Origin: Deltaproteobacteria bacterium
GTDB lineage: Bacteria; Myxococcota_A; Polyangia; HGW-17
Direction: 5' to 3'
NCBI GenBank assembly: GCA_016937155.1
Contig: JAFGWM010000005.1
Span: forward strand, 37,718 to 101,717
Length of the DNA: 64,000 bases
Of the stretch, positions 1 to 64,000 are shown piece after piece (position 1 is the stretch's first letter; the number at the start of each line of letters is the position of its first letter). The notes under the pieces are model-generated. The model saw only the letters and a program-made list of their open reading frames with translations, searched no databases and had not been told where the DNA came from. A program made the translations under genes and the position numbers.

Positions 1-1
1 T

Positions 2-355
2 GATTCAGCCGCACAGGATATCAATGAATTTTTAAAAGATGTTAGTATAGATATTTCAAGTAACGATAACAACTGGTATGGCTCCACAAAATTCAATGAT
101 GGATACAGACTGCTTTTTCAGAATGCAAGTCTTGGTAGCTGGCAGAGTCTGACCAACGGAAAAATTCATCTGGATACAACACCGGAATGGGAAGGTGTGT
201 ATTTACACATTAATTATGCTGTATACTGTGGTAACAATGTGCTATTTATCACCACAGATCAGGGCTTTTTTCTTGTGGATTCTGACAGTATTGAAAATTT
301 ATCCGAAGAAGTCACAATTCAAAGCCAGTTTTTTCACGCTGCAGTACAGCCGTGA
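2..355 (+). CDS. 3' end of a hypothetical protein (5' truncated by window edge)
   Basis: Open frame from base 2 (DSAAQDINEFLKDVSIDISSNDNNWYGS...) to TGA at 353-355, directly abutting the next ATG at 356; not in the ORF track because it lacks a start. Confidence 0.7.
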   Translation, partial: DSAAQDINEFLKDVSIDISSNDNNWYGSTKFNDGYRLLFQNASLGSWQSLTNGKIHLDTTPEWEGVYLHINYAVYCGNNVLFITTDQGFFLVDSDSIENLSEEVTIQSQFFHAAVQP

Positions 356-571
356 ATGAAGGGAAAAAAAATGTTCAGTACTTCGGAACTTATAGTGATT
401 TTACTTATTCTCATCGTAATTTTTGGAGCATCCAAACTGCCTAAGCTTGGGGATGCATTAGGACGTTCTATCAAAAATTTTAAATCAGCTATGAATACTG
501 AAACGGAAAAAACTGAATCAACCGGGACAGATGATAAATCAAAAAGCAAGAAGTCAAGTAAAGAGGCTTGA
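356..571 (+). CDS. tatA: Twin-arginine translocase TatA/TatE family subunit
   Basis: [43 protein letters not shown] helix, FGxxKLPxLG hinge and amphipathic helix typical of TatA; start may be 371. Confidence 0.92.
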
Positions 572-2124
572 TTTTGTCAGAGAAAACAAAGGAAAATTCC
601 AGACTGCCTGAAACACTGAAAAGGGGCGAGACCATACTCCTTCTTGGAGCAGTGTTTGTCACTTCAATTTGTGGTCTGGCTTATGAGCTGGTTATTGGAG
701 CTACAGGGGCTTATATAGCTGGTGATGGTGTAAGGCAGTTTGCGTTCACTATTGGTCTGTTTCTTTCTTCAATGGGATTCGGGAGTTTTTTAAGCAGGAA
801 AGTTTCGTCCGGTCAGGCACTTCAGACTTTTATTTCTGCTGAACTGATGATTGGGCTTTTAGGTGGAATCTCGCATCCTTCACTATATCTGCTTTATGCC
901 TATACACAAAGTTATGAAACTATCTTTTATGCCCTTTTGGTAGTTATTGGAGGACTCACTGGTCTTGAAATACCACTGATAACCAGAATTTTGAGTAAAT
1001 CATCTCCACTTAGAATTAATATCAGCAATGTATTGAGCCTTGATTACATGGGGGCTCTAATCACAACAGTTCTGTTCCCACTGTTTTTACTTCCCCACTT
1101 TGGACTCTGGTATACTTCAGTTTTTTTCGGATTAATCAATACTATTCTAGGTGGAATATTGCTGTTCTCATTTCGCAAAGCAAGCTGGTTCAGAAAGATT
1201 CTTCCGGGATTTTTATTCACCATGGCAACTCTTCTTATGCTCGCGGGTGGCGGCCGGATGTTTATGGCAATGGCCGACGGTGCTGTCTACAATGAAGAAA
1301 TTGTTTTCGCAAAATTCAGTCAGTACCAGCGTATAGTACTCACCAGATGGAGAACTGATTTGCGACTCTACCTTAATGGAAATATTCAGTTCAGCAGTTA
1401 TGATGAGTACAGATATCATGAGGCACTGGTACATCCACTTATGACCTCGATTCCTTCAAGAGAGCGCATCCTTGTTCTGGGTGGGGGTGATGGTCTTGCA
1501 GTTCGTGAAATTTTTAAATACAAGGATGTCAGGCATGTGGATCTTGTGGATCTTGACCCTGAAGTTGTAAAGCTTGCACGAACAAATGTTCACCTCAAAG
1601 AATTAAATAAGAATTCTCTGAATAATCCTAAATTGCATTACCATCCTGAAGATGCCTGGAAGTTTGCTGGAAGAATAAAGGGGCTTTACAACGCAATCAT
1701 AGTGGATCTTCCGGATCCATCCAGTGAAAATCTGGTTAAGGTATATTCTAAGCAGTTTTACAAACTCCTTTCAAATCATCTTGCAGCTGATGGTGCAATG
1801 GTGGTTCAGGCAACGAGTCCATATTTCAACAGGAGATCATTCTGGTGTATAGTAAGGACTGTCCGTGCCACTGGACTTTTTACAAAGCCCATACATGCCC
1901 ATGTTCCATCTTTCGGCGAATGGGGTTTTGTTCTGGCAGCACCTCATAAAATTATCAGTAATGGAAAGCTTTCAGTCCCCGTAAAATATCTTAAGAACAG
2001 AATGCTGGAGACTATGGCCGAATTCCCCGGAGATCTTAATGAGGAACAGGTAGGAATTTCCACTCTTGATCATCCGGTTATTTTATCCTACTACCTTGAA
2101 GATTATAAAAAATACTTCAAATAA
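568..2124 (+). CDS. Membrane-anchored spermidine synthase-like protein (N-terminal multi-TM region plus aminopropyltransferase domain)
   Basis: About 7 hydrophobic segments followed by [39 protein letters not shown] and DAWKF...[25 protein letters not shown], typical of SpeE. Confidence 0.88.
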
Positions 2125-2137
2125 CTGGAGTAAAACG

Positions 2138-4261
2138 ATGGATATCAGTTGCAATCATTGTGGAACAGAGTACGAATTCGAAGATGAAGATATACCTGAA
2201 GAGGGAATCAGGGTTAAATGTGAAGTGTGTCAGAACATTTTTGTCATATCCAAGACCCCACCTGGAGATGCTGAAAAACCTGAATCAGATGAATACACTG
2301 ATGACGAAGAAGGTGCTTTAGAAGAAGAAGAAGAAGAAGAAGAAGAAAAAACCTTCATGATTCGTAATACTGAAGGAGAGATTCTGAGGTTCAGGGAACT
2401 GGATACTCTGCATGACTGGATAAGAGATGGTACTGTGGGCGGGGATGATGAAATTTCATCCAACGGGGAAAGCTGGGCTACCCTTAAGGATCTTCCTCAA
2501 CTTGAGGAGGTTTTTAAAAGTGTAAAAAGAAGAAAAACTGCAGAAAGTCAAGCGTTCAGGATATCTTCTTCAGGTTTCAGTAATACTCAGGACACTGATC
2601 ACCACATGGGTAATGTTAAACTCGAAGATGATGAACCTGATTTTGGTGATATTTCTGAACAAAAAACAAAGGAAAATCGTCAGAGACCGAAATTTGAGGA
2701 AACTGATAATGATGAATCCTCTTCAAAACTTCCGTGGGTGATAGGTATACTGTTTCTTGTTTCAGGAGTAGCATTTGGTGGTTTATTTTATCTCGGGGTT
2801 ATTCCTTTTCCTTTTTCAGGCACAGGAAACAAATCAAATTCTGAACTTAAAAATCTTACAACCGGGGATAAAACCTCGGAAATGGAGAATATACTTCTGA
2901 ACTCACAGAAAAAATTTGCCGGAAATTCAGATTCTGAAATTAAGTCCGCACTGAATTTACTCAAGGGATGTAAATCGGATAAGTGTAAAGAGTATTCAGC
3001 ATTTATTCATGGAATCTGGGCTTATTATCTTAATTCTGATATGGCTGGTCTGAGGAATGAAAAAACTCAGCAGATTTCAAGGATTGCAGGGCTGAAGAAA
3101 ATCATGAAACTTCATGCTGACAAGGCATCAGAAATACTCAGTGGAAGAAAAATATCAACTCCATACGGATACAGTGCTGATATACTCAGCCGTCTGGTTC
3201 AGGGGCAGAATGTTGATGGGTCTCTTAAAAAAGCCTATTCTCTGTTTCCTTCTCATCCCGCTATTATGTTAGTAGATTTTTTAAACAAGCCAAATGCTGA
3301 ATCCAGTGATGTTTTTCTTAATTCCTTTGGTGTTGCAGTCAAAAACTTTTCAAAGAAACGACCTGAAGATGTGACATATCTTAAATATGCTCTGGCTCTT
3401 AGATATGAAGCTCTTGGTAAAAATGATAAAGCAAAGGCATTATTTCTTGAAATCTGCAGTCAGTATCCTTCCCATCTGAGGGCATGCAACAGAGGTAACG
3501 CAGCAGTTCCCGATGACACTAATGTCGAACAAAAGAACGATTCAATGACTCCTCCCGGTATGGATCCGGCTGTCTCTTCAATGAATAATAAATCCAGTTC
3601 GCCTGATGATGAGAAGGGTGATTTTGATTCGTTTTTTATGAAAGCTGAACAGTTTTATAAGGTTGGCAATAAAAAGAAGGCCAGAAAATATTATCTGAAG
3701 GCAAGTGCTGCGGATCCAACCAATGCAGATCCTCTGAATGGAGCAGGGTGGTGTGATATGGACACTGGTAATCCTGCAGGAGCAATTGGAAACTTCAAGA
3801 AAGCTCTGGCTCTTGTACCTCACTATGGCAGATCCAGATACGGTCTAGCTGAGGCTCTTAATCAACTTGGTAAAAAGAAGGAAGCTCTTGCTCAGTACAG
3901 AGTCTATCTTCAGAAGCACTCCGGAAGCAGGTTTGGAGCCCGTGTTAAAGCTCAGATAGCAGTTCTTGAAAAAGCCCTGGATGTAAATGGTAATACAGAG
4001 AAAGTTGATGACATGAAAGTTGAGCCGGATAAAAAACCCATGCCCGATATGAAAGTAGAACCGGATAAAAAACCCGAATCCGATATGAAAGTTGAGCCGG
4101 ATAAAAAGGTTGAACCTGACATGAAGCCAATTATAATTATTAAAACCATGTCAGTTGATGAAAAAAAACCGGCAGATAAAAAGCCGGATGTCAAAGTTAA
4201 ACCTGCTATGAAAGTTGAATTGATGAAGGAAAAGCCGGTGTCCAGTGATAAAAAGAAATAG
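2138..4261 (+). CDS. MJ0042-type zinc-finger / GYF_2-like / TPR protein with Lys-Pro-rich tandem repeat tail
   Basis: MDISCNHCGTEYEFEDEDIPEEGIRVKCEVCQNIFVI; single TM; TPR-like region (NADPLNGAGWCDMDTGNPAGAIGNFKKALAL); preferred ATG at 2138, not 2066. Confidence 0.8.
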   Translation: MDISCNHCGTEYEFEDEDIPEEGIRVKCEVCQNIFVISKTPPGDAEKPESDEYTDDEEGALEEEEEEEEEKTFMIRNTEGEILRFRELDTLHDWIRDGTVGGDDEISSNGESWATLKDLPQLEEVFKSVKRRKTAESQAFRISSSGFSNTQDTDHHMGNVKLEDDEPDFGDISEQKTKENRQRPKFEETDNDESSSKLPWVIGILFLVSGVAFGGLFYLGVIPFPFSGTGNKSNSELKNLTTGDKTSEMENILLNSQKKFAGNSDSEIKSALNLLKGCKSDKCKEYSAFIHGIWAYYLNSDMAGLRNEKTQQISRIAGLKKIMKLHADKASEILSGRKISTPYGYSADILSRLVQGQNVDGSLKKAYSLFPSHPAIMLVDFLNKPNAESSDVFLNSFGVAVKNFSKKRPEDVTYLKYALALRYEALGKNDKAKALFLEICSQYPSHLRACNRGNAAVPDDTNVEQKNDSMTPPGMDPAVSSMNNKSSSPDDEKGDFDSFFMKAEQFYKVGNKKKARKYYLKASAADPTNADPLNGAGWCDMDTGNPAGAIGNFKKALALVPHYGRSRYGLAEALNQLGKKKEALAQYRVYLQKHSGSRFGARVKAQIAVLEKALDVNGNTEKVDDMKVEPDKKPMPDMKVEPDKKPESDMKVEPDKKVEPDMKPIIIIKTMSVDEKKPADKKPDVKVKPAMKVELMKEKPVSSDKKK
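2321..2347 (+). repeat. GAA trinucleotide repeat (9 units) inside coding sequence, encodes poly-Glu
   Basis: gaagaagaagaagaagaagaagaagaa read directly. Confidence 0.9.
4010..4117 (+). repeat. Tandem 36-bp repeat, 3 units, encoding DMKVEPDKKPxx
   Basis: gacatgaaagttgagccggataaaaaacccatgccc / gatatgaaagtagaaccggataaaaaacccgaatcc / gatatgaaagttgagccggataaaaaggttgaacct. Confidence 0.9.
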
Positions 4262-4286
4262 AAAAATTGCCAAAAGGAATCCTGAA

Positions 4287-6104
4287 ATGAAACAAATAAT
4301 TTTTTTAGTAATGATTTATCTGGTATCAGGCTGTAGTAAGATTCCTGATAAGGAAAAGAATGCCGAAACCCAGGGTAAAAAGAGTGTATCTGCCAAAAAA
4401 GTTGAGCAGAAAAAAGTTGCTTCAAAGAAAAAGAAAAAAGCAAAAAGTAAGAAAGACAAAACCTCTGCAAAAACTGCTTTGCTTCTCAAACTCTCAGGAA
4501 GCATAACTGATTCCAGAAATTCAAGTCCATTTTCAGGGAAATCAAAAGTTCTTGCTCATATCATCAGGGATGTTAATAAGAAAATAGTTGAATTAAAACC
4601 TGACGTTATGGTCGTGAAACCCGAAAACTATCAGGCCGCACTTTCCACTGTATGGGAGTTGGCTGTTACCTTGAGAGAGATTGCGGACGAGAAGAAGATT
4701 CGATTAATGATATACGCGGATCATCTTGATGGTCGTAATTATCTTCTGGCTTCAATGGCTGATCATGTGAGTCTCAATCCTGCTGGAGGATTCTCATTCA
4801 CAGGAATGAGTCTGCAGAGTGTATTCATAGCTGATTTGCTTAAAAGGTTTGGGATTCGGGCGGATTTTCTGCAGGTTGGAAAGTTCAAGGGGGCAGCTGA
4901 AAGTCTTACCAGAAGCTCAATGTCTCCTGAATTGCGGGAAAGTCTCCAGAAACTTGTGGATACCACTTTCAGTTCATTGATTAAATTTATGCTTCTCAGA
5001 AATAAATCTGTATCAACTGAAAAATTGACTGAAATAGTTGATTCAGCTCCACTGACTGCAAAAGAGACTTTAAAAAAAGGACTGGTTTCAACTGTAGGTA
5101 CCTGGGAAAATTTTGTTGAAACTGAATTGAAGGGAATGGAGATTAAAGAATTAAAAAAAGAGAAGAAAAAACAACCTGGAATATTTGAACTCCTAAATGC
5201 AAAAGCATCATCAAATGAAGTTAAGAAGCCTCATATAGCACTGTTAATAGCTGAAGGGGAAATTATATACGGAGGAAAGAAGCCTGAAGACCTTCTGAGT
5301 GAAAAAAAAGCTGTAGCATCCACCTCCATGGTTGAGGCAATTCGTAAACTGGAAAAAAATGATTACGTCAAGGCTGTTATTCTCAGGATAAACAGTCCCG
5401 GAGGGAGTGCTCTTGCCTCTGAAATCATATGGAGTGCCCTCGACAGGCTTAATGCAAAAAAACCTCTTATTATATCAATGGGAGGAGTGGCTGCAAGTGG
5501 AGGCTATTATATAGCCAGTGCAGGGCGTCGAATTTTCGCATCTCCATTTACCATAACAGGTTCAATAGGTGTAGTTGGTGGAAAAATAGTTTTTGAGGGT
5601 GCAGCGAAAGAATTAAATGTAACCGTTGAGACCGTTAAAAAAGGTAAAAATTCCACCTGGACCTCCCAGTATGGCGCCTTTTCTCCTTCGGAAAGAAAAG
5701 CAATAAGTGCCAGTATGGCTGAAACATATGAGCTTTTTAAAAGCAGAATTTTGAAAACCAGGAAAATCAAGAACCTTGAAGAAATCGCTCAGGGAAGGGT
5801 GTGGTCTGGTGCAGATGCATTAAAAATTGGCCTTGTGGATGAATTCGGAACAATTCTCCATGCTGCACGTTATGCAAGAAAACTGTCAAGACTTGGAGAA
5901 AAAATTCCTGTGATCGCATATCCAAGGCCTCGTCCATGGTTTGAAACATTTTCTGAGATCTTTGAAAGTGCATCACTGGGAATTAATCCCCTTGATGCTC
6001 TTCTTCCATCATCTATGGGAAAATCTTCTATTGCTCTGTGGACTTCTCTTCTTAAAACAGAAAAAGTATTTGTTCTCTCTCCTCTTCTGGAGTGGCGGTT
6101 CTAG
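4287..6104 (+). CDS. sppA: Signal peptide peptidase SppA (S49 family), lipoprotein-like N-terminus
   Basis: MKQIIFLVMIYLVSGCSK lipobox; AVILRINSPGGSALASEIIW and PLIISMGGVAASGGYYIASAGRRIFASPFTITGSIGVVGGK motifs of S49. Confidence 0.92.
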   Translation: MKQIIFLVMIYLVSGCSKIPDKEKNAETQGKKSVSAKKVEQKKVASKKKKKAKSKKDKTSAKTALLLKLSGSITDSRNSSPFSGKSKVLAHIIRDVNKKIVELKPDVMVVKPENYQAALSTVWELAVTLREIADEKKIRLMIYADHLDGRNYLLASMADHVSLNPAGGFSFTGMSLQSVFIADLLKRFGIRADFLQVGKFKGAAESLTRSSMSPELRESLQKLVDTTFSSLIKFMLLRNKSVSTEKLTEIVDSAPLTAKETLKKGLVSTVGTWENFVETELKGMEIKELKKEKKKQPGIFELLNAKASSNEVKKPHIALLIAEGEIIYGGKKPEDLLSEKKAVASTSMVEAIRKLEKNDYVKAVILRINSPGGSALASEIIWSALDRLNAKKPLIISMGGVAASGGYYIASAGRRIFASPFTITGSIGVVGGKIVFEGAAKELNVTVETVKKGKNSTWTSQYGAFSPSERKAISASMAETYELFKSRILKTRKIKNLEEIAQGRVWSGADALKIGLVDEFGTILHAARYARKLSRLGEKIPVIAYPRPRPWFETFSEIFESASLGINPLDALLPSSMGKSSIALWTSLLKTEKVFVLSPLLEWRF

Positions 6105-6107
6105 AAT

Positions 6108-7340
6108 ATGGAATTATCCAGAAAACTCCATGGGGCAGCTGTTAACCAGAAAACTCTAAGACGTCTTTTTAAGTTGGTTTTGGCAGCGATTTTGGGAGGT
6201 GGACTTATTGCGGCAGTTACTGGAGTTGCAGTGGGAGGAATTATTGTAAGAAATGACTCCACTTCCATTCTTGACACATCCCTGATTTTTCCACTGAGTG
6301 TGCTTTTTATAACAGGGACAATAATCATGATTATGAGATATCTGATTAGAAACCCAGTGGTTAGATTTAAGGATATGAAACTGTTTTTTGGTGGAGTAAG
6401 TGGCAGGTCCTACTCCTTTGATATTAAGGATGCCGGGGAAGCAACTGTTAAAAGTATTCCAGGTGGTGTGATCCTTTTGATTCCATTTGGTGAAAAAATC
6501 TGCTCAGTGGAAATGAACAGAAGAAATTCTGGGGAATTTCTCAGGGAAATTAAACCATGGTTGAATTCCTCATATGGAATTCTGGAGGAACTGTCCAGCA
6601 GCTGGATTCCCCACACTGACTTTGCAAAATCCACTAAAAAAGAAAAACTGGAGTTTTATATAAACTGGGGATTTGCTGACCTTGTAAATACTGACTTACT
6701 GGAAAATCAGGAAATTTCTGAAGGTTATATATTAAAATACTACCAACACCTGAAAGTATCCACAGACTATATCTGTCTGGGAAAAATTCATCCACTGTTT
6801 TGCAGGTTAATCCCCTCGGGTATTTATGGATTTGATAACATAATTCTTAAGCTGCTTTCCCTTGATAAGGCTGGTGTAGTTGAGAGTTCATCAATAAAAG
6901 ATCAGGAAGTGGAAAGTTACATGGAGGAAATTCTTATAAAATGGAGGAAGGCTTTGAAATACAGGAAAATCCCTGATACTCCATATACCACAATTTCATC
7001 CCGAATTATAAGTGGTTCTGGCAACTGGTTTCTTGTCACCTCTGATGGAAAACTAAGATACAGAGATGGCGAATATGATCCTTCCTTTATATGTGCTTAT
7101 CGGGGTAATTTTGGAATTATTGGACTTAATGAGATTGAGTTAAGAGATATTTCCGGAAGAAAGTTTGTTATTAACAGAGATGTTGAAGAAATTCTTTCCT
7201 TTCTACGGTTGAAAGTTCCTTGGGCTATGGAGTTTTCAAATGTTGATTTTCCATCCATATTATGGAAACGTAGGTATTCTTCTGTGATATCACTGTTTGC
7301 AGGAATATCACCGGGAAATGGTTCTTGTGAAGGAGGTTGA
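6108..7340 (+). CDS. Hypothetical protein with two N-terminal TM helices
   Basis: 410-aa ORF tightly packed in operon; LVLAAILGGGLIAAVTGVAVGG hydrophobic segment; no family recognised. Confidence 0.75.
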   Translation: MELSRKLHGAAVNQKTLRRLFKLVLAAILGGGLIAAVTGVAVGGIIVRNDSTSILDTSLIFPLSVLFITGTIIMIMRYLIRNPVVRFKDMKLFFGGVSGRSYSFDIKDAGEATVKSIPGGVILLIPFGEKICSVEMNRRNSGEFLREIKPWLNSSYGILEELSSSWIPHTDFAKSTKKEKLEFYINWGFADLVNTDLLENQEISEGYILKYYQHLKVSTDYICLGKIHPLFCRLIPSGIYGFDNIILKLLSLDKAGVVESSSIKDQEVESYMEEILIKWRKALKYRKIPDTPYTTISSRIISGSGNWFLVTSDGKLRYRDGEYDPSFICAYRGNFGIIGLNEIELRDISGRKFVINRDVEEILSFLRLKVPWAMEFSNVDFPSILWKRRYSSVISLFAGISPGNGSCEGG

Positions 7341-7343
7341 GCA

Positions 7344-8660
7344 ATGAAAGTAACATTCAGTAATTTAAAAGAATTTACGAGAGGTCATATTTCTGCAGGA
7401 AATACCCGGGAAGCTGTAAGGGGGGGTATTGCCCTTATGAAGGCAGATCCCCTTGATATGGAAGTCAGATTCATCATAACGGATCTTTTGATTTCATTAA
7501 GAGAAAAAGAAAAACTGGCAATGTTTCTTCAGGCATCTTTTGAGACAGCAAGAGTTTCAGGTCATGGAGCATGTGCTTTCTCATTTGCAGGAATGCTCAG
7601 AGATATAGGTTTTGACGTATCCGACATGCTTAGTTTGCTTGCTGATACATATAGTTCTTCAAGTAATATTATTTCTGATTCCGGCTCCAGAGTTGCTCCT
7701 CTTGAAGATAGTACTCCGGTGGATGCTCCTGAAAGTTATCAGAATTCAGATGATGAGCTTATTTTAAGCATAGTTTCCATGGGGTCTGATAAATCTAAGC
7801 TTACTGATCTCCCAGCAAGATTATTACCTATGCCTCTTTTAAGTGAACTTGACCGAGAGAGTTTTCTTACAATAATCAGGGATTTTAAAATATTGCGCCT
7901 GAAAGAGTCGGATCCTGTAATTAGAGAAGGTGAGCCGGGAGATTCGTTCTATATTTGTGCTTTGGGCGATTTAAATGTTTTTAAATCAGATACATATGGC
8001 CGCAAAACAACTCTTGCCACACTTCATGGGGGTGCTATTTTCGGTGAGATGGCCCTTGTTCAGAGGGCACCAAGGAGTGCCAGTGTAAATGCTGGAAGTT
8101 TTGCTGAGGTATTGGAATTTTCGGCTAGAAATCTTTCAGATATGGCATCCCAACTTCCAGTAGTTGCTCAGGCTTTGGATAAATTTACAAGGGATCGTCT
8201 AATCGGAAATCTGATGAATAATTCCCCGTTTTTTAAGCCATTTTCAAGAAAACAGCGAAAAGAGCTGCTGAAACATTTTCAGGCGTATGTCGTAGAAACT
8301 GATACTGTTGTTGTGAGGGAAGGGGATGAGGGGGCTGGCCTTTATATAGTTTTAGGGGGGGAAATTGATATCTTCAAAGATTATAAAATGCCTGATGAAG
8401 TAAGGCTTGCCACTTTGGGATCCACAGAGAGTTTTGGTGAAATAAGTCTTATCAATGATTCTCCTACAAGTGCAAGCTGTGTTGCAGCCAGAAGGTCAAC
8501 CCTGTTATTTTTGGCCAGACATTATTTTTCAAGGTTACTAAGTAGCGTTCCCGAATTGAATGAGTATTTTAAACTTCTCAGTGAAAACAGGCTACACCAG
8601 ACACGTGATATTCTTGCAGAGATTCAGTCGGAGGAAGAAGAGGAGTTTATTTTAATCTAA
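7344..8660 (+). CDS. Protein with two cyclic nucleotide-binding (CNB) domains
   Basis: VIREGEPGDSFYIC...FGEMALVQRAPRSASV and VVVREGDEGAGLYIVLGGEIDIF...FGEISLINDSPTSASC. Confidence 0.9.
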   Translation: MKVTFSNLKEFTRGHISAGNTREAVRGGIALMKADPLDMEVRFIITDLLISLREKEKLAMFLQASFETARVSGHGACAFSFAGMLRDIGFDVSDMLSLLADTYSSSSNIISDSGSRVAPLEDSTPVDAPESYQNSDDELILSIVSMGSDKSKLTDLPARLLPMPLLSELDRESFLTIIRDFKILRLKESDPVIREGEPGDSFYICALGDLNVFKSDTYGRKTTLATLHGGAIFGEMALVQRAPRSASVNAGSFAEVLEFSARNLSDMASQLPVVAQALDKFTRDRLIGNLMNNSPFFKPFSRKQRKELLKHFQAYVVETDTVVVREGDEGAGLYIVLGGEIDIFKDYKMPDEVRLATLGSTESFGEISLINDSPTSASCVAARRSTLLFLARHYFSRLLSSVPELNEYFKLLSENRLHQTRDILAEIQSEEEEEFILI

Positions 8661-9712
8661 TGAAATTAAATAAAAGTCAGATTTTCAACCTGACGGTATT
8701 TACCATTGGTACCGTTATAATAATTTCACTTATAAAAAGAATTGGATGGGAACAGACAAGAGCTCAATTGAATATATTTGGCTGGAGTTTTTTATGGCTG
8801 TTTCCAATTTATTTTATAACGATGGTTGGTGATACAGTATCCTGGAGACTGCTGATAAGAAAACCAGTATCATTTTTCAAGATTGTAATGGTTGCCAACA
8901 GCGGAACCGCAATAAATGCTCTGACTCCATCCGGTGATGGTGGCGAGTTTGTCAAAGGAAATTTGATAAAAGATGATATTGGCGGTCCTGAAAGTGTTTC
9001 AAGTCTACTTTTGTGGAATTTTGTTTATTCAGTGACAAAAAAAATAGTTTTGGTGGCAGGCCCAGTTCTGTATCTGATATTTGGTCCGTTCAGTATGGAT
9101 CCCAGGCCTATTGGGACAAGGCTGGCATGGGGTTTTTTAATTGCCGGTATTGTTACATCTGTTCATCTTCCTCTCCTGTATCTTCTATTCAGATTTTACG
9201 GAGTTGAAAAATCCGCAGCTTTCATCCACAAACTACCAATTTTAAGATGTCTTGATACTGATAAAGTGATGGGCTTTGCCAAGCAGATAGATGAAGCTTT
9301 CAGGGCATTTGCTTCTGAACATCTTTTCAGACTTTTTCTCAGTGGACTTCTTTTACTTGTAGCTCATCTCAGTGTTTGCTTTGAGATATGGTACGTCCTC
9401 AGGATACTGGGGATGAAAATCCATCCTGTTACAAGTATTTTTCTTTTTGCCGGGAGTGCACTTTTGCAAACGATTGTTTCTTTCAGCCCTGTTGAGATGG
9501 GTGTAACTGAAGCTGGGAGTATGGGCCTTTATAAGATGATGGGTTTTGATCCGGTTTATGGATTTCTGCAGGAGTTTATTCGCCGGCTCAGAAGGCTGTT
9601 TTTTAATGTAATAGGTCTTGTTTATCTTGGGTGGTGCACTTTTAAATCGGTGAAGAGGACTGAAACACCAGAAACTCTGGAATCCCGAGGTGAAAAAAAT
9701 GATATCCCATGA
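8660..9712 (+). CDS. Flippase-like / lysylphosphatidylglycerol synthase TM-region family (YbhN-like) membrane protein
   Basis: Multi-TM; ALTPSGDGGEFVKGNLI and SPVEMGVTEAGSMGLYKMMG motifs typical of this family. Confidence 0.8.
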   Translation: MKLNKSQIFNLTVFTIGTVIIISLIKRIGWEQTRAQLNIFGWSFLWLFPIYFITMVGDTVSWRLLIRKPVSFFKIVMVANSGTAINALTPSGDGGEFVKGNLIKDDIGGPESVSSLLLWNFVYSVTKKIVLVAGPVLYLIFGPFSMDPRPIGTRLAWGFLIAGIVTSVHLPLLYLLFRFYGVEKSAAFIHKLPILRCLDTDKVMGFAKQIDEAFRAFASEHLFRLFLSGLLLLVAHLSVCFEIWYVLRILGMKIHPVTSIFLFAGSALLQTIVSFSPVEMGVTEAGSMGLYKMMGFDPVYGFLQEFIRRLRRLFFNVIGLVYLGWCTFKSVKRTETPETLESRGEKNDIP

Positions 9713-10886
9713 AAAAGCTCTTCAGATTGTGCTTGAAAAGGTAGGTAAAAGTGCCATTGCAGCCGTTGAACCACAGAATGCATTTGGATTTGCATGTGCT
9801 GAAAAAATTTATTCTCCGATGGAATATCCTCCATGGAATAAAAGCATAAGGGATGGTTACGGTATATTGATTTCCGATGCTGGAAAAGATGTTAAAGTCT
9901 CAGGCCTTACAGCCCCTGGAGGACCGCAAAAATATACCATTGAAAAGGGTGTTGCTTCAGGGATTCTCACAGGAGGAATATGCAGCAGCGATATGGAAGC
10001 AGTAGTAAAAATCGAAGATGTAGTGAATAATACGGATGGTACCATTACTCTTCCTGTCGATATTGTTCCCGGTATGAATATTGAAAAAAAAGGTAGTGTT
10101 CTAAGAACCGGGGATATTATTCTCGATGAAGGAGACGAGTTAACACCCGCTGCAATTGGAGCACTTGCTTTTACCGGAATTTCAAAAATAAAGGTATGGT
10201 CTGCACCGAGGGTAAAAATAATAATTACCGGGGATGAAATAGTTCCTCCCTCTGAAACTCCTTCACAGTTTCAGTTCAGGGATTCCAATAGTGGGATAAT
10301 TTCCTCTGTTCTTTTCAGAAACAGAGTTTCAGATATTTCAGTTCACTACGTGAAAGACAATCATGACGACTATAAAGAAATACTGACAACCGAATTACCG
10401 GAGATAGTTATACTCAGTGGCGCGGTGAGTATGGGTAAATATGATTTTGTCCCGGAGATTTTAAATTCCATTGGGGTAGAGAAACACTTTCACAGGGTTT
10501 CTCAGAAACCAGGGAGACCCCTGTTTTTCGGGACTCGCAATGAAACTCTTTTTTTCGGCCTTCCCGGCAATCCAATGGCCTCGAAGTTCTGTATGGACTA
10601 TTATGTCGCACCGGCAATAAGGAAACTGATGGGGCTCAAATACCATTCTCTGAAAATAGCTGCAAGACTTGAAAAAACTATAGAGACCCATAGTCCCAGA
10701 ACCCAGTTTATCAGTGGGATCACATCGTTTTATAACGGTGAAATTTCTTTCCTTACACTTGAAGAAAAAGGGAGCAGTGATATCTTTTCAGGTGCCAAAG
10801 CAAATTCTTATGCTATCAAAGAGCAAGGTGATACCACTCTGAAGGATCAGATGGTTACAGTTTTACCTTCAGATATTTTCATTTGA
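9690..10886 (+). CDS. moeA: Molybdopterin molybdenumtransferase MoeA
   Basis: PPWNKSIRDGYGI; GDEIVPPSETP; RVSQKPGRPLFFGTRNETLFFGLPGNPMAS. Confidence 0.92.
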   Translation: MKKMISHEKALQIVLEKVGKSAIAAVEPQNAFGFACAEKIYSPMEYPPWNKSIRDGYGILISDAGKDVKVSGLTAPGGPQKYTIEKGVASGILTGGICSSDMEAVVKIEDVVNNTDGTITLPVDIVPGMNIEKKGSVLRTGDIILDEGDELTPAAIGALAFTGISKIKVWSAPRVKIIITGDEIVPPSETPSQFQFRDSNSGIISSVLFRNRVSDISVHYVKDNHDDYKEILTTELPEIVILSGAVSMGKYDFVPEILNSIGVEKHFHRVSQKPGRPLFFGTRNETLFFGLPGNPMASKFCMDYYVAPAIRKLMGLKYHSLKIAARLEKTIETHSPRTQFISGITSFYNGEISFLTLEEKGSSDIFSGAKANSYAIKEQGDTTLKDQMVTVLPSDIFI

Positions 10887-12412
10887 TCAGAAATTTTAAT
10901 AAGTAAATTATGTGCTATTTTCATTCCATCCATTGAGCTGGTGCTAATTCCGCTTGACCAGCCGCTTCCTTCCCCTGCAGTCATCACCCCTGGAAGTATC
11001 CATCCGTTTTCATCTCTTTCATATCTCCAGGGTGGAGTCACTCTGGTCTCTGGAGCGATGAGTGTTCCATCTGTAACACCCGGTAGGAATAAATTCAGTG
11101 AGCCCAGTGCTTTTTGAAGATTACTGGTGTAGCTGTTCGGAAGTAACCTGTTTAGATCATTGCTTTTTAAACCTCTGCGATAACTGGTTTCAGTCTCCGG
11201 AGACAACTGACCTTTCAGGAAATCCTTTACCAATTGAAACGGTGCTGAGTAATCAGATCCTCCAGCAGTAAAACAGTCTTTTTCAATTCTGGAAACGAGG
11301 TTTATACCGTCTTTCCATGATGAAACGGGGATGTTGGATATAAGAGCTGAATTTGAAAATCTGCTGTTTCGGTGGGAGTTGCTCATACCGTTGATTGTAA
11401 GGGAACCTTCCTCAGTTGATGCACAGACTATTTCACCTCCGGGACACATACAGAATGTTCTGATTCCACTGGTTTTATGAACAAAGTTATACTCTGCGGC
11501 ATCATAGGCTGTTTCTTTTGAGAAGGTGCCATAACGGGCTTTATTTATTTCCTGAGCAGTATGTTCAATGCGAACTCCCATCTGAAGATGCCTTGATTGA
11601 ATTTGAACACCTTTTTTTTGTATGATATCAGGAATGTTGTACGCATTTCCGCCGGTTGCTAGAATCAGATAATCAGCATGTATCTCTCCATCTGGTGTGT
11701 AGCATGTGACTCCCCTGGTATGGGATTGAAAATCAGATAACGGATTATTCCAGAAAAAACTAACTCCCAGAGACTTAAGTCTGTTCCTTATTACAGGAAT
11801 TGTTTTTTGAAGTACGTCAGTTCCTATATGTGGATGTGCTTTTACAAATACCTGAGTGCTAACACCCCCGGAGATCATCATTCTTTTAAAAAGGTTCCAG
11901 TAGACAGGGTTATTTCTTCTGGTGTTGAGTTTCCCATCACTGAATGTTCCTGCTCCTCCTTCTCCAAAGGCTAAAGATGCATCAGTACGGAATATTCCAT
12001 CTTTCATGAACAGACCCCATGCTTTGCTTCTCTGGGGAACTGGGCCTCCACGCTCAAGAACAGTCACCTGGCATCCAGCATGAGACAGTAGCCATGCAGC
12101 GCCTATTCCAGCAGGGCCGAATCCGGCAATAATAACTTTTATGGCTCCTTCAGTCCGGGATAAATCCGGTATATTAAGAAGTGGTTGCGGAGTCCAGTTT
12201 TCATAATGTTCAAGTTCCGCATGGGTCAGAATTCTGCAGCATACTACTTTTGATACTTTTTTCCGTGCATCAATACTTATTTTTTCAATTTCCAGATCAT
12301 GAATATCAGAGACGGAAATGCCCGCAGTAGATGCAATATTTTTTTTTAGACTTTCAATTGTGAAATTGTAATTGAGTTTTATGGGAGGAATTATGTACCA
12401 GGAGGGTTTCAT
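10847..12412 (-). CDS. FAD-dependent dehydrogenase (COG2509-like NAD(P)/FAD oxidoreductase)
   Basis: VIIAGFGPAGIGAAWLLSHAGCQVTVLERG Rossmann motif; GTFSDGKLNTR; PAETR-type and GEGSGWSSGI C-terminal motifs. Confidence 0.88.
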   Translation of the reverse strand: MKPSWYIIPPIKLNYNFTIESLKKNIASTAGISVSDIHDLEIEKISIDARKKVSKVVCCRILTHAELEHYENWTPQPLLNIPDLSRTEGAIKVIIAGFGPAGIGAAWLLSHAGCQVTVLERGGPVPQRSKAWGLFMKDGIFRTDASLAFGEGGAGTFSDGKLNTRRNNPVYWNLFKRMMISGGVSTQVFVKAHPHIGTDVLQKTIPVIRNRLKSLGVSFFWNNPLSDFQSHTRGVTCYTPDGEIHADYLILATGGNAYNIPDIIQKKGVQIQSRHLQMGVRIEHTAQEINKARYGTFSKETAYDAAEYNFVHKTSGIRTFCMCPGGEIVCASTEEGSLTINGMSNSHRNSRFSNSALISNIPVSSWKDGINLVSRIEKDCFTAGGSDYSAPFQLVKDFLKGQLSPETETSYRRGLKSNDLNRLLPNSYTSNLQKALGSLNLFLPGVTDGTLIAPETRVTPPWRYERDENGWILPGVMTAGEGSGWSSGISTSSMDGMKIAHNLLIKISDQMKISEGKTVTI

Positions 12413-13116
12413 GTTTTATCCAGATTCCAGGCGCCAATACCTCTGGCTACCAGAGCACCCACAGCAGCTGCAATCTGGGAAACACCCAGTATGAGCACGA
12501 GAATATCGCTACGATCAAAAAGCAGCAGAATAACTATCCAGATGGTGAGATCACACTCATTGAATGGCCACAAAATGGCCTTTATCAATCCATGAAGTGA
12601 TGAAGATCGTTCACCATCATTTTCTTCTTCATGTCCAGAATTTTTTGATAACAGCATGTGCTCATTCAGCCATTTTGTATATCCCTGAATGAGTAATCCA
12701 CAGCTTGCAATGCCTCCACTTATTGCATAGATGAAACTTCCAGTTTGTGTGTATGCTATAAATGAGAGTGTATTAAACAGGTATATAAATCTTATTACAT
12801 CTACAGCTTTATCGAGATATGAGCCAAATAAACTGGATTTGCCCTGATACCTAGCCAGCAGGCCGTCCCCATCATCAAGGATCATCGAAAAGAACAGAAA
12901 AATAACTGCAGAAAAAATATTCCCGCCATAAAGGAGTATGGTGGTCCCCGTAATTGCAAATAAAAAACTGACAAGAGTTATAATGTTGGGATGAATAAAA
13001 TTCCTGAAGGGATATAAGATAAATGCACTGATGGGCCTTCCTAATAATATCGAGGTGATTTCCCAGTCAAAGGCTTTTTTAGGCAACTGTGGCCAGTATC
13101 TTCTTTCTGTTGTCAT
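12409..13116 (-). CDS. CDP-alcohol phosphatidyltransferase family protein
   Basis: MILDDGDGLLARYQGKSSLFGSYLDKAVDVIRF matches the D-D-G-AR-G-D-D signature; multi-TM. Confidence 0.85.
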   Translation of the reverse strand: MTTERRYWPQLPKKAFDWEITSILLGRPISAFILYPFRNFIHPNIITLVSFLFAITGTTILLYGGNIFSAVIFLFFSMILDDGDGLLARYQGKSSLFGSYLDKAVDVIRFIYLFNTLSFIAYTQTGSFIYAISGGIASCGLLIQGYTKWLNEHMLLSKNSGHEEENDGERSSSLHGLIKAILWPFNECDLTIWIVILLLFDRSDILVLILGVSQIAAAVGALVARGIGAWNLDKT

Positions 13117-13118
13117 TT

Positions 13119-13331
13119 TCAGGAAGTTTTCGGTGAACCGGATGAACCATTGTTTTTAAAGTCAGTTTCATACCAGCCTTTACCGGTAAGTTTAAAGCTG
13201 GATACGGAGATCAGTTTACGTATTTCACTACTGCCGCATTCAGGACATTTCGATATGGGTGGCTCATCTATTTCCTGCAGCAGTTCAAGGACTTTGCCGC
13301 AACTTTCGCATTTGTATTCATAAATAGGCAT
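13119..13331 (-). CDS. FmdB family zinc-ribbon protein
   Basis: [42 protein letters not shown]; start at 13331 with GGAGG upstream (track start 13394 less likely). Confidence 0.9.
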
Positions 13332-13342
13332 TTTAAACCTCC

Positions 13343-13362
13343 GATGGGAAATTAATCCCATC
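13343..13362. promoter_or_regulatory. Inverted repeat gatggga-aattaa-tcccatc just upstream of the FmdB-family gene RBS
   Basis: 7-bp perfect arms, 6-nt loop, immediately 5' of GGAGG on the minus strand. Confidence 0.45.
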
Positions 13363-13420
13363 ATGTCAAAAGTCAAGGACTTAAGTACCCCCACTTTTCC
13401 ATGAGATAAAAAATACGGAA

Positions 13421-14704
13421 TTAAAGCATTCCCTGCTTGCCGAAATATACCCGGATTTTTCTGATAGCACTTTCCTGAATTTGTCTGATACGTTCCCTTG
13501 ATAAATTATAGAATTCCCCGATTTCCTTGAGTGTCGAAGAATTCTCATCCTCAAGACCGTATCTTTTCAGAATGATATCTTTTTCCATTGGAGAGAGGGC
13601 TTTTTCAATTGCCTCAAGAGACATCTGAAGTTCCTGGCTGGAAATTACACTGCTGCAAATTCCTCCTTCAGTTTCCGGATCCTCAAGCATTTCCATAAAA
13701 GTACGGGAATCATCAGAATTAACCTTTCGGTTCAGACTGAGAGTTCCTTCCTGAAGGTAGCTTTCAATTTTATCAACCTTTCTGCGACTGATTCCCATCT
13801 CTCTGGCAATTTCATCAGTGGAGGGTTTTCTCCCGAGTTTTAATAGCAGATCTCTTCTGACTTTTACGAGTTGCTGATATGACTCAATGAAATGCACCGG
13901 TAGTCTTACAGTTCTTCCTTTATCAGCACTTGCTCTGCTTACACTGTGTCTGATCCACCATGCCGCATAAGTGGAAAATCTGTATCCCCTGTCAGGATCA
14001 TATCTGTCTACAGCTTTCATAAGGCCTATGTTTCCCTCCTGAATTAAATCAATCAGGTTTAACTGACCATGGTGATATTTTCGTGCAACACTTATAACAA
14101 GTCTGAGGTTTGCTCTTACAAAACGATGTTTATTTTCAAGCAATTCAAGGTAGTTTGAATACATACGATCAAAAATCCCAAGTATCCTTGAGTGCCCTGA
14201 GTTCCGTCTTTTCAGTTTTCTAACTTTCATTGCAAGTTCTTCAAACCGTTTAATACTGCATGAAAGTAAAATTTCGTCCTGATCAGTGTTAGTCAGTGAT
14301 ACTGAAGCGTTTTCAATAAGATTATCTGAAATGGATTTACCTGAAATTTCAATGATTGAAATAAGACTGAAAGGAACATCCTGCTGAATTTCTTCAAAAT
14401 CTGCAATCAATGAGTTGCGCAGTTCATCCACAAGGAAAATGTCCTTCCAGATCTCCTGTCTGAGCCTCCGTATTTCAAACCCGATATGAAATTCATCCTC
14501 AGCAGTCAAAGTGGAATATGTTGCCATTTCTCTGAAATAGATTTGGGAAACATAATCCCATCTTGAGTTTTTCCAGTCATTTTCCGGTTGGGGATTTTCG
14601 GATTCATCTTCAGTAGTATCAATAGTTTCAGGATCCGAGTCGTTTTCCGGAACCATACACTCGTAATTATCAGCCCCATCAGTTTCGTTAATAAGTTGAA
14701 GCAT
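13421..14704 (-). CDS. Sigma-70 family RNA polymerase sigma factor (RpoD/RpoH-like)
   Basis: [80 protein letters not shown]. Confidence 0.93.
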
Positions 14705-14889
14705 GGAAGACCTCCATAAGCTAAGTTAAGAAAACCAATAAATAATAAAAAACCAATAACAATAAGTAAAAAAACAAATAAGTAATGATCATTATAGTCT
14801 GTGGAATATTTTTATCCAGCTGAATGTCCACAACACTAAAAATCATCCCAACGTCAGTGGGACAAATCTGGAATAGCATTGTTGCATTT

Positions 14890-16746
14890 TCATGGAAGAT
14901 TCAGTGAAATTTCCTTGAGATGTTTCAAAAGAAGCTGTCTTGAAGCTAAATCTATATCAGAAAAAAGAATATCATTAGCCAGGCCTGAAGCAGTAATCAG
15001 TATACCAGCACTTTCATGGCCGGCGTCCCTCACTCTTTTTGCGTAATTGACTGCACTTTCACCAGGATTTCTGGGGTATTTTTCAAATATTCTGTTTGAA
15101 GCAATATCATGAAAAATAAGTGACGCTTCAAAACTGGTAATACTTATTTTCTTTTCATGCACCTCATGATGTGGTGCTTTTTCAGTAATAATTCTTTTTC
15201 TGAGAGAGAAAAATTTAAGAAAGATAATAGTTACAAATGTGAAAAAAATCAGAAAAATGGCGGTAAAAATAATAACACTGTTGAGATTATAATCTGTTGT
15301 AATAGTTTGCGATCTTCTTGAAACGGTTGGGTCAAATAATATCCATCCTTTTTGAGTGTCAAACACTCTTACCCAGCTGTGGGCATTTTCTCCGGAAATT
15401 GAAAATTGATTATTCCCTTTAGTTTCAACTGAAAAGCCCAGAATAAGATCTGCCTGATACCCCATGGCTCTCAGCAGCAGAACAGTAGCACTGGCAAAAT
15501 GTCCGCAAGCCCCCTTCCTGGATTTTGTGAGAAAATATTCAACCGGATCATTTTGTTTAGCAGAAGGATGACATTTATCACAGTACGAGAAGTCATTGAA
15601 AAAAATCTTCAACTTCTCGAGATCCTTTCCAAGATTTTTCGGGAGTGAACGCATTTCGTTTGCAAGTTTTGTTATGACTGGAGAAATCTTTTGAGATAAT
15701 TCAGCAGGTTTTTTTGTCTCAAGGAACACTGGAGTGTTTTCACGGGAGTATATGGTATAACTGTCTTTAACTGTTTTCATAAAATATCCCGATGGAGGAA
15801 GAATATATATTTTATTCTCGAGGGAGATAAATTCACTGGTAATGGGAAAAATCACCATGGGGAATTTTTTAAGATTATGTATAACAATTTTTTTGTATTC
15901 CTGTGGAATTTTAGAATGATGAACTTTAAGTTCTGATGATTTGTGTCTGTGCTGGTACCAGTATCCATCATTGTATTCTGCCATTATTTTGGCCTGAAAA
16001 TACATTCTCTTGTGCTCAATCTCTTCAGTTTCTATTTTAAAAAATGTTGTTTTGGGAAGTGAGAGATTGCCATAACTGTTCAGGTTGAAAACATTACCAA
16101 AATCATTACCGTGCTGTGTTTTTCGGAATTTCATTTCAGATGACAGGGGGATAAATATTGCCAGAATAATCAATGCAGTTACCAGTAATACGGCTGAAAA
16201 AACGGCAATATAGATTCGTAAAAATGGATCCAGTACCTTATGGCTTTTTAGGAGTCTGTCTACCTCCACCATTCTGCTTTCACGGCCAACTCTGTGTTTG
16301 ATAATGTGATGATTTTCGATGTCATGTCTTAAAAGCAGCAGTTGAGTAATTATGAAAAAAAAATAAAAAAACAGACTTTCTGATACAATGATTGGTGCAT
16401 TATGCTCAATGGATGGAAAAAAAATTAATGTGCTGGAAAAAAGTACCAGCATGAATATAAACTGCGTTCTGAAAGATTTCCTGAAGCTACCAAGAATAAT
16501 GATTACAACACCACTTGCCAGACAACCTACTGTTACAGGATCCCAAAGTATATTTAACCCGGTAACAGGTAACACCAAAAAAGGTAGTATCCATATAAAA
16601 TATCCCGCTTTTTTCAGAAAAAAAACAGTTACTAATCCCGATGCAACAGTCAGGACCAGAACCGGATTAACCTTGAATGAAATTAGAAGTATCCATGAAA
16701 GGGAGAACAGAAGTGAGATATATCTCTCAACCATTTCAAAAGGCAT
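14890..16746 (-). CDS. Transglutaminase-like domain membrane protein (TgpA-like)
   Basis: KSRKGACGHFASATVLLLRAMGYQADLILGFS...ENAHSWVRVFDTQKGWILFDPT: Cys-His-Asp transglutaminase core between TM segments. Confidence 0.88.
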   Translation of the reverse strand: MPFEMVERYISLLFSLSWILLISFKVNPVLVLTVASGLVTVFFLKKAGYFIWILPFLVLPVTGLNILWDPVTVGCLASGVVIIILGSFRKSFRTQFIFMLVLFSSTLIFFPSIEHNAPIIVSESLFFYFFFIITQLLLLRHDIENHHIIKHRVGRESRMVEVDRLLKSHKVLDPFLRIYIAVFSAVLLVTALIILAIFIPLSSEMKFRKTQHGNDFGNVFNLNSYGNLSLPKTTFFKIETEEIEHKRMYFQAKIMAEYNDGYWYQHRHKSSELKVHHSKIPQEYKKIVIHNLKKFPMVIFPITSEFISLENKIYILPPSGYFMKTVKDSYTIYSRENTPVFLETKKPAELSQKISPVITKLANEMRSLPKNLGKDLEKLKIFFNDFSYCDKCHPSAKQNDPVEYFLTKSRKGACGHFASATVLLLRAMGYQADLILGFSVETKGNNQFSISGENAHSWVRVFDTQKGWILFDPTVSRRSQTITTDYNLNSVIIFTAIFLIFFTFVTIIFLKFFSLRKRIITEKAPHHEVHEKKISITSFEASLIFHDIASNRIFEKYPRNPGESAVNYAKRVRDAGHESAGILITASGLANDILFSDIDLASRQLLLKHLKEISLNLP

Positions 16747-17722
16747 TGCGATCTCCCATATCCATTACAAGCTCATGTGGAGACACCTTTGGATAATGAC
16801 CATCAGCAAATTCAACCCTTGAAAGAAAATTCTGAATTTTTCCAAAATTTTTTTCACCTGCAATGGGACTGAGATATTTTCCTCTGGTGAGAATTCCAAC
16901 TTCATATCCAGAGTGGAGAAGTTGATTGGCAAGTGTACTGCAGTAATCAACTCTATCCTCAAATTCATCGGCAGCTCTGATGAATCCCCCCTGGTGGTGA
17001 GGAACGAGGTGATTGTCCAGCTGCAACCATACTGGCTGCAAAAAGTCTCTGTTTGAACATCTGGTCATCAGTCTGTTCATTTTAGCGCTGGCACTCCAGT
17101 GTATGAATCTAGGATGGTCTCCAGGCATAAAGGGCATTATATTAAAGTCCAGATCATGTTTTCTGGCGAGTCTGTGAAATTCTTTTGATGTACTGATTTT
17201 TTCTTTTGCCGGAAAAATGAAATATTGCTCTTCCAGAGGAAAATATCTTGAAATTTTAATAAGATTAAAAGGGAATACGGTTGAAATCCAGACGCCATTG
17301 AATTTTATTCTTCCCCTTGAAACAAATGCATGTCTATAGTAAGTGGATTGAGTGGTTTTTGCATTAATTTTGAAAAAGTAGCAGGGTTTGTCAACGGGGA
17401 TTCCGTTGTGCGTGTCCTTTATCTTTAAGCTGTAGGCTGTGAAAAAAGAACTTTTATTTTCCATGCCAAGGCCAATCAGGCAGGGTTCAAAGGCGGCGAT
17501 GTTCCTTGGGACTTTTCTTACAGGTCTGATGTTTCTTAGAGTGAAAACACCGGATAAAATACTCAGTAAAAACATTGAAACCAAAACTGCACCAGGAAAG
17601 AGAAAGCCGATATTACCGAAGATAAACCCCATGCTCAGAGAAAGAAAGCTCAGGGAGAGAACGACGAAACCTATTGAAGTGATTGAAATTGAGCGTTCTT
17701 TTCTCATACTCTTGTTCCCCAT
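16736..17722 (-). CDS. DUF58 domain-containing protein
   Basis: FNIMPFMPGDHPRFIHWSASAKMNRLMTR: DUF58 signature (R-Y/F-G-D-p-R-x-I-H-W-x-a-s-A); two N-terminal TMs. Confidence 0.85.
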   Translation of the reverse strand: MGNKSMRKERSISITSIGFVVLSLSFLSLSMGFIFGNIGFLFPGAVLVSMFLLSILSGVFTLRNIRPVRKVPRNIAAFEPCLIGLGMENKSSFFTAYSLKIKDTHNGIPVDKPCYFFKINAKTTQSTYYRHAFVSRGRIKFNGVWISTVFPFNLIKISRYFPLEEQYFIFPAKEKISTSKEFHRLARKHDLDFNIMPFMPGDHPRFIHWSASAKMNRLMTRCSNRDFLQPVWLQLDNHLVPHHQGGFIRAADEFEDRVDYCSTLANQLLHSGYEVGILTRGKYLSPIAGEKNFGKIQNFLSRVEFADGHYPKVSPHELVMDMGDRNAF

Positions 17723-17813
17723 ATCAATAGATGATATACCAAACTTTGTGGATTTAAACCCTATATTATTTATTCGAACACTGACTTTGTGAACAGAAAT
17801 CAGCAGGAATTAA

Positions 17814-18662
17814 ATGAGCTGTTATTCCGAGACAATAGGTTACTGGAAAATTAAAGAACTCGAAGAAAATCAATGGAGCGGTGGTGTAGTTTTTTTAAAC
17901 GGTGAAAATCAGGCAGGAAGAATTCTCTTTTCTGAAGGACTTATCAGCTGGGCTGACTCTGTTACTCAGACTGAGAATCTGTTTACTGCATTACAATCAC
18001 TGGCTCAGGTTGGTAAAGAAGATATCCTTTTTGCGGAATCCCTGTTTCAGGAAAAAAAAGGGAAATCAAATTTTGTAAATATTCTTGAAAGCAGTGGTCT
18101 TGTTGCATTTTGGACTCTACGGGAGTGTTTAAGAGTTCATATAAATTCTGCGGTGAAGGATCTGCTGTGCAATAGCGATTTGAAAATAGTGGAGAATGAG
18201 AATCTCAAAATAAGTGCCAGTAAACATGTATATACCCTTGATGAACTGGAACTGGCACAAAGTTTTTCAGAAACCAGCGGTTTTGATTATGGAAAAATAT
18301 CCGGGGTTGATTATATTGAGGTCAGGACCCGGTTGGATGGAATAATAATGAAATGGCCTGAAGAGGCTCCCTATGATGAGACAATTGACATTATATCCGG
18401 CGTAAGAGATTATATTGATTCAGAAAAATCTGATTATATTGAAGTCCCGTTTCTAACAACATTTCACTATCGACATGGAGTTTATATCCATTCAATTCTT
18501 CCTGATATCTATGGAACTTCACTTTTTTCAAGATTGGGAACAGTTCAGGATATTAATTCAGTAATTCAGGCATTTAAAAAATTTCCAACGTATATTATTA
18601 TGCAGCTTTCCAATACTACAATCCCCATCAGAACGATGGCAGACGAGGAAGATGATGGCTGA
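17814..18662 (+). CDS. PATAN/DUF4388-like domain protein
   Basis: WSGGVVFLNGENQAGRILFSEGLISWADSVTQTENLFTALQSLAQVGKEDILFAESLFQE resembles DUF4388 pattern. Confidence 0.5.
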   Translation: MSCYSETIGYWKIKELEENQWSGGVVFLNGENQAGRILFSEGLISWADSVTQTENLFTALQSLAQVGKEDILFAESLFQEKKGKSNFVNILESSGLVAFWTLRECLRVHINSAVKDLLCNSDLKIVENENLKISASKHVYTLDELELAQSFSETSGFDYGKISGVDYIEVRTRLDGIIMKWPEEAPYDETIDIISGVRDYIDSEKSDYIEVPFLTTFHYRHGVYIHSILPDIYGTSLFSRLGTVQDINSVIQAFKKFPTYIIMQLSNTTIPIRTMADEEDDG

Positions 18663-20064
18663 GAAAATACGTGATGAATTGTCAGGCATGCTTGGATCCC
18701 TTCTGGGTGATTCTTCATTTCTTGAAGTGGACAGACGGCTCAAGTCTCCGAATATTTTTTCAATTCTCAGAATGCAGTATAGAAAAAGTATTTATAATTC
18801 TTTACTGGCCTACATTCTAAATCCTCATGAAAATCATGGGCTTGAGGATAATTTTCTGAGGCTGTTTATTTCCAAGGCGCTTCAAAGTTCCCCCCTGAAA
18901 AAAGAAGTTGATATGCAGTTGAGTCCAATTCCTTACGAAAAAGTAAGTGAAAGTATTCTTGACTGGGATAAACTTGATATTCTGAGTGCCGACTTACGTG
19001 AAACCATGGTTGTCACCGACTATCCTCTGGGTGATGAGGGCCGGACTGTTGATCTGTGCATCTGGAATGAACCATATAGCTTTGCAATCTATGTGGAGAA
19101 TATGGTCAGTGCAAGGGACAGTTGGAAGAAATATCATGGCAGTGGTGAGAAATATGCCAAATCTCTTGCCAATGAGTACCTGCTGGATCTGTATAAAAGG
19201 TGGGGAGATGAATCAGGTGATATGCAGTATAAAATCCTCCCTGTTTTCCTTACAAACTCAGGAGAAAAGCCGGGGGAGGTGCATCTCACAAGAGTTCTGG
19301 ATTATTCCTGGATGATTGATGAACTGGAGCCTTTTCTGCTTTTCCCGACTATTTCATCACATGCTAAAATGCTCCTTTCTGATTTTGTCGAGCATCTTAA
19401 ACGTGAGCAGGCTGAAAAACTTGATCCTGAATTTTATTCAAAACTTAATTATCTTACTGATATATATGGGGTGGTTATAAGCAGGATGCATGATCACATC
19501 ATGGAATGCAATGGTTGTGACACTGAAGAGGACCTGATAATTGCCTATCATGATATTTATCGCAGACACAGTGATACAATTGATACCCTATGGCTTTACA
19601 GTGATTCAAAAACATTTCCGGTGGTGAAACAGATCCGAGATGAAATAGATTCTCTCAAGCATGATGAACAGATGTCTGTATTTCAAACTCCCAGCACAAT
19701 AAGTGCATCACACCAGAGCTGGATTACACTTGAAGGGACAGATACTCATGGAAAAAAGGTTTCCAGTGAAAGCTTTTTAGCTGAAGTTTACTTCAGTGCA
19801 TCAATCGGAAGTTGTGGAATTTTTGTGTATCAGGAGCCTACAAGGGGTATGATAGACAGAATCTGGATGAAAGCTCAGGAAATATCAGAGGAAATGGATA
19901 TCGAACTTTATCCAAGAAAGGTTCTCAGTCGAAATTTTCATCTGGTGAAGAAAACCTACGATACTTTTAATTCACTGGATATTGCAAGGGATTTTATAAG
20001 GTTCTACAGGATGCTTGAAGAAGTGTTTTCAGAAGTACTGCCGGGAAAGTCTAAAACTCTTTAA
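18652..20064 (+). CDS. PD-(D/E)XK nuclease-superfamily-like protein (PDDEXK_4-like), possibly catalytically degenerate
   Basis: [28 protein letters not shown] then [32 protein letters not shown]; the usual E-N-K reads E-N-M. Confidence 0.6.
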
Positions 20065-22624
20065 AGTCCATATCATCATCATCATCAAAGGGGATTACAT
20101 CTTCAGGTTTTTTTGAAGGTGCTTTCAGGGCTGGAGCTCTTTTGCCTGCCGATGGCTTTTTCGTTCCGGATCCCAGTGATTTCACCGGATTCCTCATCCG
20201 TGATCCCATTGAAGAGTTAAGGATGAATTTTTCCACAAGGGATGCAAGTTCAAGTGCCTGAGCTGAAAGTTCCTCACTTGCGCTGGAACTTTCTTCAGCA
20301 TTTGCAGCATTCAACTGTGTCACTTCATTCATCTGAGCCACTGCACTGTTCACCTGATCAATGCCACGAGCCTGTTCCTGACTTGCCACAGCGATTTCTT
20401 TTATGATATTTTCAACCTTGGCAATTGCTTCAAGCATATCATCAAGCTGGGTTTTAACTCCGTTTGACATCTGAGCGCCTTCTTCACTTACATCAACACT
20501 TTCCTTTATAAGGTCTTCTGTTTTCTTTGCAGCATCTTTTGAACGGAGTGCAAGATTTCTGACTTCCTCAGCTACCACAGCGAAACCTCTACCGGCTTCT
20601 CCTGCTCTGGCCGCTTCAACAGCTGCATTGAGTGCAAGAAGATTTGTTTGGAATGCAATTTCATTAATGTCCTGAATGATTGCACTGGTGCCAACTGCAC
20701 TGGCTTTGATTCTGGTCATTGCATCAATCAGTTTATCCATATTGGCACTTCCGGAATCAGCTGCTTTTTTAGCACTCTGAGCCAGATTATTAGCCTGCTG
20801 AGAATTGTCTGCATTCTGTCTGGTCATTCCAGCCATTTCTTCCAGAGATGAGGAAGTTTCTTCAAGACTGGAAGCCTGCTCGCTGGCACCTTCTGCAACC
20901 TGCTGAGAGCTTGATGAAATCTGTCCAACAGCTTCCTTCACCTGGAATACACTTTCGTTCACCTGAGACAGAGCATCATGCAATGCATTGGCCATCAGAT
21001 TGATATTATTTTTGATTCTGGCATGATCACCTCTGTATTCTCCAACAACTCTTGAAGTAAGGTCATAATTTGCAAGTTTTTCAAGAACTCCATCAGCCTC
21101 ATTGATTGGTTCCATTATGGAATCAATCATTCCGTTGATTCCCGAAATCAGTTCACCCCATCCACCATCAAATCTTGATGCATCTGCTCTTGTTTTCAGA
21201 TTACCGTTCTGAGCGGCACTGGCAAGGTTGTTTGTTGTTTTCAGAAGATCATTCATAACATTCACTGTCTGATTGATGTTGTTCTTTATTGAGTTAAATT
21301 CTCCATGATAGGTGTCAGTGATCTGCTTTGGTATGATACCGGATGAAATGTCTGCCAGATAGCTCGAAGTTACCTCAATAGGTTTCTTGTATGATTCAGA
21401 TAGTCTGTTTACACCGTCCAGCATTGATGCCCAGTCGCCCTGGAATGAACCGGAGTCTGCTCTTACTTGAAGATTTCCATCATCAGTAGCCTTGACCAGT
21501 TTATTTGTTTCACTACTGAATCCTTCAAGAATCCCCTGCATCTTTTTAAAGATATCTGCCAGTTTTCCAATTTCATCTTTTTGATTGATGTCGATAGTTC
21601 TCTTGAGATCCCCACTTGCGAACCCCTCGGCAACTTCACTTATTTTGTTGACTGGGGTGGTAATCGCTTTGGTTATGAACAGTGCAAATACTACCGCAAG
21701 GAGAAGACCAATTCCTGCAAATATTAGACTGAGTCTGACTGCATCAGTATTTTCTTTTTTCACTCTCGGTCCGATTTCATCCTGTTCCGATTTCATCATT
21801 AGTTTCAGATCTTCAATTTCCTTGGCGATTTTGGGACCAGCTACATTAAAAATATTTTTCTGAACATCAGCCATATCTGTAACAGTCTTAGCGGCTGACT
21901 TGAAAAAAACACCATACTGCTGTATCATCCCTTTTATTTTTTCGGCGTCAGATATCTGTGAAGGATCCTTTGAAACCACGTTAAATCCCTCCATTTTAGT
22001 GGAGGCAAGAGCCAGTTTTGAACTTGCCAGCTCGGAAAACTGTGAACGGGAAGTATAGACAAATTTTGTTACCGCAAGACGTGCATTAAGTATTGCGGTG
22101 ATACTATCCTCTGCTCTTACAACCACTTCGGGTTCGGCATTTTTCTGGGCCTTTTTTGACATTGCAGTGAGACTTTTGAGGATTTTCTCTTCCATAGTCT
22201 GCATATCGGTATAGACCAGTTTTTCCCTTTCAAGATAACTTTTATGCATGAGGTTGAATCCCTCAACATATTTTTCAATCCCAGCCTTAATGTCAGTTAT
22301 TACTTTCTTCTTTTTGGGATTGTTTATCTTCGAATCAGTCTCAGATATAAGATCATATGTCTGCTTGGTTCTCTGGCGAAATCTGTTAAAAATATCCTTG
22401 GTATGTGATGCCTGATATTTTTCATTATTCACGCGCATGGACAGAAAGTTGGCCTGAATTCTACCCACATTCACATTGTCGATTGCAATTTTGCGGTAGC
22501 TGCTGAACCCTATATCACCATTGTTAAGTCCGTTGTATCCTATGTAGGCTACAAGAGCCAGTAGAATTGTGGCTACACCAAACCCAATAGCAAGTTTTAA
22601 ACCGATTGATAGATTCTTGAACAT
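20051..22624 (-). CDS. Methyl-accepting chemotaxis protein with tandem HAMP-like repeats
   Basis: [41 protein letters not shown] hairpin; TM near residue 300; repeated HAMP-like blocks [32 protein letters not shown]. Confidence 0.95.
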
Positions 22625-22665
22625 ATCGACTCCTTTTCATGTGGATTATCATTCTCAATGCGGAT

Positions 22666-22692
22666 CAATCGGACTTACCTGAAGGAAGTTTA
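22666..22692 (-). promoter_or_regulatory. Putative sigma-28 (FliA) promoter TAAA-N15-TCCGATTG upstream of the MCP gene
   Basis: Minus strand: TAAA CTTCCTTCAGGTAAG TCCGATTG, 42 nt upstream of the ATG. Confidence 0.75.
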
Positions 22693-22881
22693 GAAAAATA
22701 ATTAATTTTTAATTTTTACAAGTAGTAATACAAGCAAAAGCTCTGAATTCAAGTGCAGGGTGGTAAACGTATGTTTGGCATAAACATCAAAAATCATACA
22801 ATATAAATATCCAGAATGGTTTACAGTGAATGCTTTCAGGGCAAGTAATATTCAACTGATATATCTTTATGTATGGTGATT

Positions 22882-23412
22882 TTAGCAGCGATTCACACAA
22901 GTCAATGAAGTTATCTGAGTTTCTCGGTGATACTGTGAAAAATTACATGATTGATAAAATCCAACAGCACCAGGATCATCAAGATCACAAGTGTGAAGCC
23001 ATATGGTTTCACATCCGAAATCATATGCCATGGATTTTGCCTTGGCCATTATTTTCTTACCATGGCCCTGATGAGTGAATTCTGGAAACAGCCCAAAATA
23101 CACTATTTCGGCTCGGGGAAAAACCAGATTAAGCTCAAAAAATCCTATTGGTGAGTTTTGAAACATTGCTGCAAAAATTCTTACATTTTTCTGGTTTAAT
23201 CTTGTATTCCAGTTTTCGACACTCCAAGAATTACGTTCATACCAGTTCCAGGGTTCACCACAGCTCATGTAGAGAAATGATGCAAATCTTCCGCCTTTGT
23301 TTCCCAGTTGAAGAAAGGATAATTCATTATAACCGAGATTTTCACCGGCCCTGTCAATTGAAGTAAGGGGACACTCCATGTAAGTTACCTCAGTTTTAAT
23401 AAAATCGCCCAT
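22882..23412 (-). CDS. GNAT family N-acetyltransferase
   Basis: PIGFFELNLVFPRAEIVYFGLFPEFTHQGHGKKIMAKAKSMAYDFGCETIWLHTCDLDDPGAVGFYQSCNF. Confidence 0.85.
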   Translation of the reverse strand: MGDFIKTEVTYMECPLTSIDRAGENLGYNELSFLQLGNKGGRFASFLYMSCGEPWNWYERNSWSVENWNTRLNQKNVRIFAAMFQNSPIGFFELNLVFPRAEIVYFGLFPEFTHQGHGKKIMAKAKSMAYDFGCETIWLHTCDLDDPGAVGFYQSCNFSQYHRETQITSLTCVNRC

Positions 23413-23414
23413 AT

Positions 23415-23924
23415 TTACTTCCTGTTTGCTGATTGTTTCAGTACCAAATACGAATCAGACAGTTTTCTGTAATTTTTTCTCAGTTTTACAAAATTATTCA
23501 GTCTGGTTTTATCCGGTGCCCATTCTCTGTTTTGCCCAAACTCCCTTAAGAGTTCAGTCTGATCATATAAATTAGTGGCAAGTCTGGAAAGTAAATCAGT
23601 ATCGGAATTTTTAACATTTTTTACGGTCACTTTATTTAGCTTTTTTTTTAAGTTATCTGCTTTTTGCATTACAAGGGCACATCTTCGTGTGAAGGACGCA
23701 AGGCCTGAATCGCTTACCTTATGAATTACCGAAGAAAGACTTTCAAGTTCATTTATGCACAAGTCCAGATCAGGAGAAAACTCAGCTATAAGTGCGGATC
23801 TGGATTGAAAATTTTTAGATTTTACTTCAACTGTTCCTGCATCATTTTCTACTGATTTTTTTTTTGAACTGCACGCTGTAACGATCAGGACAAAAAAGAT
23901 GATAGACCATTTGAATTTCATCAT
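23415..23924 (-). CDS. Hypothetical lipoprotein
   Basis: MMKFKWSIIFFVLIVTACSSKKK lipobox; no family recognised. Confidence 0.75.
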   Translation of the reverse strand: MMKFKWSIIFFVLIVTACSSKKKSVENDAGTVEVKSKNFQSRSALIAEFSPDLDLCINELESLSSVIHKVSDSGLASFTRRCALVMQKADNLKKKLNKVTVKNVKNSDTDLLSRLATNLYDQTELLREFGQNREWAPDKTRLNNFVKLRKNYRKLSDSYLVLKQSANRK

Positions 23925-23978
23925 TGAAAACAGCTCTCCAAGATTGGCAGTATCAACTGAAAAAAATTAAATATCAAC

Positions 23979-24006
23979 TTGCTTTTTGGATATCTGCCAG
24001 TATACT
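23979..24006 (+). promoter_or_regulatory. Sigma-70-like promoter TTGCTT-N16-TATACT for the Cys-rich protein gene
   Basis: ttgctt tttggatatctgccag tatact, followed by aaggagg RBS and ATG 24036. Confidence 0.6.
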
Positions 24007-24035
24007 ACGCTTTACTTCAAAAGGAGGATCTTATT

Positions 24036-25970
24036 ATGAAGAAGTTACTTAGTACATTAGCATTGGTTGGTGTTGTTGCTTTTGCAGCGTGTGATGATGA
24101 CTCATCAAATAACACCACAAACAACAATCAGAATTGTGGAAACGGTATAGTTGATGATGGCGAAGACTGTGACGGATCAGTGGACATCGTTTGTACAGAC
24201 CTTGACGGCTGGGGATTCGACGGTGGAACACTTACCTGTAACAGCGACTGTACCTTCAATATGACAGAGTGCACTGGCGGTCCCGAATGTGGTGACGGCG
24301 TTGCAGAAGGTGATGAAGAATGTGACGAAACTGATCTTCGTGACATGGACTGTACTGACGAGGGATTCACCAGTGGAACACTTTCCTGTAACACTGATTG
24401 TACACTGAATGTTGAATCATGTTCCGATGAAGAAGATCTTTGCGGAAATGGTGTTATTGACGGCGACGAAGTATGTGACGGCGCTGCACACGGCACTGCC
24501 ACCTGTGAAGATTATGGTTATTCCAATGGTTATCTTGTATGTAATACCGATTGCACAGGATTCAATCTCGGTAGTTGTGCCAATGTTCCTGGTGAGTGTG
24601 GTAATGGCGTTGTAGAGTGGGCTGAAGCATGTGACGGTGAGATTTCTGATACATGTGAAGATTATGGTTTTGATGGTGGAACACTTTCCTGTAATGATGA
24701 CTGTTCAGTAGATTTCAGCGCATGTATCGGTGATTACTGCGAACTTAATGACTGGTATGGCGATGAATACTGTGATGCATGCGAGCTCATGGGTGGTGTT
24801 CACGATCCAGATTGTGACTCAGTCTGTTCAGAGAGTGATGGTACATGTGGAAGTTATCAGGATCAGCTCGTTGGTTCTACAACATGTCTCGGCCTTGTAG
24901 GTACAGAGGACCCCGATTGTGGCGAATGTGGCAATGGTACATGGGATCAGTTCGGTACATACGGAAATCAGGTTGAAGACTGTGACGGCACCGATGTTGG
25001 CGGATATTCCTGTACAGATTTCGGTGATTCCTTTGCTGGTGGTACACTGGCATGCAGTGACAACTGTAAATATGATTTAAGCGGATGTATTCCTCCCGTA
25101 TGTGGAAATGGTATACTTGAAGCTGGTGAAACATGTGACGGTACTGACTTTGGTGGCGCAACATGTTCAACTTCCGGTGAATTTGATGATGGTGATCTTT
25201 CATGCAGTAATGACTGTACTGAAATAGTTACCACAGCATGTGTTGCTGCAACATGTGGTAATGACCTTGTTGGTGGCAGTGAAGATTGTGACAATGACAA
25301 CCTCAATGGTTCCACATGTTCCGACGTTGGTAATTATGATAGTGGTACACTTGCATGTGATGCCTGTTCATTTGATGACTCAGGCTGTGTTGAAGCAGTT
25401 TGTGGTAATGGACTCCTTGGTGGTGATGAAGTATGTGACGGTTCCGAACTCGGGGAACCCGGATTTGCTTGTACTGACCTCGGATACACCGGTGGTGATC
25501 TTTCCTGTCTTGATTGTTCAGGATGGTCTGCAAGTGAGTGCACAGGCTTTGAATGTAATGTAGCTGCTGACCTCGGTACTTTCAGCGGTACTGAAATTGT
25601 GGAAACCGGAGATATCTGTGACGGTGACGGCACAATGGTATTCAATGGCTATGTTGGAACTGATTACGGCGCAGACGGCACTGAAAAAGTTTTCACACTT
25701 ACTCTTGAAGCAGGTGCAAGTGTTAATATCGAATATGCTGGTGCTGATGATAACGTTATTATGGTTGTTACAGATTGTGGCGATCTTATGGGTTATGGCG
25801 CTGTTTCCGTTGATGCAGATTATGAGACTTTTGTTGAGACTCTTACTCTCACAAATGAAACAGAGGCATCAGTTACTTATTATGTAGTTGCAGATTTCTA
25901 CGAGTATGACTGTGCTGATGGCGCAGGAAGTGGTGAATTCACACTCACAGTTAGTGCACCTTCTAAATAA
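24036..25970 (+). CDS. Cys-rich multi-repeat surface lipoprotein (DUF4215-like repeats) with C-terminal PPC-like beta domain
   Basis: MKKLLSTLALVGVVAFAACDDD lipobox; about 10 repeats of CGNGxxxxGExCDG...CxxxGxxxGxLxCxxxC; ATG 24036 preceded by AAGGAGG. Confidence 0.9.
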   Translation: MKKLLSTLALVGVVAFAACDDDSSNNTTNNNQNCGNGIVDDGEDCDGSVDIVCTDLDGWGFDGGTLTCNSDCTFNMTECTGGPECGDGVAEGDEECDETDLRDMDCTDEGFTSGTLSCNTDCTLNVESCSDEEDLCGNGVIDGDEVCDGAAHGTATCEDYGYSNGYLVCNTDCTGFNLGSCANVPGECGNGVVEWAEACDGEISDTCEDYGFDGGTLSCNDDCSVDFSACIGDYCELNDWYGDEYCDACELMGGVHDPDCDSVCSESDGTCGSYQDQLVGSTTCLGLVGTEDPDCGECGNGTWDQFGTYGNQVEDCDGTDVGGYSCTDFGDSFAGGTLACSDNCKYDLSGCIPPVCGNGILEAGETCDGTDFGGATCSTSGEFDDGDLSCSNDCTEIVTTACVAATCGNDLVGGSEDCDNDNLNGSTCSDVGNYDSGTLACDACSFDDSGCVEAVCGNGLLGGDEVCDGSELGEPGFACTDLGYTGGDLSCLDCSGWSASECTGFECNVAADLGTFSGTEIVETGDICDGDGTMVFNGYVGTDYGADGTEKVFTLTLEAGASVNIEYAGADDNVIMVVTDCGDLMGYGAVSVDADYETFVETLTLTNETEASVTYYVVADFYEYDCADGAGSGEFTLTVSAPSK

Positions 25971-26010
25971 TTTCCTCCCGGTAATTATTTCCAGTAATAG
26001 TTCTAAATAA

Positions 26011-26190
26011 AAATCAAAAATCCCGCGTAATTCCATTACAGATTCCATTTCTGAAAGAGCGTGGAAGTCAGTCTCCAAAGTTCTGACCGGACAAGTATTT
26101 CCACCTGACCAGGCTCCAACTGAAAATCTTGGAAGACTATCTCAAAAGTCCGGTGAGGCTGGTATTCATGTGGTTATAAATTCAAAGTGA
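26011..26190 (+). pseudogene. Possible gene remnant: 60-codon open frame with protein-like composition but no usable start
   Basis: KSKIPRNSITDSISERAWKSVSKVLTGQVFPPDQAPTENLGRLSQKSGEAGIHVVINSK* between TAA 26008-26010 and TGA 26188-26190; no ATG, TTG or early GTG. Confidence 0.3.
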
Positions 26191-26223
26191 GGGAAGGGGA
26201 GTCTTTAAACTGAATATGGTTTT

Positions 26224-29200
26224 TTAGGCTGTTTTGATTAAGCCGAATCGAATAAGATTATCAATCCATGGAAATACGTGTCTGTCCTTGGGCATATCAT
26301 AAATCATCCTTTTTTTATCCAGCTCGGTGGTTATAAACTCTGTTGCATATAGTAGGGGAGACCAGTGATGGCACCTTTGAATCATGGATGGAATGTACTC
26401 TGATTTAAGAATGTCATTTGCAGCACTATCAATATTGTTGAAAAATCCTATAGCATCAGATACTTCTACCTGAGTATCATGGGTCATACTTCCAAGCTGC
26501 TTAGTCAGAATGTTGGACAGGAAAAACAGTGCTTCTGGAACATAGTCTTCATCTACAACCCCTCTAATAGTGGATGTTGGGCAATTCATTTTAAACTGAC
26601 CTTCTCTTGCCAGTTCTACAACCCCTGACTGGCTCAGTGATTCAATTCCTCCCATTAAATGAATCAGCAAGCGGGAGTCTAAAAATGCACCAAGGTTATC
26701 CAGGAAAAATTCAACTGCTTTTCCTGAAAAAACGGCCTGATAGAATTTTAAAAACTTGTCTACTTCAGCCATGGCCTGCATGAACTTAATATTGCCACCG
26801 GTTCCATGGGCGCTTCCATTTATTGCGCTGAACAGCAGGTTTCGGGATACAAGGCCTGATGCAAGTTTTTGCATATGGGGTGTTCCACCGTTAAGAATGG
26901 ATTCAGCTTTAAGAGCGTTGGCACAGCCCTGTGAATATCCGATTATTCCATAGGGTTTGGTAACCTTTTTAATTTCATCAATTATTTTCCAGGCATTAAA
27001 ATTCAGGCTTCTTGCAGTTTGGGTATCAGCCCGAAGGACATCAATTCCTCTTCTTTTTTTAAGTCTGGCGTAGGCATCCTCCAGTTCTCTTCCCATTGAA
27101 CCTTCTGTTACAACTCCCATACAACTGATAATACTGAAATTGTAGTTATCATCCGGGATATCCATTTTCAATCTGATGAACTTATCAGAAGCCAGAAATT
27201 TTCTGTCATCTGTTGAATGATAAAGAGATTCTATAATCTGCTCATGAAGAGTTCCTGCACGGGATGATCTTTTTTTCACCCACTGTTCCACGTTATCATC
27301 TCCGGAAACAACATTGTGATGAATACTTTGAATCATGAGAGCTTCATGACTTCTTGAAAACAGCTTTTTAAACAATTCAGAATTCAGAAAGGCAGGATTT
27401 TTCTCTATGATTGAACCAACTGAAGTGAATACCTTATTCCATGATTTGACTGCATCTTGTTGTCTTTTTTTCTCCCTTGGGGAAAAAGTGCATTTTGATG
27501 TTAGTGATTCAGCAGATTCAATTAATTTGAGAAGACTGTTTTCATTGTCCCTGAAACTAATCAGTTTATCAGAGTCAGTGTCTGTTGATCGGACATTCAA
27601 ATGAGCTTTAATGGCTGTGTATGGCGCAAACTTTTCCATTACCAGTTCACTCACCTGAAAAAGTTTTTCAATATAGCTTTCTCCTGCAAATCTTCCTCCT
27701 GCCAGATAATCCTTCATTGATGGAATACTTATTTCAAGTCTTGAGGATAAAAAACTCACCATATCCACTGGTTCTCGAAGAAGGTTCTGATTGAAATTAC
27801 AAAGACCATATAAAACAAATGCAAGTACTCTCGGGGAACCTTCACTTAATTCATCCAGAGTCTGTGTTATAAGAAACGCCGGGCTTTCCTTAAGAACATT
27901 AATAATCTGTGCAAAATTAATCTGGATAATTCTTTGAGAGAGTGGGGAACTGAGAGTGGACCTGAGCAGTATGGCAATCTCTTTTGGCCCGGCTGTTGAA
28001 TTGGAAATCATGCTTCCCAGTTTTCCAGTGTACTTTGGGGGTAGTTTCGAACAGACTGCATCCAGGAAAAAACTGATACTGAATCCTTGCGGCAGGTAAG
28101 TAAATCCCCCAAAATTTTCACTTACTTTATAAATCCTGTTTTTCATATCCAGTAAATAGTGCATGTGAAGTAAGTCATCGGATTTAAAAAGGTTTCCGTG
28201 GTTTTCGAGAATATAGGTCAGGACATGTCTTTCAAGATAATGTGAAATGCCGGCAATTTCCTCGGAAATAAACTGGTCAAAATTATTATTTTCCAGATAA
28301 CTGTAAATGCTCTCTGCAGTTGGAATTCCTTTTAAAACCTCAGTATATTCTCCCTTCAACCTGAACGGCAGGCAACGTTTAATTGGTTCAGATGAGCCTT
28401 TTAGATCAACAGGAGAAAGGACCAGAGACAGCCATTTAAGAGCACGGTGCAGTTCAAACTCGTATTCATCAAGATCAAACTGATTTCTCAGAACTGATTT
28501 CATAGTTTTTATATTAAGCCCATTGCCTTTAATTATTCCCCAGACTACATTCAGAATTTCTTCCCTCCAGGGGGAATCTGGTTTTACACAGATAATTTCA
28601 CATAAAATATCACTCAGAACTTCAGCTGGGATTGCATCAGAAGGATTTTTAATATTTTTATGTTTCAGGATACTATTGACTCTGATTATAAAATCCTTAA
28701 ACTTTTCAAGTTTTTTTGACAGTTCTGAATTGAAAAAGGAAAGTGAACCGCTGATTTTTTCCCAGCTTTCTCCTGATTCAATTATGTTTATAAGTTTTTC
28801 AGGATGCTTACCCGGGTTGAAAATTGCATTGAAAAAAGCAGCATCATACAGTCCCTCATCATTGCCTGATACGGAAATTCCCCCGCTGGAATTTATATGA
28901 AATCTGAGATCCCCTGATAAAAGTTGAGACACGAAAATGTCGAGGCTGTTATCGTCTGAATAGAGGACTGGTGATTTATCAAGGTTCCATATTATGTTAA
29001 AAGTGCTGGAGCCCAGCCCGCTGGAATCAAGAAGTCCCTCAAGTATGTCAATTTCTATTTTTGAGGGGGATACAGAAAGTCGCCTGTTCTGAAGAGAAGT
29101 CTCTAAAAAATTTATTGAAAGAACTGCTTTTGATGAATACAAATCCAGCACTGTCATGTTTTCTTTCTGTTCAGATTTTAGCCTGAGGGCCAGATCAATA

Positions 29201-30813
29201 TTTCCCTCAAATACGGTTTTTATTATTCCAGGGTCAATATTAAGTTCAGGAAGACCTTCAATGGATTTTTCTGTTTCCAGTTTTACATCGAATTTTGAAT
29301 TCAAATTCAAAGTGAGGTTTGTGGTATTGGATACTGAAAGATTTCCATCAAGTATGGACTGGCTAATTTCAGGGATAAATGAAGTTACACCATCAGTGCT
29401 GCGTTGTCCCCCAATAACTGCATAAGTTGCAATCCAGTTGAAAAACGCATCATCAATAGAAAACTCCGTACTTCCTTTAGGAGAAAAGATTTTTGCATAA
29501 CCATTGACTGAAATATTTTTCAGTACTGTTGAAAGAAGCATTTCTCCTTTAACCAGAGGATGGCTGTATTTGAAATCAGCTGAAAGTCTGGAAATTTTAC
29601 TGCTTTCATTGACAGTAATCTCGATGCTGGTGGAACTATCCATACCGGGATTTCCTCTTTCAAATGAATTCAGTATTGTTTCAATTGGAGATTCTTCAGA
29701 ATTATCTGAAATAACTGATACTTTAACTGAGCTGTTTAGTGTTTCCTGTCCGGAATGAAATCTTAGATCAGAGACTTCAAAAATTAATTTGTCACTGGAA
29801 TTATTACCTGAAATAACACCGGTAATATTTATGAAATCGTTGCTTTTTACAGATCCTTCTACATCTGCCCCGTCATGAAAAGAAGCATTGAAACCCATAT
29901 CTGGAAGCTGGCTTGTGGCAGTAAAATTGCCGGATATTCCATCAAGACTTTTCCCGAATTCTTTAGCGATTGCGAAAAAATCAGTAGTTCCTCCCATAAC
30001 ACTGGCACTTTCAAGAGGTTGTTCGCTCAATAGTTTTTCAAGGGATGCATGTACAGATGGAATTAAGGCATGGGGCAAAATAATGTTACTGAAGGACTTA
30101 ATGAGTTTTCCCTGGTGGTATATTTTTCCGCTGAATGCGAACTCCAGGACCCAGTTGTCTCCCTTTTTTCTAGCTTTCCCTGTTACTTTTTCCAGATGGA
30201 CCAGGGGAAGATTAGCAGATTTAAACTGGTTTTTAATATTTTGCGCTTTTAGTCCAAGGGTGTCTTTTAATTTTGTAAAACTTTTAGATATTCCATCATA
30301 ATTTATACTGCTACCGGTAAATCCACGAGTGAATTTTTCAGTGGTGGATTTTGCTTTCCCAATTAAATTTGAAGCAAATGCAGATACCTGGGAATCAGTA
30401 AAAAGTTCTTTGAGTAGAGCAACATCGTTATCAGAAAAGAGGGAGGGCAGCACAGAGAGTGTTTGTAAAACATTGCTTAATATCAGTGGCTTTGAAAATT
30501 TAAGTTCCAGATCCTTTAAAATTGAAAATCCATCGGGACCATCAAGCACAGGGCTTGCATCTGTTACTATGGAAACCGTGGTCAGTTCATCAATTTCAAC
30601 ATTGAAAGAGTTGTTTTTAGTAAGAAGAAAGTTGTAGGTTCCGCTTCTTAGCTCACACAGTAAATTAACTGAAACCCCGTGAATATCCCTTGCACTAAGA
30701 GATTTTATATCTGTTTTTATCCCTGAAGGCAGTGCAAGAGGTCTGAATTTTCCTTTGTTATCAGGTGACTCAAGAAAAAGATGTAGTTTTCCGGTGTTGG
30801 AACGTTTTTTCAT
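26224..30813 (-). CDS. Very large (about 1529 aa) uncharacterised protein with C-terminal alpha/beta-hydrolase (lipase-like) motif
   Basis: KPYGIIGYSQGCANALKAES (G-x-S-x-G); later VVDEDYVPE and SMTHDTQVEV as candidate Asp and His; start 30813 has a GAGGG upstream. Confidence 0.85.
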   Translation of the reverse strand: MKKRSNTGKLHLFLESPDNKGKFRPLALPSGIKTDIKSLSARDIHGVSVNLLCELRSGTYNFLLTKNNSFNVEIDELTTVSIVTDASPVLDGPDGFSILKDLELKFSKPLILSNVLQTLSVLPSLFSDNDVALLKELFTDSQVSAFASNLIGKAKSTTEKFTRGFTGSSINYDGISKSFTKLKDTLGLKAQNIKNQFKSANLPLVHLEKVTGKARKKGDNWVLEFAFSGKIYHQGKLIKSFSNIILPHALIPSVHASLEKLLSEQPLESASVMGGTTDFFAIAKEFGKSLDGISGNFTATSQLPDMGFNASFHDGADVEGSVKSNDFINITGVISGNNSSDKLIFEVSDLRFHSGQETLNSSVKVSVISDNSEESPIETILNSFERGNPGMDSSTSIEITVNESSKISRLSADFKYSHPLVKGEMLLSTVLKNISVNGYAKIFSPKGSTEFSIDDAFFNWIATYAVIGGQRSTDGVTSFIPEISQSILDGNLSVSNTTNLTLNLNSKFDVKLETEKSIEGLPELNIDPGIIKTVFEGNIDLALRLKSEQKENMTVLDLYSSKAVLSINFLETSLQNRRLSVSPSKIEIDILEGLLDSSGLGSSTFNIIWNLDKSPVLYSDDNSLDIFVSQLLSGDLRFHINSSGGISVSGNDEGLYDAAFFNAIFNPGKHPEKLINIIESGESWEKISGSLSFFNSELSKKLEKFKDFIIRVNSILKHKNIKNPSDAIPAEVLSDILCEIICVKPDSPWREEILNVVWGIIKGNGLNIKTMKSVLRNQFDLDEYEFELHRALKWLSLVLSPVDLKGSSEPIKRCLPFRLKGEYTEVLKGIPTAESIYSYLENNNFDQFISEEIAGISHYLERHVLTYILENHGNLFKSDDLLHMHYLLDMKNRIYKVSENFGGFTYLPQGFSISFFLDAVCSKLPPKYTGKLGSMISNSTAGPKEIAILLRSTLSSPLSQRIIQINFAQIINVLKESPAFLITQTLDELSEGSPRVLAFVLYGLCNFNQNLLREPVDMVSFLSSRLEISIPSMKDYLAGGRFAGESYIEKLFQVSELVMEKFAPYTAIKAHLNVRSTDTDSDKLISFRDNENSLLKLIESAESLTSKCTFSPREKKRQQDAVKSWNKVFTSVGSIIEKNPAFLNSELFKKLFSRSHEALMIQSIHHNVVSGDDNVEQWVKKRSSRAGTLHEQIIESLYHSTDDRKFLASDKFIRLKMDIPDDNYNFSIISCMGVVTEGSMGRELEDAYARLKKRRGIDVLRADTQTARSLNFNAWKIIDEIKKVTKPYGIIGYSQGCANALKAESILNGGTPHMQKLASGLVSRNLLFSAINGSAHGTGGNIKFMQAMAEVDKFLKFYQAVFSGKAVEFFLDNLGAFLDSRLLIHLMGGIESLSQSGVVELAREGQFKMNCPTSTIRGVVDEDYVPEALFFLSNILTKQLGSMTHDTQVEVSDAIGFFNNIDSAANDILKSEYIPSMIQRCHHWSPLLYATEFITTELDKKRMIYDMPKDRHVFPWIDNLIRFGLIKTA

Positions 30814-30850
30814 ATTGACCCTCAATTATTTTTTCCAAAAAATTAGGATT

Positions 30851-32641
30851 TTATTCATTAGCGATGAAGGTTTCCAGCCATTTCTGTTCCTCGCCAGTAA
30901 GGTATGGTGAAAGTGTGACAAGGCATTTTTCATGATAGTTACATACCCAGTTTTTTTGAGCTGAAGACAAATCATCAAAGTCGATAAGTCGATTATCCAG
31001 AGGACACCAGGTGATATTTTCAAACCTGAGAAATTTGTGACTGAGTTCTGTTTCAGGTGAATCTTCAACTGTAATATACATGTTTTCAATTCGTATACCG
31101 AAATTTCCTTCCTCATAATATCCTGGTTCTATGGTTGTCACCATTCCTGCTTCAAGAGGAACCCCCTGACATCTGTAGTAGCTTATTGCGTGAGGACCTT
31201 CATGAACCCCCAAAAACATGCCTACTCCATGTCCTGTGCCATGACCATAATTTAAAGCTTTATCCCATAAAGGTTTGCGTGCAATTGTGTCAAGCTGCTT
31301 TCCTGTAGTTCCTTCAGGAAATACTGCTGATGCAAGATCAATATGCCCCTTAAGCACCATTGTATACATTTTCTTCATATGCTTATCAGGTGTTCCAATT
31401 GATATGGTTCGTGTAATATCCGTTGTGCCATCCAGATACTGTCCACCACTATCGAGAAGATACAGGCCATTTCCAGTTATTGGTGAATTTTGATCCTGGG
31501 ATGCTGTGTAATGCACAATTGCTCCATTTTTTCCAAAGGCACTTATTGTTTCAAAGCTTTCTCCCCGGTTGTTTTCCTGCTGGTGCCGCAACTTACCAAG
31601 ATATTTTGCTGCAGAAACTTCAGTAATGCTTTGGCCGGATTTTATATTATTTTCAAGCCAGATAAGAAACTTAACCATTGCCACACCATCTCTGATATGA
31701 GAATTTCTCATCCCCTGTAGTTCTGTCGGATTCTTTATTCCCTTCATTTTTTCAACACCCGAATTGACAACTTCAACATCAGAATGTTTTCTTATTATGT
31801 CCGCAAGTTTTACAGTCAGGGATGACCCGGATATTAGTATTTTATCGTTTTCTCCACCCAGATTGTGAAGATCCTCTTCAAATCTGTGGTAAGGTTCAAC
31901 TTCAAAAGTACCACTTATTTTTTCCCACGCGGATTTGGAGAACTTCTCAATACCAGAATAAATAACCGCTCGTTCCATGGTTATCACAAGATATGAAATA
32001 AATACCGGTGTGTACTTTATGTCGTTTCCTCTGAGATTTGTAATCCATGCAATATCGTCAAGAGTTGAAAAAACAAGAGCCTTTCCATTCTTTGAATTGA
32101 GAACTTCTCTGATGGATTTTAGTTTATCATCAGATTTCAATCCGGTGAATCTTTCATCAAGGGGAAAAATTTCTCCATCGGGAAATTGGGGCCTGTCTTT
32201 CCATATGGCATCTACCAGATTTATGCCGGATGATTTGAGAATAATATTTTTTTTCTGAAGAACTGATTTCATTTCCAGAAATTCTGTTTCTGACATTATC
32301 GAGCCATCAAAGGCTACAACACTTTTCTCCTTAAGATATTTCAGCAGATACTCAGGTATTGATATGGAATCTGGTGTCATCATTTTGTGGAGTTCAATAC
32401 CGGTACCGGAAAGTTGAGCCTCCGCCTGTATGAAATACCTTGAATCTGTCCAAAGTCCTGCTCTGTCTTTTAAAATAACCAGATCTCCAGCACTGCCCGT
32501 GAATGAACTTGCAAACTGTCGTCTCTTCCAGTAATCCGGTACATACTCACTCTGATGTGGGTCCGTTGAAGGAATAAGAAAAGCATCATATCCGTGTTCT
32601 TCCATCAGTTTTCTTATATCTGAAACATTTTTTGCACTCAT
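30851..32641 (-). CDS. Xaa-Pro aminopeptidase / aminopeptidase P family (M24)
   Basis: YLLDSGGQYLDGTTDITRTISIG, GHGTGHGVGMFLGVHEGP, TIEPGYYEEGNFGIRIENM: metal ligands of eukaryotic-type long APP. Confidence 0.93.
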   Translation of the reverse strand: MSAKNVSDIRKLMEEHGYDAFLIPSTDPHQSEYVPDYWKRRQFASSFTGSAGDLVILKDRAGLWTDSRYFIQAEAQLSGTGIELHKMMTPDSISIPEYLLKYLKEKSVVAFDGSIMSETEFLEMKSVLQKKNIILKSSGINLVDAIWKDRPQFPDGEIFPLDERFTGLKSDDKLKSIREVLNSKNGKALVFSTLDDIAWITNLRGNDIKYTPVFISYLVITMERAVIYSGIEKFSKSAWEKISGTFEVEPYHRFEEDLHNLGGENDKILISGSSLTVKLADIIRKHSDVEVVNSGVEKMKGIKNPTELQGMRNSHIRDGVAMVKFLIWLENNIKSGQSITEVSAAKYLGKLRHQQENNRGESFETISAFGKNGAIVHYTASQDQNSPITGNGLYLLDSGGQYLDGTTDITRTISIGTPDKHMKKMYTMVLKGHIDLASAVFPEGTTGKQLDTIARKPLWDKALNYGHGTGHGVGMFLGVHEGPHAISYYRCQGVPLEAGMVTTIEPGYYEEGNFGIRIENMYITVEDSPETELSHKFLRFENITWCPLDNRLIDFDDLSSAQKNWVCNYHEKCLVTLSPYLTGEEQKWLETFIANE

Positions 32642-32654
32642 GAATTACTCCTGT

Positions 32655-34622
32655 TCAATTTCTTGTGAGGCTAATAGCAAGTTGACATTCAAGTGAGGCT
32701 CTCCAGTACATTTCCAGAGCCTTGATTTTTAGTGCAATATCCATTTCCTTCATTGTATTCCCAATGTTATAGAAAATTTTTGCACTGGGGGGGACTTCTC
32801 CAACCAGCTTCAATGCTCTTGCTGCATGGATTCGTGAGTTAAGCTCTGCATGTTTAAGCATGTGTACAAGAGATTTCTGCATTTTTACAGATTCAATATT
32901 TCCATCAGAATTTTTATTCACGCCCAGTCCATAGTGTTTCACCAGAAACATTGATGAGGCGAAATAACTTCCCATAGAACCTGCAATCTGTGCATAATAG
33001 GTAGCTATGCTTTTTTCTCCCCAGTTTTTACGGATAAGATTCTCTGGTATCTTAAGACTGTAAAATGCCTGAAGATAGTTGTTTGAATAGTCCATATAGA
33101 GATCCTGAGTATCTTTCATGGTTTTATTGTATTTTTTTGAATACTCTGTCAGGAGAACTTCATTGATATAGTTGAGATTCGCCTGAGCACTGGAGATGAT
33201 GGTTTTCGCAATTTTTTTCACCCTGTCTTCATTAATTTTTACAGGTTTTCTTGAAAGTGTTTTAAATTCTAGGAAATCCAGAGCTTTTTCAAATTTAAGG
33301 CGTGCAAGATTATATCTGTAAGTGGCGCTTCTGAGATATCTGATAATGTATCCAACGATACCTTTTACATTTTTTTTCTCGGCAAGAGCCTTTTTGTATA
33401 CTGGCATAAGTTTTTTAACCACGCCACTTTTTGTGCTGGCATCATACATATATCCGAATGAACCAATCATCTGTTCGTAGGCGGATATCATTGCTATCAA
33501 GTCCCCAACTGTTGTGGGTTTTGCTTTTTTCAGATAACTAAGACCCTTGCCAAGATCACTTACCATTGGGGAAATAAGATTTTTTTGTAAAGCAGCGTCT
33601 AAAACAGCAGGATCCTTTGACAGGAATAATATTTTGTAAAACATTCCATACCAGAAACTTGAAAACGAATTCCCACCACCCCTCTGGGAAAAATCATAGG
33701 CGCTTGCCATTGAACCCTCCCGGAGTAAGTCAACGGCCTTATCAATATATTTTTTTGCAACTGACAGTTTTCTCGATGCTCCTGGGGCATACTGCAGTTT
33801 TTGTTCCTGAAATTTAGTGGAGTATTTTAAATAGTACTGATTCCAGGAACCAGCCTTTTTTCGAAGGAGATTTATCATCTCTATTGATAATTCCATTGAT
33901 TTGGAATCAATTGGCTCCGGTTTAGGAAGTTCTTTTCCTGTTAGGAGTTTGAATGCATCATACACTGTGCTCATCTCTACAGCCTGTGCATTATTTTTCA
34001 GAGCCAGTTGTTGAAGATCTACAATTTTTCCTGTTTTCAGATCAGCATTAAATCTCTGCCCCACAGGGTAACCAAGAATTGTTTTTCCATCCTTGATGGC
34101 AGCTATGAATTTATTTGGAATTCCCCCAACAGGACCCACACTGCCATCTGGATTGACAGTTCCCGTCATAGTGACATTATCCAGAACCGGAGTCCCGGTC
34201 ATTGCGGCTATGATTCCTGCAGTAAAAAGTGCTCCGGCACTGGGGCCATCAATGTATCCCTGTCCTCTAACATTAATCGCATATTCATCCAGATCCCGTC
34301 CCACTGCCAGAGCTGCCTGCATAGATGCTATCCACACGGCAGCCCGCCATTGTCCGCCTAGCCCGCCACTAAGGTTCCCGCTGATACCAATATTGAGCTC
34401 ATTGTCTGAATTTGGACTTACGGTGATTCTGGCTTTATGAGTTCCTCCACTGCCGGTAGAACTGTTATATGTCAGGTATGTAATATTTACTGAGGCTGAT
34501 TTTGAAACTTTTTTTGCAGGATAACTGAGTGTGGATCCTTTTTTAGTTCCTGAAGTGTGGCACCCTGTTATGACGGTAATTAATGTTAGTGACAATAGAT
34601 ATGTTAGCCTTCTGAAAACCAT
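32655..34622 (-). CDS. Lipoprotein with Lon-type (S16) proteolytic domain, no AAA+ module
   Basis: MVFRRLTYLLSLTLITVITGCHTSG lipobox; YIDGPSAGALFTAGIIAAMTGTPV...MTGTVNPDGSVGPVGGIPNKFIAAIKDG: Ser (GPSAG) and Lys (PNK) of the S16 dyad. Confidence 0.85.
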   Translation of the reverse strand: MVFRRLTYLLSLTLITVITGCHTSGTKKGSTLSYPAKKVSKSASVNITYLTYNSSTGSGGTHKARITVSPNSDNELNIGISGNLSGGLGGQWRAAVWIASMQAALAVGRDLDEYAINVRGQGYIDGPSAGALFTAGIIAAMTGTPVLDNVTMTGTVNPDGSVGPVGGIPNKFIAAIKDGKTILGYPVGQRFNADLKTGKIVDLQQLALKNNAQAVEMSTVYDAFKLLTGKELPKPEPIDSKSMELSIEMINLLRKKAGSWNQYYLKYSTKFQEQKLQYAPGASRKLSVAKKYIDKAVDLLREGSMASAYDFSQRGGGNSFSSFWYGMFYKILFLSKDPAVLDAALQKNLISPMVSDLGKGLSYLKKAKPTTVGDLIAMISAYEQMIGSFGYMYDASTKSGVVKKLMPVYKKALAEKKNVKGIVGYIIRYLRSATYRYNLARLKFEKALDFLEFKTLSRKPVKINEDRVKKIAKTIISSAQANLNYINEVLLTEYSKKYNKTMKDTQDLYMDYSNNYLQAFYSLKIPENLIRKNWGEKSIATYYAQIAGSMGSYFASSMFLVKHYGLGVNKNSDGNIESVKMQKSLVHMLKHAELNSRIHAARALKLVGEVPPSAKIFYNIGNTMKEMDIALKIKALEMYWRASLECQLAISLTRN

Positions 34623-34773
34623 ATTTCTCTCCCCGGTGTATATCCCGGAATACGGGAATGGTATTTGGAATAAACTTTCTTTTCCTCGAACAACTGTTAA
34701 ATTATGCTGAGATTTCTCTTTCAAGGCAACTGTTTTTTCCTTTGCCTTCATATGATAGAGTAACGTCAACATC

Positions 34774-37700
34774 ATGCTGAACAAGTTTTTAAATTTTTCC
34801 GGGATTGAAAAAAAGGAATTGAGTGCTCTTTCAGTTATCTGTATCCGGGCACTGCTGGTTGCTTTTACTGTTGTAGCAACTTATTCATACCAGAGTGCAG
34901 TATTTTTGAATGTATTTCATTCCAGTAAATTAGTCTGGTTGTATATGGCAGTTGCTTTTGCAACTGTAATATTTTCATTCCCTTATTCGTGGCTTCATAA
35001 CAGGGTTGGAGAAAAAAATACTGATATTCTGTCAATGCTGTTTTTTGGCAGCAGCGGTCTGATAGTTTGGCTGTTTTCTGAACTGTTACTCTATCCGTTG
35101 ACGTTGTTTATTTTCACAATATGGATAAAACTGACTGGAATTTTTGCAACAATTAACTTCTGGCATTCTACGGTCAGAGCCTTTCCCTCCAGAAGAGCAA
35201 AGGTTCTTTTTCCGGTTATCGCAGCCAGTTTCAGTCTGGGAAGTGCATTAGCTGGAAAAATTGTATATTTTATTGCCACTTCCTATGGTGTGTCCACAAT
35301 ACTGCCTCTACTCATCGTAACAATTTTTCTTTCCATAATGTTTCCTGTGGGGAATAACATCAGTGATCGAGATACAGAGGGTACATCCTCCAGTAGAAAA
35401 ATATTCAGATCTGCGATTCAGATTCTTGCCGGAAACCCTCTGGCTATTTATATGACTCTTTTTATTCTGTTCAGTATACCGGTTTTCCTCAGCAGTGATT
35501 TTATTCTGAAAAAAGCTCTTCAGGAGACATATTCCAGAGATGAGATGGCTGCATTTCTGGGAAATTACCAGCTGTACATGAATCTGGGTGTTTTCTTTCT
35601 TCAGACGTTTTTTATGGGATTTTTAATGAAAAATCTCGGGGTTTCAAAACTGACTGTCTTTACCCCTCTTTTTCTTGCTGTTACTTTTCCCCTGCTTATA
35701 TTTAATCCGGTACTTACGTTTGCAATGCTTATTGCTGTATTTTCAGGTGTGTTAAGGCTGACAATTTATATCAACAGCCGTAATCAATTGATCACTCCTT
35801 TGGGAAATGCAGACAAGGAGGTTGTAAGTATATTTTTAAGGACTGTTATAGCTCCGGCAGGAACTGTTCTGACAAGCCTGTGTCTTTTACCTTTTAAATC
35901 ATCTTCCATACCGGTTCTGGCTTCCCTGGGAGTTGTTTTTGCTATTGGATTCGGTGTTTTTGGTTATCTTGCTGGAAGAGCATATAACTATGAGCTGGTT
36001 AAGGCACTTAAGAAAAAAACTCTGAACATCACTTCGAATGAAAAATTACCTCCATCACCTGACGCTTTGGTGCTGCAGAGTCTTCGGGATCAGGTAGTGA
36101 GCGCAGGATTTGAAGAGGCGTCATTTGCAGCAACTATTCTCGCAGAATACAGAGAACTGAAACTTCAGGATTTGAATACATTTTTTTCAAAAAACTATCA
36201 TAATATCGGTATATTACCCAGATTGAAAGCTATTGAACTGGGATTGTATCTGAAGCAATCAGAGAAAGAAGCTTTTTTTCATAAGGTTATGTTTGAATCT
36301 GATGACACACGAGTTCTGATTGAAGCTGTTAAGATTGCCGATCATGTAAGGGAACCATGGATCCAGCAGCTTTCAATGATACTTGTTTCATCAGGGGAAA
36401 ATTCTTTCCGTAAAGCCATGGGGTATTATCTGAAAACTGAAACTGATATATCTGATTCAGGTGTTGTGGAAGAACTGGCTTCAGAACTTAGTGATGGAGA
36501 TATAAACAGCAGTATACTTGCCATATACATCTGTAGTAAATATCAGTCCAAAAGTAACCTAGGAGTAATAGAAAAACTTCTGTATTCTCAGAAAGTGGAA
36601 GTTGTTCTGACAGCACTGAGAGCTATTGGCGACAATAAAATAGAGGAGTTATATCCTGATCTTTTTACACTTGCTGTTTCTTCGCAATTGAGACGAGCTG
36701 CTATTGATTCAATAAGAGCATGTGGTCTTGAAAAACAGTTCGCTGAAAAATTCTCATCGGAACCCAGGCTTGTCAGGCATGTTATCCGTATTTTGTGTCA
36801 GAATCCATGTTCAGAAAATATTGCAAAACTGAAGGAAATAATCAGCAGTGGAAGAATCTGGAAGATGTCCATTGCCCTTGGGGAAATAGAGAAAAATTCA
36901 ATTTCACATCTGAATAATTATCTTGATTATGATTTTCTACAGAACATGGGAGGACACTGGGTGGCACTGAATGCAGCACGCTATCTGCATAGAAGTGATG
37001 CTGCCACTTCTTTGTTTCTTGAAACAGAATCTACATTTGCCCTAAGATGTATTTTCTCACTATTAAGGATTCATAACCCCGATTTGGCCAGACAACTGGA
37101 AAGCATAGAAAAAAGTCTATCCACAACTGATAAGCATCAATTGAATGCTGCTCTTGAACTTCTTGAAGATTTCCCTGTATTTAATCAGTCTTCCTCAATA
37201 TGGTTTTTAGAGGGAAAACTATCCGAGGGTATCACCGGACTGGAATCAACATGCTGGAGGGATTTCAGCTCTATGACTGGCAGGGAGCTTGTGGGGTCTA
37301 CTGGTGATGAGGTCCTCATGAAAACATACAGTACTCTTGTTAATCTTGAAGGGAGTTCTTCAACCGAGGACAGGTTGAAGGATACGGCATTTCTTGGTGC
37401 TCAGTTAAGATTCAGTGGATTTTTCCTTAATCTTGCTACTGAGATCACTACAGAAATTGCTAGGCAGGGTGAGATAATAAGGTTGAAAGAAGGAGAGTTT
37501 CTTTTTAATGAGGGTGACGAGGGTGATGGGATTTATTTTATTCTTGAGGGAACGATGGCTGTGGAAATTTCAGGAAAAACAGTAAATACACTCAATGCAG
37601 GAACAGTACTGGGTGAAATTGCTCTCCTGGATAAAGGGAAGAGAAGCGCCTCTATCAGACCACTGAAAAACAGTGCTGTTCTCAAAATAAGTCCAAGACT

Positions 37701-37818
37701 TTTTGATGATATGATACAGGAATACCCCTACATTTCGAAACAGATTGCAATAACTCTTGTGGGACATATCAGAAGGCTCATACCTATTGCTGAAGGGGCA
37801 TCACATAGTGTGGAGTAA
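34774..37818 (+). CDS. Multi-TM transporter-like (MFS/NTT nucleotide-translocase-like) protein fused to helical repeats and a C-terminal cyclic nucleotide-binding domain
   Basis: About 11-12 TM segments in the first 400 aa; long alpha-helical middle; C-terminal LKEGEFLFNEGDEGDGIYFILEGTMAV...LGEIALLDKGKRSASI. Confidence 0.8.
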   Translation: MLNKFLNFSGIEKKELSALSVICIRALLVAFTVVATYSYQSAVFLNVFHSSKLVWLYMAVAFATVIFSFPYSWLHNRVGEKNTDILSMLFFGSSGLIVWLFSELLLYPLTLFIFTIWIKLTGIFATINFWHSTVRAFPSRRAKVLFPVIAASFSLGSALAGKIVYFIATSYGVSTILPLLIVTIFLSIMFPVGNNISDRDTEGTSSSRKIFRSAIQILAGNPLAIYMTLFILFSIPVFLSSDFILKKALQETYSRDEMAAFLGNYQLYMNLGVFFLQTFFMGFLMKNLGVSKLTVFTPLFLAVTFPLLIFNPVLTFAMLIAVFSGVLRLTIYINSRNQLITPLGNADKEVVSIFLRTVIAPAGTVLTSLCLLPFKSSSIPVLASLGVVFAIGFGVFGYLAGRAYNYELVKALKKKTLNITSNEKLPPSPDALVLQSLRDQVVSAGFEEASFAATILAEYRELKLQDLNTFFSKNYHNIGILPRLKAIELGLYLKQSEKEAFFHKVMFESDDTRVLIEAVKIADHVREPWIQQLSMILVSSGENSFRKAMGYYLKTETDISDSGVVEELASELSDGDINSSILAIYICSKYQSKSNLGVIEKLLYSQKVEVVLTALRAIGDNKIEELYPDLFTLAVSSQLRRAAIDSIRACGLEKQFAEKFSSEPRLVRHVIRILCQNPCSENIAKLKEIISSGRIWKMSIALGEIEKNSISHLNNYLDYDFLQNMGGHWVALNAARYLHRSDAATSLFLETESTFALRCIFSLLRIHNPDLARQLESIEKSLSTTDKHQLNAALELLEDFPVFNQSSSIWFLEGKLSEGITGLESTCWRDFSSMTGRELVGSTGDEVLMKTYSTLVNLEGSSSTEDRLKDTAFLGAQLRFSGFFLNLATEITTEIARQGEIIRLKEGEFLFNEGDEGDGIYFILEGTMAVEISGKTVNTLNAGTVLGEIALLDKGKRSASIRPLKNSAVLKISPRLFDDMIQEYPYISKQIAITLVGHIRRLIPIAEGASHSVE

Positions 37819-37822
37819 TATT

Positions 37823-38911
37823 ATGAAAAAGCTGTTTAGTTTCCTTTTTATCATGGTTTTTTTCTTCCCGGGAGCAGCTCTGGGAAGACTGAAAAACTGG
37901 AATAATCCGTGGAAAACCAGAATTGAAAAATGGATAAGTGAGGTTACTTCTGTGGATTCTCCATATTTTATTCCGGCATCAGGAAGGATTGCCGCGGTGG
38001 ATATGGATGGCACGCTGATTACTGAGAGGCCGGATTATTTTCATGGATTTGTTTCAAAATTAAATCTCATGGATACTCTGGCAAAAAAATCGGAACTGGA
38101 AAGTAATCCAATTTTTAAAGCAATAAAAACATCAGATCAGAAATGGATCAGGGCTAACCTTCAGAAATGGCTTCTTGAAAGTTTTGCAGGTGAGGATCTC
38201 AGGAAAGTACACAAATATTCACTGAATGTGTTTGAACATGTAAAGATTCCAGGAACAGATAGATTATACCGTGATCTCCTGTATCTTCCGATTGTTGAGT
38301 TGATTGAACTTCTGAAAGAGCACGATTTTAAGGTTTACATAGTAACCACAGCTCAGCAGGAAATCGTTCGTCCGGTTCTGAGCAAATATCTAAAAATTCC
38401 CATGGACTGGATAATAGGTTCTATGGTTGGATTTAGTGTGGCTGATGATATGTCAGGTTTTATCAGAGAAAAGAAATTATGGAAACCTGTATCCCACGGA
38501 AAAGGAAAGGTTTTAAGATTCAGAGAACGAACTGGAGCTGTTCCTGTGCTTGGGATAGGTAACAGTCCCAATGATATTCCTCTTTTACTCTACACAGGAA
38601 AATCAACGTATCACAGTCTCAGTATAGTTATCGATCATGATGATCCCAGAGAATATATATATTCCCGTAAGGAAATGGATATTTATGCAGAAAAAAATAA
38701 CTGGATGAGAGTTAGTATGAAAAATGGATTTCGCGAAATATATGGAAATCTTGATTTTGTAAAGTGGCCTGCTCAAAGGAAAAATCCGGAATCGGGAAAT
38801 TCACAAAACACTGTGACAGCACCAATGTGGTTCAAAATTTCCTTTATATTTTTGTTGTTTACGATATTTATTCTTGAATTACAACGTTATAGAAAGCAGC
38901 GAAAAAAATAG
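37823..38911 (+). CDS. HAD-family phosphatase, signal peptide and C-terminal TM anchor
   Basis: MKKLFSFLFIMVFFFPGAALG; AAVDMDGTLITERP (DxDGT); VLGIGNSPNDIPLL; C-terminal WFKISFIFLLFTIFIL. Confidence 0.82.
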   Translation: MKKLFSFLFIMVFFFPGAALGRLKNWNNPWKTRIEKWISEVTSVDSPYFIPASGRIAAVDMDGTLITERPDYFHGFVSKLNLMDTLAKKSELESNPIFKAIKTSDQKWIRANLQKWLLESFAGEDLRKVHKYSLNVFEHVKIPGTDRLYRDLLYLPIVELIELLKEHDFKVYIVTTAQQEIVRPVLSKYLKIPMDWIIGSMVGFSVADDMSGFIREKKLWKPVSHGKGKVLRFRERTGAVPVLGIGNSPNDIPLLLYTGKSTYHSLSIVIDHDDPREYIYSRKEMDIYAEKNNWMRVSMKNGFREIYGNLDFVKWPAQRKNPESGNSQNTVTAPMWFKISFIFLLFTIFILELQRYRKQRKK

Positions 38912-39319
38912 TTACTGGATGTTTTTAGAATCAAGGAAACCACTGTATTTCTTATCATGACCCATTATATGATCTGTAAGCCATTTTTTTAGAAATTCCA
39001 TTGTTTGACTACTCACAAAAAGTTTCCCCGCAGCATGCTTATCTTTAAGCTCAACAAGTTGTTCCACAAGTTTGTGATGCTGCCTGAGATGTTCATCAAG
39101 ATCCGGATATTTTTCAGCCTTCAGCACAGTTATTTCATGATTGAAATGCGTTTTAGTGTAATTTTCAAGATCAATGAATATTTTTTCCAGAACTTCTTTT
39201 CCCTGCCGGTTTTTCATAGCTTCATGCAGCTCATTAATATATCCGATTAGTTTTTTATGCTGATCATCGAATACTTTTACTCCTACAGAAATCTTTTCAG
39301 TCCATTCAAAAAGTGCCAT
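38912..39319 (-). CDS. Bacteriohemerythrin
   Basis: W-x-x-x-x-SVGVKVFDDQHKKLIGYINELHEAM...HFNHEITVLK...HLRQHHKLVEQL...WLTDHIMGHDKKY: full His/Glu/Asp di-iron ligand set. Confidence 0.95.
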   Translation of the reverse strand: MALFEWTEKISVGVKVFDDQHKKLIGYINELHEAMKNRQGKEVLEKIFIDLENYTKTHFNHEITVLKAEKYPDLDEHLRQHHKLVEQLVELKDKHAAGKLFVSSQTMEFLKKWLTDHIMGHDKKYSGFLDSKNIQ

Positions 39320-39353
39320 TTTTTCTCCTTTTCAGTCAAGTGTCACCTTAACT

Positions 39354-39380
39354 GATTCGGATACAACAGTTGGATATTTA
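39354..39380 (-). promoter_or_regulatory. Putative sigma-28 (FliA) promoter TAAA-N15-TCCGAATC upstream of bacteriohemerythrin
   Basis: Minus strand: TAAA TATCCAACTGTTGTA TCCGAATC, 34 nt upstream of the ATG. Confidence 0.7.
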
Positions 39381-39447
39381 GCCTTAACAGGAAATTTTTT
39401 TAAATAATGGAAAAATTTTCCTAAGTTGATTCTTAATAGTCTTTCAA

Positions 39448-39957
39448 ATGCATTTAGGAGTTGACAAACTGGCCGGTGACATGCAACATGTTCACATACC
39501 AATCGGAAAAGAAGTTTCCTTAAGGGCTATTGCCATGATGACTCGTAATGTTCCTAAAATCTTAAAAATACTTATTGTGGAAGACGACAATACGAGCCGT
39601 GAGGTATTAAGGCGCATTCTTCTTGAAAAGGGTAGTGTGGATGCTGCACCGAACGGTGAACAGGCAATTTCGTTTTTCAGAAAATCACTGGAACAGAGAG
39701 AGCATTACAACCTCGTATGTCTTGATATTGAGATGCCTCAGGCTAGCGGTCATGAGGTTTTGACACAGATAAGGAAACTTGAGAAGGAAAACGGGATTGA
39801 GGGAATTTTCAAGACAAGAGTCATTATGACAACAGCTTCACACGGTGAGGATGATGTTGTAAACGCTTATCTGGGTGAGTGTGATGCATATATTTTAAAG
39901 CCTGTTGTTAAAAAGGTAATCTTTGAACGAATGCGGGAGCTTGGTCTCATCCGTTAA
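39448..39957 (+). CDS. CheY-like response regulator (receiver domain only)
   Basis: ILIVEDDNTSREVLRRIL, LVCLDIEMPQASGHE, VIMTTAS, YILKPV. Confidence 0.93.
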   Translation: MHLGVDKLAGDMQHVHIPIGKEVSLRAIAMMTRNVPKILKILIVEDDNTSREVLRRILLEKGSVDAAPNGEQAISFFRKSLEQREHYNLVCLDIEMPQASGHEVLTQIRKLEKENGIEGIFKTRVIMTTASHGEDDVVNAYLGECDAYILKPVVKKVIFERMRELGLIR

Positions 39958-40064
39958 ACACGACATTAGAACACCACTCTGAGTGTACATAGCAATTTTC
40001 AATAAAATACATAAAACAATTTTTCAATAAATATAAGAAATAAAACAGATATTTAGGAGGATAA

Positions 40065-40883
40065 TCAGGAACGGCCGTATTTGTCACGAAGACGGACAAT
40101 ATCGTCTTCGCCGAAATAATCACCAAGTTGAACTTCAACAAGAATGAGATTCTCTTCAGTCTGAGAGTTCCTTATACGGTGAACAGCTTCCTTTGGAATG
40201 AAAATCTGACGACCTTTTTCCACAAAGAAACTCTGATCATCTATGGTCATGATTCCTTTGCCTCGAACTATTGTCCAGTGCTCTTCTCTTCTGAAGTGCT
40301 TCTGAAGGCTGATTTCCTGCCCGGGACGAAGGGATATTATCTTTGTCTGGGCGAAATCAGAGATAAAAAGGCTTTTATAAAATCCCCATGGTCTGGTACT
40401 TACATCATGAAGAAGTTTGCTCTCATCAAGGGAAAATGAATCAAATGTGTAATCCCACTCAAGTTCTTCGAGGAGAATGAGATGATACTGAAGTTTTGTA
40501 ACAGCATTGATCAGGAATCCATCATCACTAAGAACCGGAACAAATTCAGGATTTTCACTCTGAAAAATATCAATCACAGTCTCAAAAGAATCATCACGAT
40601 GTATTGCACCAACCTCTTTGAAAGGAATTTCTCTTACAGGAATATCAACTCTGCCTGTTTCAATAATGACATTTCTTAATATTTTTTCATCGATGGCGCC
40701 TCTGTAAATACCGGCGTCACTTATCACGATTAAAAAATCATGTTTATTTGAATTAATTTTTTTCAGGCAACTGACGATATTATCATCAGAGTTAACAATA
40801 TATTTTTCCAGCGATGAATTTCGCCAGACTTCCTGCTTCTGCAGATATCTGAGACTTAAGTTATTTCTTAGAGGTAATAACAT
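40065..40883 (-). CDS. CBS-domain pair fused to type-II mannose-6-phosphate isomerase-like cupin
   Basis: CBS-like NSNKHDFLIVISDAGIYRGAIDEKILRN and FVPVLSDDGFLINAVTK; cupin TRPWGFYKSLF...KIISLRPGQEISLQKHFRREEHWTIVRGKGIMTIDD...IFIPKEAVHRIRN; start uncertain (40883, 40904 or 41003). Confidence 0.82.
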   Translation of the reverse strand: MLLPLRNNLSLRYLQKQEVWRNSSLEKYIVNSDDNIVSCLKKINSNKHDFLIVISDAGIYRGAIDEKILRNVIIETGRVDIPVREIPFKEVGAIHRDDSFETVIDIFQSENPEFVPVLSDDGFLINAVTKLQYHLILLEELEWDYTFDSFSLDESKLLHDVSTRPWGFYKSLFISDFAQTKIISLRPGQEISLQKHFRREEHWTIVRGKGIMTIDDQSFFVEKGRQIFIPKEAVHRIRNSQTEENLILVEVQLGDYFGEDDIVRLRDKYGRS

Positions 40884-41443
40884 AATTTTACTCCTCAAAA
40901 TCATTGCCCGCTTAACATCGCGGTTGGGATGCAACAGAGCAATACCCGTGCCATATGAGTTGTCAGGATAAGTCCGACAGTCGAAAGCCAGCGTAACGTA
41001 CAATAATTGAATGCCTTTTTCAAATATTTAATATAAAAAAAATCAAATGTAATACTAAATCTGATACCTATCCGGGGGTTTGAGTGTGAAAAAAATATAC
41101 GGTGTGATTTGTGGCCACAAATATTTACATAGTGCAATCTGATTCAGGGAGTCAGAAGAAACATTGAATATACAGTAAAAAGTTTGAACATTGTATGATT
41201 GTTGTGTAAGATGGACTACTGTTGAATTTTGTAAAAATCTTATAAGGAGAGATCTTCATAAATTAGAGTTTGACATGATTCTGAGCAGATGCTAGATCCG
41301 GATGCGTATTCTCAGAAAATGTAACGACTGGTGGTTTAATACAGGGTCATGCTTTATATGGTTTTATTCATGATTGGTTAAAGTTGAATACATGATATTA
41401 GCAGATGAAAAATGTATGGAAGCTTTATAAATGGAGTCAACAG

Positions 41444-42382
41444 ATGAGTTTGACAAAAAGAAATATCATTACTTTTATTCTTATTTCTCTCAGTTTTTTC
41501 AGTTGTCGTTTGAACGATGATCCCCCTAGGACTTTGGGAACCGGCGGTTCACAAACAGCATCTTCAGGCGGTAATGTAATCAAGAACAATGATACATCCG
41601 GCAATACCGGGGAAATCACTGAAAATAATTATGAAGGCAAAGATATTAATGATTCCGAACCTGTTCCGCAGGACCAGCCTCTAAATGATGATGAAGCTGA
41701 AATTTCTGAAAGCAACGAAGAAGGTGATAATCAGTATTCTACAACAACGACTGTTCTTCCCCCATTGAAACTGCCGAGTACTATAAAAGCCCTGAGGGCA
41801 AGTCCTTCTTCAGCCGGGGACATCATGAATATGAAAATCTACAGTTCAACTGCAATTTCGTTTTATTATCCAGGAAGCTGGACCCCTCTGGTGAATGGAC
41901 GATATGTTTTAATTAAATCAGACTCATCTGATGCCACAAGCAATCAAATCCACATAATCCCCTGGCAGTTTAGGCGAAGGCTTTCCAGTGGCTTAGGGAT
42001 TAAAATGTTGATAGCTCATATTGGCAAATATCATCAAAATATGGCTGTTACTGCAAAAAGGAAAATTAAGGGGAAATATGATGTCACCGGTATCACCTTT
42101 ACTTCTGAGATGGGAAGTTCAAAAATGGAGGGATTTGGCGTTGCCCTGAGCAGAGGGAAAAAGGGCGTTTTCGCAATAATAATGGGAAAAAAAGGTGGCT
42201 TCAGGGGTATAAATTCTCCACTTCTTTTAGGTTATGTTCTGCAGAGTATGAGTCAAGGACATAAACCGGCGATGCCTTCAATTCAGCAGACGGATCTCAA
42301 GGTGTCTGATAAGAAGGATGTTAAAGGAGCCCATATGAATCTTTGGGGATTCTGGAAAAATACCGATAAAATATTCAAATAA
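41444..42382 (+). CDS. Hypothetical lipoprotein
   Basis: MSLTKRNIITFILISLSFFSCRLNDDPP lipobox; acidic low-complexity linker then a globular region; no family recognised. Confidence 0.75.
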   Translation: MSLTKRNIITFILISLSFFSCRLNDDPPRTLGTGGSQTASSGGNVIKNNDTSGNTGEITENNYEGKDINDSEPVPQDQPLNDDEAEISESNEEGDNQYSTTTTVLPPLKLPSTIKALRASPSSAGDIMNMKIYSSTAISFYYPGSWTPLVNGRYVLIKSDSSDATSNQIHIIPWQFRRRLSSGLGIKMLIAHIGKYHQNMAVTAKRKIKGKYDVTGITFTSEMGSSKMEGFGVALSRGKKGVFAIIMGKKGGFRGINSPLLLGYVLQSMSQGHKPAMPSIQQTDLKVSDKKDVKGAHMNLWGFWKNTDKIFK

Positions 42383-42495
42383 ATTTTTTCCCCAATCAGG
42401 GGCAAATTGAATCTGTTTAAATGAAATTTGCTGTGTATTGACTGTAAATTGCTGTATAACCAAATCTGTTTTAAATTCATATTCAGGAGGCAGGA

Positions 42496-43617
42496 TTGAT
42501 TACTTTCAAAAAAACTGTGTTAATTATTCTGGCTTTTATATCCGGATGTGTTCATTCGAGCTCCACTGCAAAAGAAACTCAGGATGGACAAAGTTTTAAC
42601 AGACCCCCGGTATCTGTCACTGATAATACACCAATAAATCCATCTGGTTTTTTCCCAGACAGACAGTGGCCGGTTATATCTCCTGAATCAGCAGGATGGG
42701 ATATCCCTTTGTTATCGAGAGCTCTTGATATATTTGATGACAACCTGTTTACTGCTTTGGTGGTGGTTCAAAATGGTTATCTTGTGGTTCAGCGTGGGGA
42801 TATTGCAAAAAGAGTGCGTATATACAGCATGAGAAAAAGCATTGTTAGCGCACTTTTTGGCATATACTCCGACAAAGGGGTTATAAAAGATTCAAAATCC
42901 ATGCTGGAACTGGGAATTGATGATTATACCCCCCTGACAGCAGTAGAAAAAAGAGCAACAATCCGTGATTTACTCATGGCCAGAAGCGGGATATATCTTA
43001 AAGCTGCACTGGAAACCTCTTCCATGAAAAAAAGAAGGCCACTTCGTGGAAGTCATCCCCCAGGGACATTCTGGTATTATAATAACTGGGACTTTAATGT
43101 TCTTGGGCATATTTTTGAAAAACAGTCAGGGAAATCTCTTTTTCAGGCATTCAGTGATGAATTCGCAGTTCCATTGGGAATGCAGGATTTTAGAGTTTCA
43201 GATGGCGGGTATGTCAAAAAGTCGTATACAAAATTCCCCGGTTATTATTTTCGAATGTCAGCAAGGGATTGTGCCAGATTTGGCTATCTGTATCTCAGAA
43301 AAGGAAAATGGAAAAATAAGCAGATTCTTTCAAGTAAATGGGTAAAGACTTCCACTAATGTATTATCCATTGCGGGGAAAGGAATAGGGTATGGTTACCT
43401 CTGGTGGGTTTCCACAGGGAAATACCATCTTAAGACTAAAACGGGCAAAGGAACTTTCAGCGCAAGGGGAAACTGGGGGCAATATATTATTGTAATCCCT
43501 GAGTATGATATGGTTATTGTCAAAGTTGTGGATAAGAAAAGCGGTGCTAAAAGGCAGAACAGAAGAGAAACCAGTGAAATGATAAAGCTGCTTATAAGTG
43601 CAGCTCCTAAACCATAG
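42496..43617 (+). CDS. Beta-lactamase-related serine hydrolase (PF00144-like)
   Basis: YSMRKSIVSALFG (SxxK), WYYNNWDFNVLGHIFEKQSG (YxN), lipobox ISGCVHS. Confidence 0.9.
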   Translation: MITFKKTVLIILAFISGCVHSSSTAKETQDGQSFNRPPVSVTDNTPINPSGFFPDRQWPVISPESAGWDIPLLSRALDIFDDNLFTALVVVQNGYLVVQRGDIAKRVRIYSMRKSIVSALFGIYSDKGVIKDSKSMLELGIDDYTPLTAVEKRATIRDLLMARSGIYLKAALETSSMKKRRPLRGSHPPGTFWYYNNWDFNVLGHIFEKQSGKSLFQAFSDEFAVPLGMQDFRVSDGGYVKKSYTKFPGYYFRMSARDCARFGYLYLRKGKWKNKQILSSKWVKTSTNVLSIAGKGIGYGYLWWVSTGKYHLKTKTGKGTFSARGNWGQYIIVIPEYDMVIVKVVDKKSGAKRQNRRETSEMIKLLISAAPKP

Positions 43618-43630
43618 AATCCCGGTTGTT

Positions 43631-44146
43631 TTATGAGATGGGTACAAGAATTTCAGTTTTAAGTTCTGACTCAGGTACCTTTCGAGGATCGTTCAGATAA
43701 AATTCTATTGAATAGTTCTTCACTGAATTGTTATTGGAACGTGCATAATCCATGATTTTTTTGTATGTTTCCGATACCTTCATATATGGACCTTCATGAA
43801 TTGCCCGAATGAAATTTCCGCCGTCCACAGTTTTTTTCATTATATTGTCTTCCCCGGTTGTACTTTCGCTGCACATTATTCCTACTTCAATATCCCATTT
43901 TTTTAAAAACATCATTTTAATCATTGAAAGGGGCCCTTTTTTTGAAAGAGAAGCCCAGTCAAGGTTTTTATAAATGGTGAAGGGTGGAGTTCCTTCAGGT
44001 GGTTTCATCGACTGCTCCGTTAGTTTTTTATAAATTTTTTTATAGGATGGCCCCATTATTTTTCCCATTTTCATTGTGCTGGTGGTGTGTGGAATAACAA
44101 GGGCAGTAAATGACGGCTTTTCAATTATGGTTACAGATTGTGACAT
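43631..44146 (-). CDS. GyrI-like / AraC effector-binding small-molecule-binding domain protein
   Basis: VTIIEKPSFTALVIPHTTS...IEVGIMCSES...GGNFIRAIHEGPYMKVSETYKKIMDYARSN...IEFYLNDPRKVPESELKTEILVPI. Confidence 0.85.
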   Translation of the reverse strand: MSQSVTIIEKPSFTALVIPHTTSTMKMGKIMGPSYKKIYKKLTEQSMKPPEGTPPFTIYKNLDWASLSKKGPLSMIKMMFLKKWDIEVGIMCSESTTGEDNIMKKTVDGGNFIRAIHEGPYMKVSETYKKIMDYARSNNNSVKNYSIEFYLNDPRKVPESELKTEILVPIS

Positions 44147-44180
44147 GTTTTACCTTTCTAGAAGAGTTCCAAACGGGACA

Positions 44181-44209
44181 AGGTTAACCTAACATATGTT
44201 AGGTGTCAA
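44181..44209 (-). promoter_or_regulatory. Promoter TTGACA-N17-TAACCT with an 18-bp perfect palindrome (44187-44204) filling the spacer
   Basis: ACCTAACATATGTTAGGT is its own reverse complement; -35 at 44204-44209, -10 at 44181-44186 on the minus strand. Confidence 0.7.
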
Positions 44210-44266
44210 GAGTGGATTTCAATTTTTATTGATCGGAAAAGTTGATTTTAAATTATATAAGGAAAA

Positions 44267-44602
44267 TCAGTTTTCATTATCACTATACAGGAATCCATAA
44301 GGTCTGCTGATTGTTTTCTCAAGTTCAAACAGGGAAAGATTTCTGGAGAGCCTGACAGATTCACGACCTTCCACAAAAAGAATGATAGTGGGAACAGTAA
44401 ATATAGACAACTGGCCTGAGAGTTCTGGTTTTTCAGTAGTGTCAACATAAATAAAATTTACTTTGCTGAAATTTTCCTCAATAAGGCTGATAATTTTGGG
44501 TTTAAGTGCCTTACAGACATTACACTGAGGCGTTGAAAAATAGGCCAGATTCATTGGTGTCTTCTTTATTTCATCAAGGAATATATTAAGTTCGTCCGAC
44601 AT
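44267..44602 (-). CDS. Thioredoxin-family protein
   Basis: NLAYFSTPQCNVCKALKPKIISLIEENFSKVNFIYVDTTEKPELSGQLSIFTVPTIILFVEG: CxxC and cis-Pro. Confidence 0.9.
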   Translation of the reverse strand: MSDELNIFLDEIKKTPMNLAYFSTPQCNVCKALKPKIISLIEENFSKVNFIYVDTTEKPELSGQLSIFTVPTIILFVEGRESVRLSRNLSLFELEKTISRPYGFLYSDNEN

Positions 44603-44751
44603 GTCCGTCTCCCTTTAAGGGGAACAAACATTCTCATAAATAACAGAAAGTCAATGCTGTGTACCCGGGAATTATGCTTTTATGAAAAAAATTGTCTGCA
44701 GATATTAAGGCTATTCTGGTAGTTTTCATATCAAGGGAATGGAGGTGCCTT

Positions 44752-45381
44752 ATGAAAATTATTTTACTGATGACTATCGGTGTTTTACTTTCTGGATGTG
44801 GAAATAACAGTTCAACTTCAACTGGAAACAGGATAAAGCAGAAGAAAGACAAAATGCTGGACAAAAAAACAGGTTCCTCCAAAGACTCAAAAAATGATCC
44901 TGCAAATAGCGAATGTCTTATTAAAAAACTTGAAAATGCCGGTAAGGGTGTTTCCGGAATAAGATTAGAACTCACCGGGGATGTTTTTGGAGGGCTGAAA
45001 CTTGGTATGAAAAAAGATGAAGTTATCAGACTTTTAGGTGAGCCACAATCAAAGAGTAAACCAACTATGGAGGCTGCTACCGGATACATGAGATCAGAAT
45101 GGAAATGGAACTCTAGGGGTGTTAAACTGTCCATGAATGAAGGAAAATCCTCTACAACAGTTATTTTTATCAGTCTCAGATCTCCATTTTCAGGAAAATC
45201 AAGTTGCGGGATAGGTATTGGCGACTTATACAGTAAAATGCTCAGGATATACAGCAAGTATAAAAATATTGATACTCCGGATCCTGAATCCCGTGTTTTC
45301 GGATCCATATACGGTGGAATTCTTTTCGGTGAAAAGGATGGCAAAATATCTTCCATAGATGTTGGTGCTTTTGCTGAATAA
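44752..45381 (+). CDS. Hypothetical lipoprotein
   Basis: MKIILLMTIGVLLSGCGNN lipobox, GGAGG upstream of ATG 44752. Confidence 0.8.
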   Translation: MKIILLMTIGVLLSGCGNNSSTSTGNRIKQKKDKMLDKKTGSSKDSKNDPANSECLIKKLENAGKGVSGIRLELTGDVFGGLKLGMKKDEVIRLLGEPQSKSKPTMEAATGYMRSEWKWNSRGVKLSMNEGKSSTTVIFISLRSPFSGKSSCGIGIGDLYSKMLRIYSKYKNIDTPDPESRVFGSIYGGILFGEKDGKISSIDVGAFAE

Positions 45382-45404
45382 TTAAAAACAACTGTGAACC
45401 AACA

Positions 45405-45881
45405 CTAAAGCTTATGCACCTGTCTCACTGCCTCGTATGCGGCAATTGCGGCACTGTTTGCAAGGTTGAGACTTCTGATATTTTCCATCATCGGAATTCT
45501 GAGGCAACGATGGGGATACTTTTCGATCAGCCATTTGGGAAGACCTTTTGTTTCACTTCCGAATGAAAGATAATCACCTTTTTTAAATTCTGCTTCATAC
45601 AATCCTTGTCCTACTTTAGTTGAAAACAGCCATATTTTGTCTTTTCGAGCTTCGAAATACACATCTATATCCTCAAAATATGTTTTTTCCACAAGATCCC
45701 AGTAATCAAGTCCAGCTCTTTTTCGTCGAGGATGATTTTCATCAAATCCAATTTTTCCCACTATGTGTAAGGGACTTCCAATACAGGCACAGAGTCTGGA
45801 TACCGCCCCTATATTGGGGGGAATTTCCGGTTCCACAAGTGTTATTACAACAGGTTTGTCAAGTTCTCTAAGATAAATCAT
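45405..45881 (-). CDS. trmL: tRNA (cytidine(34)-2'-O)-methyltransferase, SPOUT family
   Basis: VVITLVEPEIPPNIGAVSRLCACIGSPLHIVGKIGF; LSFGSETKGLP; LRIPMMENIRSLNLANSAAIAAYEAVRQ. Confidence 0.93.
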   Translation of the reverse strand: MIYLRELDKPVVITLVEPEIPPNIGAVSRLCACIGSPLHIVGKIGFDENHPRRKRAGLDYWDLVEKTYFEDIDVYFEARKDKIWLFSTKVGQGLYEAEFKKGDYLSFGSETKGLPKWLIEKYPHRCLRIPMMENIRSLNLANSAAIAAYEAVRQVHKL

Positions 45882-45947
45882 GGGGGGATATTTAACATAA
45901 CATTAAAATTTTTCCACGATCTAATCAATCACAGTGTGAGATTCAGC

Positions 45948-45975
45948 TAAATGGCTGTGACCAATGATCCGATAT
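45948..45975 (+). promoter_or_regulatory. Putative sigma-28-like promoter TAAA-N16-TCCGATAT upstream of fliN operon
   Basis: taaa tggctgtgaccaatga tccgatat; start codon 46011 with aggaga RBS lies 36 nt downstream. Confidence 0.5.
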
Positions 45976-46010
45976 CAGAGTCTGTAATTGAATTTTCAGG
46001 AGAAACAATA

Positions 46011-46364
46011 ATGTCTGATGATAAATTGAATGATGAAATTGAAAAGCTTACCAATGAGTCTGATCCCATGAATGATACCGATAGTGCTGAAGCACTGGAG
46101 CGTCTGGTTGATATTCCAGTGGAGGTCACCGTGGAACTGGGGCGAAAAAAAGTCACGGTGGAGCAGCTTTTATCCCTGAAAAGTGGTTCAATTCTGGAGC
46201 TGGCAAAAGTCAGTGGAGATCCACTGGATGTTGTAGTGGGACAGCGATTAATTGCCAGAGGAGAGGCTGTGGTAATTGGCGACAGATATGGAATAAGAAT
46301 TACAGAAGTAATCGTGGATACTAAATCACAAACATCAAGAAAACTTGATGGTGAGGAAGTCTGA
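46011..46364 (+). CDS. fliN: Flagellar motor switch protein FliN
   Basis: LVDIPVEVTVELGRKKVTVEQLLSLKSGSILELAKVSGDPLDVVVGQRLIARGEAVVIGDRYGIRITEV (SpoA/FliN C-terminus). Confidence 0.95.
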   Translation: MSDDKLNDEIEKLTNESDPMNDTDSAEALERLVDIPVEVTVELGRKKVTVEQLLSLKSGSILELAKVSGDPLDVVVGQRLIARGEAVVIGDRYGIRITEVIVDTKSQTSRKLDGEEV

Positions 46365-46365
46365 T

Positions 46366-47463
46366 ATGAATATTCTCATTGTTTATTCACTGGTTGTGTC
46401 CATGGCAGGTGCACCTAAAGATGTGATTGAAAGTGCCATTTTCAGCGAAACTGCAGAGAGTATCATTCTGACAATTAAAACCAGAAATAAAGCTGAACCC
46501 AATGCTGAAAAATGGTGGTATGGAGGAAAATTCAGAATAAGAGTAAGAAACGCAAGATTTTCAAAAAATTTTATTCAGAAAAGTCATCAGGATCTTCACA
46601 AAAAAATAAAAATAGAAAACAAATATTATGATGATTATGGGGCTGTATTCAGACTGGGCTTTCAGGCAAAACAGAAGGAACTTGAGAATTCGCTGAAGGT
46701 ATTGTTCAAAACAGGCGAAATTTCAATGAGTGTGTCAAAAAAGTCCCTTGGTATAACTACTGGTGGTGAAGTTGTTGAAGCAGTTGTGGGAAAAGGAGAC
46801 AGCGGCGACAAAAAATCGGTAGTACTTGCCGGTGTAGATTCTATTCCGGATACTGATGCCACTGAAGATAAAAAAGTTGAAACTGAACCTTCATCCAGCA
46901 AAAAGCAAATGTCTTCTCCGGTAAAGGAACCTGAAAAAACTTTAACTGGTAAGGGTAAACTGGGGGAAGAAGTAATCAGTAATCTGAGAAAATCCGGAGG
47001 TTCTAAAAAAGGGGGGAAATCATCTACTACCGGAGGATTTACAACAACCTTTCTCCTTTTGCTTTTAATGACTCTACTTGGTGGTGGTTCATACTATTAT
47101 CTCAAAAGAAAACAAAAGCTTCCCCAGGGGCTTAAGGGGTCCAGTATACGTTTGATTGAACAGAAGATGATAATGCCTGGGGCAAAACTGGCTGTGGTTC
47201 AGGTAAATGACAGGGTTCTCGTGATAGGTATCACTTCAGGAAACATGACTCTTCTCACTGAATTTATTCCAGAATATTCAGGCATTAAGGAAGAGGAAAT
47301 GTTTGATGAAGAAGACAATGACGCCACTCCTGAATCTGTAAAAGGAATTCTGGAACTGAGAGAGAAATTTCTAAAGCAGCAGTCTGACGATTTAAAAGCG
47401 TCAGAAGTTGAAGGTACTTTCAATCAGGCTGCTGGTCTTGAATCCTACAAGAGGAATAAATAG
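46366..47463 (+). CDS. fliO: FliO-like flagellar biosynthesis protein with extended N-terminal region
   Basis: Position between fliN and fliP; single TM TTFLLLLLMTLLGGGSYYYL followed by SSIRLIEQKMIMPGAKLAVVQVNDRVLVIGITSGNMTLLTEF (FliO core). Confidence 0.8.
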   Translation: MNILIVYSLVVSMAGAPKDVIESAIFSETAESIILTIKTRNKAEPNAEKWWYGGKFRIRVRNARFSKNFIQKSHQDLHKKIKIENKYYDDYGAVFRLGFQAKQKELENSLKVLFKTGEISMSVSKKSLGITTGGEVVEAVVGKGDSGDKKSVVLAGVDSIPDTDATEDKKVETEPSSSKKQMSSPVKEPEKTLTGKGKLGEEVISNLRKSGGSKKGGKSSTTGGFTTTFLLLLLMTLLGGGSYYYLKRKQKLPQGLKGSSIRLIEQKMIMPGAKLAVVQVNDRVLVIGITSGNMTLLTEFIPEYSGIKEEEMFDEEDNDATPESVKGILELREKFLKQQSDDLKASEVEGTFNQAAGLESYKRNK

Positions 47464-48210
47464 ATGAAATATTCAGTGCTGATTCTGTCAGGGGTATTAT
47501 TATTTATTATTTTGTTCTGGCCAGAGTTTGCATCAGCTGAGCCAAAGGTAACATTTTCGATTGACTCATTTAATGACCGTTCCCAGGTTGCAACAGTTCT
47601 GCAGATGCTTGGAGTTCTCACTATTATCGCTGTCGCACCCAGTATCATTCTCCTCACAACCAGTTTCACAAGGACCATTATTGTTCTTGCATTTTTGAAA
47701 CAAGCCACAGGAACCCAGAATCTTCCCCCGTCTCAGGTTATAATGGGGATTTCTTTATTTTTAACAATGTTCATAATGGCTCCAACAGGCCTGAAAGTTT
47801 ATAATGAAGCGGTAAAACCATATATGGCCGAGCAGTCATCATTTTCCGAGAGCCTTGAAAAAGCAAAAAGTCCTATAAGAACTTTTATGCTGAGACAGAC
47901 CAGAGAGAAGGATCTTCTACTTTTTTATGATATTTCCGGGAAAAAACTACCACAAAGGGTAGCTGATGTTCCATTTCATATCCTGCTGCCTTCTTTTATT
48001 ATCAGTGAAATCACCACTGCATTCAAAATGGGATTTCTAATTTTTCTTCCATTTCTGGTAATTGATCTTGTTATAGCCAGTGTTCTGATGGCGATGGGGA
48101 TGGTGATGCTGCCCCCGGCACTGATTTCACTACCGTTCAAAATTATGCTGTTTGTTGTGGCCGATGGATGGAATCTGATTCTGGGGAGTCTTACAAGGAG
48201 TTTCGGATGA
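47464..48210 (+). CDS. fliP: Flagellar biosynthetic protein FliP
   Basis: APSIILLTTSFTRTIIVLAFLKQATGTQNLPPSQVIMGISLFLT; LLPSFIISEITTAFKMGFLIFLPFLVIDLVIASVLMAMGM. Confidence 0.98.
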   Translation: MKYSVLILSGVLLFIILFWPEFASAEPKVTFSIDSFNDRSQVATVLQMLGVLTIIAVAPSIILLTTSFTRTIIVLAFLKQATGTQNLPPSQVIMGISLFLTMFIMAPTGLKVYNEAVKPYMAEQSSFSESLEKAKSPIRTFMLRQTREKDLLLFYDISGKKLPQRVADVPFHILLPSFIISEITTAFKMGFLIFLPFLVIDLVIASVLMAMGMVMLPPALISLPFKIMLFVVADGWNLILGSLTRSFG

Positions 48211-48476
48211 CACCTGAATATGCATTGGATATGGTGGCCAAGGCTCTTCACACTGCAATAGTTATTGCTGGACCCTTGCTTGCAGCCGGTATGATAGTTG
48301 GTATTCTGATTGCTATTCTTCAGGCTGCCACACAGATTAATGAAAGTACTCTTTCATTCGTGCCAAAACTGGTAATTGTGCTTGCTGTAGCCAGTTTTGC
48401 AGCTCCCTACATTTTAAGAACACTGGTGGATTTATTCAGAGAAATGGTAGGCAGGTTTCCAACGGCGGCGATGTAA
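48207..48476 (+). CDS. fliQ: Flagellar biosynthetic protein FliQ
   Basis: MTPEYALDMVAKALHTAIVIAGPLLAAGMIVGILIAILQAATQINESTLSFVPKL. Confidence 0.97.
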   Translation: MTPEYALDMVAKALHTAIVIAGPLLAAGMIVGILIAILQAATQINESTLSFVPKLVIVLAVASFAAPYILRTLVDLFREMVGRFPTAAM

Positions 48477-48478
48477 TT

Positions 48479-49240
48479 ATGTATACATTATCTTTTGAGA
48501 TTCCTGTGATTGCTCTGAGCCTTGTAAGTCTTCGGATTGCAGGACTCGCAATTAGTGCTCCCTTTCTGAATCACAGGGGTCTTCCAAGAAGAATCCGTGG
48601 TGCTTTTGTTATTGTTCTGAGTTTTTTTTTCATACACTACATAGACATTCCTATTGGTATTGACCAGCCACTTTTGCTTGTAGCTGCCGGAGCTGGAGAG
48701 TTTATCACCGGTCTGGCAATGGGAACGATATTAAACATGGTTGTTGCATCAGTGAGTGCTGCAGGCCAGTTGATGGCAATGGAAATGGGATTTGCTTTTT
48801 CAAATATGGTTGATCCATCGACCGGTGAACAAAGCACTGTAATCCAGAGATTTTTTGCTCTTTTCCTGATTCTTATGTTTCTCCTTTTTGACGGCCATAT
48901 AGAACTGGTGAGCCTTCTTGCATATTCCTTTAAAACCTCACCTGTGGCTATGGCCTTTACGGGACCATCCACCTGGAAAGCAATAGCAGGTATGGGAAGT
49001 CTGCTGTTTGAAACAGCCTTTCGGCTTGCTCTACCACTTACCGGCGCCATTTTGTTGACTCAGGTGGCAATTGCCCTTGCAGCCAAGATGGCACCAAGGC
49101 TGAATGTTTTTATACTTGGATTTGCGATAATGATTTTGATTGGATTGCTGATGCTTCCAGCTATGCTCCCAGGAGTTACCGATTTTTTCCGGACAATGAT
49201 GGAAAACGCACTGAAAATGGCACAAAATGTGAATAAATAG
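48479..49240 (+). CDS. fliR: Flagellar biosynthetic protein FliR
   Basis: Multi-TM; RIAGLAISAPFLNHRGLPRRIRGAFVIVLSFF; GFAFSNMVDPSTGEQSTVIQRF. Confidence 0.96.
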   Translation: MYTLSFEIPVIALSLVSLRIAGLAISAPFLNHRGLPRRIRGAFVIVLSFFFIHYIDIPIGIDQPLLLVAAGAGEFITGLAMGTILNMVVASVSAAGQLMAMEMGFAFSNMVDPSTGEQSTVIQRFFALFLILMFLLFDGHIELVSLLAYSFKTSPVAMAFTGPSTWKAIAGMGSLLFETAFRLALPLTGAILLTQVAIALAAKMAPRLNVFILGFAIMILIGLLMLPAMLPGVTDFFRTMMENALKMAQNVNK

Positions 49241-49258
49241 TCCTCAGGAGTTTTACTA

Positions 49259-50314
49259 ATGTCAGATGAGGATCGTTCGTCAAAGACTGAACAACCTACC
49301 GAAAAAAGGAAAGAGGACTTTCGGAAAAAGGGTGACATTGCCAAAAGTGCCGACCTTGGTAGTTCTCTTTTACTGGTATTCGGGTCGGTGACACTTCTCG
49401 TTACAGGAAGCTATACCTTTAGAAATCTTACAAAAGTCTATAAAAACTCACTTTCCAACCTTGACTCTTCTTCAATGTACGGAGTGATTGGCGATGTCGC
49501 CACCGGATTCGCAAAAAGTGTATGGCCTGTCCTTGTGGTCACAATGTTTGCTGCAGCTCTGGCAGGCGTGATGCAGACAGGAGGACGCATTACCTGGAAC
49601 AAACTTGCACCTGATTTCTCCAGATTCAACGTGGTATCAAGACTCAAGCAAATGATTTTTTCCAAGGATTCTTTCGTAAGGCTTGTGAGGGAACTGATTA
49701 AGGTAATTCTGATTGTTTCCATCAGTTATTATTACATAATTTCAAAGACAGATCAGTTGAGTAAACTGAGCCTCAGTGACTATTCCGGAGCAATTCCAGT
49801 GGTGTTAACTCTTGTTACAGGTTTGGTTCTCAGACTTTTGCCTATTATTTTCCTTTTGGGAATGGGTGATTACATCTGGGAAAAATATCAGATGAATGAA
49901 AAGATGAAGATGACCAAGCACGAAATAAAGGAAGAACACAAGGAGCAGGAAGGTGATCCTCATATAAAGGGAAAACTGAAACAGCGTCAGAGGGCTATGG
50001 TCATGAATGCCATGATGAAAGATGCAGAGAATGCTGATGTTTTGATTGTAAACCCTACGGAATACGCAGTGGCCTTGAAATATGACTCAATGAAGGCTCC
50101 TGCACCATATCTTCTGGCCAAGGGAAGAGGTGTTGTTGCCTCAAGGTTAAGAAAAATTGCCCGTTCCAGACAGATTCCTGTAGTTGAAAACAAGCCTTTG
50201 GCACGACTTATGTATTACAACGCTGAAGTGGGTTCTCTCATACCCCCTGCGGCATATAAAGCAGTTGCCCTTATTCTGGCTAGAATCTTTAAACGTCGCA
50301 GAAAATCCCTCTGA
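49259..50314 (+). CDS. flhB: Flagellar biosynthetic protein FlhB (NPTE instead of NPTH)
   Basis: DRSSKTEQPTEKRKEDFRKKGDIAKSADLGS; VLIVNPTEYAVALKYDSMKAPAPYLLAKGRGVVASRLRKIARSRQIPVVENKPLARLMY. Confidence 0.97.
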   Translation: MSDEDRSSKTEQPTEKRKEDFRKKGDIAKSADLGSSLLLVFGSVTLLVTGSYTFRNLTKVYKNSLSNLDSSSMYGVIGDVATGFAKSVWPVLVVTMFAAALAGVMQTGGRITWNKLAPDFSRFNVVSRLKQMIFSKDSFVRLVRELIKVILIVSISYYYIISKTDQLSKLSLSDYSGAIPVVLTLVTGLVLRLLPIIFLLGMGDYIWEKYQMNEKMKMTKHEIKEEHKEQEGDPHIKGKLKQRQRAMVMNAMMKDAENADVLIVNPTEYAVALKYDSMKAPAPYLLAKGRGVVASRLRKIARSRQIPVVENKPLARLMYYNAEVGSLIPPAAYKAVALILARIFKRRRKSL

Positions 50315-50350
50315 TATCAAGTGATTGAACACTTGTATGAATGAAGGGGT

Positions 50351-52465
50351 ATGAAAAGGAGTGACGCTGTGGATTATGATGCTACCGTCAAAAATTCCGG
50401 CAATACTGACACTATTGTGGCACTTTTACTCATTGCAGTAATGGGATTGATGATTGTACCACTGCCTTCTTATATGCTGGATGCCCTGATAACAGTAAAT
50501 ATCGCAATATCGCTCAGTATATTTCTGATGTCCATTTATATCCAAAAACCGCTGGAATTTTCAGTTTTTCCATCACTTTTACTATTTGTAACGTTATTCA
50601 GGCTGGCCCTGAACATTGCTTCCACAAGATTGATTCTTCTCAACGGGGGAAATGCAGATAAAGCCGCAGGAAGGATTATCGACAGTTTTGGAACATTTGT
50701 TGTGGGAGGAAATTTTGCAGTTGGTATTATTTTATTTCTGATTCTTATTATCATCAATTTTGTGGTTATCACCAAGGGGTCAGGTCGAATAGCTGAAGTC
50801 AGTGCAAGATTTACTCTTGATGCCATGCCTGGTAAACAGATGAGTATTGATGCTGATCTGCAGAATGGCCTTATCAATGATCAGGAAGCTCGCACCAAAA
50901 GAAAGTCTATTGAACAGGAAGCTGATTTCTACGGAAGCATGGACGGTGCAAGTAAATTTGTCCGTGGTGATGCAATTGCCGGTTTAATAATCACATTCAT
51001 AAACATTCTTGGTGGTATTGCCATAGGTGTTATGCAGCAGAATCTTGGAGCAGGGGATGCTGCCAAAATATATACAATTATGACTGTGGGTGATGGTCTT
51101 GTCTCACAGATACCGGCACTTTTGGTATCCACTGCTGCAGGTATTGTGGTAACCCGTTCTTCAACAGCGGGTAATCTTAGTACAACCCTTGTTGGTCAGG
51201 TTGTTGGTCAGCAGAAAGTTGCGAGAATTGTGGCATTTATTATTGCATCTGCAGCGTTGCTCCCTGGAATGCCAAAGCTTGTTATGTTTGTAATAGCGGC
51301 CGGAGCTTTGATAGTAAGTTATTATGCTACGGACAAAACTGTTGAAAATAAAGAATCAGGGTCAGGTAAAACTGATTCCGGTGATATGAAGATGTCCCCT
51401 GAAGATAAGGCAAAAACCGAGAGAGAGGAGCTCGCTTCTCTTATTCCAATAGATCTTGTTGCCATGGAAGTTGGATTTGAACTGATTCCACTCGTGGATT
51501 CCAAACGGGATGGTGATCTTCTTACTAGAATTGGCGGCATCAGAAAGCAGTTTGCAACTGAACTGGGATTTCTGATACCACCGGTTCATGTAAGAGATAA
51601 CCTTACAATTGCTCCCAACACATATAGAATACTACTCAGTGGTGCCGAGGTGGCCTCAGGAACAGTAATGATGAACCGTCTGATGGCAATGAATGGAGGT
51701 ACCGGTGACTATGATATTCCCGGTGTCGACACAGTGGAACCTGCATTTGGTCTTGCAGCTAAATGGATTGAAGTTGATGACAGGGAGCTGGCTGAGATCT
51801 CTGGATACACAATAGTTGATCCTTCCACAGTGGTGGCCACTCATCTCAGCGAAATACTGAGAGCACATGCTCCTGAGCTTCTCGGTAGGAGTGAAGCCCA
51901 GGAACTTGTAGATATTCTTTCAAGATCAGAGTCCAAGCTTGTTGATGATGTTCTACCCAATATAATGTCACTGCCAGAAATTATGCTGATACTAAGGGGA
52001 CTTTTGACGGAAGGTGTGTCAATCCGTGACATGAGGACTATCTTTGAAACTATAGCCATACACGGTAAAGATAATAAAAATATAAATAGTATTATAGAGT
52101 TATGTCGTGCATCTCTGGGTAGACAGATAGTTTCTTCTCTAAAAACAAAAGATGGCAAGCTTTATGCTTTAGCTTTAGACAGCAATGCCACCTCTGCTTT
52201 TAGAGAAGCAGTTCAGATAAGCGGAGGTGCTCCGGGAGTTGTTCCTCTGGATGTCGACCATGCAAGGAATTTTCTTGGAAGCATAAACGAAGGTGCCAGT
52301 GCTTTTGGAAAGACTGGAACCATGCCTGTGCTGGTTACTGAGCCGGATATCAGAAAGCCTGTATGGGAACTCGTCTCAAGATATGTTCCGGGATTGCAGG
52401 TTATTTCCTACAGGGAAATAGATCGTCGTGTTCAGGTGCAGACTATCGGTCTGATAAACGTTTAA
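50351..52465 (+). CDS. flhA: Flagellar biosynthesis protein FlhA
   Basis: SMDGASKFVRGDAIAGLIITFINILGGI; DGLVSQIPALLVSTAAGIVVTR (FHIPEP family). Confidence 0.98.
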   Translation: MKRSDAVDYDATVKNSGNTDTIVALLLIAVMGLMIVPLPSYMLDALITVNIAISLSIFLMSIYIQKPLEFSVFPSLLLFVTLFRLALNIASTRLILLNGGNADKAAGRIIDSFGTFVVGGNFAVGIILFLILIIINFVVITKGSGRIAEVSARFTLDAMPGKQMSIDADLQNGLINDQEARTKRKSIEQEADFYGSMDGASKFVRGDAIAGLIITFINILGGIAIGVMQQNLGAGDAAKIYTIMTVGDGLVSQIPALLVSTAAGIVVTRSSTAGNLSTTLVGQVVGQQKVARIVAFIIASAALLPGMPKLVMFVIAAGALIVSYYATDKTVENKESGSGKTDSGDMKMSPEDKAKTEREELASLIPIDLVAMEVGFELIPLVDSKRDGDLLTRIGGIRKQFATELGFLIPPVHVRDNLTIAPNTYRILLSGAEVASGTVMMNRLMAMNGGTGDYDIPGVDTVEPAFGLAAKWIEVDDRELAEISGYTIVDPSTVVATHLSEILRAHAPELLGRSEAQELVDILSRSESKLVDDVLPNIMSLPEIMLILRGLLTEGVSIRDMRTIFETIAIHGKDNKNINSIIELCRASLGRQIVSSLKTKDGKLYALALDSNATSAFREAVQISGGAPGVVPLDVDHARNFLGSINEGASAFGKTGTMPVLVTEPDIRKPVWELVSRYVPGLQVISYREIDRRVQVQTIGLINV

Positions 52466-52509
52466 GACTGTTGAGTTCCTGCTGAATCAGGAGCCGGAAA
52501 GGTCAAATC

Positions 52510-53697
52510 ATGGAAGTTAGAACCTATCGCGCCAGAGAAATGAAAGAAGCACTTCAGATGATAAAAAGCGAGTTGGGTTCCGAGGCTATAATCCTTTCCT
52601 CGAGAACAATTGATCCGGATGGAATCTGGCGTTCCCGGATTATTGAGGTTCAGGCTACAGCAGATCAGAGTGTCATAGAAGTGACACCTGCAGAGCCGGA
52701 AAAAAATCAGACTTATGGTCCGATACCTGGAATGCTTCCAATTTTTAGTTCACCCTCATCAGAAAAAACTGAAAGTGTTCCTCCGGTTTATCAGCGGACA
52801 AGAGCAAGACGTCACAGAACCATTGAAAGACAGATTCCAAAACAGTTGTCTATGACAAACAGGAATATAGACCCGTTTTCTCTTCCTTCCATAAAACTCA
52901 GTGAAGCAGAGGGGGAAACAGCATCATTTATGGAGAATCTTCTTCTGGATTCTGGTGTAAGCAGTGAATTAGCATCATTTCTTGCGAAGTCAATTACGGT
53001 GGATCTTCCTTCAAATATTCCAATGAATCAGAAGCTTCTCAGGCAGCGTCTGGAACATGGACTGTCTTCACAGTTGCTTTGCAGTGGTGAAATACTGGGG
53101 AATGGAAGACGTAAAATCATTGCTCTGGTAGGACCTACAGGTAGTGGAAAAACAACGACAGCAGCAAAGATTGCAGCAACCGAAGCTCTTATCAGGGGTA
53201 AAAAAGTAGCCATGATCAGTGCTGATGGATTTAGAATTGCAGCCTCCGAACAGCTAAAGCAGTACGGTAGTCTTATAGGTACTCCGGTTGAGCTGGTGCA
53301 GACAAGACGTGAGATGTCAAATGCTATCAGAAGATTAAGCGGAGCTGATCTGATTATTATTGATACGGCCGGTAGAAATTATAGAGACTCATCATCTATT
53401 GAAAGACTTGGAAGATTACTGAATTCAGCCGGAAATGTTGAAGCTCATCTGGTTCTTCCAGCAACCACAAGAGACAATGAGTTGATGGCGGTTTGTGATG
53501 CCCACAGTGTATTGAATCCATCCAGAATGGTTTTTACAAAAACAGACGAAGCACTCACCCACGGAGTTATTCTTAACGTGCATCAGTACTGTGGAATTCC
53601 TTTAAGTCTTCTGGGTACGGGTCAAAGCGTTCCGGAAGATCTTGAGGTGGCAGAAGTGGAAAAAATTTCACGGTTAATACTGAACGGAGGCAACTGA
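52510..53697 (+). CDS. flhF: Flagellar biosynthesis GTPase FlhF
   Basis: MEVRTYRAREMKEALQMIKSELGSEAIILSSR; IIALVGPTGSGKTTTAAKIAA; LIIIDTAGRN; MVFTKTDEA. Confidence 0.97.
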   Translation: MEVRTYRAREMKEALQMIKSELGSEAIILSSRTIDPDGIWRSRIIEVQATADQSVIEVTPAEPEKNQTYGPIPGMLPIFSSPSSEKTESVPPVYQRTRARRHRTIERQIPKQLSMTNRNIDPFSLPSIKLSEAEGETASFMENLLLDSGVSSELASFLAKSITVDLPSNIPMNQKLLRQRLEHGLSSQLLCSGEILGNGRRKIIALVGPTGSGKTTTAAKIAATEALIRGKKVAMISADGFRIAASEQLKQYGSLIGTPVELVQTRREMSNAIRRLSGADLIIIDTAGRNYRDSSSIERLGRLLNSAGNVEAHLVLPATTRDNELMAVCDAHSVLNPSRMVFTKTDEALTHGVILNVHQYCGIPLSLLGTGQSVPEDLEVAEVEKISRLILNGGN

Positions 53698-53698
53698 A

Positions 53699-54586
53699 AT
53701 GGTTACAGGAAAAAAATCATCTAATAATCTTGGAAAAGTACTTCCTTTCAGTCTGTCACAGGTTGGTGGTGGAAAAATTATTGCAGTGACCAGTGGAAAG
53801 GGCGGAGTGGGAAAAACAAATATCAGTGCAAATATGGCACTGACCTGGGCAATGGAGGGTCATAAAGTTCTTGCAGTTGACTGCGATTTGGGGCTTGCAA
53901 ACATGGATCTCATTTTAGGGGTTATTCCAAATTATACACTTAAGGATGTGCTTTTCAGTGATATGCCCGTTGAAGATGCTATATCCCAAACTCCAATGGG
54001 AGTGGATCTTCTCCCTGCAGCAGCCGGTGAAGAGGATCTTGCAAATCTGGGGTCTGAAAAACACACGAATTTCGCTCAGATCCTGAAAACTCTGAGACAG
54101 CACTATGACTATATTGTTCTGGATACAGGGGCTGGTGTTCATTCAAATGTGACACAAATTGCTTCAATAGCTGATTTTGTTCTTCTTGTTACCACAGTCG
54201 AACCTACAGCTCTTTCAAGTGCTTATGCAATGATAAAGATTCTGGGTACTCAGAAGGAAAAGAACCCAATCGGTGTTGTATTGAATATGGTATCCTCAGG
54301 CAGGGAGGGTCTTAGCGCCTGGCAGGCCCTTACAAGTCTCACCAGAAGGTTCCTTAATTCAGAGCCGGAATACTTTGGACATATTTATCAGGATTCTTCT
54401 GTACCAAAAGCTGTTCAGAAAACCTATCCTCTGGTAAAAATATATCCACGCTCTCCCAGTGCAAGATGTCTTCAGGCTACTGCAGCCAAAATCAGAATTG
54501 CACTTGGAAAGCAGAAATTGCGTGGAGGAATGGTTACAGCAAGAGGCGCTGAAGGCCATGGAAGGGAGGTTATAAGATGGAGTTAG
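53699..54586 (+). CDS. flhG: MinD-like ATPase FlhG/FleN
   Basis: IIAVTSGKGGVGKTNISANMALTWAMEGHKVLAVDCDLGLANMDLILG, directly downstream of flhF. Confidence 0.96.
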   Translation: MVTGKKSSNNLGKVLPFSLSQVGGGKIIAVTSGKGGVGKTNISANMALTWAMEGHKVLAVDCDLGLANMDLILGVIPNYTLKDVLFSDMPVEDAISQTPMGVDLLPAAAGEEDLANLGSEKHTNFAQILKTLRQHYDYIVLDTGAGVHSNVTQIASIADFVLLVTTVEPTALSSAYAMIKILGTQKEKNPIGVVLNMVSSGREGLSAWQALTSLTRRFLNSEPEYFGHIYQDSSVPKAVQKTYPLVKIYPRSPSARCLQATAAKIRIALGKQKLRGGMVTARGAEGHGREVIRWS

Positions 54587-55344
54587 CAAGACGGAGGTAC
54601 AGATTGAGTAACAGCTCTGGTATTGATGATACCTTTTTTGAGAAGGAATTTTATACTCAGGCCGGAAGAGATCTCCTTGCGAAGGAACATATCTTTCTTG
54701 TCTACAGAGTAGCTTCCAGAACTGCCAGAAAAATTCCGAGTCACTATCCCTTTGATGATCTGGTTGGTGCTGGTATGGTTGGTCTGATGGATGCAGTGGG
54801 AAAATTCAATCCGGAACTGGGTATAAAGTTTGAAAGTTATGCCGAGTTTCGAATCAAGGGATCCATTTTGGATTCTCTCAGAACGAGTGACCCGCTTTCC
54901 AGAGAAAGCAGACGAAAGATAAGGGAAATCTCTGAAGCTAGAAGAGATCTGGAGAATAAACTGGGCAGAGAAGCTACGGATGATGAGATTTGTGATACAA
55001 TAGGCATAGAGCTAAATGACCTTTATGAAATAAACTCTCTCGCTCTCAGTGCAACCACTGTTGATTTTGACTCTCTCAGCGAAATTTCCGGAAGTGATGT
55101 TATCCCGGATCCGGAGATGCCTTCTCCTCAGGAAGTTCAGGATTATAAGGAACTTCTTGAACGGCTGAGTGATGCAATCGCCAGGCTTCCCGAAAGGCTG
55201 GGGCTGGTTCTTTCACTTTATTATCATGAAGAACTTAACATGAAAGAAATTGGTGCGGTTTTAGGGATTACAGAATCACGTGTAAGTCAGTTGCGTACAG
55301 AGGCCCTGGCGAAGTTGAAAGTTATCATGGAGCAGGGAGAATGA
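54577..55344 (+). CDS. fliA: RNA polymerase sigma-28 factor FliA (RpoF)
   Basis: FDDLVGAGMVGLMDAVGKFNPELGIKFESYAEFRIKGSILDSLRTSDPLSRESRRKIREI; MKEIGAVLGITESRVSQLRTEALAKLK. Confidence 0.95.
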   Translation: MELARRRYRLSNSSGIDDTFFEKEFYTQAGRDLLAKEHIFLVYRVASRTARKIPSHYPFDDLVGAGMVGLMDAVGKFNPELGIKFESYAEFRIKGSILDSLRTSDPLSRESRRKIREISEARRDLENKLGREATDDEICDTIGIELNDLYEINSLALSATTVDFDSLSEISGSDVIPDPEMPSPQEVQDYKELLERLSDAIARLPERLGLVLSLYYHEELNMKEIGAVLGITESRVSQLRTEALAKLKVIMEQGE

Positions 55345-55347
55345 GTC

Positions 55348-56085
55348 ATGGCAGATGGAATATACACGGCATTATCAGGAGCTTTGGCAACTCAGAAAAG
55401 ACTTGATGTACTAAGTCATAATCTGGCAAATGTAAACACAGCCGGTTTCAAGGGTGAGACCATGGTTTTCAGAGAGGTTATGGCGAAAGCTGGCACAGGA
55501 AAACAGGATAAGACTTTTGTTATACCTGCCGGTATCGCAGTTAACCACAAAAGTGGGGATCTGCAGAAGTCAGAAAATCCACTGGATCTTGCTATTGAAG
55601 GCAATGGATACTTCAGTGTTAGAACGCCTGTGGGAGAAAGGCTTACCAGAAATGGAGCCTTCAGAATGAGCAGCGATGGTACTCTTGTAAACACTTCGGG
55701 GTATGTTGTTCTTGGAGTGGATAACAAACCCATAAAGACAGAACCTTCAGGAACTCTGACCGTTGGAAATGATGGAACAGTCCGAAACGGTGAAGAGGAA
55801 GTTGGAAAGCTAAAGCTGGTCTATGCCAGAAATCCTGAAAAACTGGGTAAGCAGGAGGGTCAGTATTTTATTCCTAATGCTGCAGCCCAGATTCAGCCCA
55901 GTGGTGCCGGGAATGTCCAGGTAAGCGTTTTAAGCAATTATCTGGAGATGGCGAATGTGAACCCCATTTCCGGGATGACTGATTTGATAACAGTTCAGAG
56001 ACATTTCGAACTTACAACCAAGGCGATTCAGGTTTATGAACAAATTGATTCTCTTGCAGCCAGAGAAATTGGAAGCAACAGATAG
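55348..56085 (+). CDS. flgF: Flagellar basal-body rod protein FlgF-like
   Basis: MADGIYTALSGALATQKRLDVLSHNLANVNTAGFKGETMVFREV; NPISGMTDLITVQRHFELTTKAIQVYEQID. Confidence 0.92.
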   Translation: MADGIYTALSGALATQKRLDVLSHNLANVNTAGFKGETMVFREVMAKAGTGKQDKTFVIPAGIAVNHKSGDLQKSENPLDLAIEGNGYFSVRTPVGERLTRNGAFRMSSDGTLVNTSGYVVLGVDNKPIKTEPSGTLTVGNDGTVRNGEEEVGKLKLVYARNPEKLGKQEGQYFIPNAAAQIQPSGAGNVQVSVLSNYLEMANVNPISGMTDLITVQRHFELTTKAIQVYEQIDSLAAREIGSNR

Positions 56086-56101
56086 TGTTCAGGAGGATAT
56101 C

Positions 56102-56890
56102 ATGTTTAGAGCATTGACAACAGCGGCCACCGGGATGAATGTTCAGGAAAAGAAAATCAATATTATCGCGAACAATCTTGCTAACGTTAATACAGACGGG
56201 TTTAAAAAGAGCAGGGGTGATTTCCAGGATTTGATTTACACAGACGAGAAAACAGCTGGAACAGTGAATGCCAATGAGGCAAGGTTGCCCACTGGTTTAA
56301 GCGTTGGTCATGGAGCAGTCCTTGCTTCCACATCAAGACTCCATACCACCGGTGAGATTAAAAGCACCGGCGGTCCTCTGGATCTTGCTATTGAGGGACG
56401 TGGATATTTTCAGGTTCAACTTCCCACTGGAGAGATGGGATATACAAGAGCAGGTAATCTCAAGAAAAATTCTGAAGGGCAGTTGGTTACAGCTGACGGC
56501 TATCAGATTCAGCCGAATATAACAATTCCTCAGGATGCTGTTAATGTGACCATAGGAAATGATGGAACAGTAAGTGTTCTGCAGAGTGGCCAGACATCAC
56601 CTCAGGAAGTTGGAAAAATTGAACTGGCAATTTTTTCAAGTGATCAGGGTTTGAGAGCTATCGGTAAGAATATTTATCTTCCCACAGAAGCATCCGGTCA
56701 GCCTGTAACGGGTCAGCCGGGTCAGAATGGAATTGGTTCACTTCTTCAGGCTCATCTTGAGAAAGCAAATGTCAGCGTTGTTGAAGAAATGATTGAGATG
56801 ATTGTCAGCCAGAGAGCCTATGAAGTAAATTCCAAAACTATTCAGGCAGCTGATGAAATGCTCGGAAAAGTTGCCAATCTCAAACGCTGA
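56102..56890 (+). CDS. flgG: Flagellar distal rod protein FlgG
   Basis: MFRALTTAATGMNVQEKKINIIANNLANVNTDGFKKSRGDFQDLIY; VVEEMIEMIVSQRAYEVNSKTIQAADEML; ATG 56102 preceded by aggagg. Confidence 0.96.
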   Translation: MFRALTTAATGMNVQEKKINIIANNLANVNTDGFKKSRGDFQDLIYTDEKTAGTVNANEARLPTGLSVGHGAVLASTSRLHTTGEIKSTGGPLDLAIEGRGYFQVQLPTGEMGYTRAGNLKKNSEGQLVTADGYQIQPNITIPQDAVNVTIGNDGTVSVLQSGQTSPQEVGKIELAIFSSDQGLRAIGKNIYLPTEASGQPVTGQPGQNGIGSLLQAHLEKANVSVVEEMIEMIVSQRAYEVNSKTIQAADEMLGKVANLKR

Positions 56891-57014
56891 TCCTTCTAAT
56901 TCCTGCTTCAGACTTTTCTCAAAAAAATGGATATCTGCAGATGGAAATTGATTTTCCTGCGTATTACTGTAGGATCAATTTATGTCAACTTTTTAAATTT
57001 GAGGGAGATATCAC

Positions 57015-57458
57015 ATGAAACTTGAATCAGCAAAGAAGAAAAAAACATCTTATCCTGATATATACGGTTTTTCTAAAACAGTTCTGATCCCGGGAATACT
57101 GGGCACCGCGATGATTTTAGGCGGGTGTAGTTCTGGAACAGAAAAAGAGGGTAAATCAACCAGCGATTCAGTGGAAAACAAAGGAGCAACTGAAAAAAAA
57201 GTCGAAAAAATATCCGACAGGGATGGTGATGGGATTCCTGATGATAAAGATGCCTGCCCGGATCAGGCTGCAAAAAACAGTTCAAATGGCTGTCCACCAC
57301 CAAGACTGAGTGGGATAGCGAGAAGACCGGAGTTGGATGACATGCATATCATTAAGCCAAAAACTGAAAAGGATGGTATGAAGTCAGATGAAAAGAAACC
57401 GAAACCACCCATCCGCCTTAAGGGCAAACGCAAACTTCCAGTGTCTCCTGTAAAATAA
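57015..57458 (+). CDS. Small lipoprotein-like protein with thrombospondin type-3-like Ca-binding motif (copy A)
   Basis: MKLESAKKKKTSYPDIYGFSKTVLIPGILGTAMILGGCSSGTEKEGKST...DRDGDGIPDDKDACPDQ. Confidence 0.8.
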   Translation: MKLESAKKKKTSYPDIYGFSKTVLIPGILGTAMILGGCSSGTEKEGKSTSDSVENKGATEKKVEKISDRDGDGIPDDKDACPDQAAKNSSNGCPPPRLSGIARRPELDDMHIIKPKTEKDGMKSDEKKPKPPIRLKGKRKLPVSPVK

Positions 57459-57535
57459 TGTGGGTATGATTTACTGTTCACTTGGTTTCAATTATAAGTT
57501 ATTAAAGTTTTATGAATTTTTAATGGGGAATCGTT

Positions 57536-58075
57536 ATGAAGCTTGAATCATCAAAGAAAAAAGTTAGTTCCTATCCTGATATTTTCAGTTTCTCAAAAAC
57601 AGTATTTATACCTGGTGTTATTGGTACTGCCATGATTATATCAGGTTGTGGCTCCGGGACAGATAAGGATGGCAAATCCACAGTAAATCCTGTTGAGAAA
57701 AGGCATCCTGTTGAAGAAAAGGTTCCTGTTGAAGAAAAGGTTCCTGTTGAAGAAAAGCCTGATATGAAAAATTCACCACCACCACCCGCCGAAAAAATAA
57801 AAGACAGGGATGGTGATGGAGTTCCTGACGATAAAGATGCCTGTCCTGATGTTGCAGGCTCTATTAAAGACAACGGGTGTCCGCCTCCACGACCCATGGG
57901 TTCTGTAAGATCGCCAAAACACATTATTGATGGAGATGAGCTACTGATCGAACCTATTGAAAAATCAGGCATGAAAAAGGTTCCTGAAAAGAAAATTATA
58001 CGACTTGGTGGTAGACGTCGTGCACCAATGCCCCCTTTAAATGATATGTCCGGTAACGAACCAATTCATTTTTAA
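57536..58075 (+). CDS. Paralogous small lipoprotein-like protein with TSP3-like motif (copy B)
   Basis: MKLESSKKKVSSYPDIFSFSKTVFIPGVIGTAMIISGCGSGTDKDGKST...DRDGDGVPDDKDACPDV. Confidence 0.8.
   Translation: MKLESSKKKVSSYPDIFSFSKTVFIPGVIGTAMIISGCGSGTDKDGKSTVNPVEKRHPVEEKVPVEEKVPVEEKPDMKNSPPPPAEKIKDRDGDGVPDDKDACPDVAGSIKDNGCPPPRPMGSVRSPKHIIDGDELLIEPIEKSGMKKVPEKKIIRLGGRRRAPMPPLNDMSGNEPIHF
57689..57760 (+). repeat. 18-bp tandem repeat, 4 units, encoding (P)VEEKV(P)
   Basis: cctgttgagaaaaggcat / cctgttgaagaaaaggtt x2 / cctgttgaagaaaagcct. Confidence 0.9.
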
Positions 58076-58169
58076 TTACACCCGAGATTTAGTCTTTTCT
58101 GTTGCCTGAATAAGGATGATCACGTTATAAATTCCGCAGTGAACTTTTATCAATGAGAGGAGATGCCGA

Positions 58170-59369
58170 ATGTTTGGAAATATGAAAGAAATACTTGCGA
58201 ATGAACTGGAGTCCATAAAAAATGCAGGGCTTTTCAAATCTGAAAGAATTGTGATTTCGCCACAGAGTTCTAAAATAATGGTTAAAAACAGGACCAGCCC
58301 TGTTATAAATATGTGTGCCAATAATTATCTTGGATTGGCTAATGATCCCCGGCTTGTTGAGGCTGCTGAGAAATCCCTTAAAAAATATGCATTTGGAATG
58401 TCAAGTGTCAGGTTTATTGTTGGAACTCTTGATGTTCATAAGGAGCTTGAAGCAAAGCTGGCTTCATTTCTGGGAAAACAGGATGCAATCCTATATTCCA
58501 GTTGTTTTGATGCAAATGGTGGTTTGTTTGAAACTCTCCTAGGTCCTGAAGATGCAATAATCAGTGATCAACTGAATCATGCCTCAATAATAGATGGTGT
58601 AAGGCTTTGCAAGGCAAAAAGATTCAGATATAAAAACAATGATATGGAAGATCTTGAACAGCAGTTGAAGGACGCTGACAATCAAAACGCCAGAATAAAA
58701 ATGATTGCCACCGATGGTGTTTTTTCAATGGATGGAATTATTGCAGATCTCAAGGGCGTGTGTGATTTAGCTGAGAAATATGGTGCCCTGGTAATGGTTG
58801 ATGATTCCCATGCAACGGGTTTCACCGGTGCAAGAGGACGTGGAACTCATGAGTACAATGATGTAATGAACAGAGTGGATGTTATTACTTCTACTCTGGG
58901 GAAGGCTATGGGAGGAGCCAGTGGTGGTTTCACCGCATCTCATAAGGAAATAGTTGATATTCTGAGGCAAAGATCCAGGCCATACCTTTTTTCAAATACT
59001 CTAGCGCCTGTAATTGCCTCAACAACATTAAAAGTTCTTGAGATACTCGAAGAATCTACAGAGCTCAGGGATAAACTGGAAGATAATCAGAAATTCTTCA
59101 GGACAGAAATGCAGAATTTAGGTTTTAATCTGGCGGGTAAAGACCATCCGATAATTCCTGTAATGCTTGGAGATGCAAAATTAGCTTCAATGATGGCTGA
59201 TGATCTCCTTGAGGAGGGGATTTATGCAATTGGTTTTTCTTTCCCGGTGGTTCCAAAGGAGAAAGCAAGAATAAGAACTCAGATAAGTGCTGTTCACTCC
59301 AGAGATCAACTTGAACAGGCAGTGGCTGCTTTTGAAAAAGTTGGTAGAAAACATGGCATCATTTCCTGA
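58170..59369 (+). CDS. kbl: Glycine C-acetyltransferase (2-amino-3-ketobutyrate CoA ligase)
   Basis: [80 protein letters not shown] (PLP-Lys). Confidence 0.94.
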
Positions 59370-59457
59370 TATTTTTCAGATTTATTAGTTACTCAATATT
59401 TTCTGAAGAACGCATCTTTCATTAATAAGTCTGGTCTCACAAAAAACCGGCATTTTC

Positions 59458-60171
59458 TTAAAAGTAATCTATAATTTTAAAGAATTTCAGCCCTCTTTCA
59501 GAACATTTCATTACAACAGGATATATTTTTATTCCTGCTGAAAATGCATGCTGCAGCATTTTTGCATATTCAGGGTGTATTGATGCTGCTCCGGTAAATT
59601 TTTCAGCATCCTGACGTTGAATAAGGAACAGCATGGCGCTGATATGACCTGATTCTCTGAGTTTTATTAATTCCTTGAGATGTTTAACTGCTCTGGTTGA
59701 AGGGGCATCAGGGAATAGGGCAACTGAATTTTCCACCAGAGTAACATTTTTTACTTCAATGAAAATTTCGGTTCCAGAGATTTTACCATGAATGTCAATA
59801 CGGCTATTTCCTGTTCTAACTTCTCTTTTAATTTCTTCCATAGACGACAATTCCGGTAATAAACCACTTTTTATTAAATCCACAGCGATTGAATTTGCCT
59901 TTATTGTATCAATTCCGCACCAGATGCTTCCCGATTTTATGGCGATAAATGACAAGGGATATTTTCTTGCTGGATTTTCAGTGTCATAGCATAGGCACTC
60001 ATTTCCTTCAGAAAGGAGTCCTTTCATTGAGCCGGTATTGGGAGAATGAACAAGAAATCTATTCTTATTAGCGTCTTCAACTTCACTTATGAATCTGTTT
60101 AATCTTCTAATATAATAGAACTTTTTAGTATTGTCAGGGAAGTTGAAATAAAAATTTTCAAGAAGTTTCAT
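59458..60171 (-). CDS. sfsA: Sugar fermentation stimulation protein SfsA (DNA/RNA-binding)
   Basis: RFLVHSPNTGSMKGLLSEGNECLCYDTENPARKYPLSFIAIKSGSIWCGIDTIKANSIAVDLI; IEVKNVTLVENSVALFPDAPSTRAVKHLKEL. Confidence 0.93.
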   Translation of the reverse strand: MKLLENFYFNFPDNTKKFYYIRRLNRFISEVEDANKNRFLVHSPNTGSMKGLLSEGNECLCYDTENPARKYPLSFIAIKSGSIWCGIDTIKANSIAVDLIKSGLLPELSSMEEIKREVRTGNSRIDIHGKISGTEIFIEVKNVTLVENSVALFPDAPSTRAVKHLKELIKLRESGHISAMLFLIQRQDAEKFTGAASIHPEYAKMLQHAFSAGIKIYPVVMKCSERGLKFFKIIDYF

Positions 60172-60176
60172 TTTTT

Positions 60177-60205
60177 TTGCGCCTTATGTAAGTATGTGGT
60201 ATACA
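60177..60205 (+). promoter_or_regulatory. Sigma-70-like promoter TTGCGC-N17-TATACA in the compressed divergent region sfsA / TPR gene
   Basis: ttgcgc cttatgtaagtatgtgg tataca read directly. Confidence 0.5.
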
Positions 60206-60222
60206 TTGTGGTGAGGTGTAGT

Positions 60223-61197
60223 ATGAGTATGTCAAAGTTCATGATTAGCGTCCTTCTAGGTGCAAGCATGTTTACTTCAATTTCCTGTTATGGTGGCCTG
60301 AACAACAGTGATCTTGAAAAGTTAAATGCAATAAAAATTAAACAGCAGGAAATTGCAAAGGAATTATCCGAGATAAAAAATAGAATTGTAGTTCTTGAAA
60401 GTACAGGAATTAGGAAAAAATCTAAAAATATCAATGAAGACAAAGTTGATGAACCCGAAAATCTGCCCAAGACCAGATTGAAGCCTGAAAAAGTATCTTT
60501 TGTTTCCAGAGACGGAGATTTGGAAGAGACACTTGTTGTTATGAACGAAAGAAGGAATACTTCCAAAAACAGAGTGAAACTAGTACTTAGAAGTGAAAAT
60601 TACCAGGCTGATTCCAATCCGTCTGGTGGGGGTTATCGTAATCATGATGGAACAATAAATCCACATTATATTCCGGTGGTAAAAGGAAATAAAGTACTAA
60701 GACTTGGACAGTTTCACGAGATGAAGGAACCGTCTCATAGTCGTGGACATCTCAATCGTAATGTCAAAAGAACCGTACGAAAAACAAAATACAATGGTGA
60801 TTCAGGGACTGATTATGGTGTTGATGGTGACAGGTTTCTCTATCGTCAGGGTATGAAATGGTATAAATCAGGACGATATGATCTGGCATTGATCGATTTT
60901 TCCAAACTGGAAAGAAAATTTCCGGATAGTCCCTACGTGGATAACGCACTTTTCTGGCAGGGTGAATGTTATTTCCGAAAGGGAAAATTTCAGATCGCAA
61001 TAAATTTTTACAGTAAGGTGGTTAAAAGGTACAAAAGAGGAAATAAGGTGCCTGACGCCATATTTAAAATGGGAATAAGTTATTACTCCATGGGAAATAA
61101 AGGTAAGGGCAGGAAATTAGTTTCCAAATTAATAGAGATGTATCCAAACAGTGAAGTTGCCAAAAGGGCATCGCTGTGGTTGAAAAAGGTGAGGTGA
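60223..61197 (+). CDS. TPR-repeat (YbgF/CpoB-like) lipoprotein
   Basis: MSMSKFMISVLLGASMFTSISC; C-terminal tandem TPR YRQGMKWYKSGRYDLALIDFSKLERKFPDSPYVDNALFWQGECYFRKGKFQIAINFYSKVVKRYKRGNKVPDAIFKMGISYYSMG. Confidence 0.85.
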   Translation: MSMSKFMISVLLGASMFTSISCYGGLNNSDLEKLNAIKIKQQEIAKELSEIKNRIVVLESTGIRKKSKNINEDKVDEPENLPKTRLKPEKVSFVSRDGDLEETLVVMNERRNTSKNRVKLVLRSENYQADSNPSGGGYRNHDGTINPHYIPVVKGNKVLRLGQFHEMKEPSHSRGHLNRNVKRTVRKTKYNGDSGTDYGVDGDRFLYRQGMKWYKSGRYDLALIDFSKLERKFPDSPYVDNALFWQGECYFRKGKFQIAINFYSKVVKRYKRGNKVPDAIFKMGISYYSMGNKGKGRKLVSKLIEMYPNSEVAKRASLWLKKVR

Positions 61198-61201
61198 CAT
61201 T

Positions 61202-62422
61202 GTGTTAACGGGTATTTTAATTATTAAATTTATTGTTTTAGGACAGACTGTTCCCGGAACTTATCCTCCCGTCCAGCAGAAATACTGGGCTCCGGTACAG
61301 CGCGGTACATCTAATGATCCCGGGTCTGGAAAAGAAAACCCTGTAAAATTAAGGAGGGAAAAGAGGACTGAAAAAAGTAATGAGACTTCGGGAATGGACA
61401 CAATTTCAGATAGTGGTGTTGTCAAATGGGTTGGAAATAAGACAATACATAATGTCACAAAAGGTGAAACGCTATGGAATCTGTCCGCAAAATACTTTGG
61501 AGATCCTTGGTACTGGCCGAGAATCTGGTCTTGGAATCCTCATATCACTAATCCTCACTGGCTTTTTCCCGGAACTAGAGTTTTTCTCTCTAAAAATGCC
61601 GCCAGAGTGAACCTGAAAACTTCAGTTGACCAGAGTGATGATGGATTTTCAGGATTATCCTTTGACAAGAATACTGTAACAATACGTAAACAGGCATGGA
61701 TAGAAGAAAATGAAATTGAGAATGCTAACATTGTTATTGGAAGCCCTGAGGAAAAAACACTTCTATCCAGTGGAGATCTTATCTATTTAAAACTTGGTAA
61801 GAAACAGCCTGCTATTGGTGAGATAATGACTATTTTTCGTATGGAAAAGAAGGTTGTGGACCCTGAAACTAAAAAATCTCTGGGTCAGGTCGTAAAGATC
61901 CTGGGAGAAGTGATAATAAAGGAAATACGGCCGAAAAACTATGCTATTGGCCGGATAAGCAGCGTGTTGGATACGATAAAAAGAAATGATCTGGTTTATC
62001 CTTTAAAGAGAAGGTACTCTAACGTAAGACCACTTGATCCACCCGTGGGTAAAGAGTATATAAAAACAGGGAAGATTCTGTATTCTCTGAAAACAAGAGA
62101 GATGCTTAGTTCTGGAAATATTGTGGTGATGAATCTGGGCAAGAGAGACAAGGTTAAAAAGGGTCATAAAATAAAAATAATTCATCAGGGCGATGGCCTT
62201 TTCTCTAACCTTCATCCCCTGGATCCAGAATACAGGGTTGACAGTCGGTTCCCAATCGAAAAAAAAGGAGAGATCGTAGTTTTCCATGTTGGGGAAAAAT
62301 ACTCTTTGGGAATAATTATTAAAACTTTCGTGCCGGTTAGAATTAATGATACAGTTGTATTCGGAGAGTATCCTGATAAATATAAAGAAAGCTCCGAAAA
62401 GAAAAAAGTACTCCAGAAATAG
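61202..62422 (+). CDS. LysM-domain protein
   Basis: IHNVTKGETLWNLSAKYFGDPWYWPRIWSWNPHITNPHWLFPGTRVFL. Confidence 0.9.
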   Translation: MLTGILIIKFIVLGQTVPGTYPPVQQKYWAPVQRGTSNDPGSGKENPVKLRREKRTEKSNETSGMDTISDSGVVKWVGNKTIHNVTKGETLWNLSAKYFGDPWYWPRIWSWNPHITNPHWLFPGTRVFLSKNAARVNLKTSVDQSDDGFSGLSFDKNTVTIRKQAWIEENEIENANIVIGSPEEKTLLSSGDLIYLKLGKKQPAIGEIMTIFRMEKKVVDPETKKSLGQVVKILGEVIIKEIRPKNYAIGRISSVLDTIKRNDLVYPLKRRYSNVRPLDPPVGKEYIKTGKILYSLKTREMLSSGNIVVMNLGKRDKVKKGHKIKIIHQGDGLFSNLHPLDPEYRVDSRFPIEKKGEIVVFHVGEKYSLGIIIKTFVPVRINDTVVFGEYPDKYKESSEKKKVLQK

Positions 62423-62531
62423 ACCTCCTTCTTATATTTTTAATATCTCTATACCTAATAAAATATAAAAGGTTTCCAGTACCATTCAGGAAAAAGATCC
62501 TGGAGTAAGGAATATACTGGGTTCTTATTTC

Positions 62532-62559
62532 TTGACATGCAGTAATATAATTATAACAT
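62532..62559 (+). promoter_or_regulatory. Candidate sigma-70 promoter TTGACA-N16-TAACAT upstream of the FHA gene
   Basis: ttgaca tgcagtaatataatta taacat. Confidence 0.4.
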
Positions 62560-62648
62560 CTTCACCTAGTTAACACTTACCCAGTTTATAGATACTGGTG
62601 CGGGCAGAAAAATAGACCAGCTTTCCTGGTTTGCAGGAGGTGAATTTT

Positions 62649-63437
62649 ATGAGTGGACAGAAACTATGCCCCCAATGCAATACTCCCATAGCTCCGGGGT
62701 TCAAGTTCTGCGGGAATTGTGGCTTTAATATAGGGGATGCTGAACCGGCTCAACCTAAAGCAAAAACCATGTATTTCGGAGCTTTTCAGGTGCCTGGGAG
62801 AGCTAGACTTGTATTGATAAAAGGTAGTGGTCAGGATGGTACCACATACTATCTTACGGGTCAGGAACACATAATAGGTCGTACAGAAGGACAGATTCGC
62901 AGTGAACAGCCTGATCCTCTTCTAAGCCCAAGACATGCCAATTTTTATTATGAAGATGGTAATCTGTTTGTGAAAGATGAAAATTCAACTAACGGTGTCT
63001 TTGTAAGAATAAAAGGCAGCATAAATATTGAGCCAGGCGATGTATTTATGATTGGAAGAATGCTTTTCAGGTTGGACCTGCCTTCTGATTACAACGAGCA
63101 GGTTGCTGAATCTGATGGAACATACTTCTATTTTACTCCACATCTTCCGGCTGCATTTTTACTCACCAGAATTCTTCAGGGGGGTATAGATGGTGATGTC
63201 TATAGAGCGGAGCAGGATGTGATAACCCTTGGCAGAGAGGGCAATACGAAAGATTTCCCTTCAGAACCTTTCATTTCAGGAAGCCACGCCAGGATTAATT
63301 ATTCCAGTGATGGTTTTACTCTGACTGATATGGATTCCCGCAATGGGACTTTCTACAGAATTAAAGACAGGAAAATGCTTACTCACGGAGATTTCGTTTT
63401 CATGGGTACCCAGCTTTTTAGAGTGGAAATAACCTGA
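62649..63437 (+). CDS. Zinc-ribbon protein with two FHA domains
   Basis: CPQCNTPIAPGFKFCGNCG; HIIGRTEGQ...LSPRHANFYYEDGNLFVKDENSTNGVFVRIKG; ITLGREGN...ISGSHARINYSSDGFTLTDMDSRNGTFYRIKD. Confidence 0.92.
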   Translation: MSGQKLCPQCNTPIAPGFKFCGNCGFNIGDAEPAQPKAKTMYFGAFQVPGRARLVLIKGSGQDGTTYYLTGQEHIIGRTEGQIRSEQPDPLLSPRHANFYYEDGNLFVKDENSTNGVFVRIKGSINIEPGDVFMIGRMLFRLDLPSDYNEQVAESDGTYFYFTPHLPAAFLLTRILQGGIDGDVYRAEQDVITLGREGNTKDFPSEPFISGSHARINYSSDGFTLTDMDSRNGTFYRIKDRKMLTHGDFVFMGTQLFRVEIT

Positions 63438-63474
63438 TCCCGGTTGTATCCGGTTACATATAAGGAGATAAACT

Positions 63475-64000
63475 GTGTCAACGGTTATCTGTAAACAATG
63501 TGGTCGCGAAAATCGTTCTCACTTCAAGTTCTGTCTTGGTTGCGGGACTGAATTAAACAAGGACAATATAATAGTAAAACCTGAGGCTACAATACCTCCT
63601 GCCGCGGTGCCATTACCCGATCCTCCTCCCGGAAGAAGAGGTATGGCAAATGCCCCCACAATGGCAGCTGCAAGTGGAGCAGAACTGGCTGAATATCTTG
63701 CTCAGCACGGAGTACAGATGCCTGGCCAAAATGCCACATCTCAGCCACCAATGGCGGCTCCGCCGTCAGGTCCGATGGCTTCTCCACCGATGGCGGCTCC
63801 ACCGTCAGCTTCTCCACCAATGGCAGCTCCACCAATGGCGGCTCCACCGTCAGGTCCGATGGCTTCTCCACCAATGGCGGCTCCACCGTCAGGTCCGATG
63901 GCTTCTCCACCGATGGCATCCCCACCGATGGCTTCTCCACCGATGGCATCCCCACCGATGGCATCCCCACCGATGGCATCCCCACCGATGGCATCCCCAC
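63475..64000 (+). CDS. Zinc-ribbon protein with long Pro/Ala/Met repeat region (3' truncated by window edge)
   Basis: GTG 63475 preceded by aaggagat; VSTVICKQCGRENRSHFKFCLGCGTELNK...MAAPPSGPMASPPMAAPP...; open to the window end, absent from ORF track. Confidence 0.8.
   Translation, partial: MSTVICKQCGRENRSHFKFCLGCGTELNKDNIIVKPEATIPPAAVPLPDPPPGRRGMANAPTMAAASGAELAEYLAQHGVQMPGQNATSQPPMAAPPSGPMASPPMAAPPSASPPMAAPPMAAPPSGPMASPPMAAPPSGPMASPPMASPPMASPPMASPPMASPPMASPPMASP
63728..64000 (+). repeat. Nested tandem repeats (MAAPPSGPMASPP units, ending in 15-bp atggcatccccaccg units)
   Basis: Repeated atggcatccccaccg / atggcttctccaccg, runs off the window end. Confidence 0.92.

What the first reader, a model, noticed from the sequence alone, without database searches (positions are those of the whole stretch)
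26224..30813. Giant orphan protein with a C-terminal lipase-like GYSQG hydrolase
About 1529 aa in a region otherwise of ordinary-sized genes. The N-terminal 1100 residues match nothing I recognise, while the C-terminus has GYSQG (26926-26940) and plausible Asp (VVDEDYVP) and His (MTHDT). No classical signal peptide. Candidate for a new large hydrolase or secreted effector family.
Basis: partly seen in the sequence, partly recalled or inferred. Interest (0 to 1): 0.65.

Follow-up and report, generated by a model that had tools for sequence, protein, structure and literature searches.

The report
Giant Myxococcota lipase-like intracellular hydrolase family
A 1,529-residue protein with a lipase-type active site at its tail turns out to belong to a conserved, uncharacterised family found across the Myxococcota bacteria; it most likely cleaves a lipid-like ester inside the cell, with a long sheet-like front half that may hold the substrate.

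Summary
The reading frame and GYSQG motif are real, but the protein is not an orphan. Relatives, mostly full-length (about 1,530-1,650 aa), occur in 15 of 96 near relatives and 34 (confident) of 379 Myxococcota genomes. All 28 relatives in a scan of 84,980 species bear Myxococcota, deltaproteobacterial or unnamed-bacterium titles. None was found in viral contigs or plasmids. The gene tree largely follows host families.

The C-terminal ~310 residues are a confidently predicted alpha/beta-hydrolase; its best solved matches are lipases and lipolytic esterases (MGS0156, Acinetobacter LipA, Burkholderia lipase). Conservation gives the probable triad as Ser1294 (43/43), Asp1446 (43/43) and His1483 (42/42).

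Before it lie a ~560-residue helical block and a ~650-residue half of long amphipathic strands without a confident fold match. No signal peptide or membrane span is evident. Neighbours are mostly unconserved, except an M24 aminopeptidase next door in three GTDB families. A secreted toxin is unlikely. PHA or wax-ester/triacylglycerol storage as substrate is unlikely (synthases not found in this genome, rare in carriers). Best reading: a cytosolic lipid-ester hydrolase with its own beta-sheet platform; substrate unknown.

The parts
26224..30813 (-). Whole gene, 1529 aa plus stop; ATG start preceded by a GAGG ribosome-binding-like sequence
   Evidence: homologues
28864..30813 (-). N-terminal beta-sheet half, residues about 1-650: about two dozen long, mostly amphipathic strands with a poorly predicted helical insert at about 115-199
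   Evidence: AlphaFold2 model pLDDT 83.9, pTM 0.77; strand amphipathicity above every shuffle; no confident fold match
27169..28851 (-). All-helical middle block, residues about 655-1215
   Evidence: AlphaFold2 model pLDDT 90.4, pTM 0.92
26227..27156 (-). C-terminal alpha/beta-hydrolase (lipase-like) domain, residues about 1220-1529
   Evidence: (Foldseek probability 1.00 to lipases)
27100..27126 (-). SCMGVVTEG, residues 1230-1238, highly conserved loop after the first predicted core strand; probable oxyanion-hole loop (inferred)
26926..26940 (-). GYSQG nucleophile elbow; Ser1294 codon 26932-26934
   Evidence: invariant 43/43
26602..26811 (-). Helices between two core strands, residues about 1335-1404, in the position of a lipase lid (inferred)
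26476..26478 (-). Asp1446 codon (D[T/S]QV motif), probable catalytic acid
   Evidence: 43/43
26365..26367 (-). His1483 codon (second H of HHW), probable catalytic base
   Evidence: 42/42; neighbouring His1482 is Cys in one homologue
30851..32641 (-). M24 Xaa-Pro aminopeptidase P-type gene, upstream on the same strand (37 nt between its stop and the ATG); recurring neighbour
   Evidence: Pfam; neighbour analysis
32655..34784 (-). Lon-C-domain protein, upstream in the same gene run; a relative sits in the same place in L054 (G002)

Best explanation
The gene encodes a large intracellular (cytosolic or peripheral-membrane) serine hydrolase of an undescribed family found only in Myxococcota so far. 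The C-terminal alpha/beta-hydrolase attacks a carboxylic ester, most likely of a lipid or other hydrophobic acyl substrate, with Ser1294 as nucleophile, Asp1446 as acid and His1483 as base; helices between the core strands act as a lid. The N-terminal sheet of long amphipathic strands binds or shields the hydrophobic substrate or docks on membrane, and the helical block connects the two. Shown here: the gene, the family, invariance of Ser/Asp/His, and (by prediction) the hydrolase fold and the strand-rich N-terminus. Inferred: catalysis, lipid substrate, role of the N-terminal sheet, location.
For: Ser1294 43/43, Asp1446 43/43, His1483 42/42 in an alignment of 47 rows. C-terminal AlphaFold2 model pLDDT 90.4, pTM 0.92. 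Foldseek best hits 5d8m MGS0156 E=5.9e-6 probability 1.00, 9g8u Acinetobacter LipA E=9.7e-5, 4lip/2lip/1ys1 Pseudomonas and Burkholderia lipases, 2hih Staphylococcus hyicus lipase. MGS0156 hydrolyses olive oil, PLA and PCL (PMC5341072). A weak but in-register profile alignment puts GYSQG on GHSxG/AHSMG and FSAxNGSAHGT on a HGT-containing lipase segment, scores 30 and 26 against at most 19.5 for reversed controls. N-terminal strands have one hydrophobic and one polar face: mean alternation 0.87 against 0.37 in shuffles, maximum 0.54. No signal peptide or TM evident. Largely vertical inheritance: 14 label changes, the least possible, against 29 shuffled.
Against: No sequence-level match to any lipase family. 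No assay. Substrate not indicated by neighbours. The N-terminal fold has no confident structural match, and amphipathic strands occur in any beta-sandwich, so a lipid-binding role is only plausible.
Confidence: 0.6

Rival explanations
1. A bridge-like lipid transfer protein: the N-terminal sheet is an AsmA/TamB- or RBG-type hydrophobic groove that carries lipids to a C-terminal lipase.
For: Many long amphipathic strands. Foldseek top PDB hit is the bridge-like lipid transfer protein LPD-3 (E=6.3e-3), with LptD, ApoB and LBP further down. One homologue touches Pfam T2SSN at E=0.002.
Against: LPD-3 hit probability 0.08 and TM-score 0.08. The viral library gives an even lower E-value for a meaningless hit, a virus glycoprotein at 7.4e-4 with TM 0.06. 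Profile comparison with Myxococcota TamB scores no better than reversed controls. The RBG unit of five strands plus a helix/loop (PMC7613979) is not seen in the nearly helix-free run of strands at 393-650. No membrane anchor evident.
Confidence: 0.15
2. An alpha/beta-hydrolase acting on a non-lipid substrate (protein acyl group, polyketide/peptide thioester, or peptide), perhaps linked to the neighbouring M24 aminopeptidase.
For: Thioesterases and palmitoyl-protein thioesterase-2 are also among the fold matches. M24 peptidase is adjacent in three GTDB families, in three arrangements.
Against: The best matches are lipases; M24 is not next door in most loci.
Confidence: 0.12
3. A depolymerase or lipase for storage granules (PHA, or wax ester/triacylglycerol).
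For: Large, probably cytosolic, hydrophobic-ester-type hydrolase; MGS0156-like fold.
Against: The own genome has no PhaC_N and no WS/DGAT match (95% complete). Only 4 of 34 confident carriers have PhaC_N and 3 of 34 WS/DGAT, against 131 and 168 of all 379 genomes. Phylogenetic non-independence was not corrected.
Confidence: 0.06
4. A secreted effector or toxin with a C-terminal phospholipase warhead.
For: Large size with a C-terminal catalytic domain.
Against: No signal peptide evident; no recognised immunity or secretion genes beside it and mostly unconserved neighbours; one copy in the own genome; the catalytic end is the most conserved part, unlike polymorphic toxins; host-congruent tree.
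Confidence: 0.05

Closest known systems
Carboxylesterase MGS0156 (PDB 5d8m; metagenomic lipolytic and polyester-degrading esterase)
   Same: Best fold match of the C-terminal half (E=5.9e-6, probability 1.00); serine alpha/beta-hydrolase outside named hydrolase families (PMC5341072)
   Different: 332-residue chain; 13% identity; no beta-sheet half or helical block
Bacterial true lipases (Burkholderia cepacia, Acinetobacter LipA, Staphylococcus hyicus, Geobacillus)
   Same: Hydrolase fold, GxSxG elbow, Ser-Asp-His order, helices in lid position, in-register though weak profile alignment
   Different: The matched chains are about 290-390 aa enzymes; this one is 1529 aa, without an evident signal peptide and without a significant sequence-level match
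AsmA/TamB and RBG bridge-like lipid transfer proteins
   Same: Very long amphipathic beta-strands in series
   Different: No significant fold or profile match, no RBG repeat unit, no anchor helix; fused to a hydrolase

Membership tests
alpha/beta-hydrolase superfamily | alpha/beta-hydrolase fold | tested here: met
   pLDDT 90.4 model; Foldseek probability 1.00 to many alpha/beta hydrolases
alpha/beta-hydrolase superfamily | Nucleophile-acid-His triad in this order, conserved | tested here: met
   Ser1294, Asp1446, His1483 invariant wherever the homologue covers the site
alpha/beta-hydrolase superfamily | Triad residues within hydrogen-bonding reach | not testable with these tools
Bacterial lipase families (Pfam Lipase_2 and others) | Significant sequence profile match | tested here: not met
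   No Pfam or NCBIfam hit; hhalign to Lipase_2-matching Myxococcota sequences below significance though in register
Bacterial lipase families (Pfam Lipase_2 and others) | Hydrolysis of long-chain acylglycerols | not testable with these tools
   needs an enzyme assay
RBG bridge-like lipid transfer superfamily | Repeats of five strands plus a helix/loop crossing the groove | tested here: not met
   Predicted strands run from about 393 to 650 without a helix after each five (definition PMC7613979)
AsmA/TamB superfamily | Profile similarity to TamB or AsmA-like models | tested here: not met
   Scores no better than reversed controls; one marginal T2SSN hit in one homologue
AsmA/TamB superfamily | N-terminal membrane anchor | tested here: not met
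   No TM segment or signal peptide evident (hydropathy)
Polymorphic or secreted toxin | Variable C-terminal toxin domain with adjacent immunity gene or secretion signal | tested here: not met
   C-terminus is the conserved end, neighbours unconserved, no signal peptide evident

The most novel reading that the evidence does not exclude
A bacterial cytosolic protein that fuses a long hydrophobic beta-sheet groove, not detectably related to AsmA/TamB or RBG proteins, to a lipase, so that lipids are held or channelled and cleaved in one polypeptide.
Probability: 0.2. Interest if true: 0.75.

Novelty: new variant of a known kind. Interest (0 to 1): 0.42.

Why it matters
It defines an unannotated family of very large bacterial serine hydrolases with a three-block architecture kept across much of the Myxococcota, and gives three residues to mutate and a clear domain cut, so its substrate and the role of the beta-sheet half are directly testable. 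If the sheet binds lipid, it would be a new way of pairing lipid handling with hydrolysis in the bacterial cytoplasm.

Tried and rejected
TamB homology of the N-terminus by hhalign: no better than reversed controls (a first attempt with badly chosen frames failed). T2SSN search in relatives: none. Accession PF13502 is not in the library. Viral-structure search: only meaningless hits, useful as a noise floor for the LPD-3 hit. Viral contigs and plasmids: no homologue. Storage-granule hypothesis by PhaC and WS/DGAT co-occurrence: disfavoured. Gene fusions: the longer frames (L072, L077, L078) look like read-through upstream of the aligned start; their extensions were judged by eye, not searched. 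Conserved operon: only M24 (and a Lon-like gene in one other genome) recurs. The weak Pfam CATSPERB hit (E=0.05-0.08, below cut-off, in this member only) was dismissed as chance.

Full report
Observation. The reading frame at 26224-30813 (-) is real: 1529 codons from an ATG preceded by GAGG. GYSQG lies at 26926-26940 as stated. Curated libraries and the PDB know nothing of it by sequence, and profiles or members of its family give no significant match either.

It is a family, not an orphan. The genome has one copy. Of 96 near relatives 15 match, the window's own genome included. Of 379 genomes spread over the phylum 35 match at E<=0.001; one of them (G248) is a weak partial hit, leaving 34 confident. 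A scan of one genome for each of 84,980 species found 28 loci, whose titles read Myxococcota, Myxococcales, Bradymonadales, Deltaproteobacteria, or unnamed proteobacterium/bacterium. None in viral contigs or plasmids. The scan starts from two conserved peptide patterns, so very distant relatives in other phyla could be missed. The tree of the C-terminal 890 residues needs 14 changes of host-family label, the least possible, against 29 for shuffled labels: inheritance is largely vertical, with many absences. The length, about 1530-1650 aa in most complete members, is kept.

Architecture. Two AlphaFold2 models with 39-40 sequences each give: residues about 1-650, a run of long strands with a poorly predicted helical insert (pLDDT 83.9, pTM 0.77); about 655-1215, all helical; about 1220-1529, alpha/beta-hydrolase (pLDDT 90.4, pTM 0.92). 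The hydrolase matches lipases and lipolytic esterases with Foldseek probability 1.00: MGS0156 (E=5.9e-6), Acinetobacter LipA, Burkholderia cepacia lipase, Staphylococcus hyicus lipase. MGS0156 has lipase and polyester-hydrolysing activity and falls outside named hydrolase families (PMC5341072).

Active site. In the family alignment Ser1294 is invariant (43/43), as are Asp1446 of the D[T/S]QV motif (43/43) and His1483 of HHW (42/42). In the model Asp1446 follows the strand at 1413-1419 and a helix, and His1483 follows the last short strand (1478-1480), the usual places for acid and base in this fold (established knowledge of the fold). A weak profile alignment to lipase-like sequences of the phylum is in register at the nucleophile elbow and at the FSAxNGSAHGT segment, above reversed controls, but not significant enough for membership.

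N-terminal half. Most of its strands carry one hydrophobic and one polar face: mean alternation 0.87 against 0.37 for shuffles, never above 0.54 in 500. That fits a one-sided sheet such as a lipid-binding groove, but also an ordinary sandwich. The top fold match, a bridge-like lipid transfer protein (E=6.3e-3, probability 0.08), is no better than a meaningless viral glycoprotein hit (E=7.4e-4, probability 0.13, TM 0.06). TamB profile comparison fails against reversed controls. The RBG unit (five strands plus helix/loop; PMC7613979) is not seen. So the fold of this half is unassigned and the lipid-groove idea is only a possibility.

Location and context. No signal peptide or TM segment is evident by hydropathy in the window protein or as a family feature, so a cytosolic or peripheral location is likely; no dedicated signal-peptide predictor was available. 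Neighbours are mostly different in every lineage. An M24 Xaa-Pro aminopeptidase P gene is the immediate neighbour in three GTDB families: f1 (the window and two other genomes; upstream on the same strand, a few tens of nucleotides away), f13 (two genomes; directly downstream, touching or overlapping) and f58 (one genome; convergent and overlapping). The link is suggestive only; an old shared position with local rearrangement would explain it. In the window the order Lon-like - M24 - hydrolase recurs in L054.

Function. Storage-polymer or storage-lipid hydrolysis was tested by co-occurrence: no PhaC_N or WS/DGAT was found in the own genome, and carriers have them rarely (4 and 3 of 34, against 131 and 168 of 379). 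Phylogeny was not corrected for, but a dedicated storage depolymerase would not be expected to show this pattern. A secreted toxin is disfavoured by location, neighbours, single copy, conservation of the catalytic end and vertical inheritance. The most likely role is hydrolysis of a cellular lipid or other hydrophobic acyl ester, with the large N-terminal parts presenting the substrate or meeting the membrane surface. The substrate is not known.

Verdict. A new family with a familiar catalytic fold and an unfamiliar architecture: new variant of a known kind.

Noticed in passing
23979-25970 (+): 663-aa protein with many cysteine-rich CGNG...CDG-type repeats and a lipoprotein-like N-terminus; no Pfam match.
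   Followed up: no
34774-37818 (+): 1014-aa MFS-like transporter with a long middle region and a C-terminal cyclic-nucleotide-binding domain.
   Followed up: no
32655-34784 (-): Lon C-terminal protease domain in a possible lipoprotein; Pfam gave no ATPase domain. A relative precedes the M24 and hydrolase genes in L054 too.
   Followed up: partly
30851-32641 (-): M24 aminopeptidase P is the immediate neighbour of the hydrolase gene in three GTDB families in three different arrangements.
   Followed up: partly
L047 5531-10318; L038 233-5104: Two homologues are each split by a single in-frame stop (208 + 1387 aa; 1106 + 517 aa) in their metagenome assemblies: real disruption or sequencing error, not resolved.
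   Followed up: no
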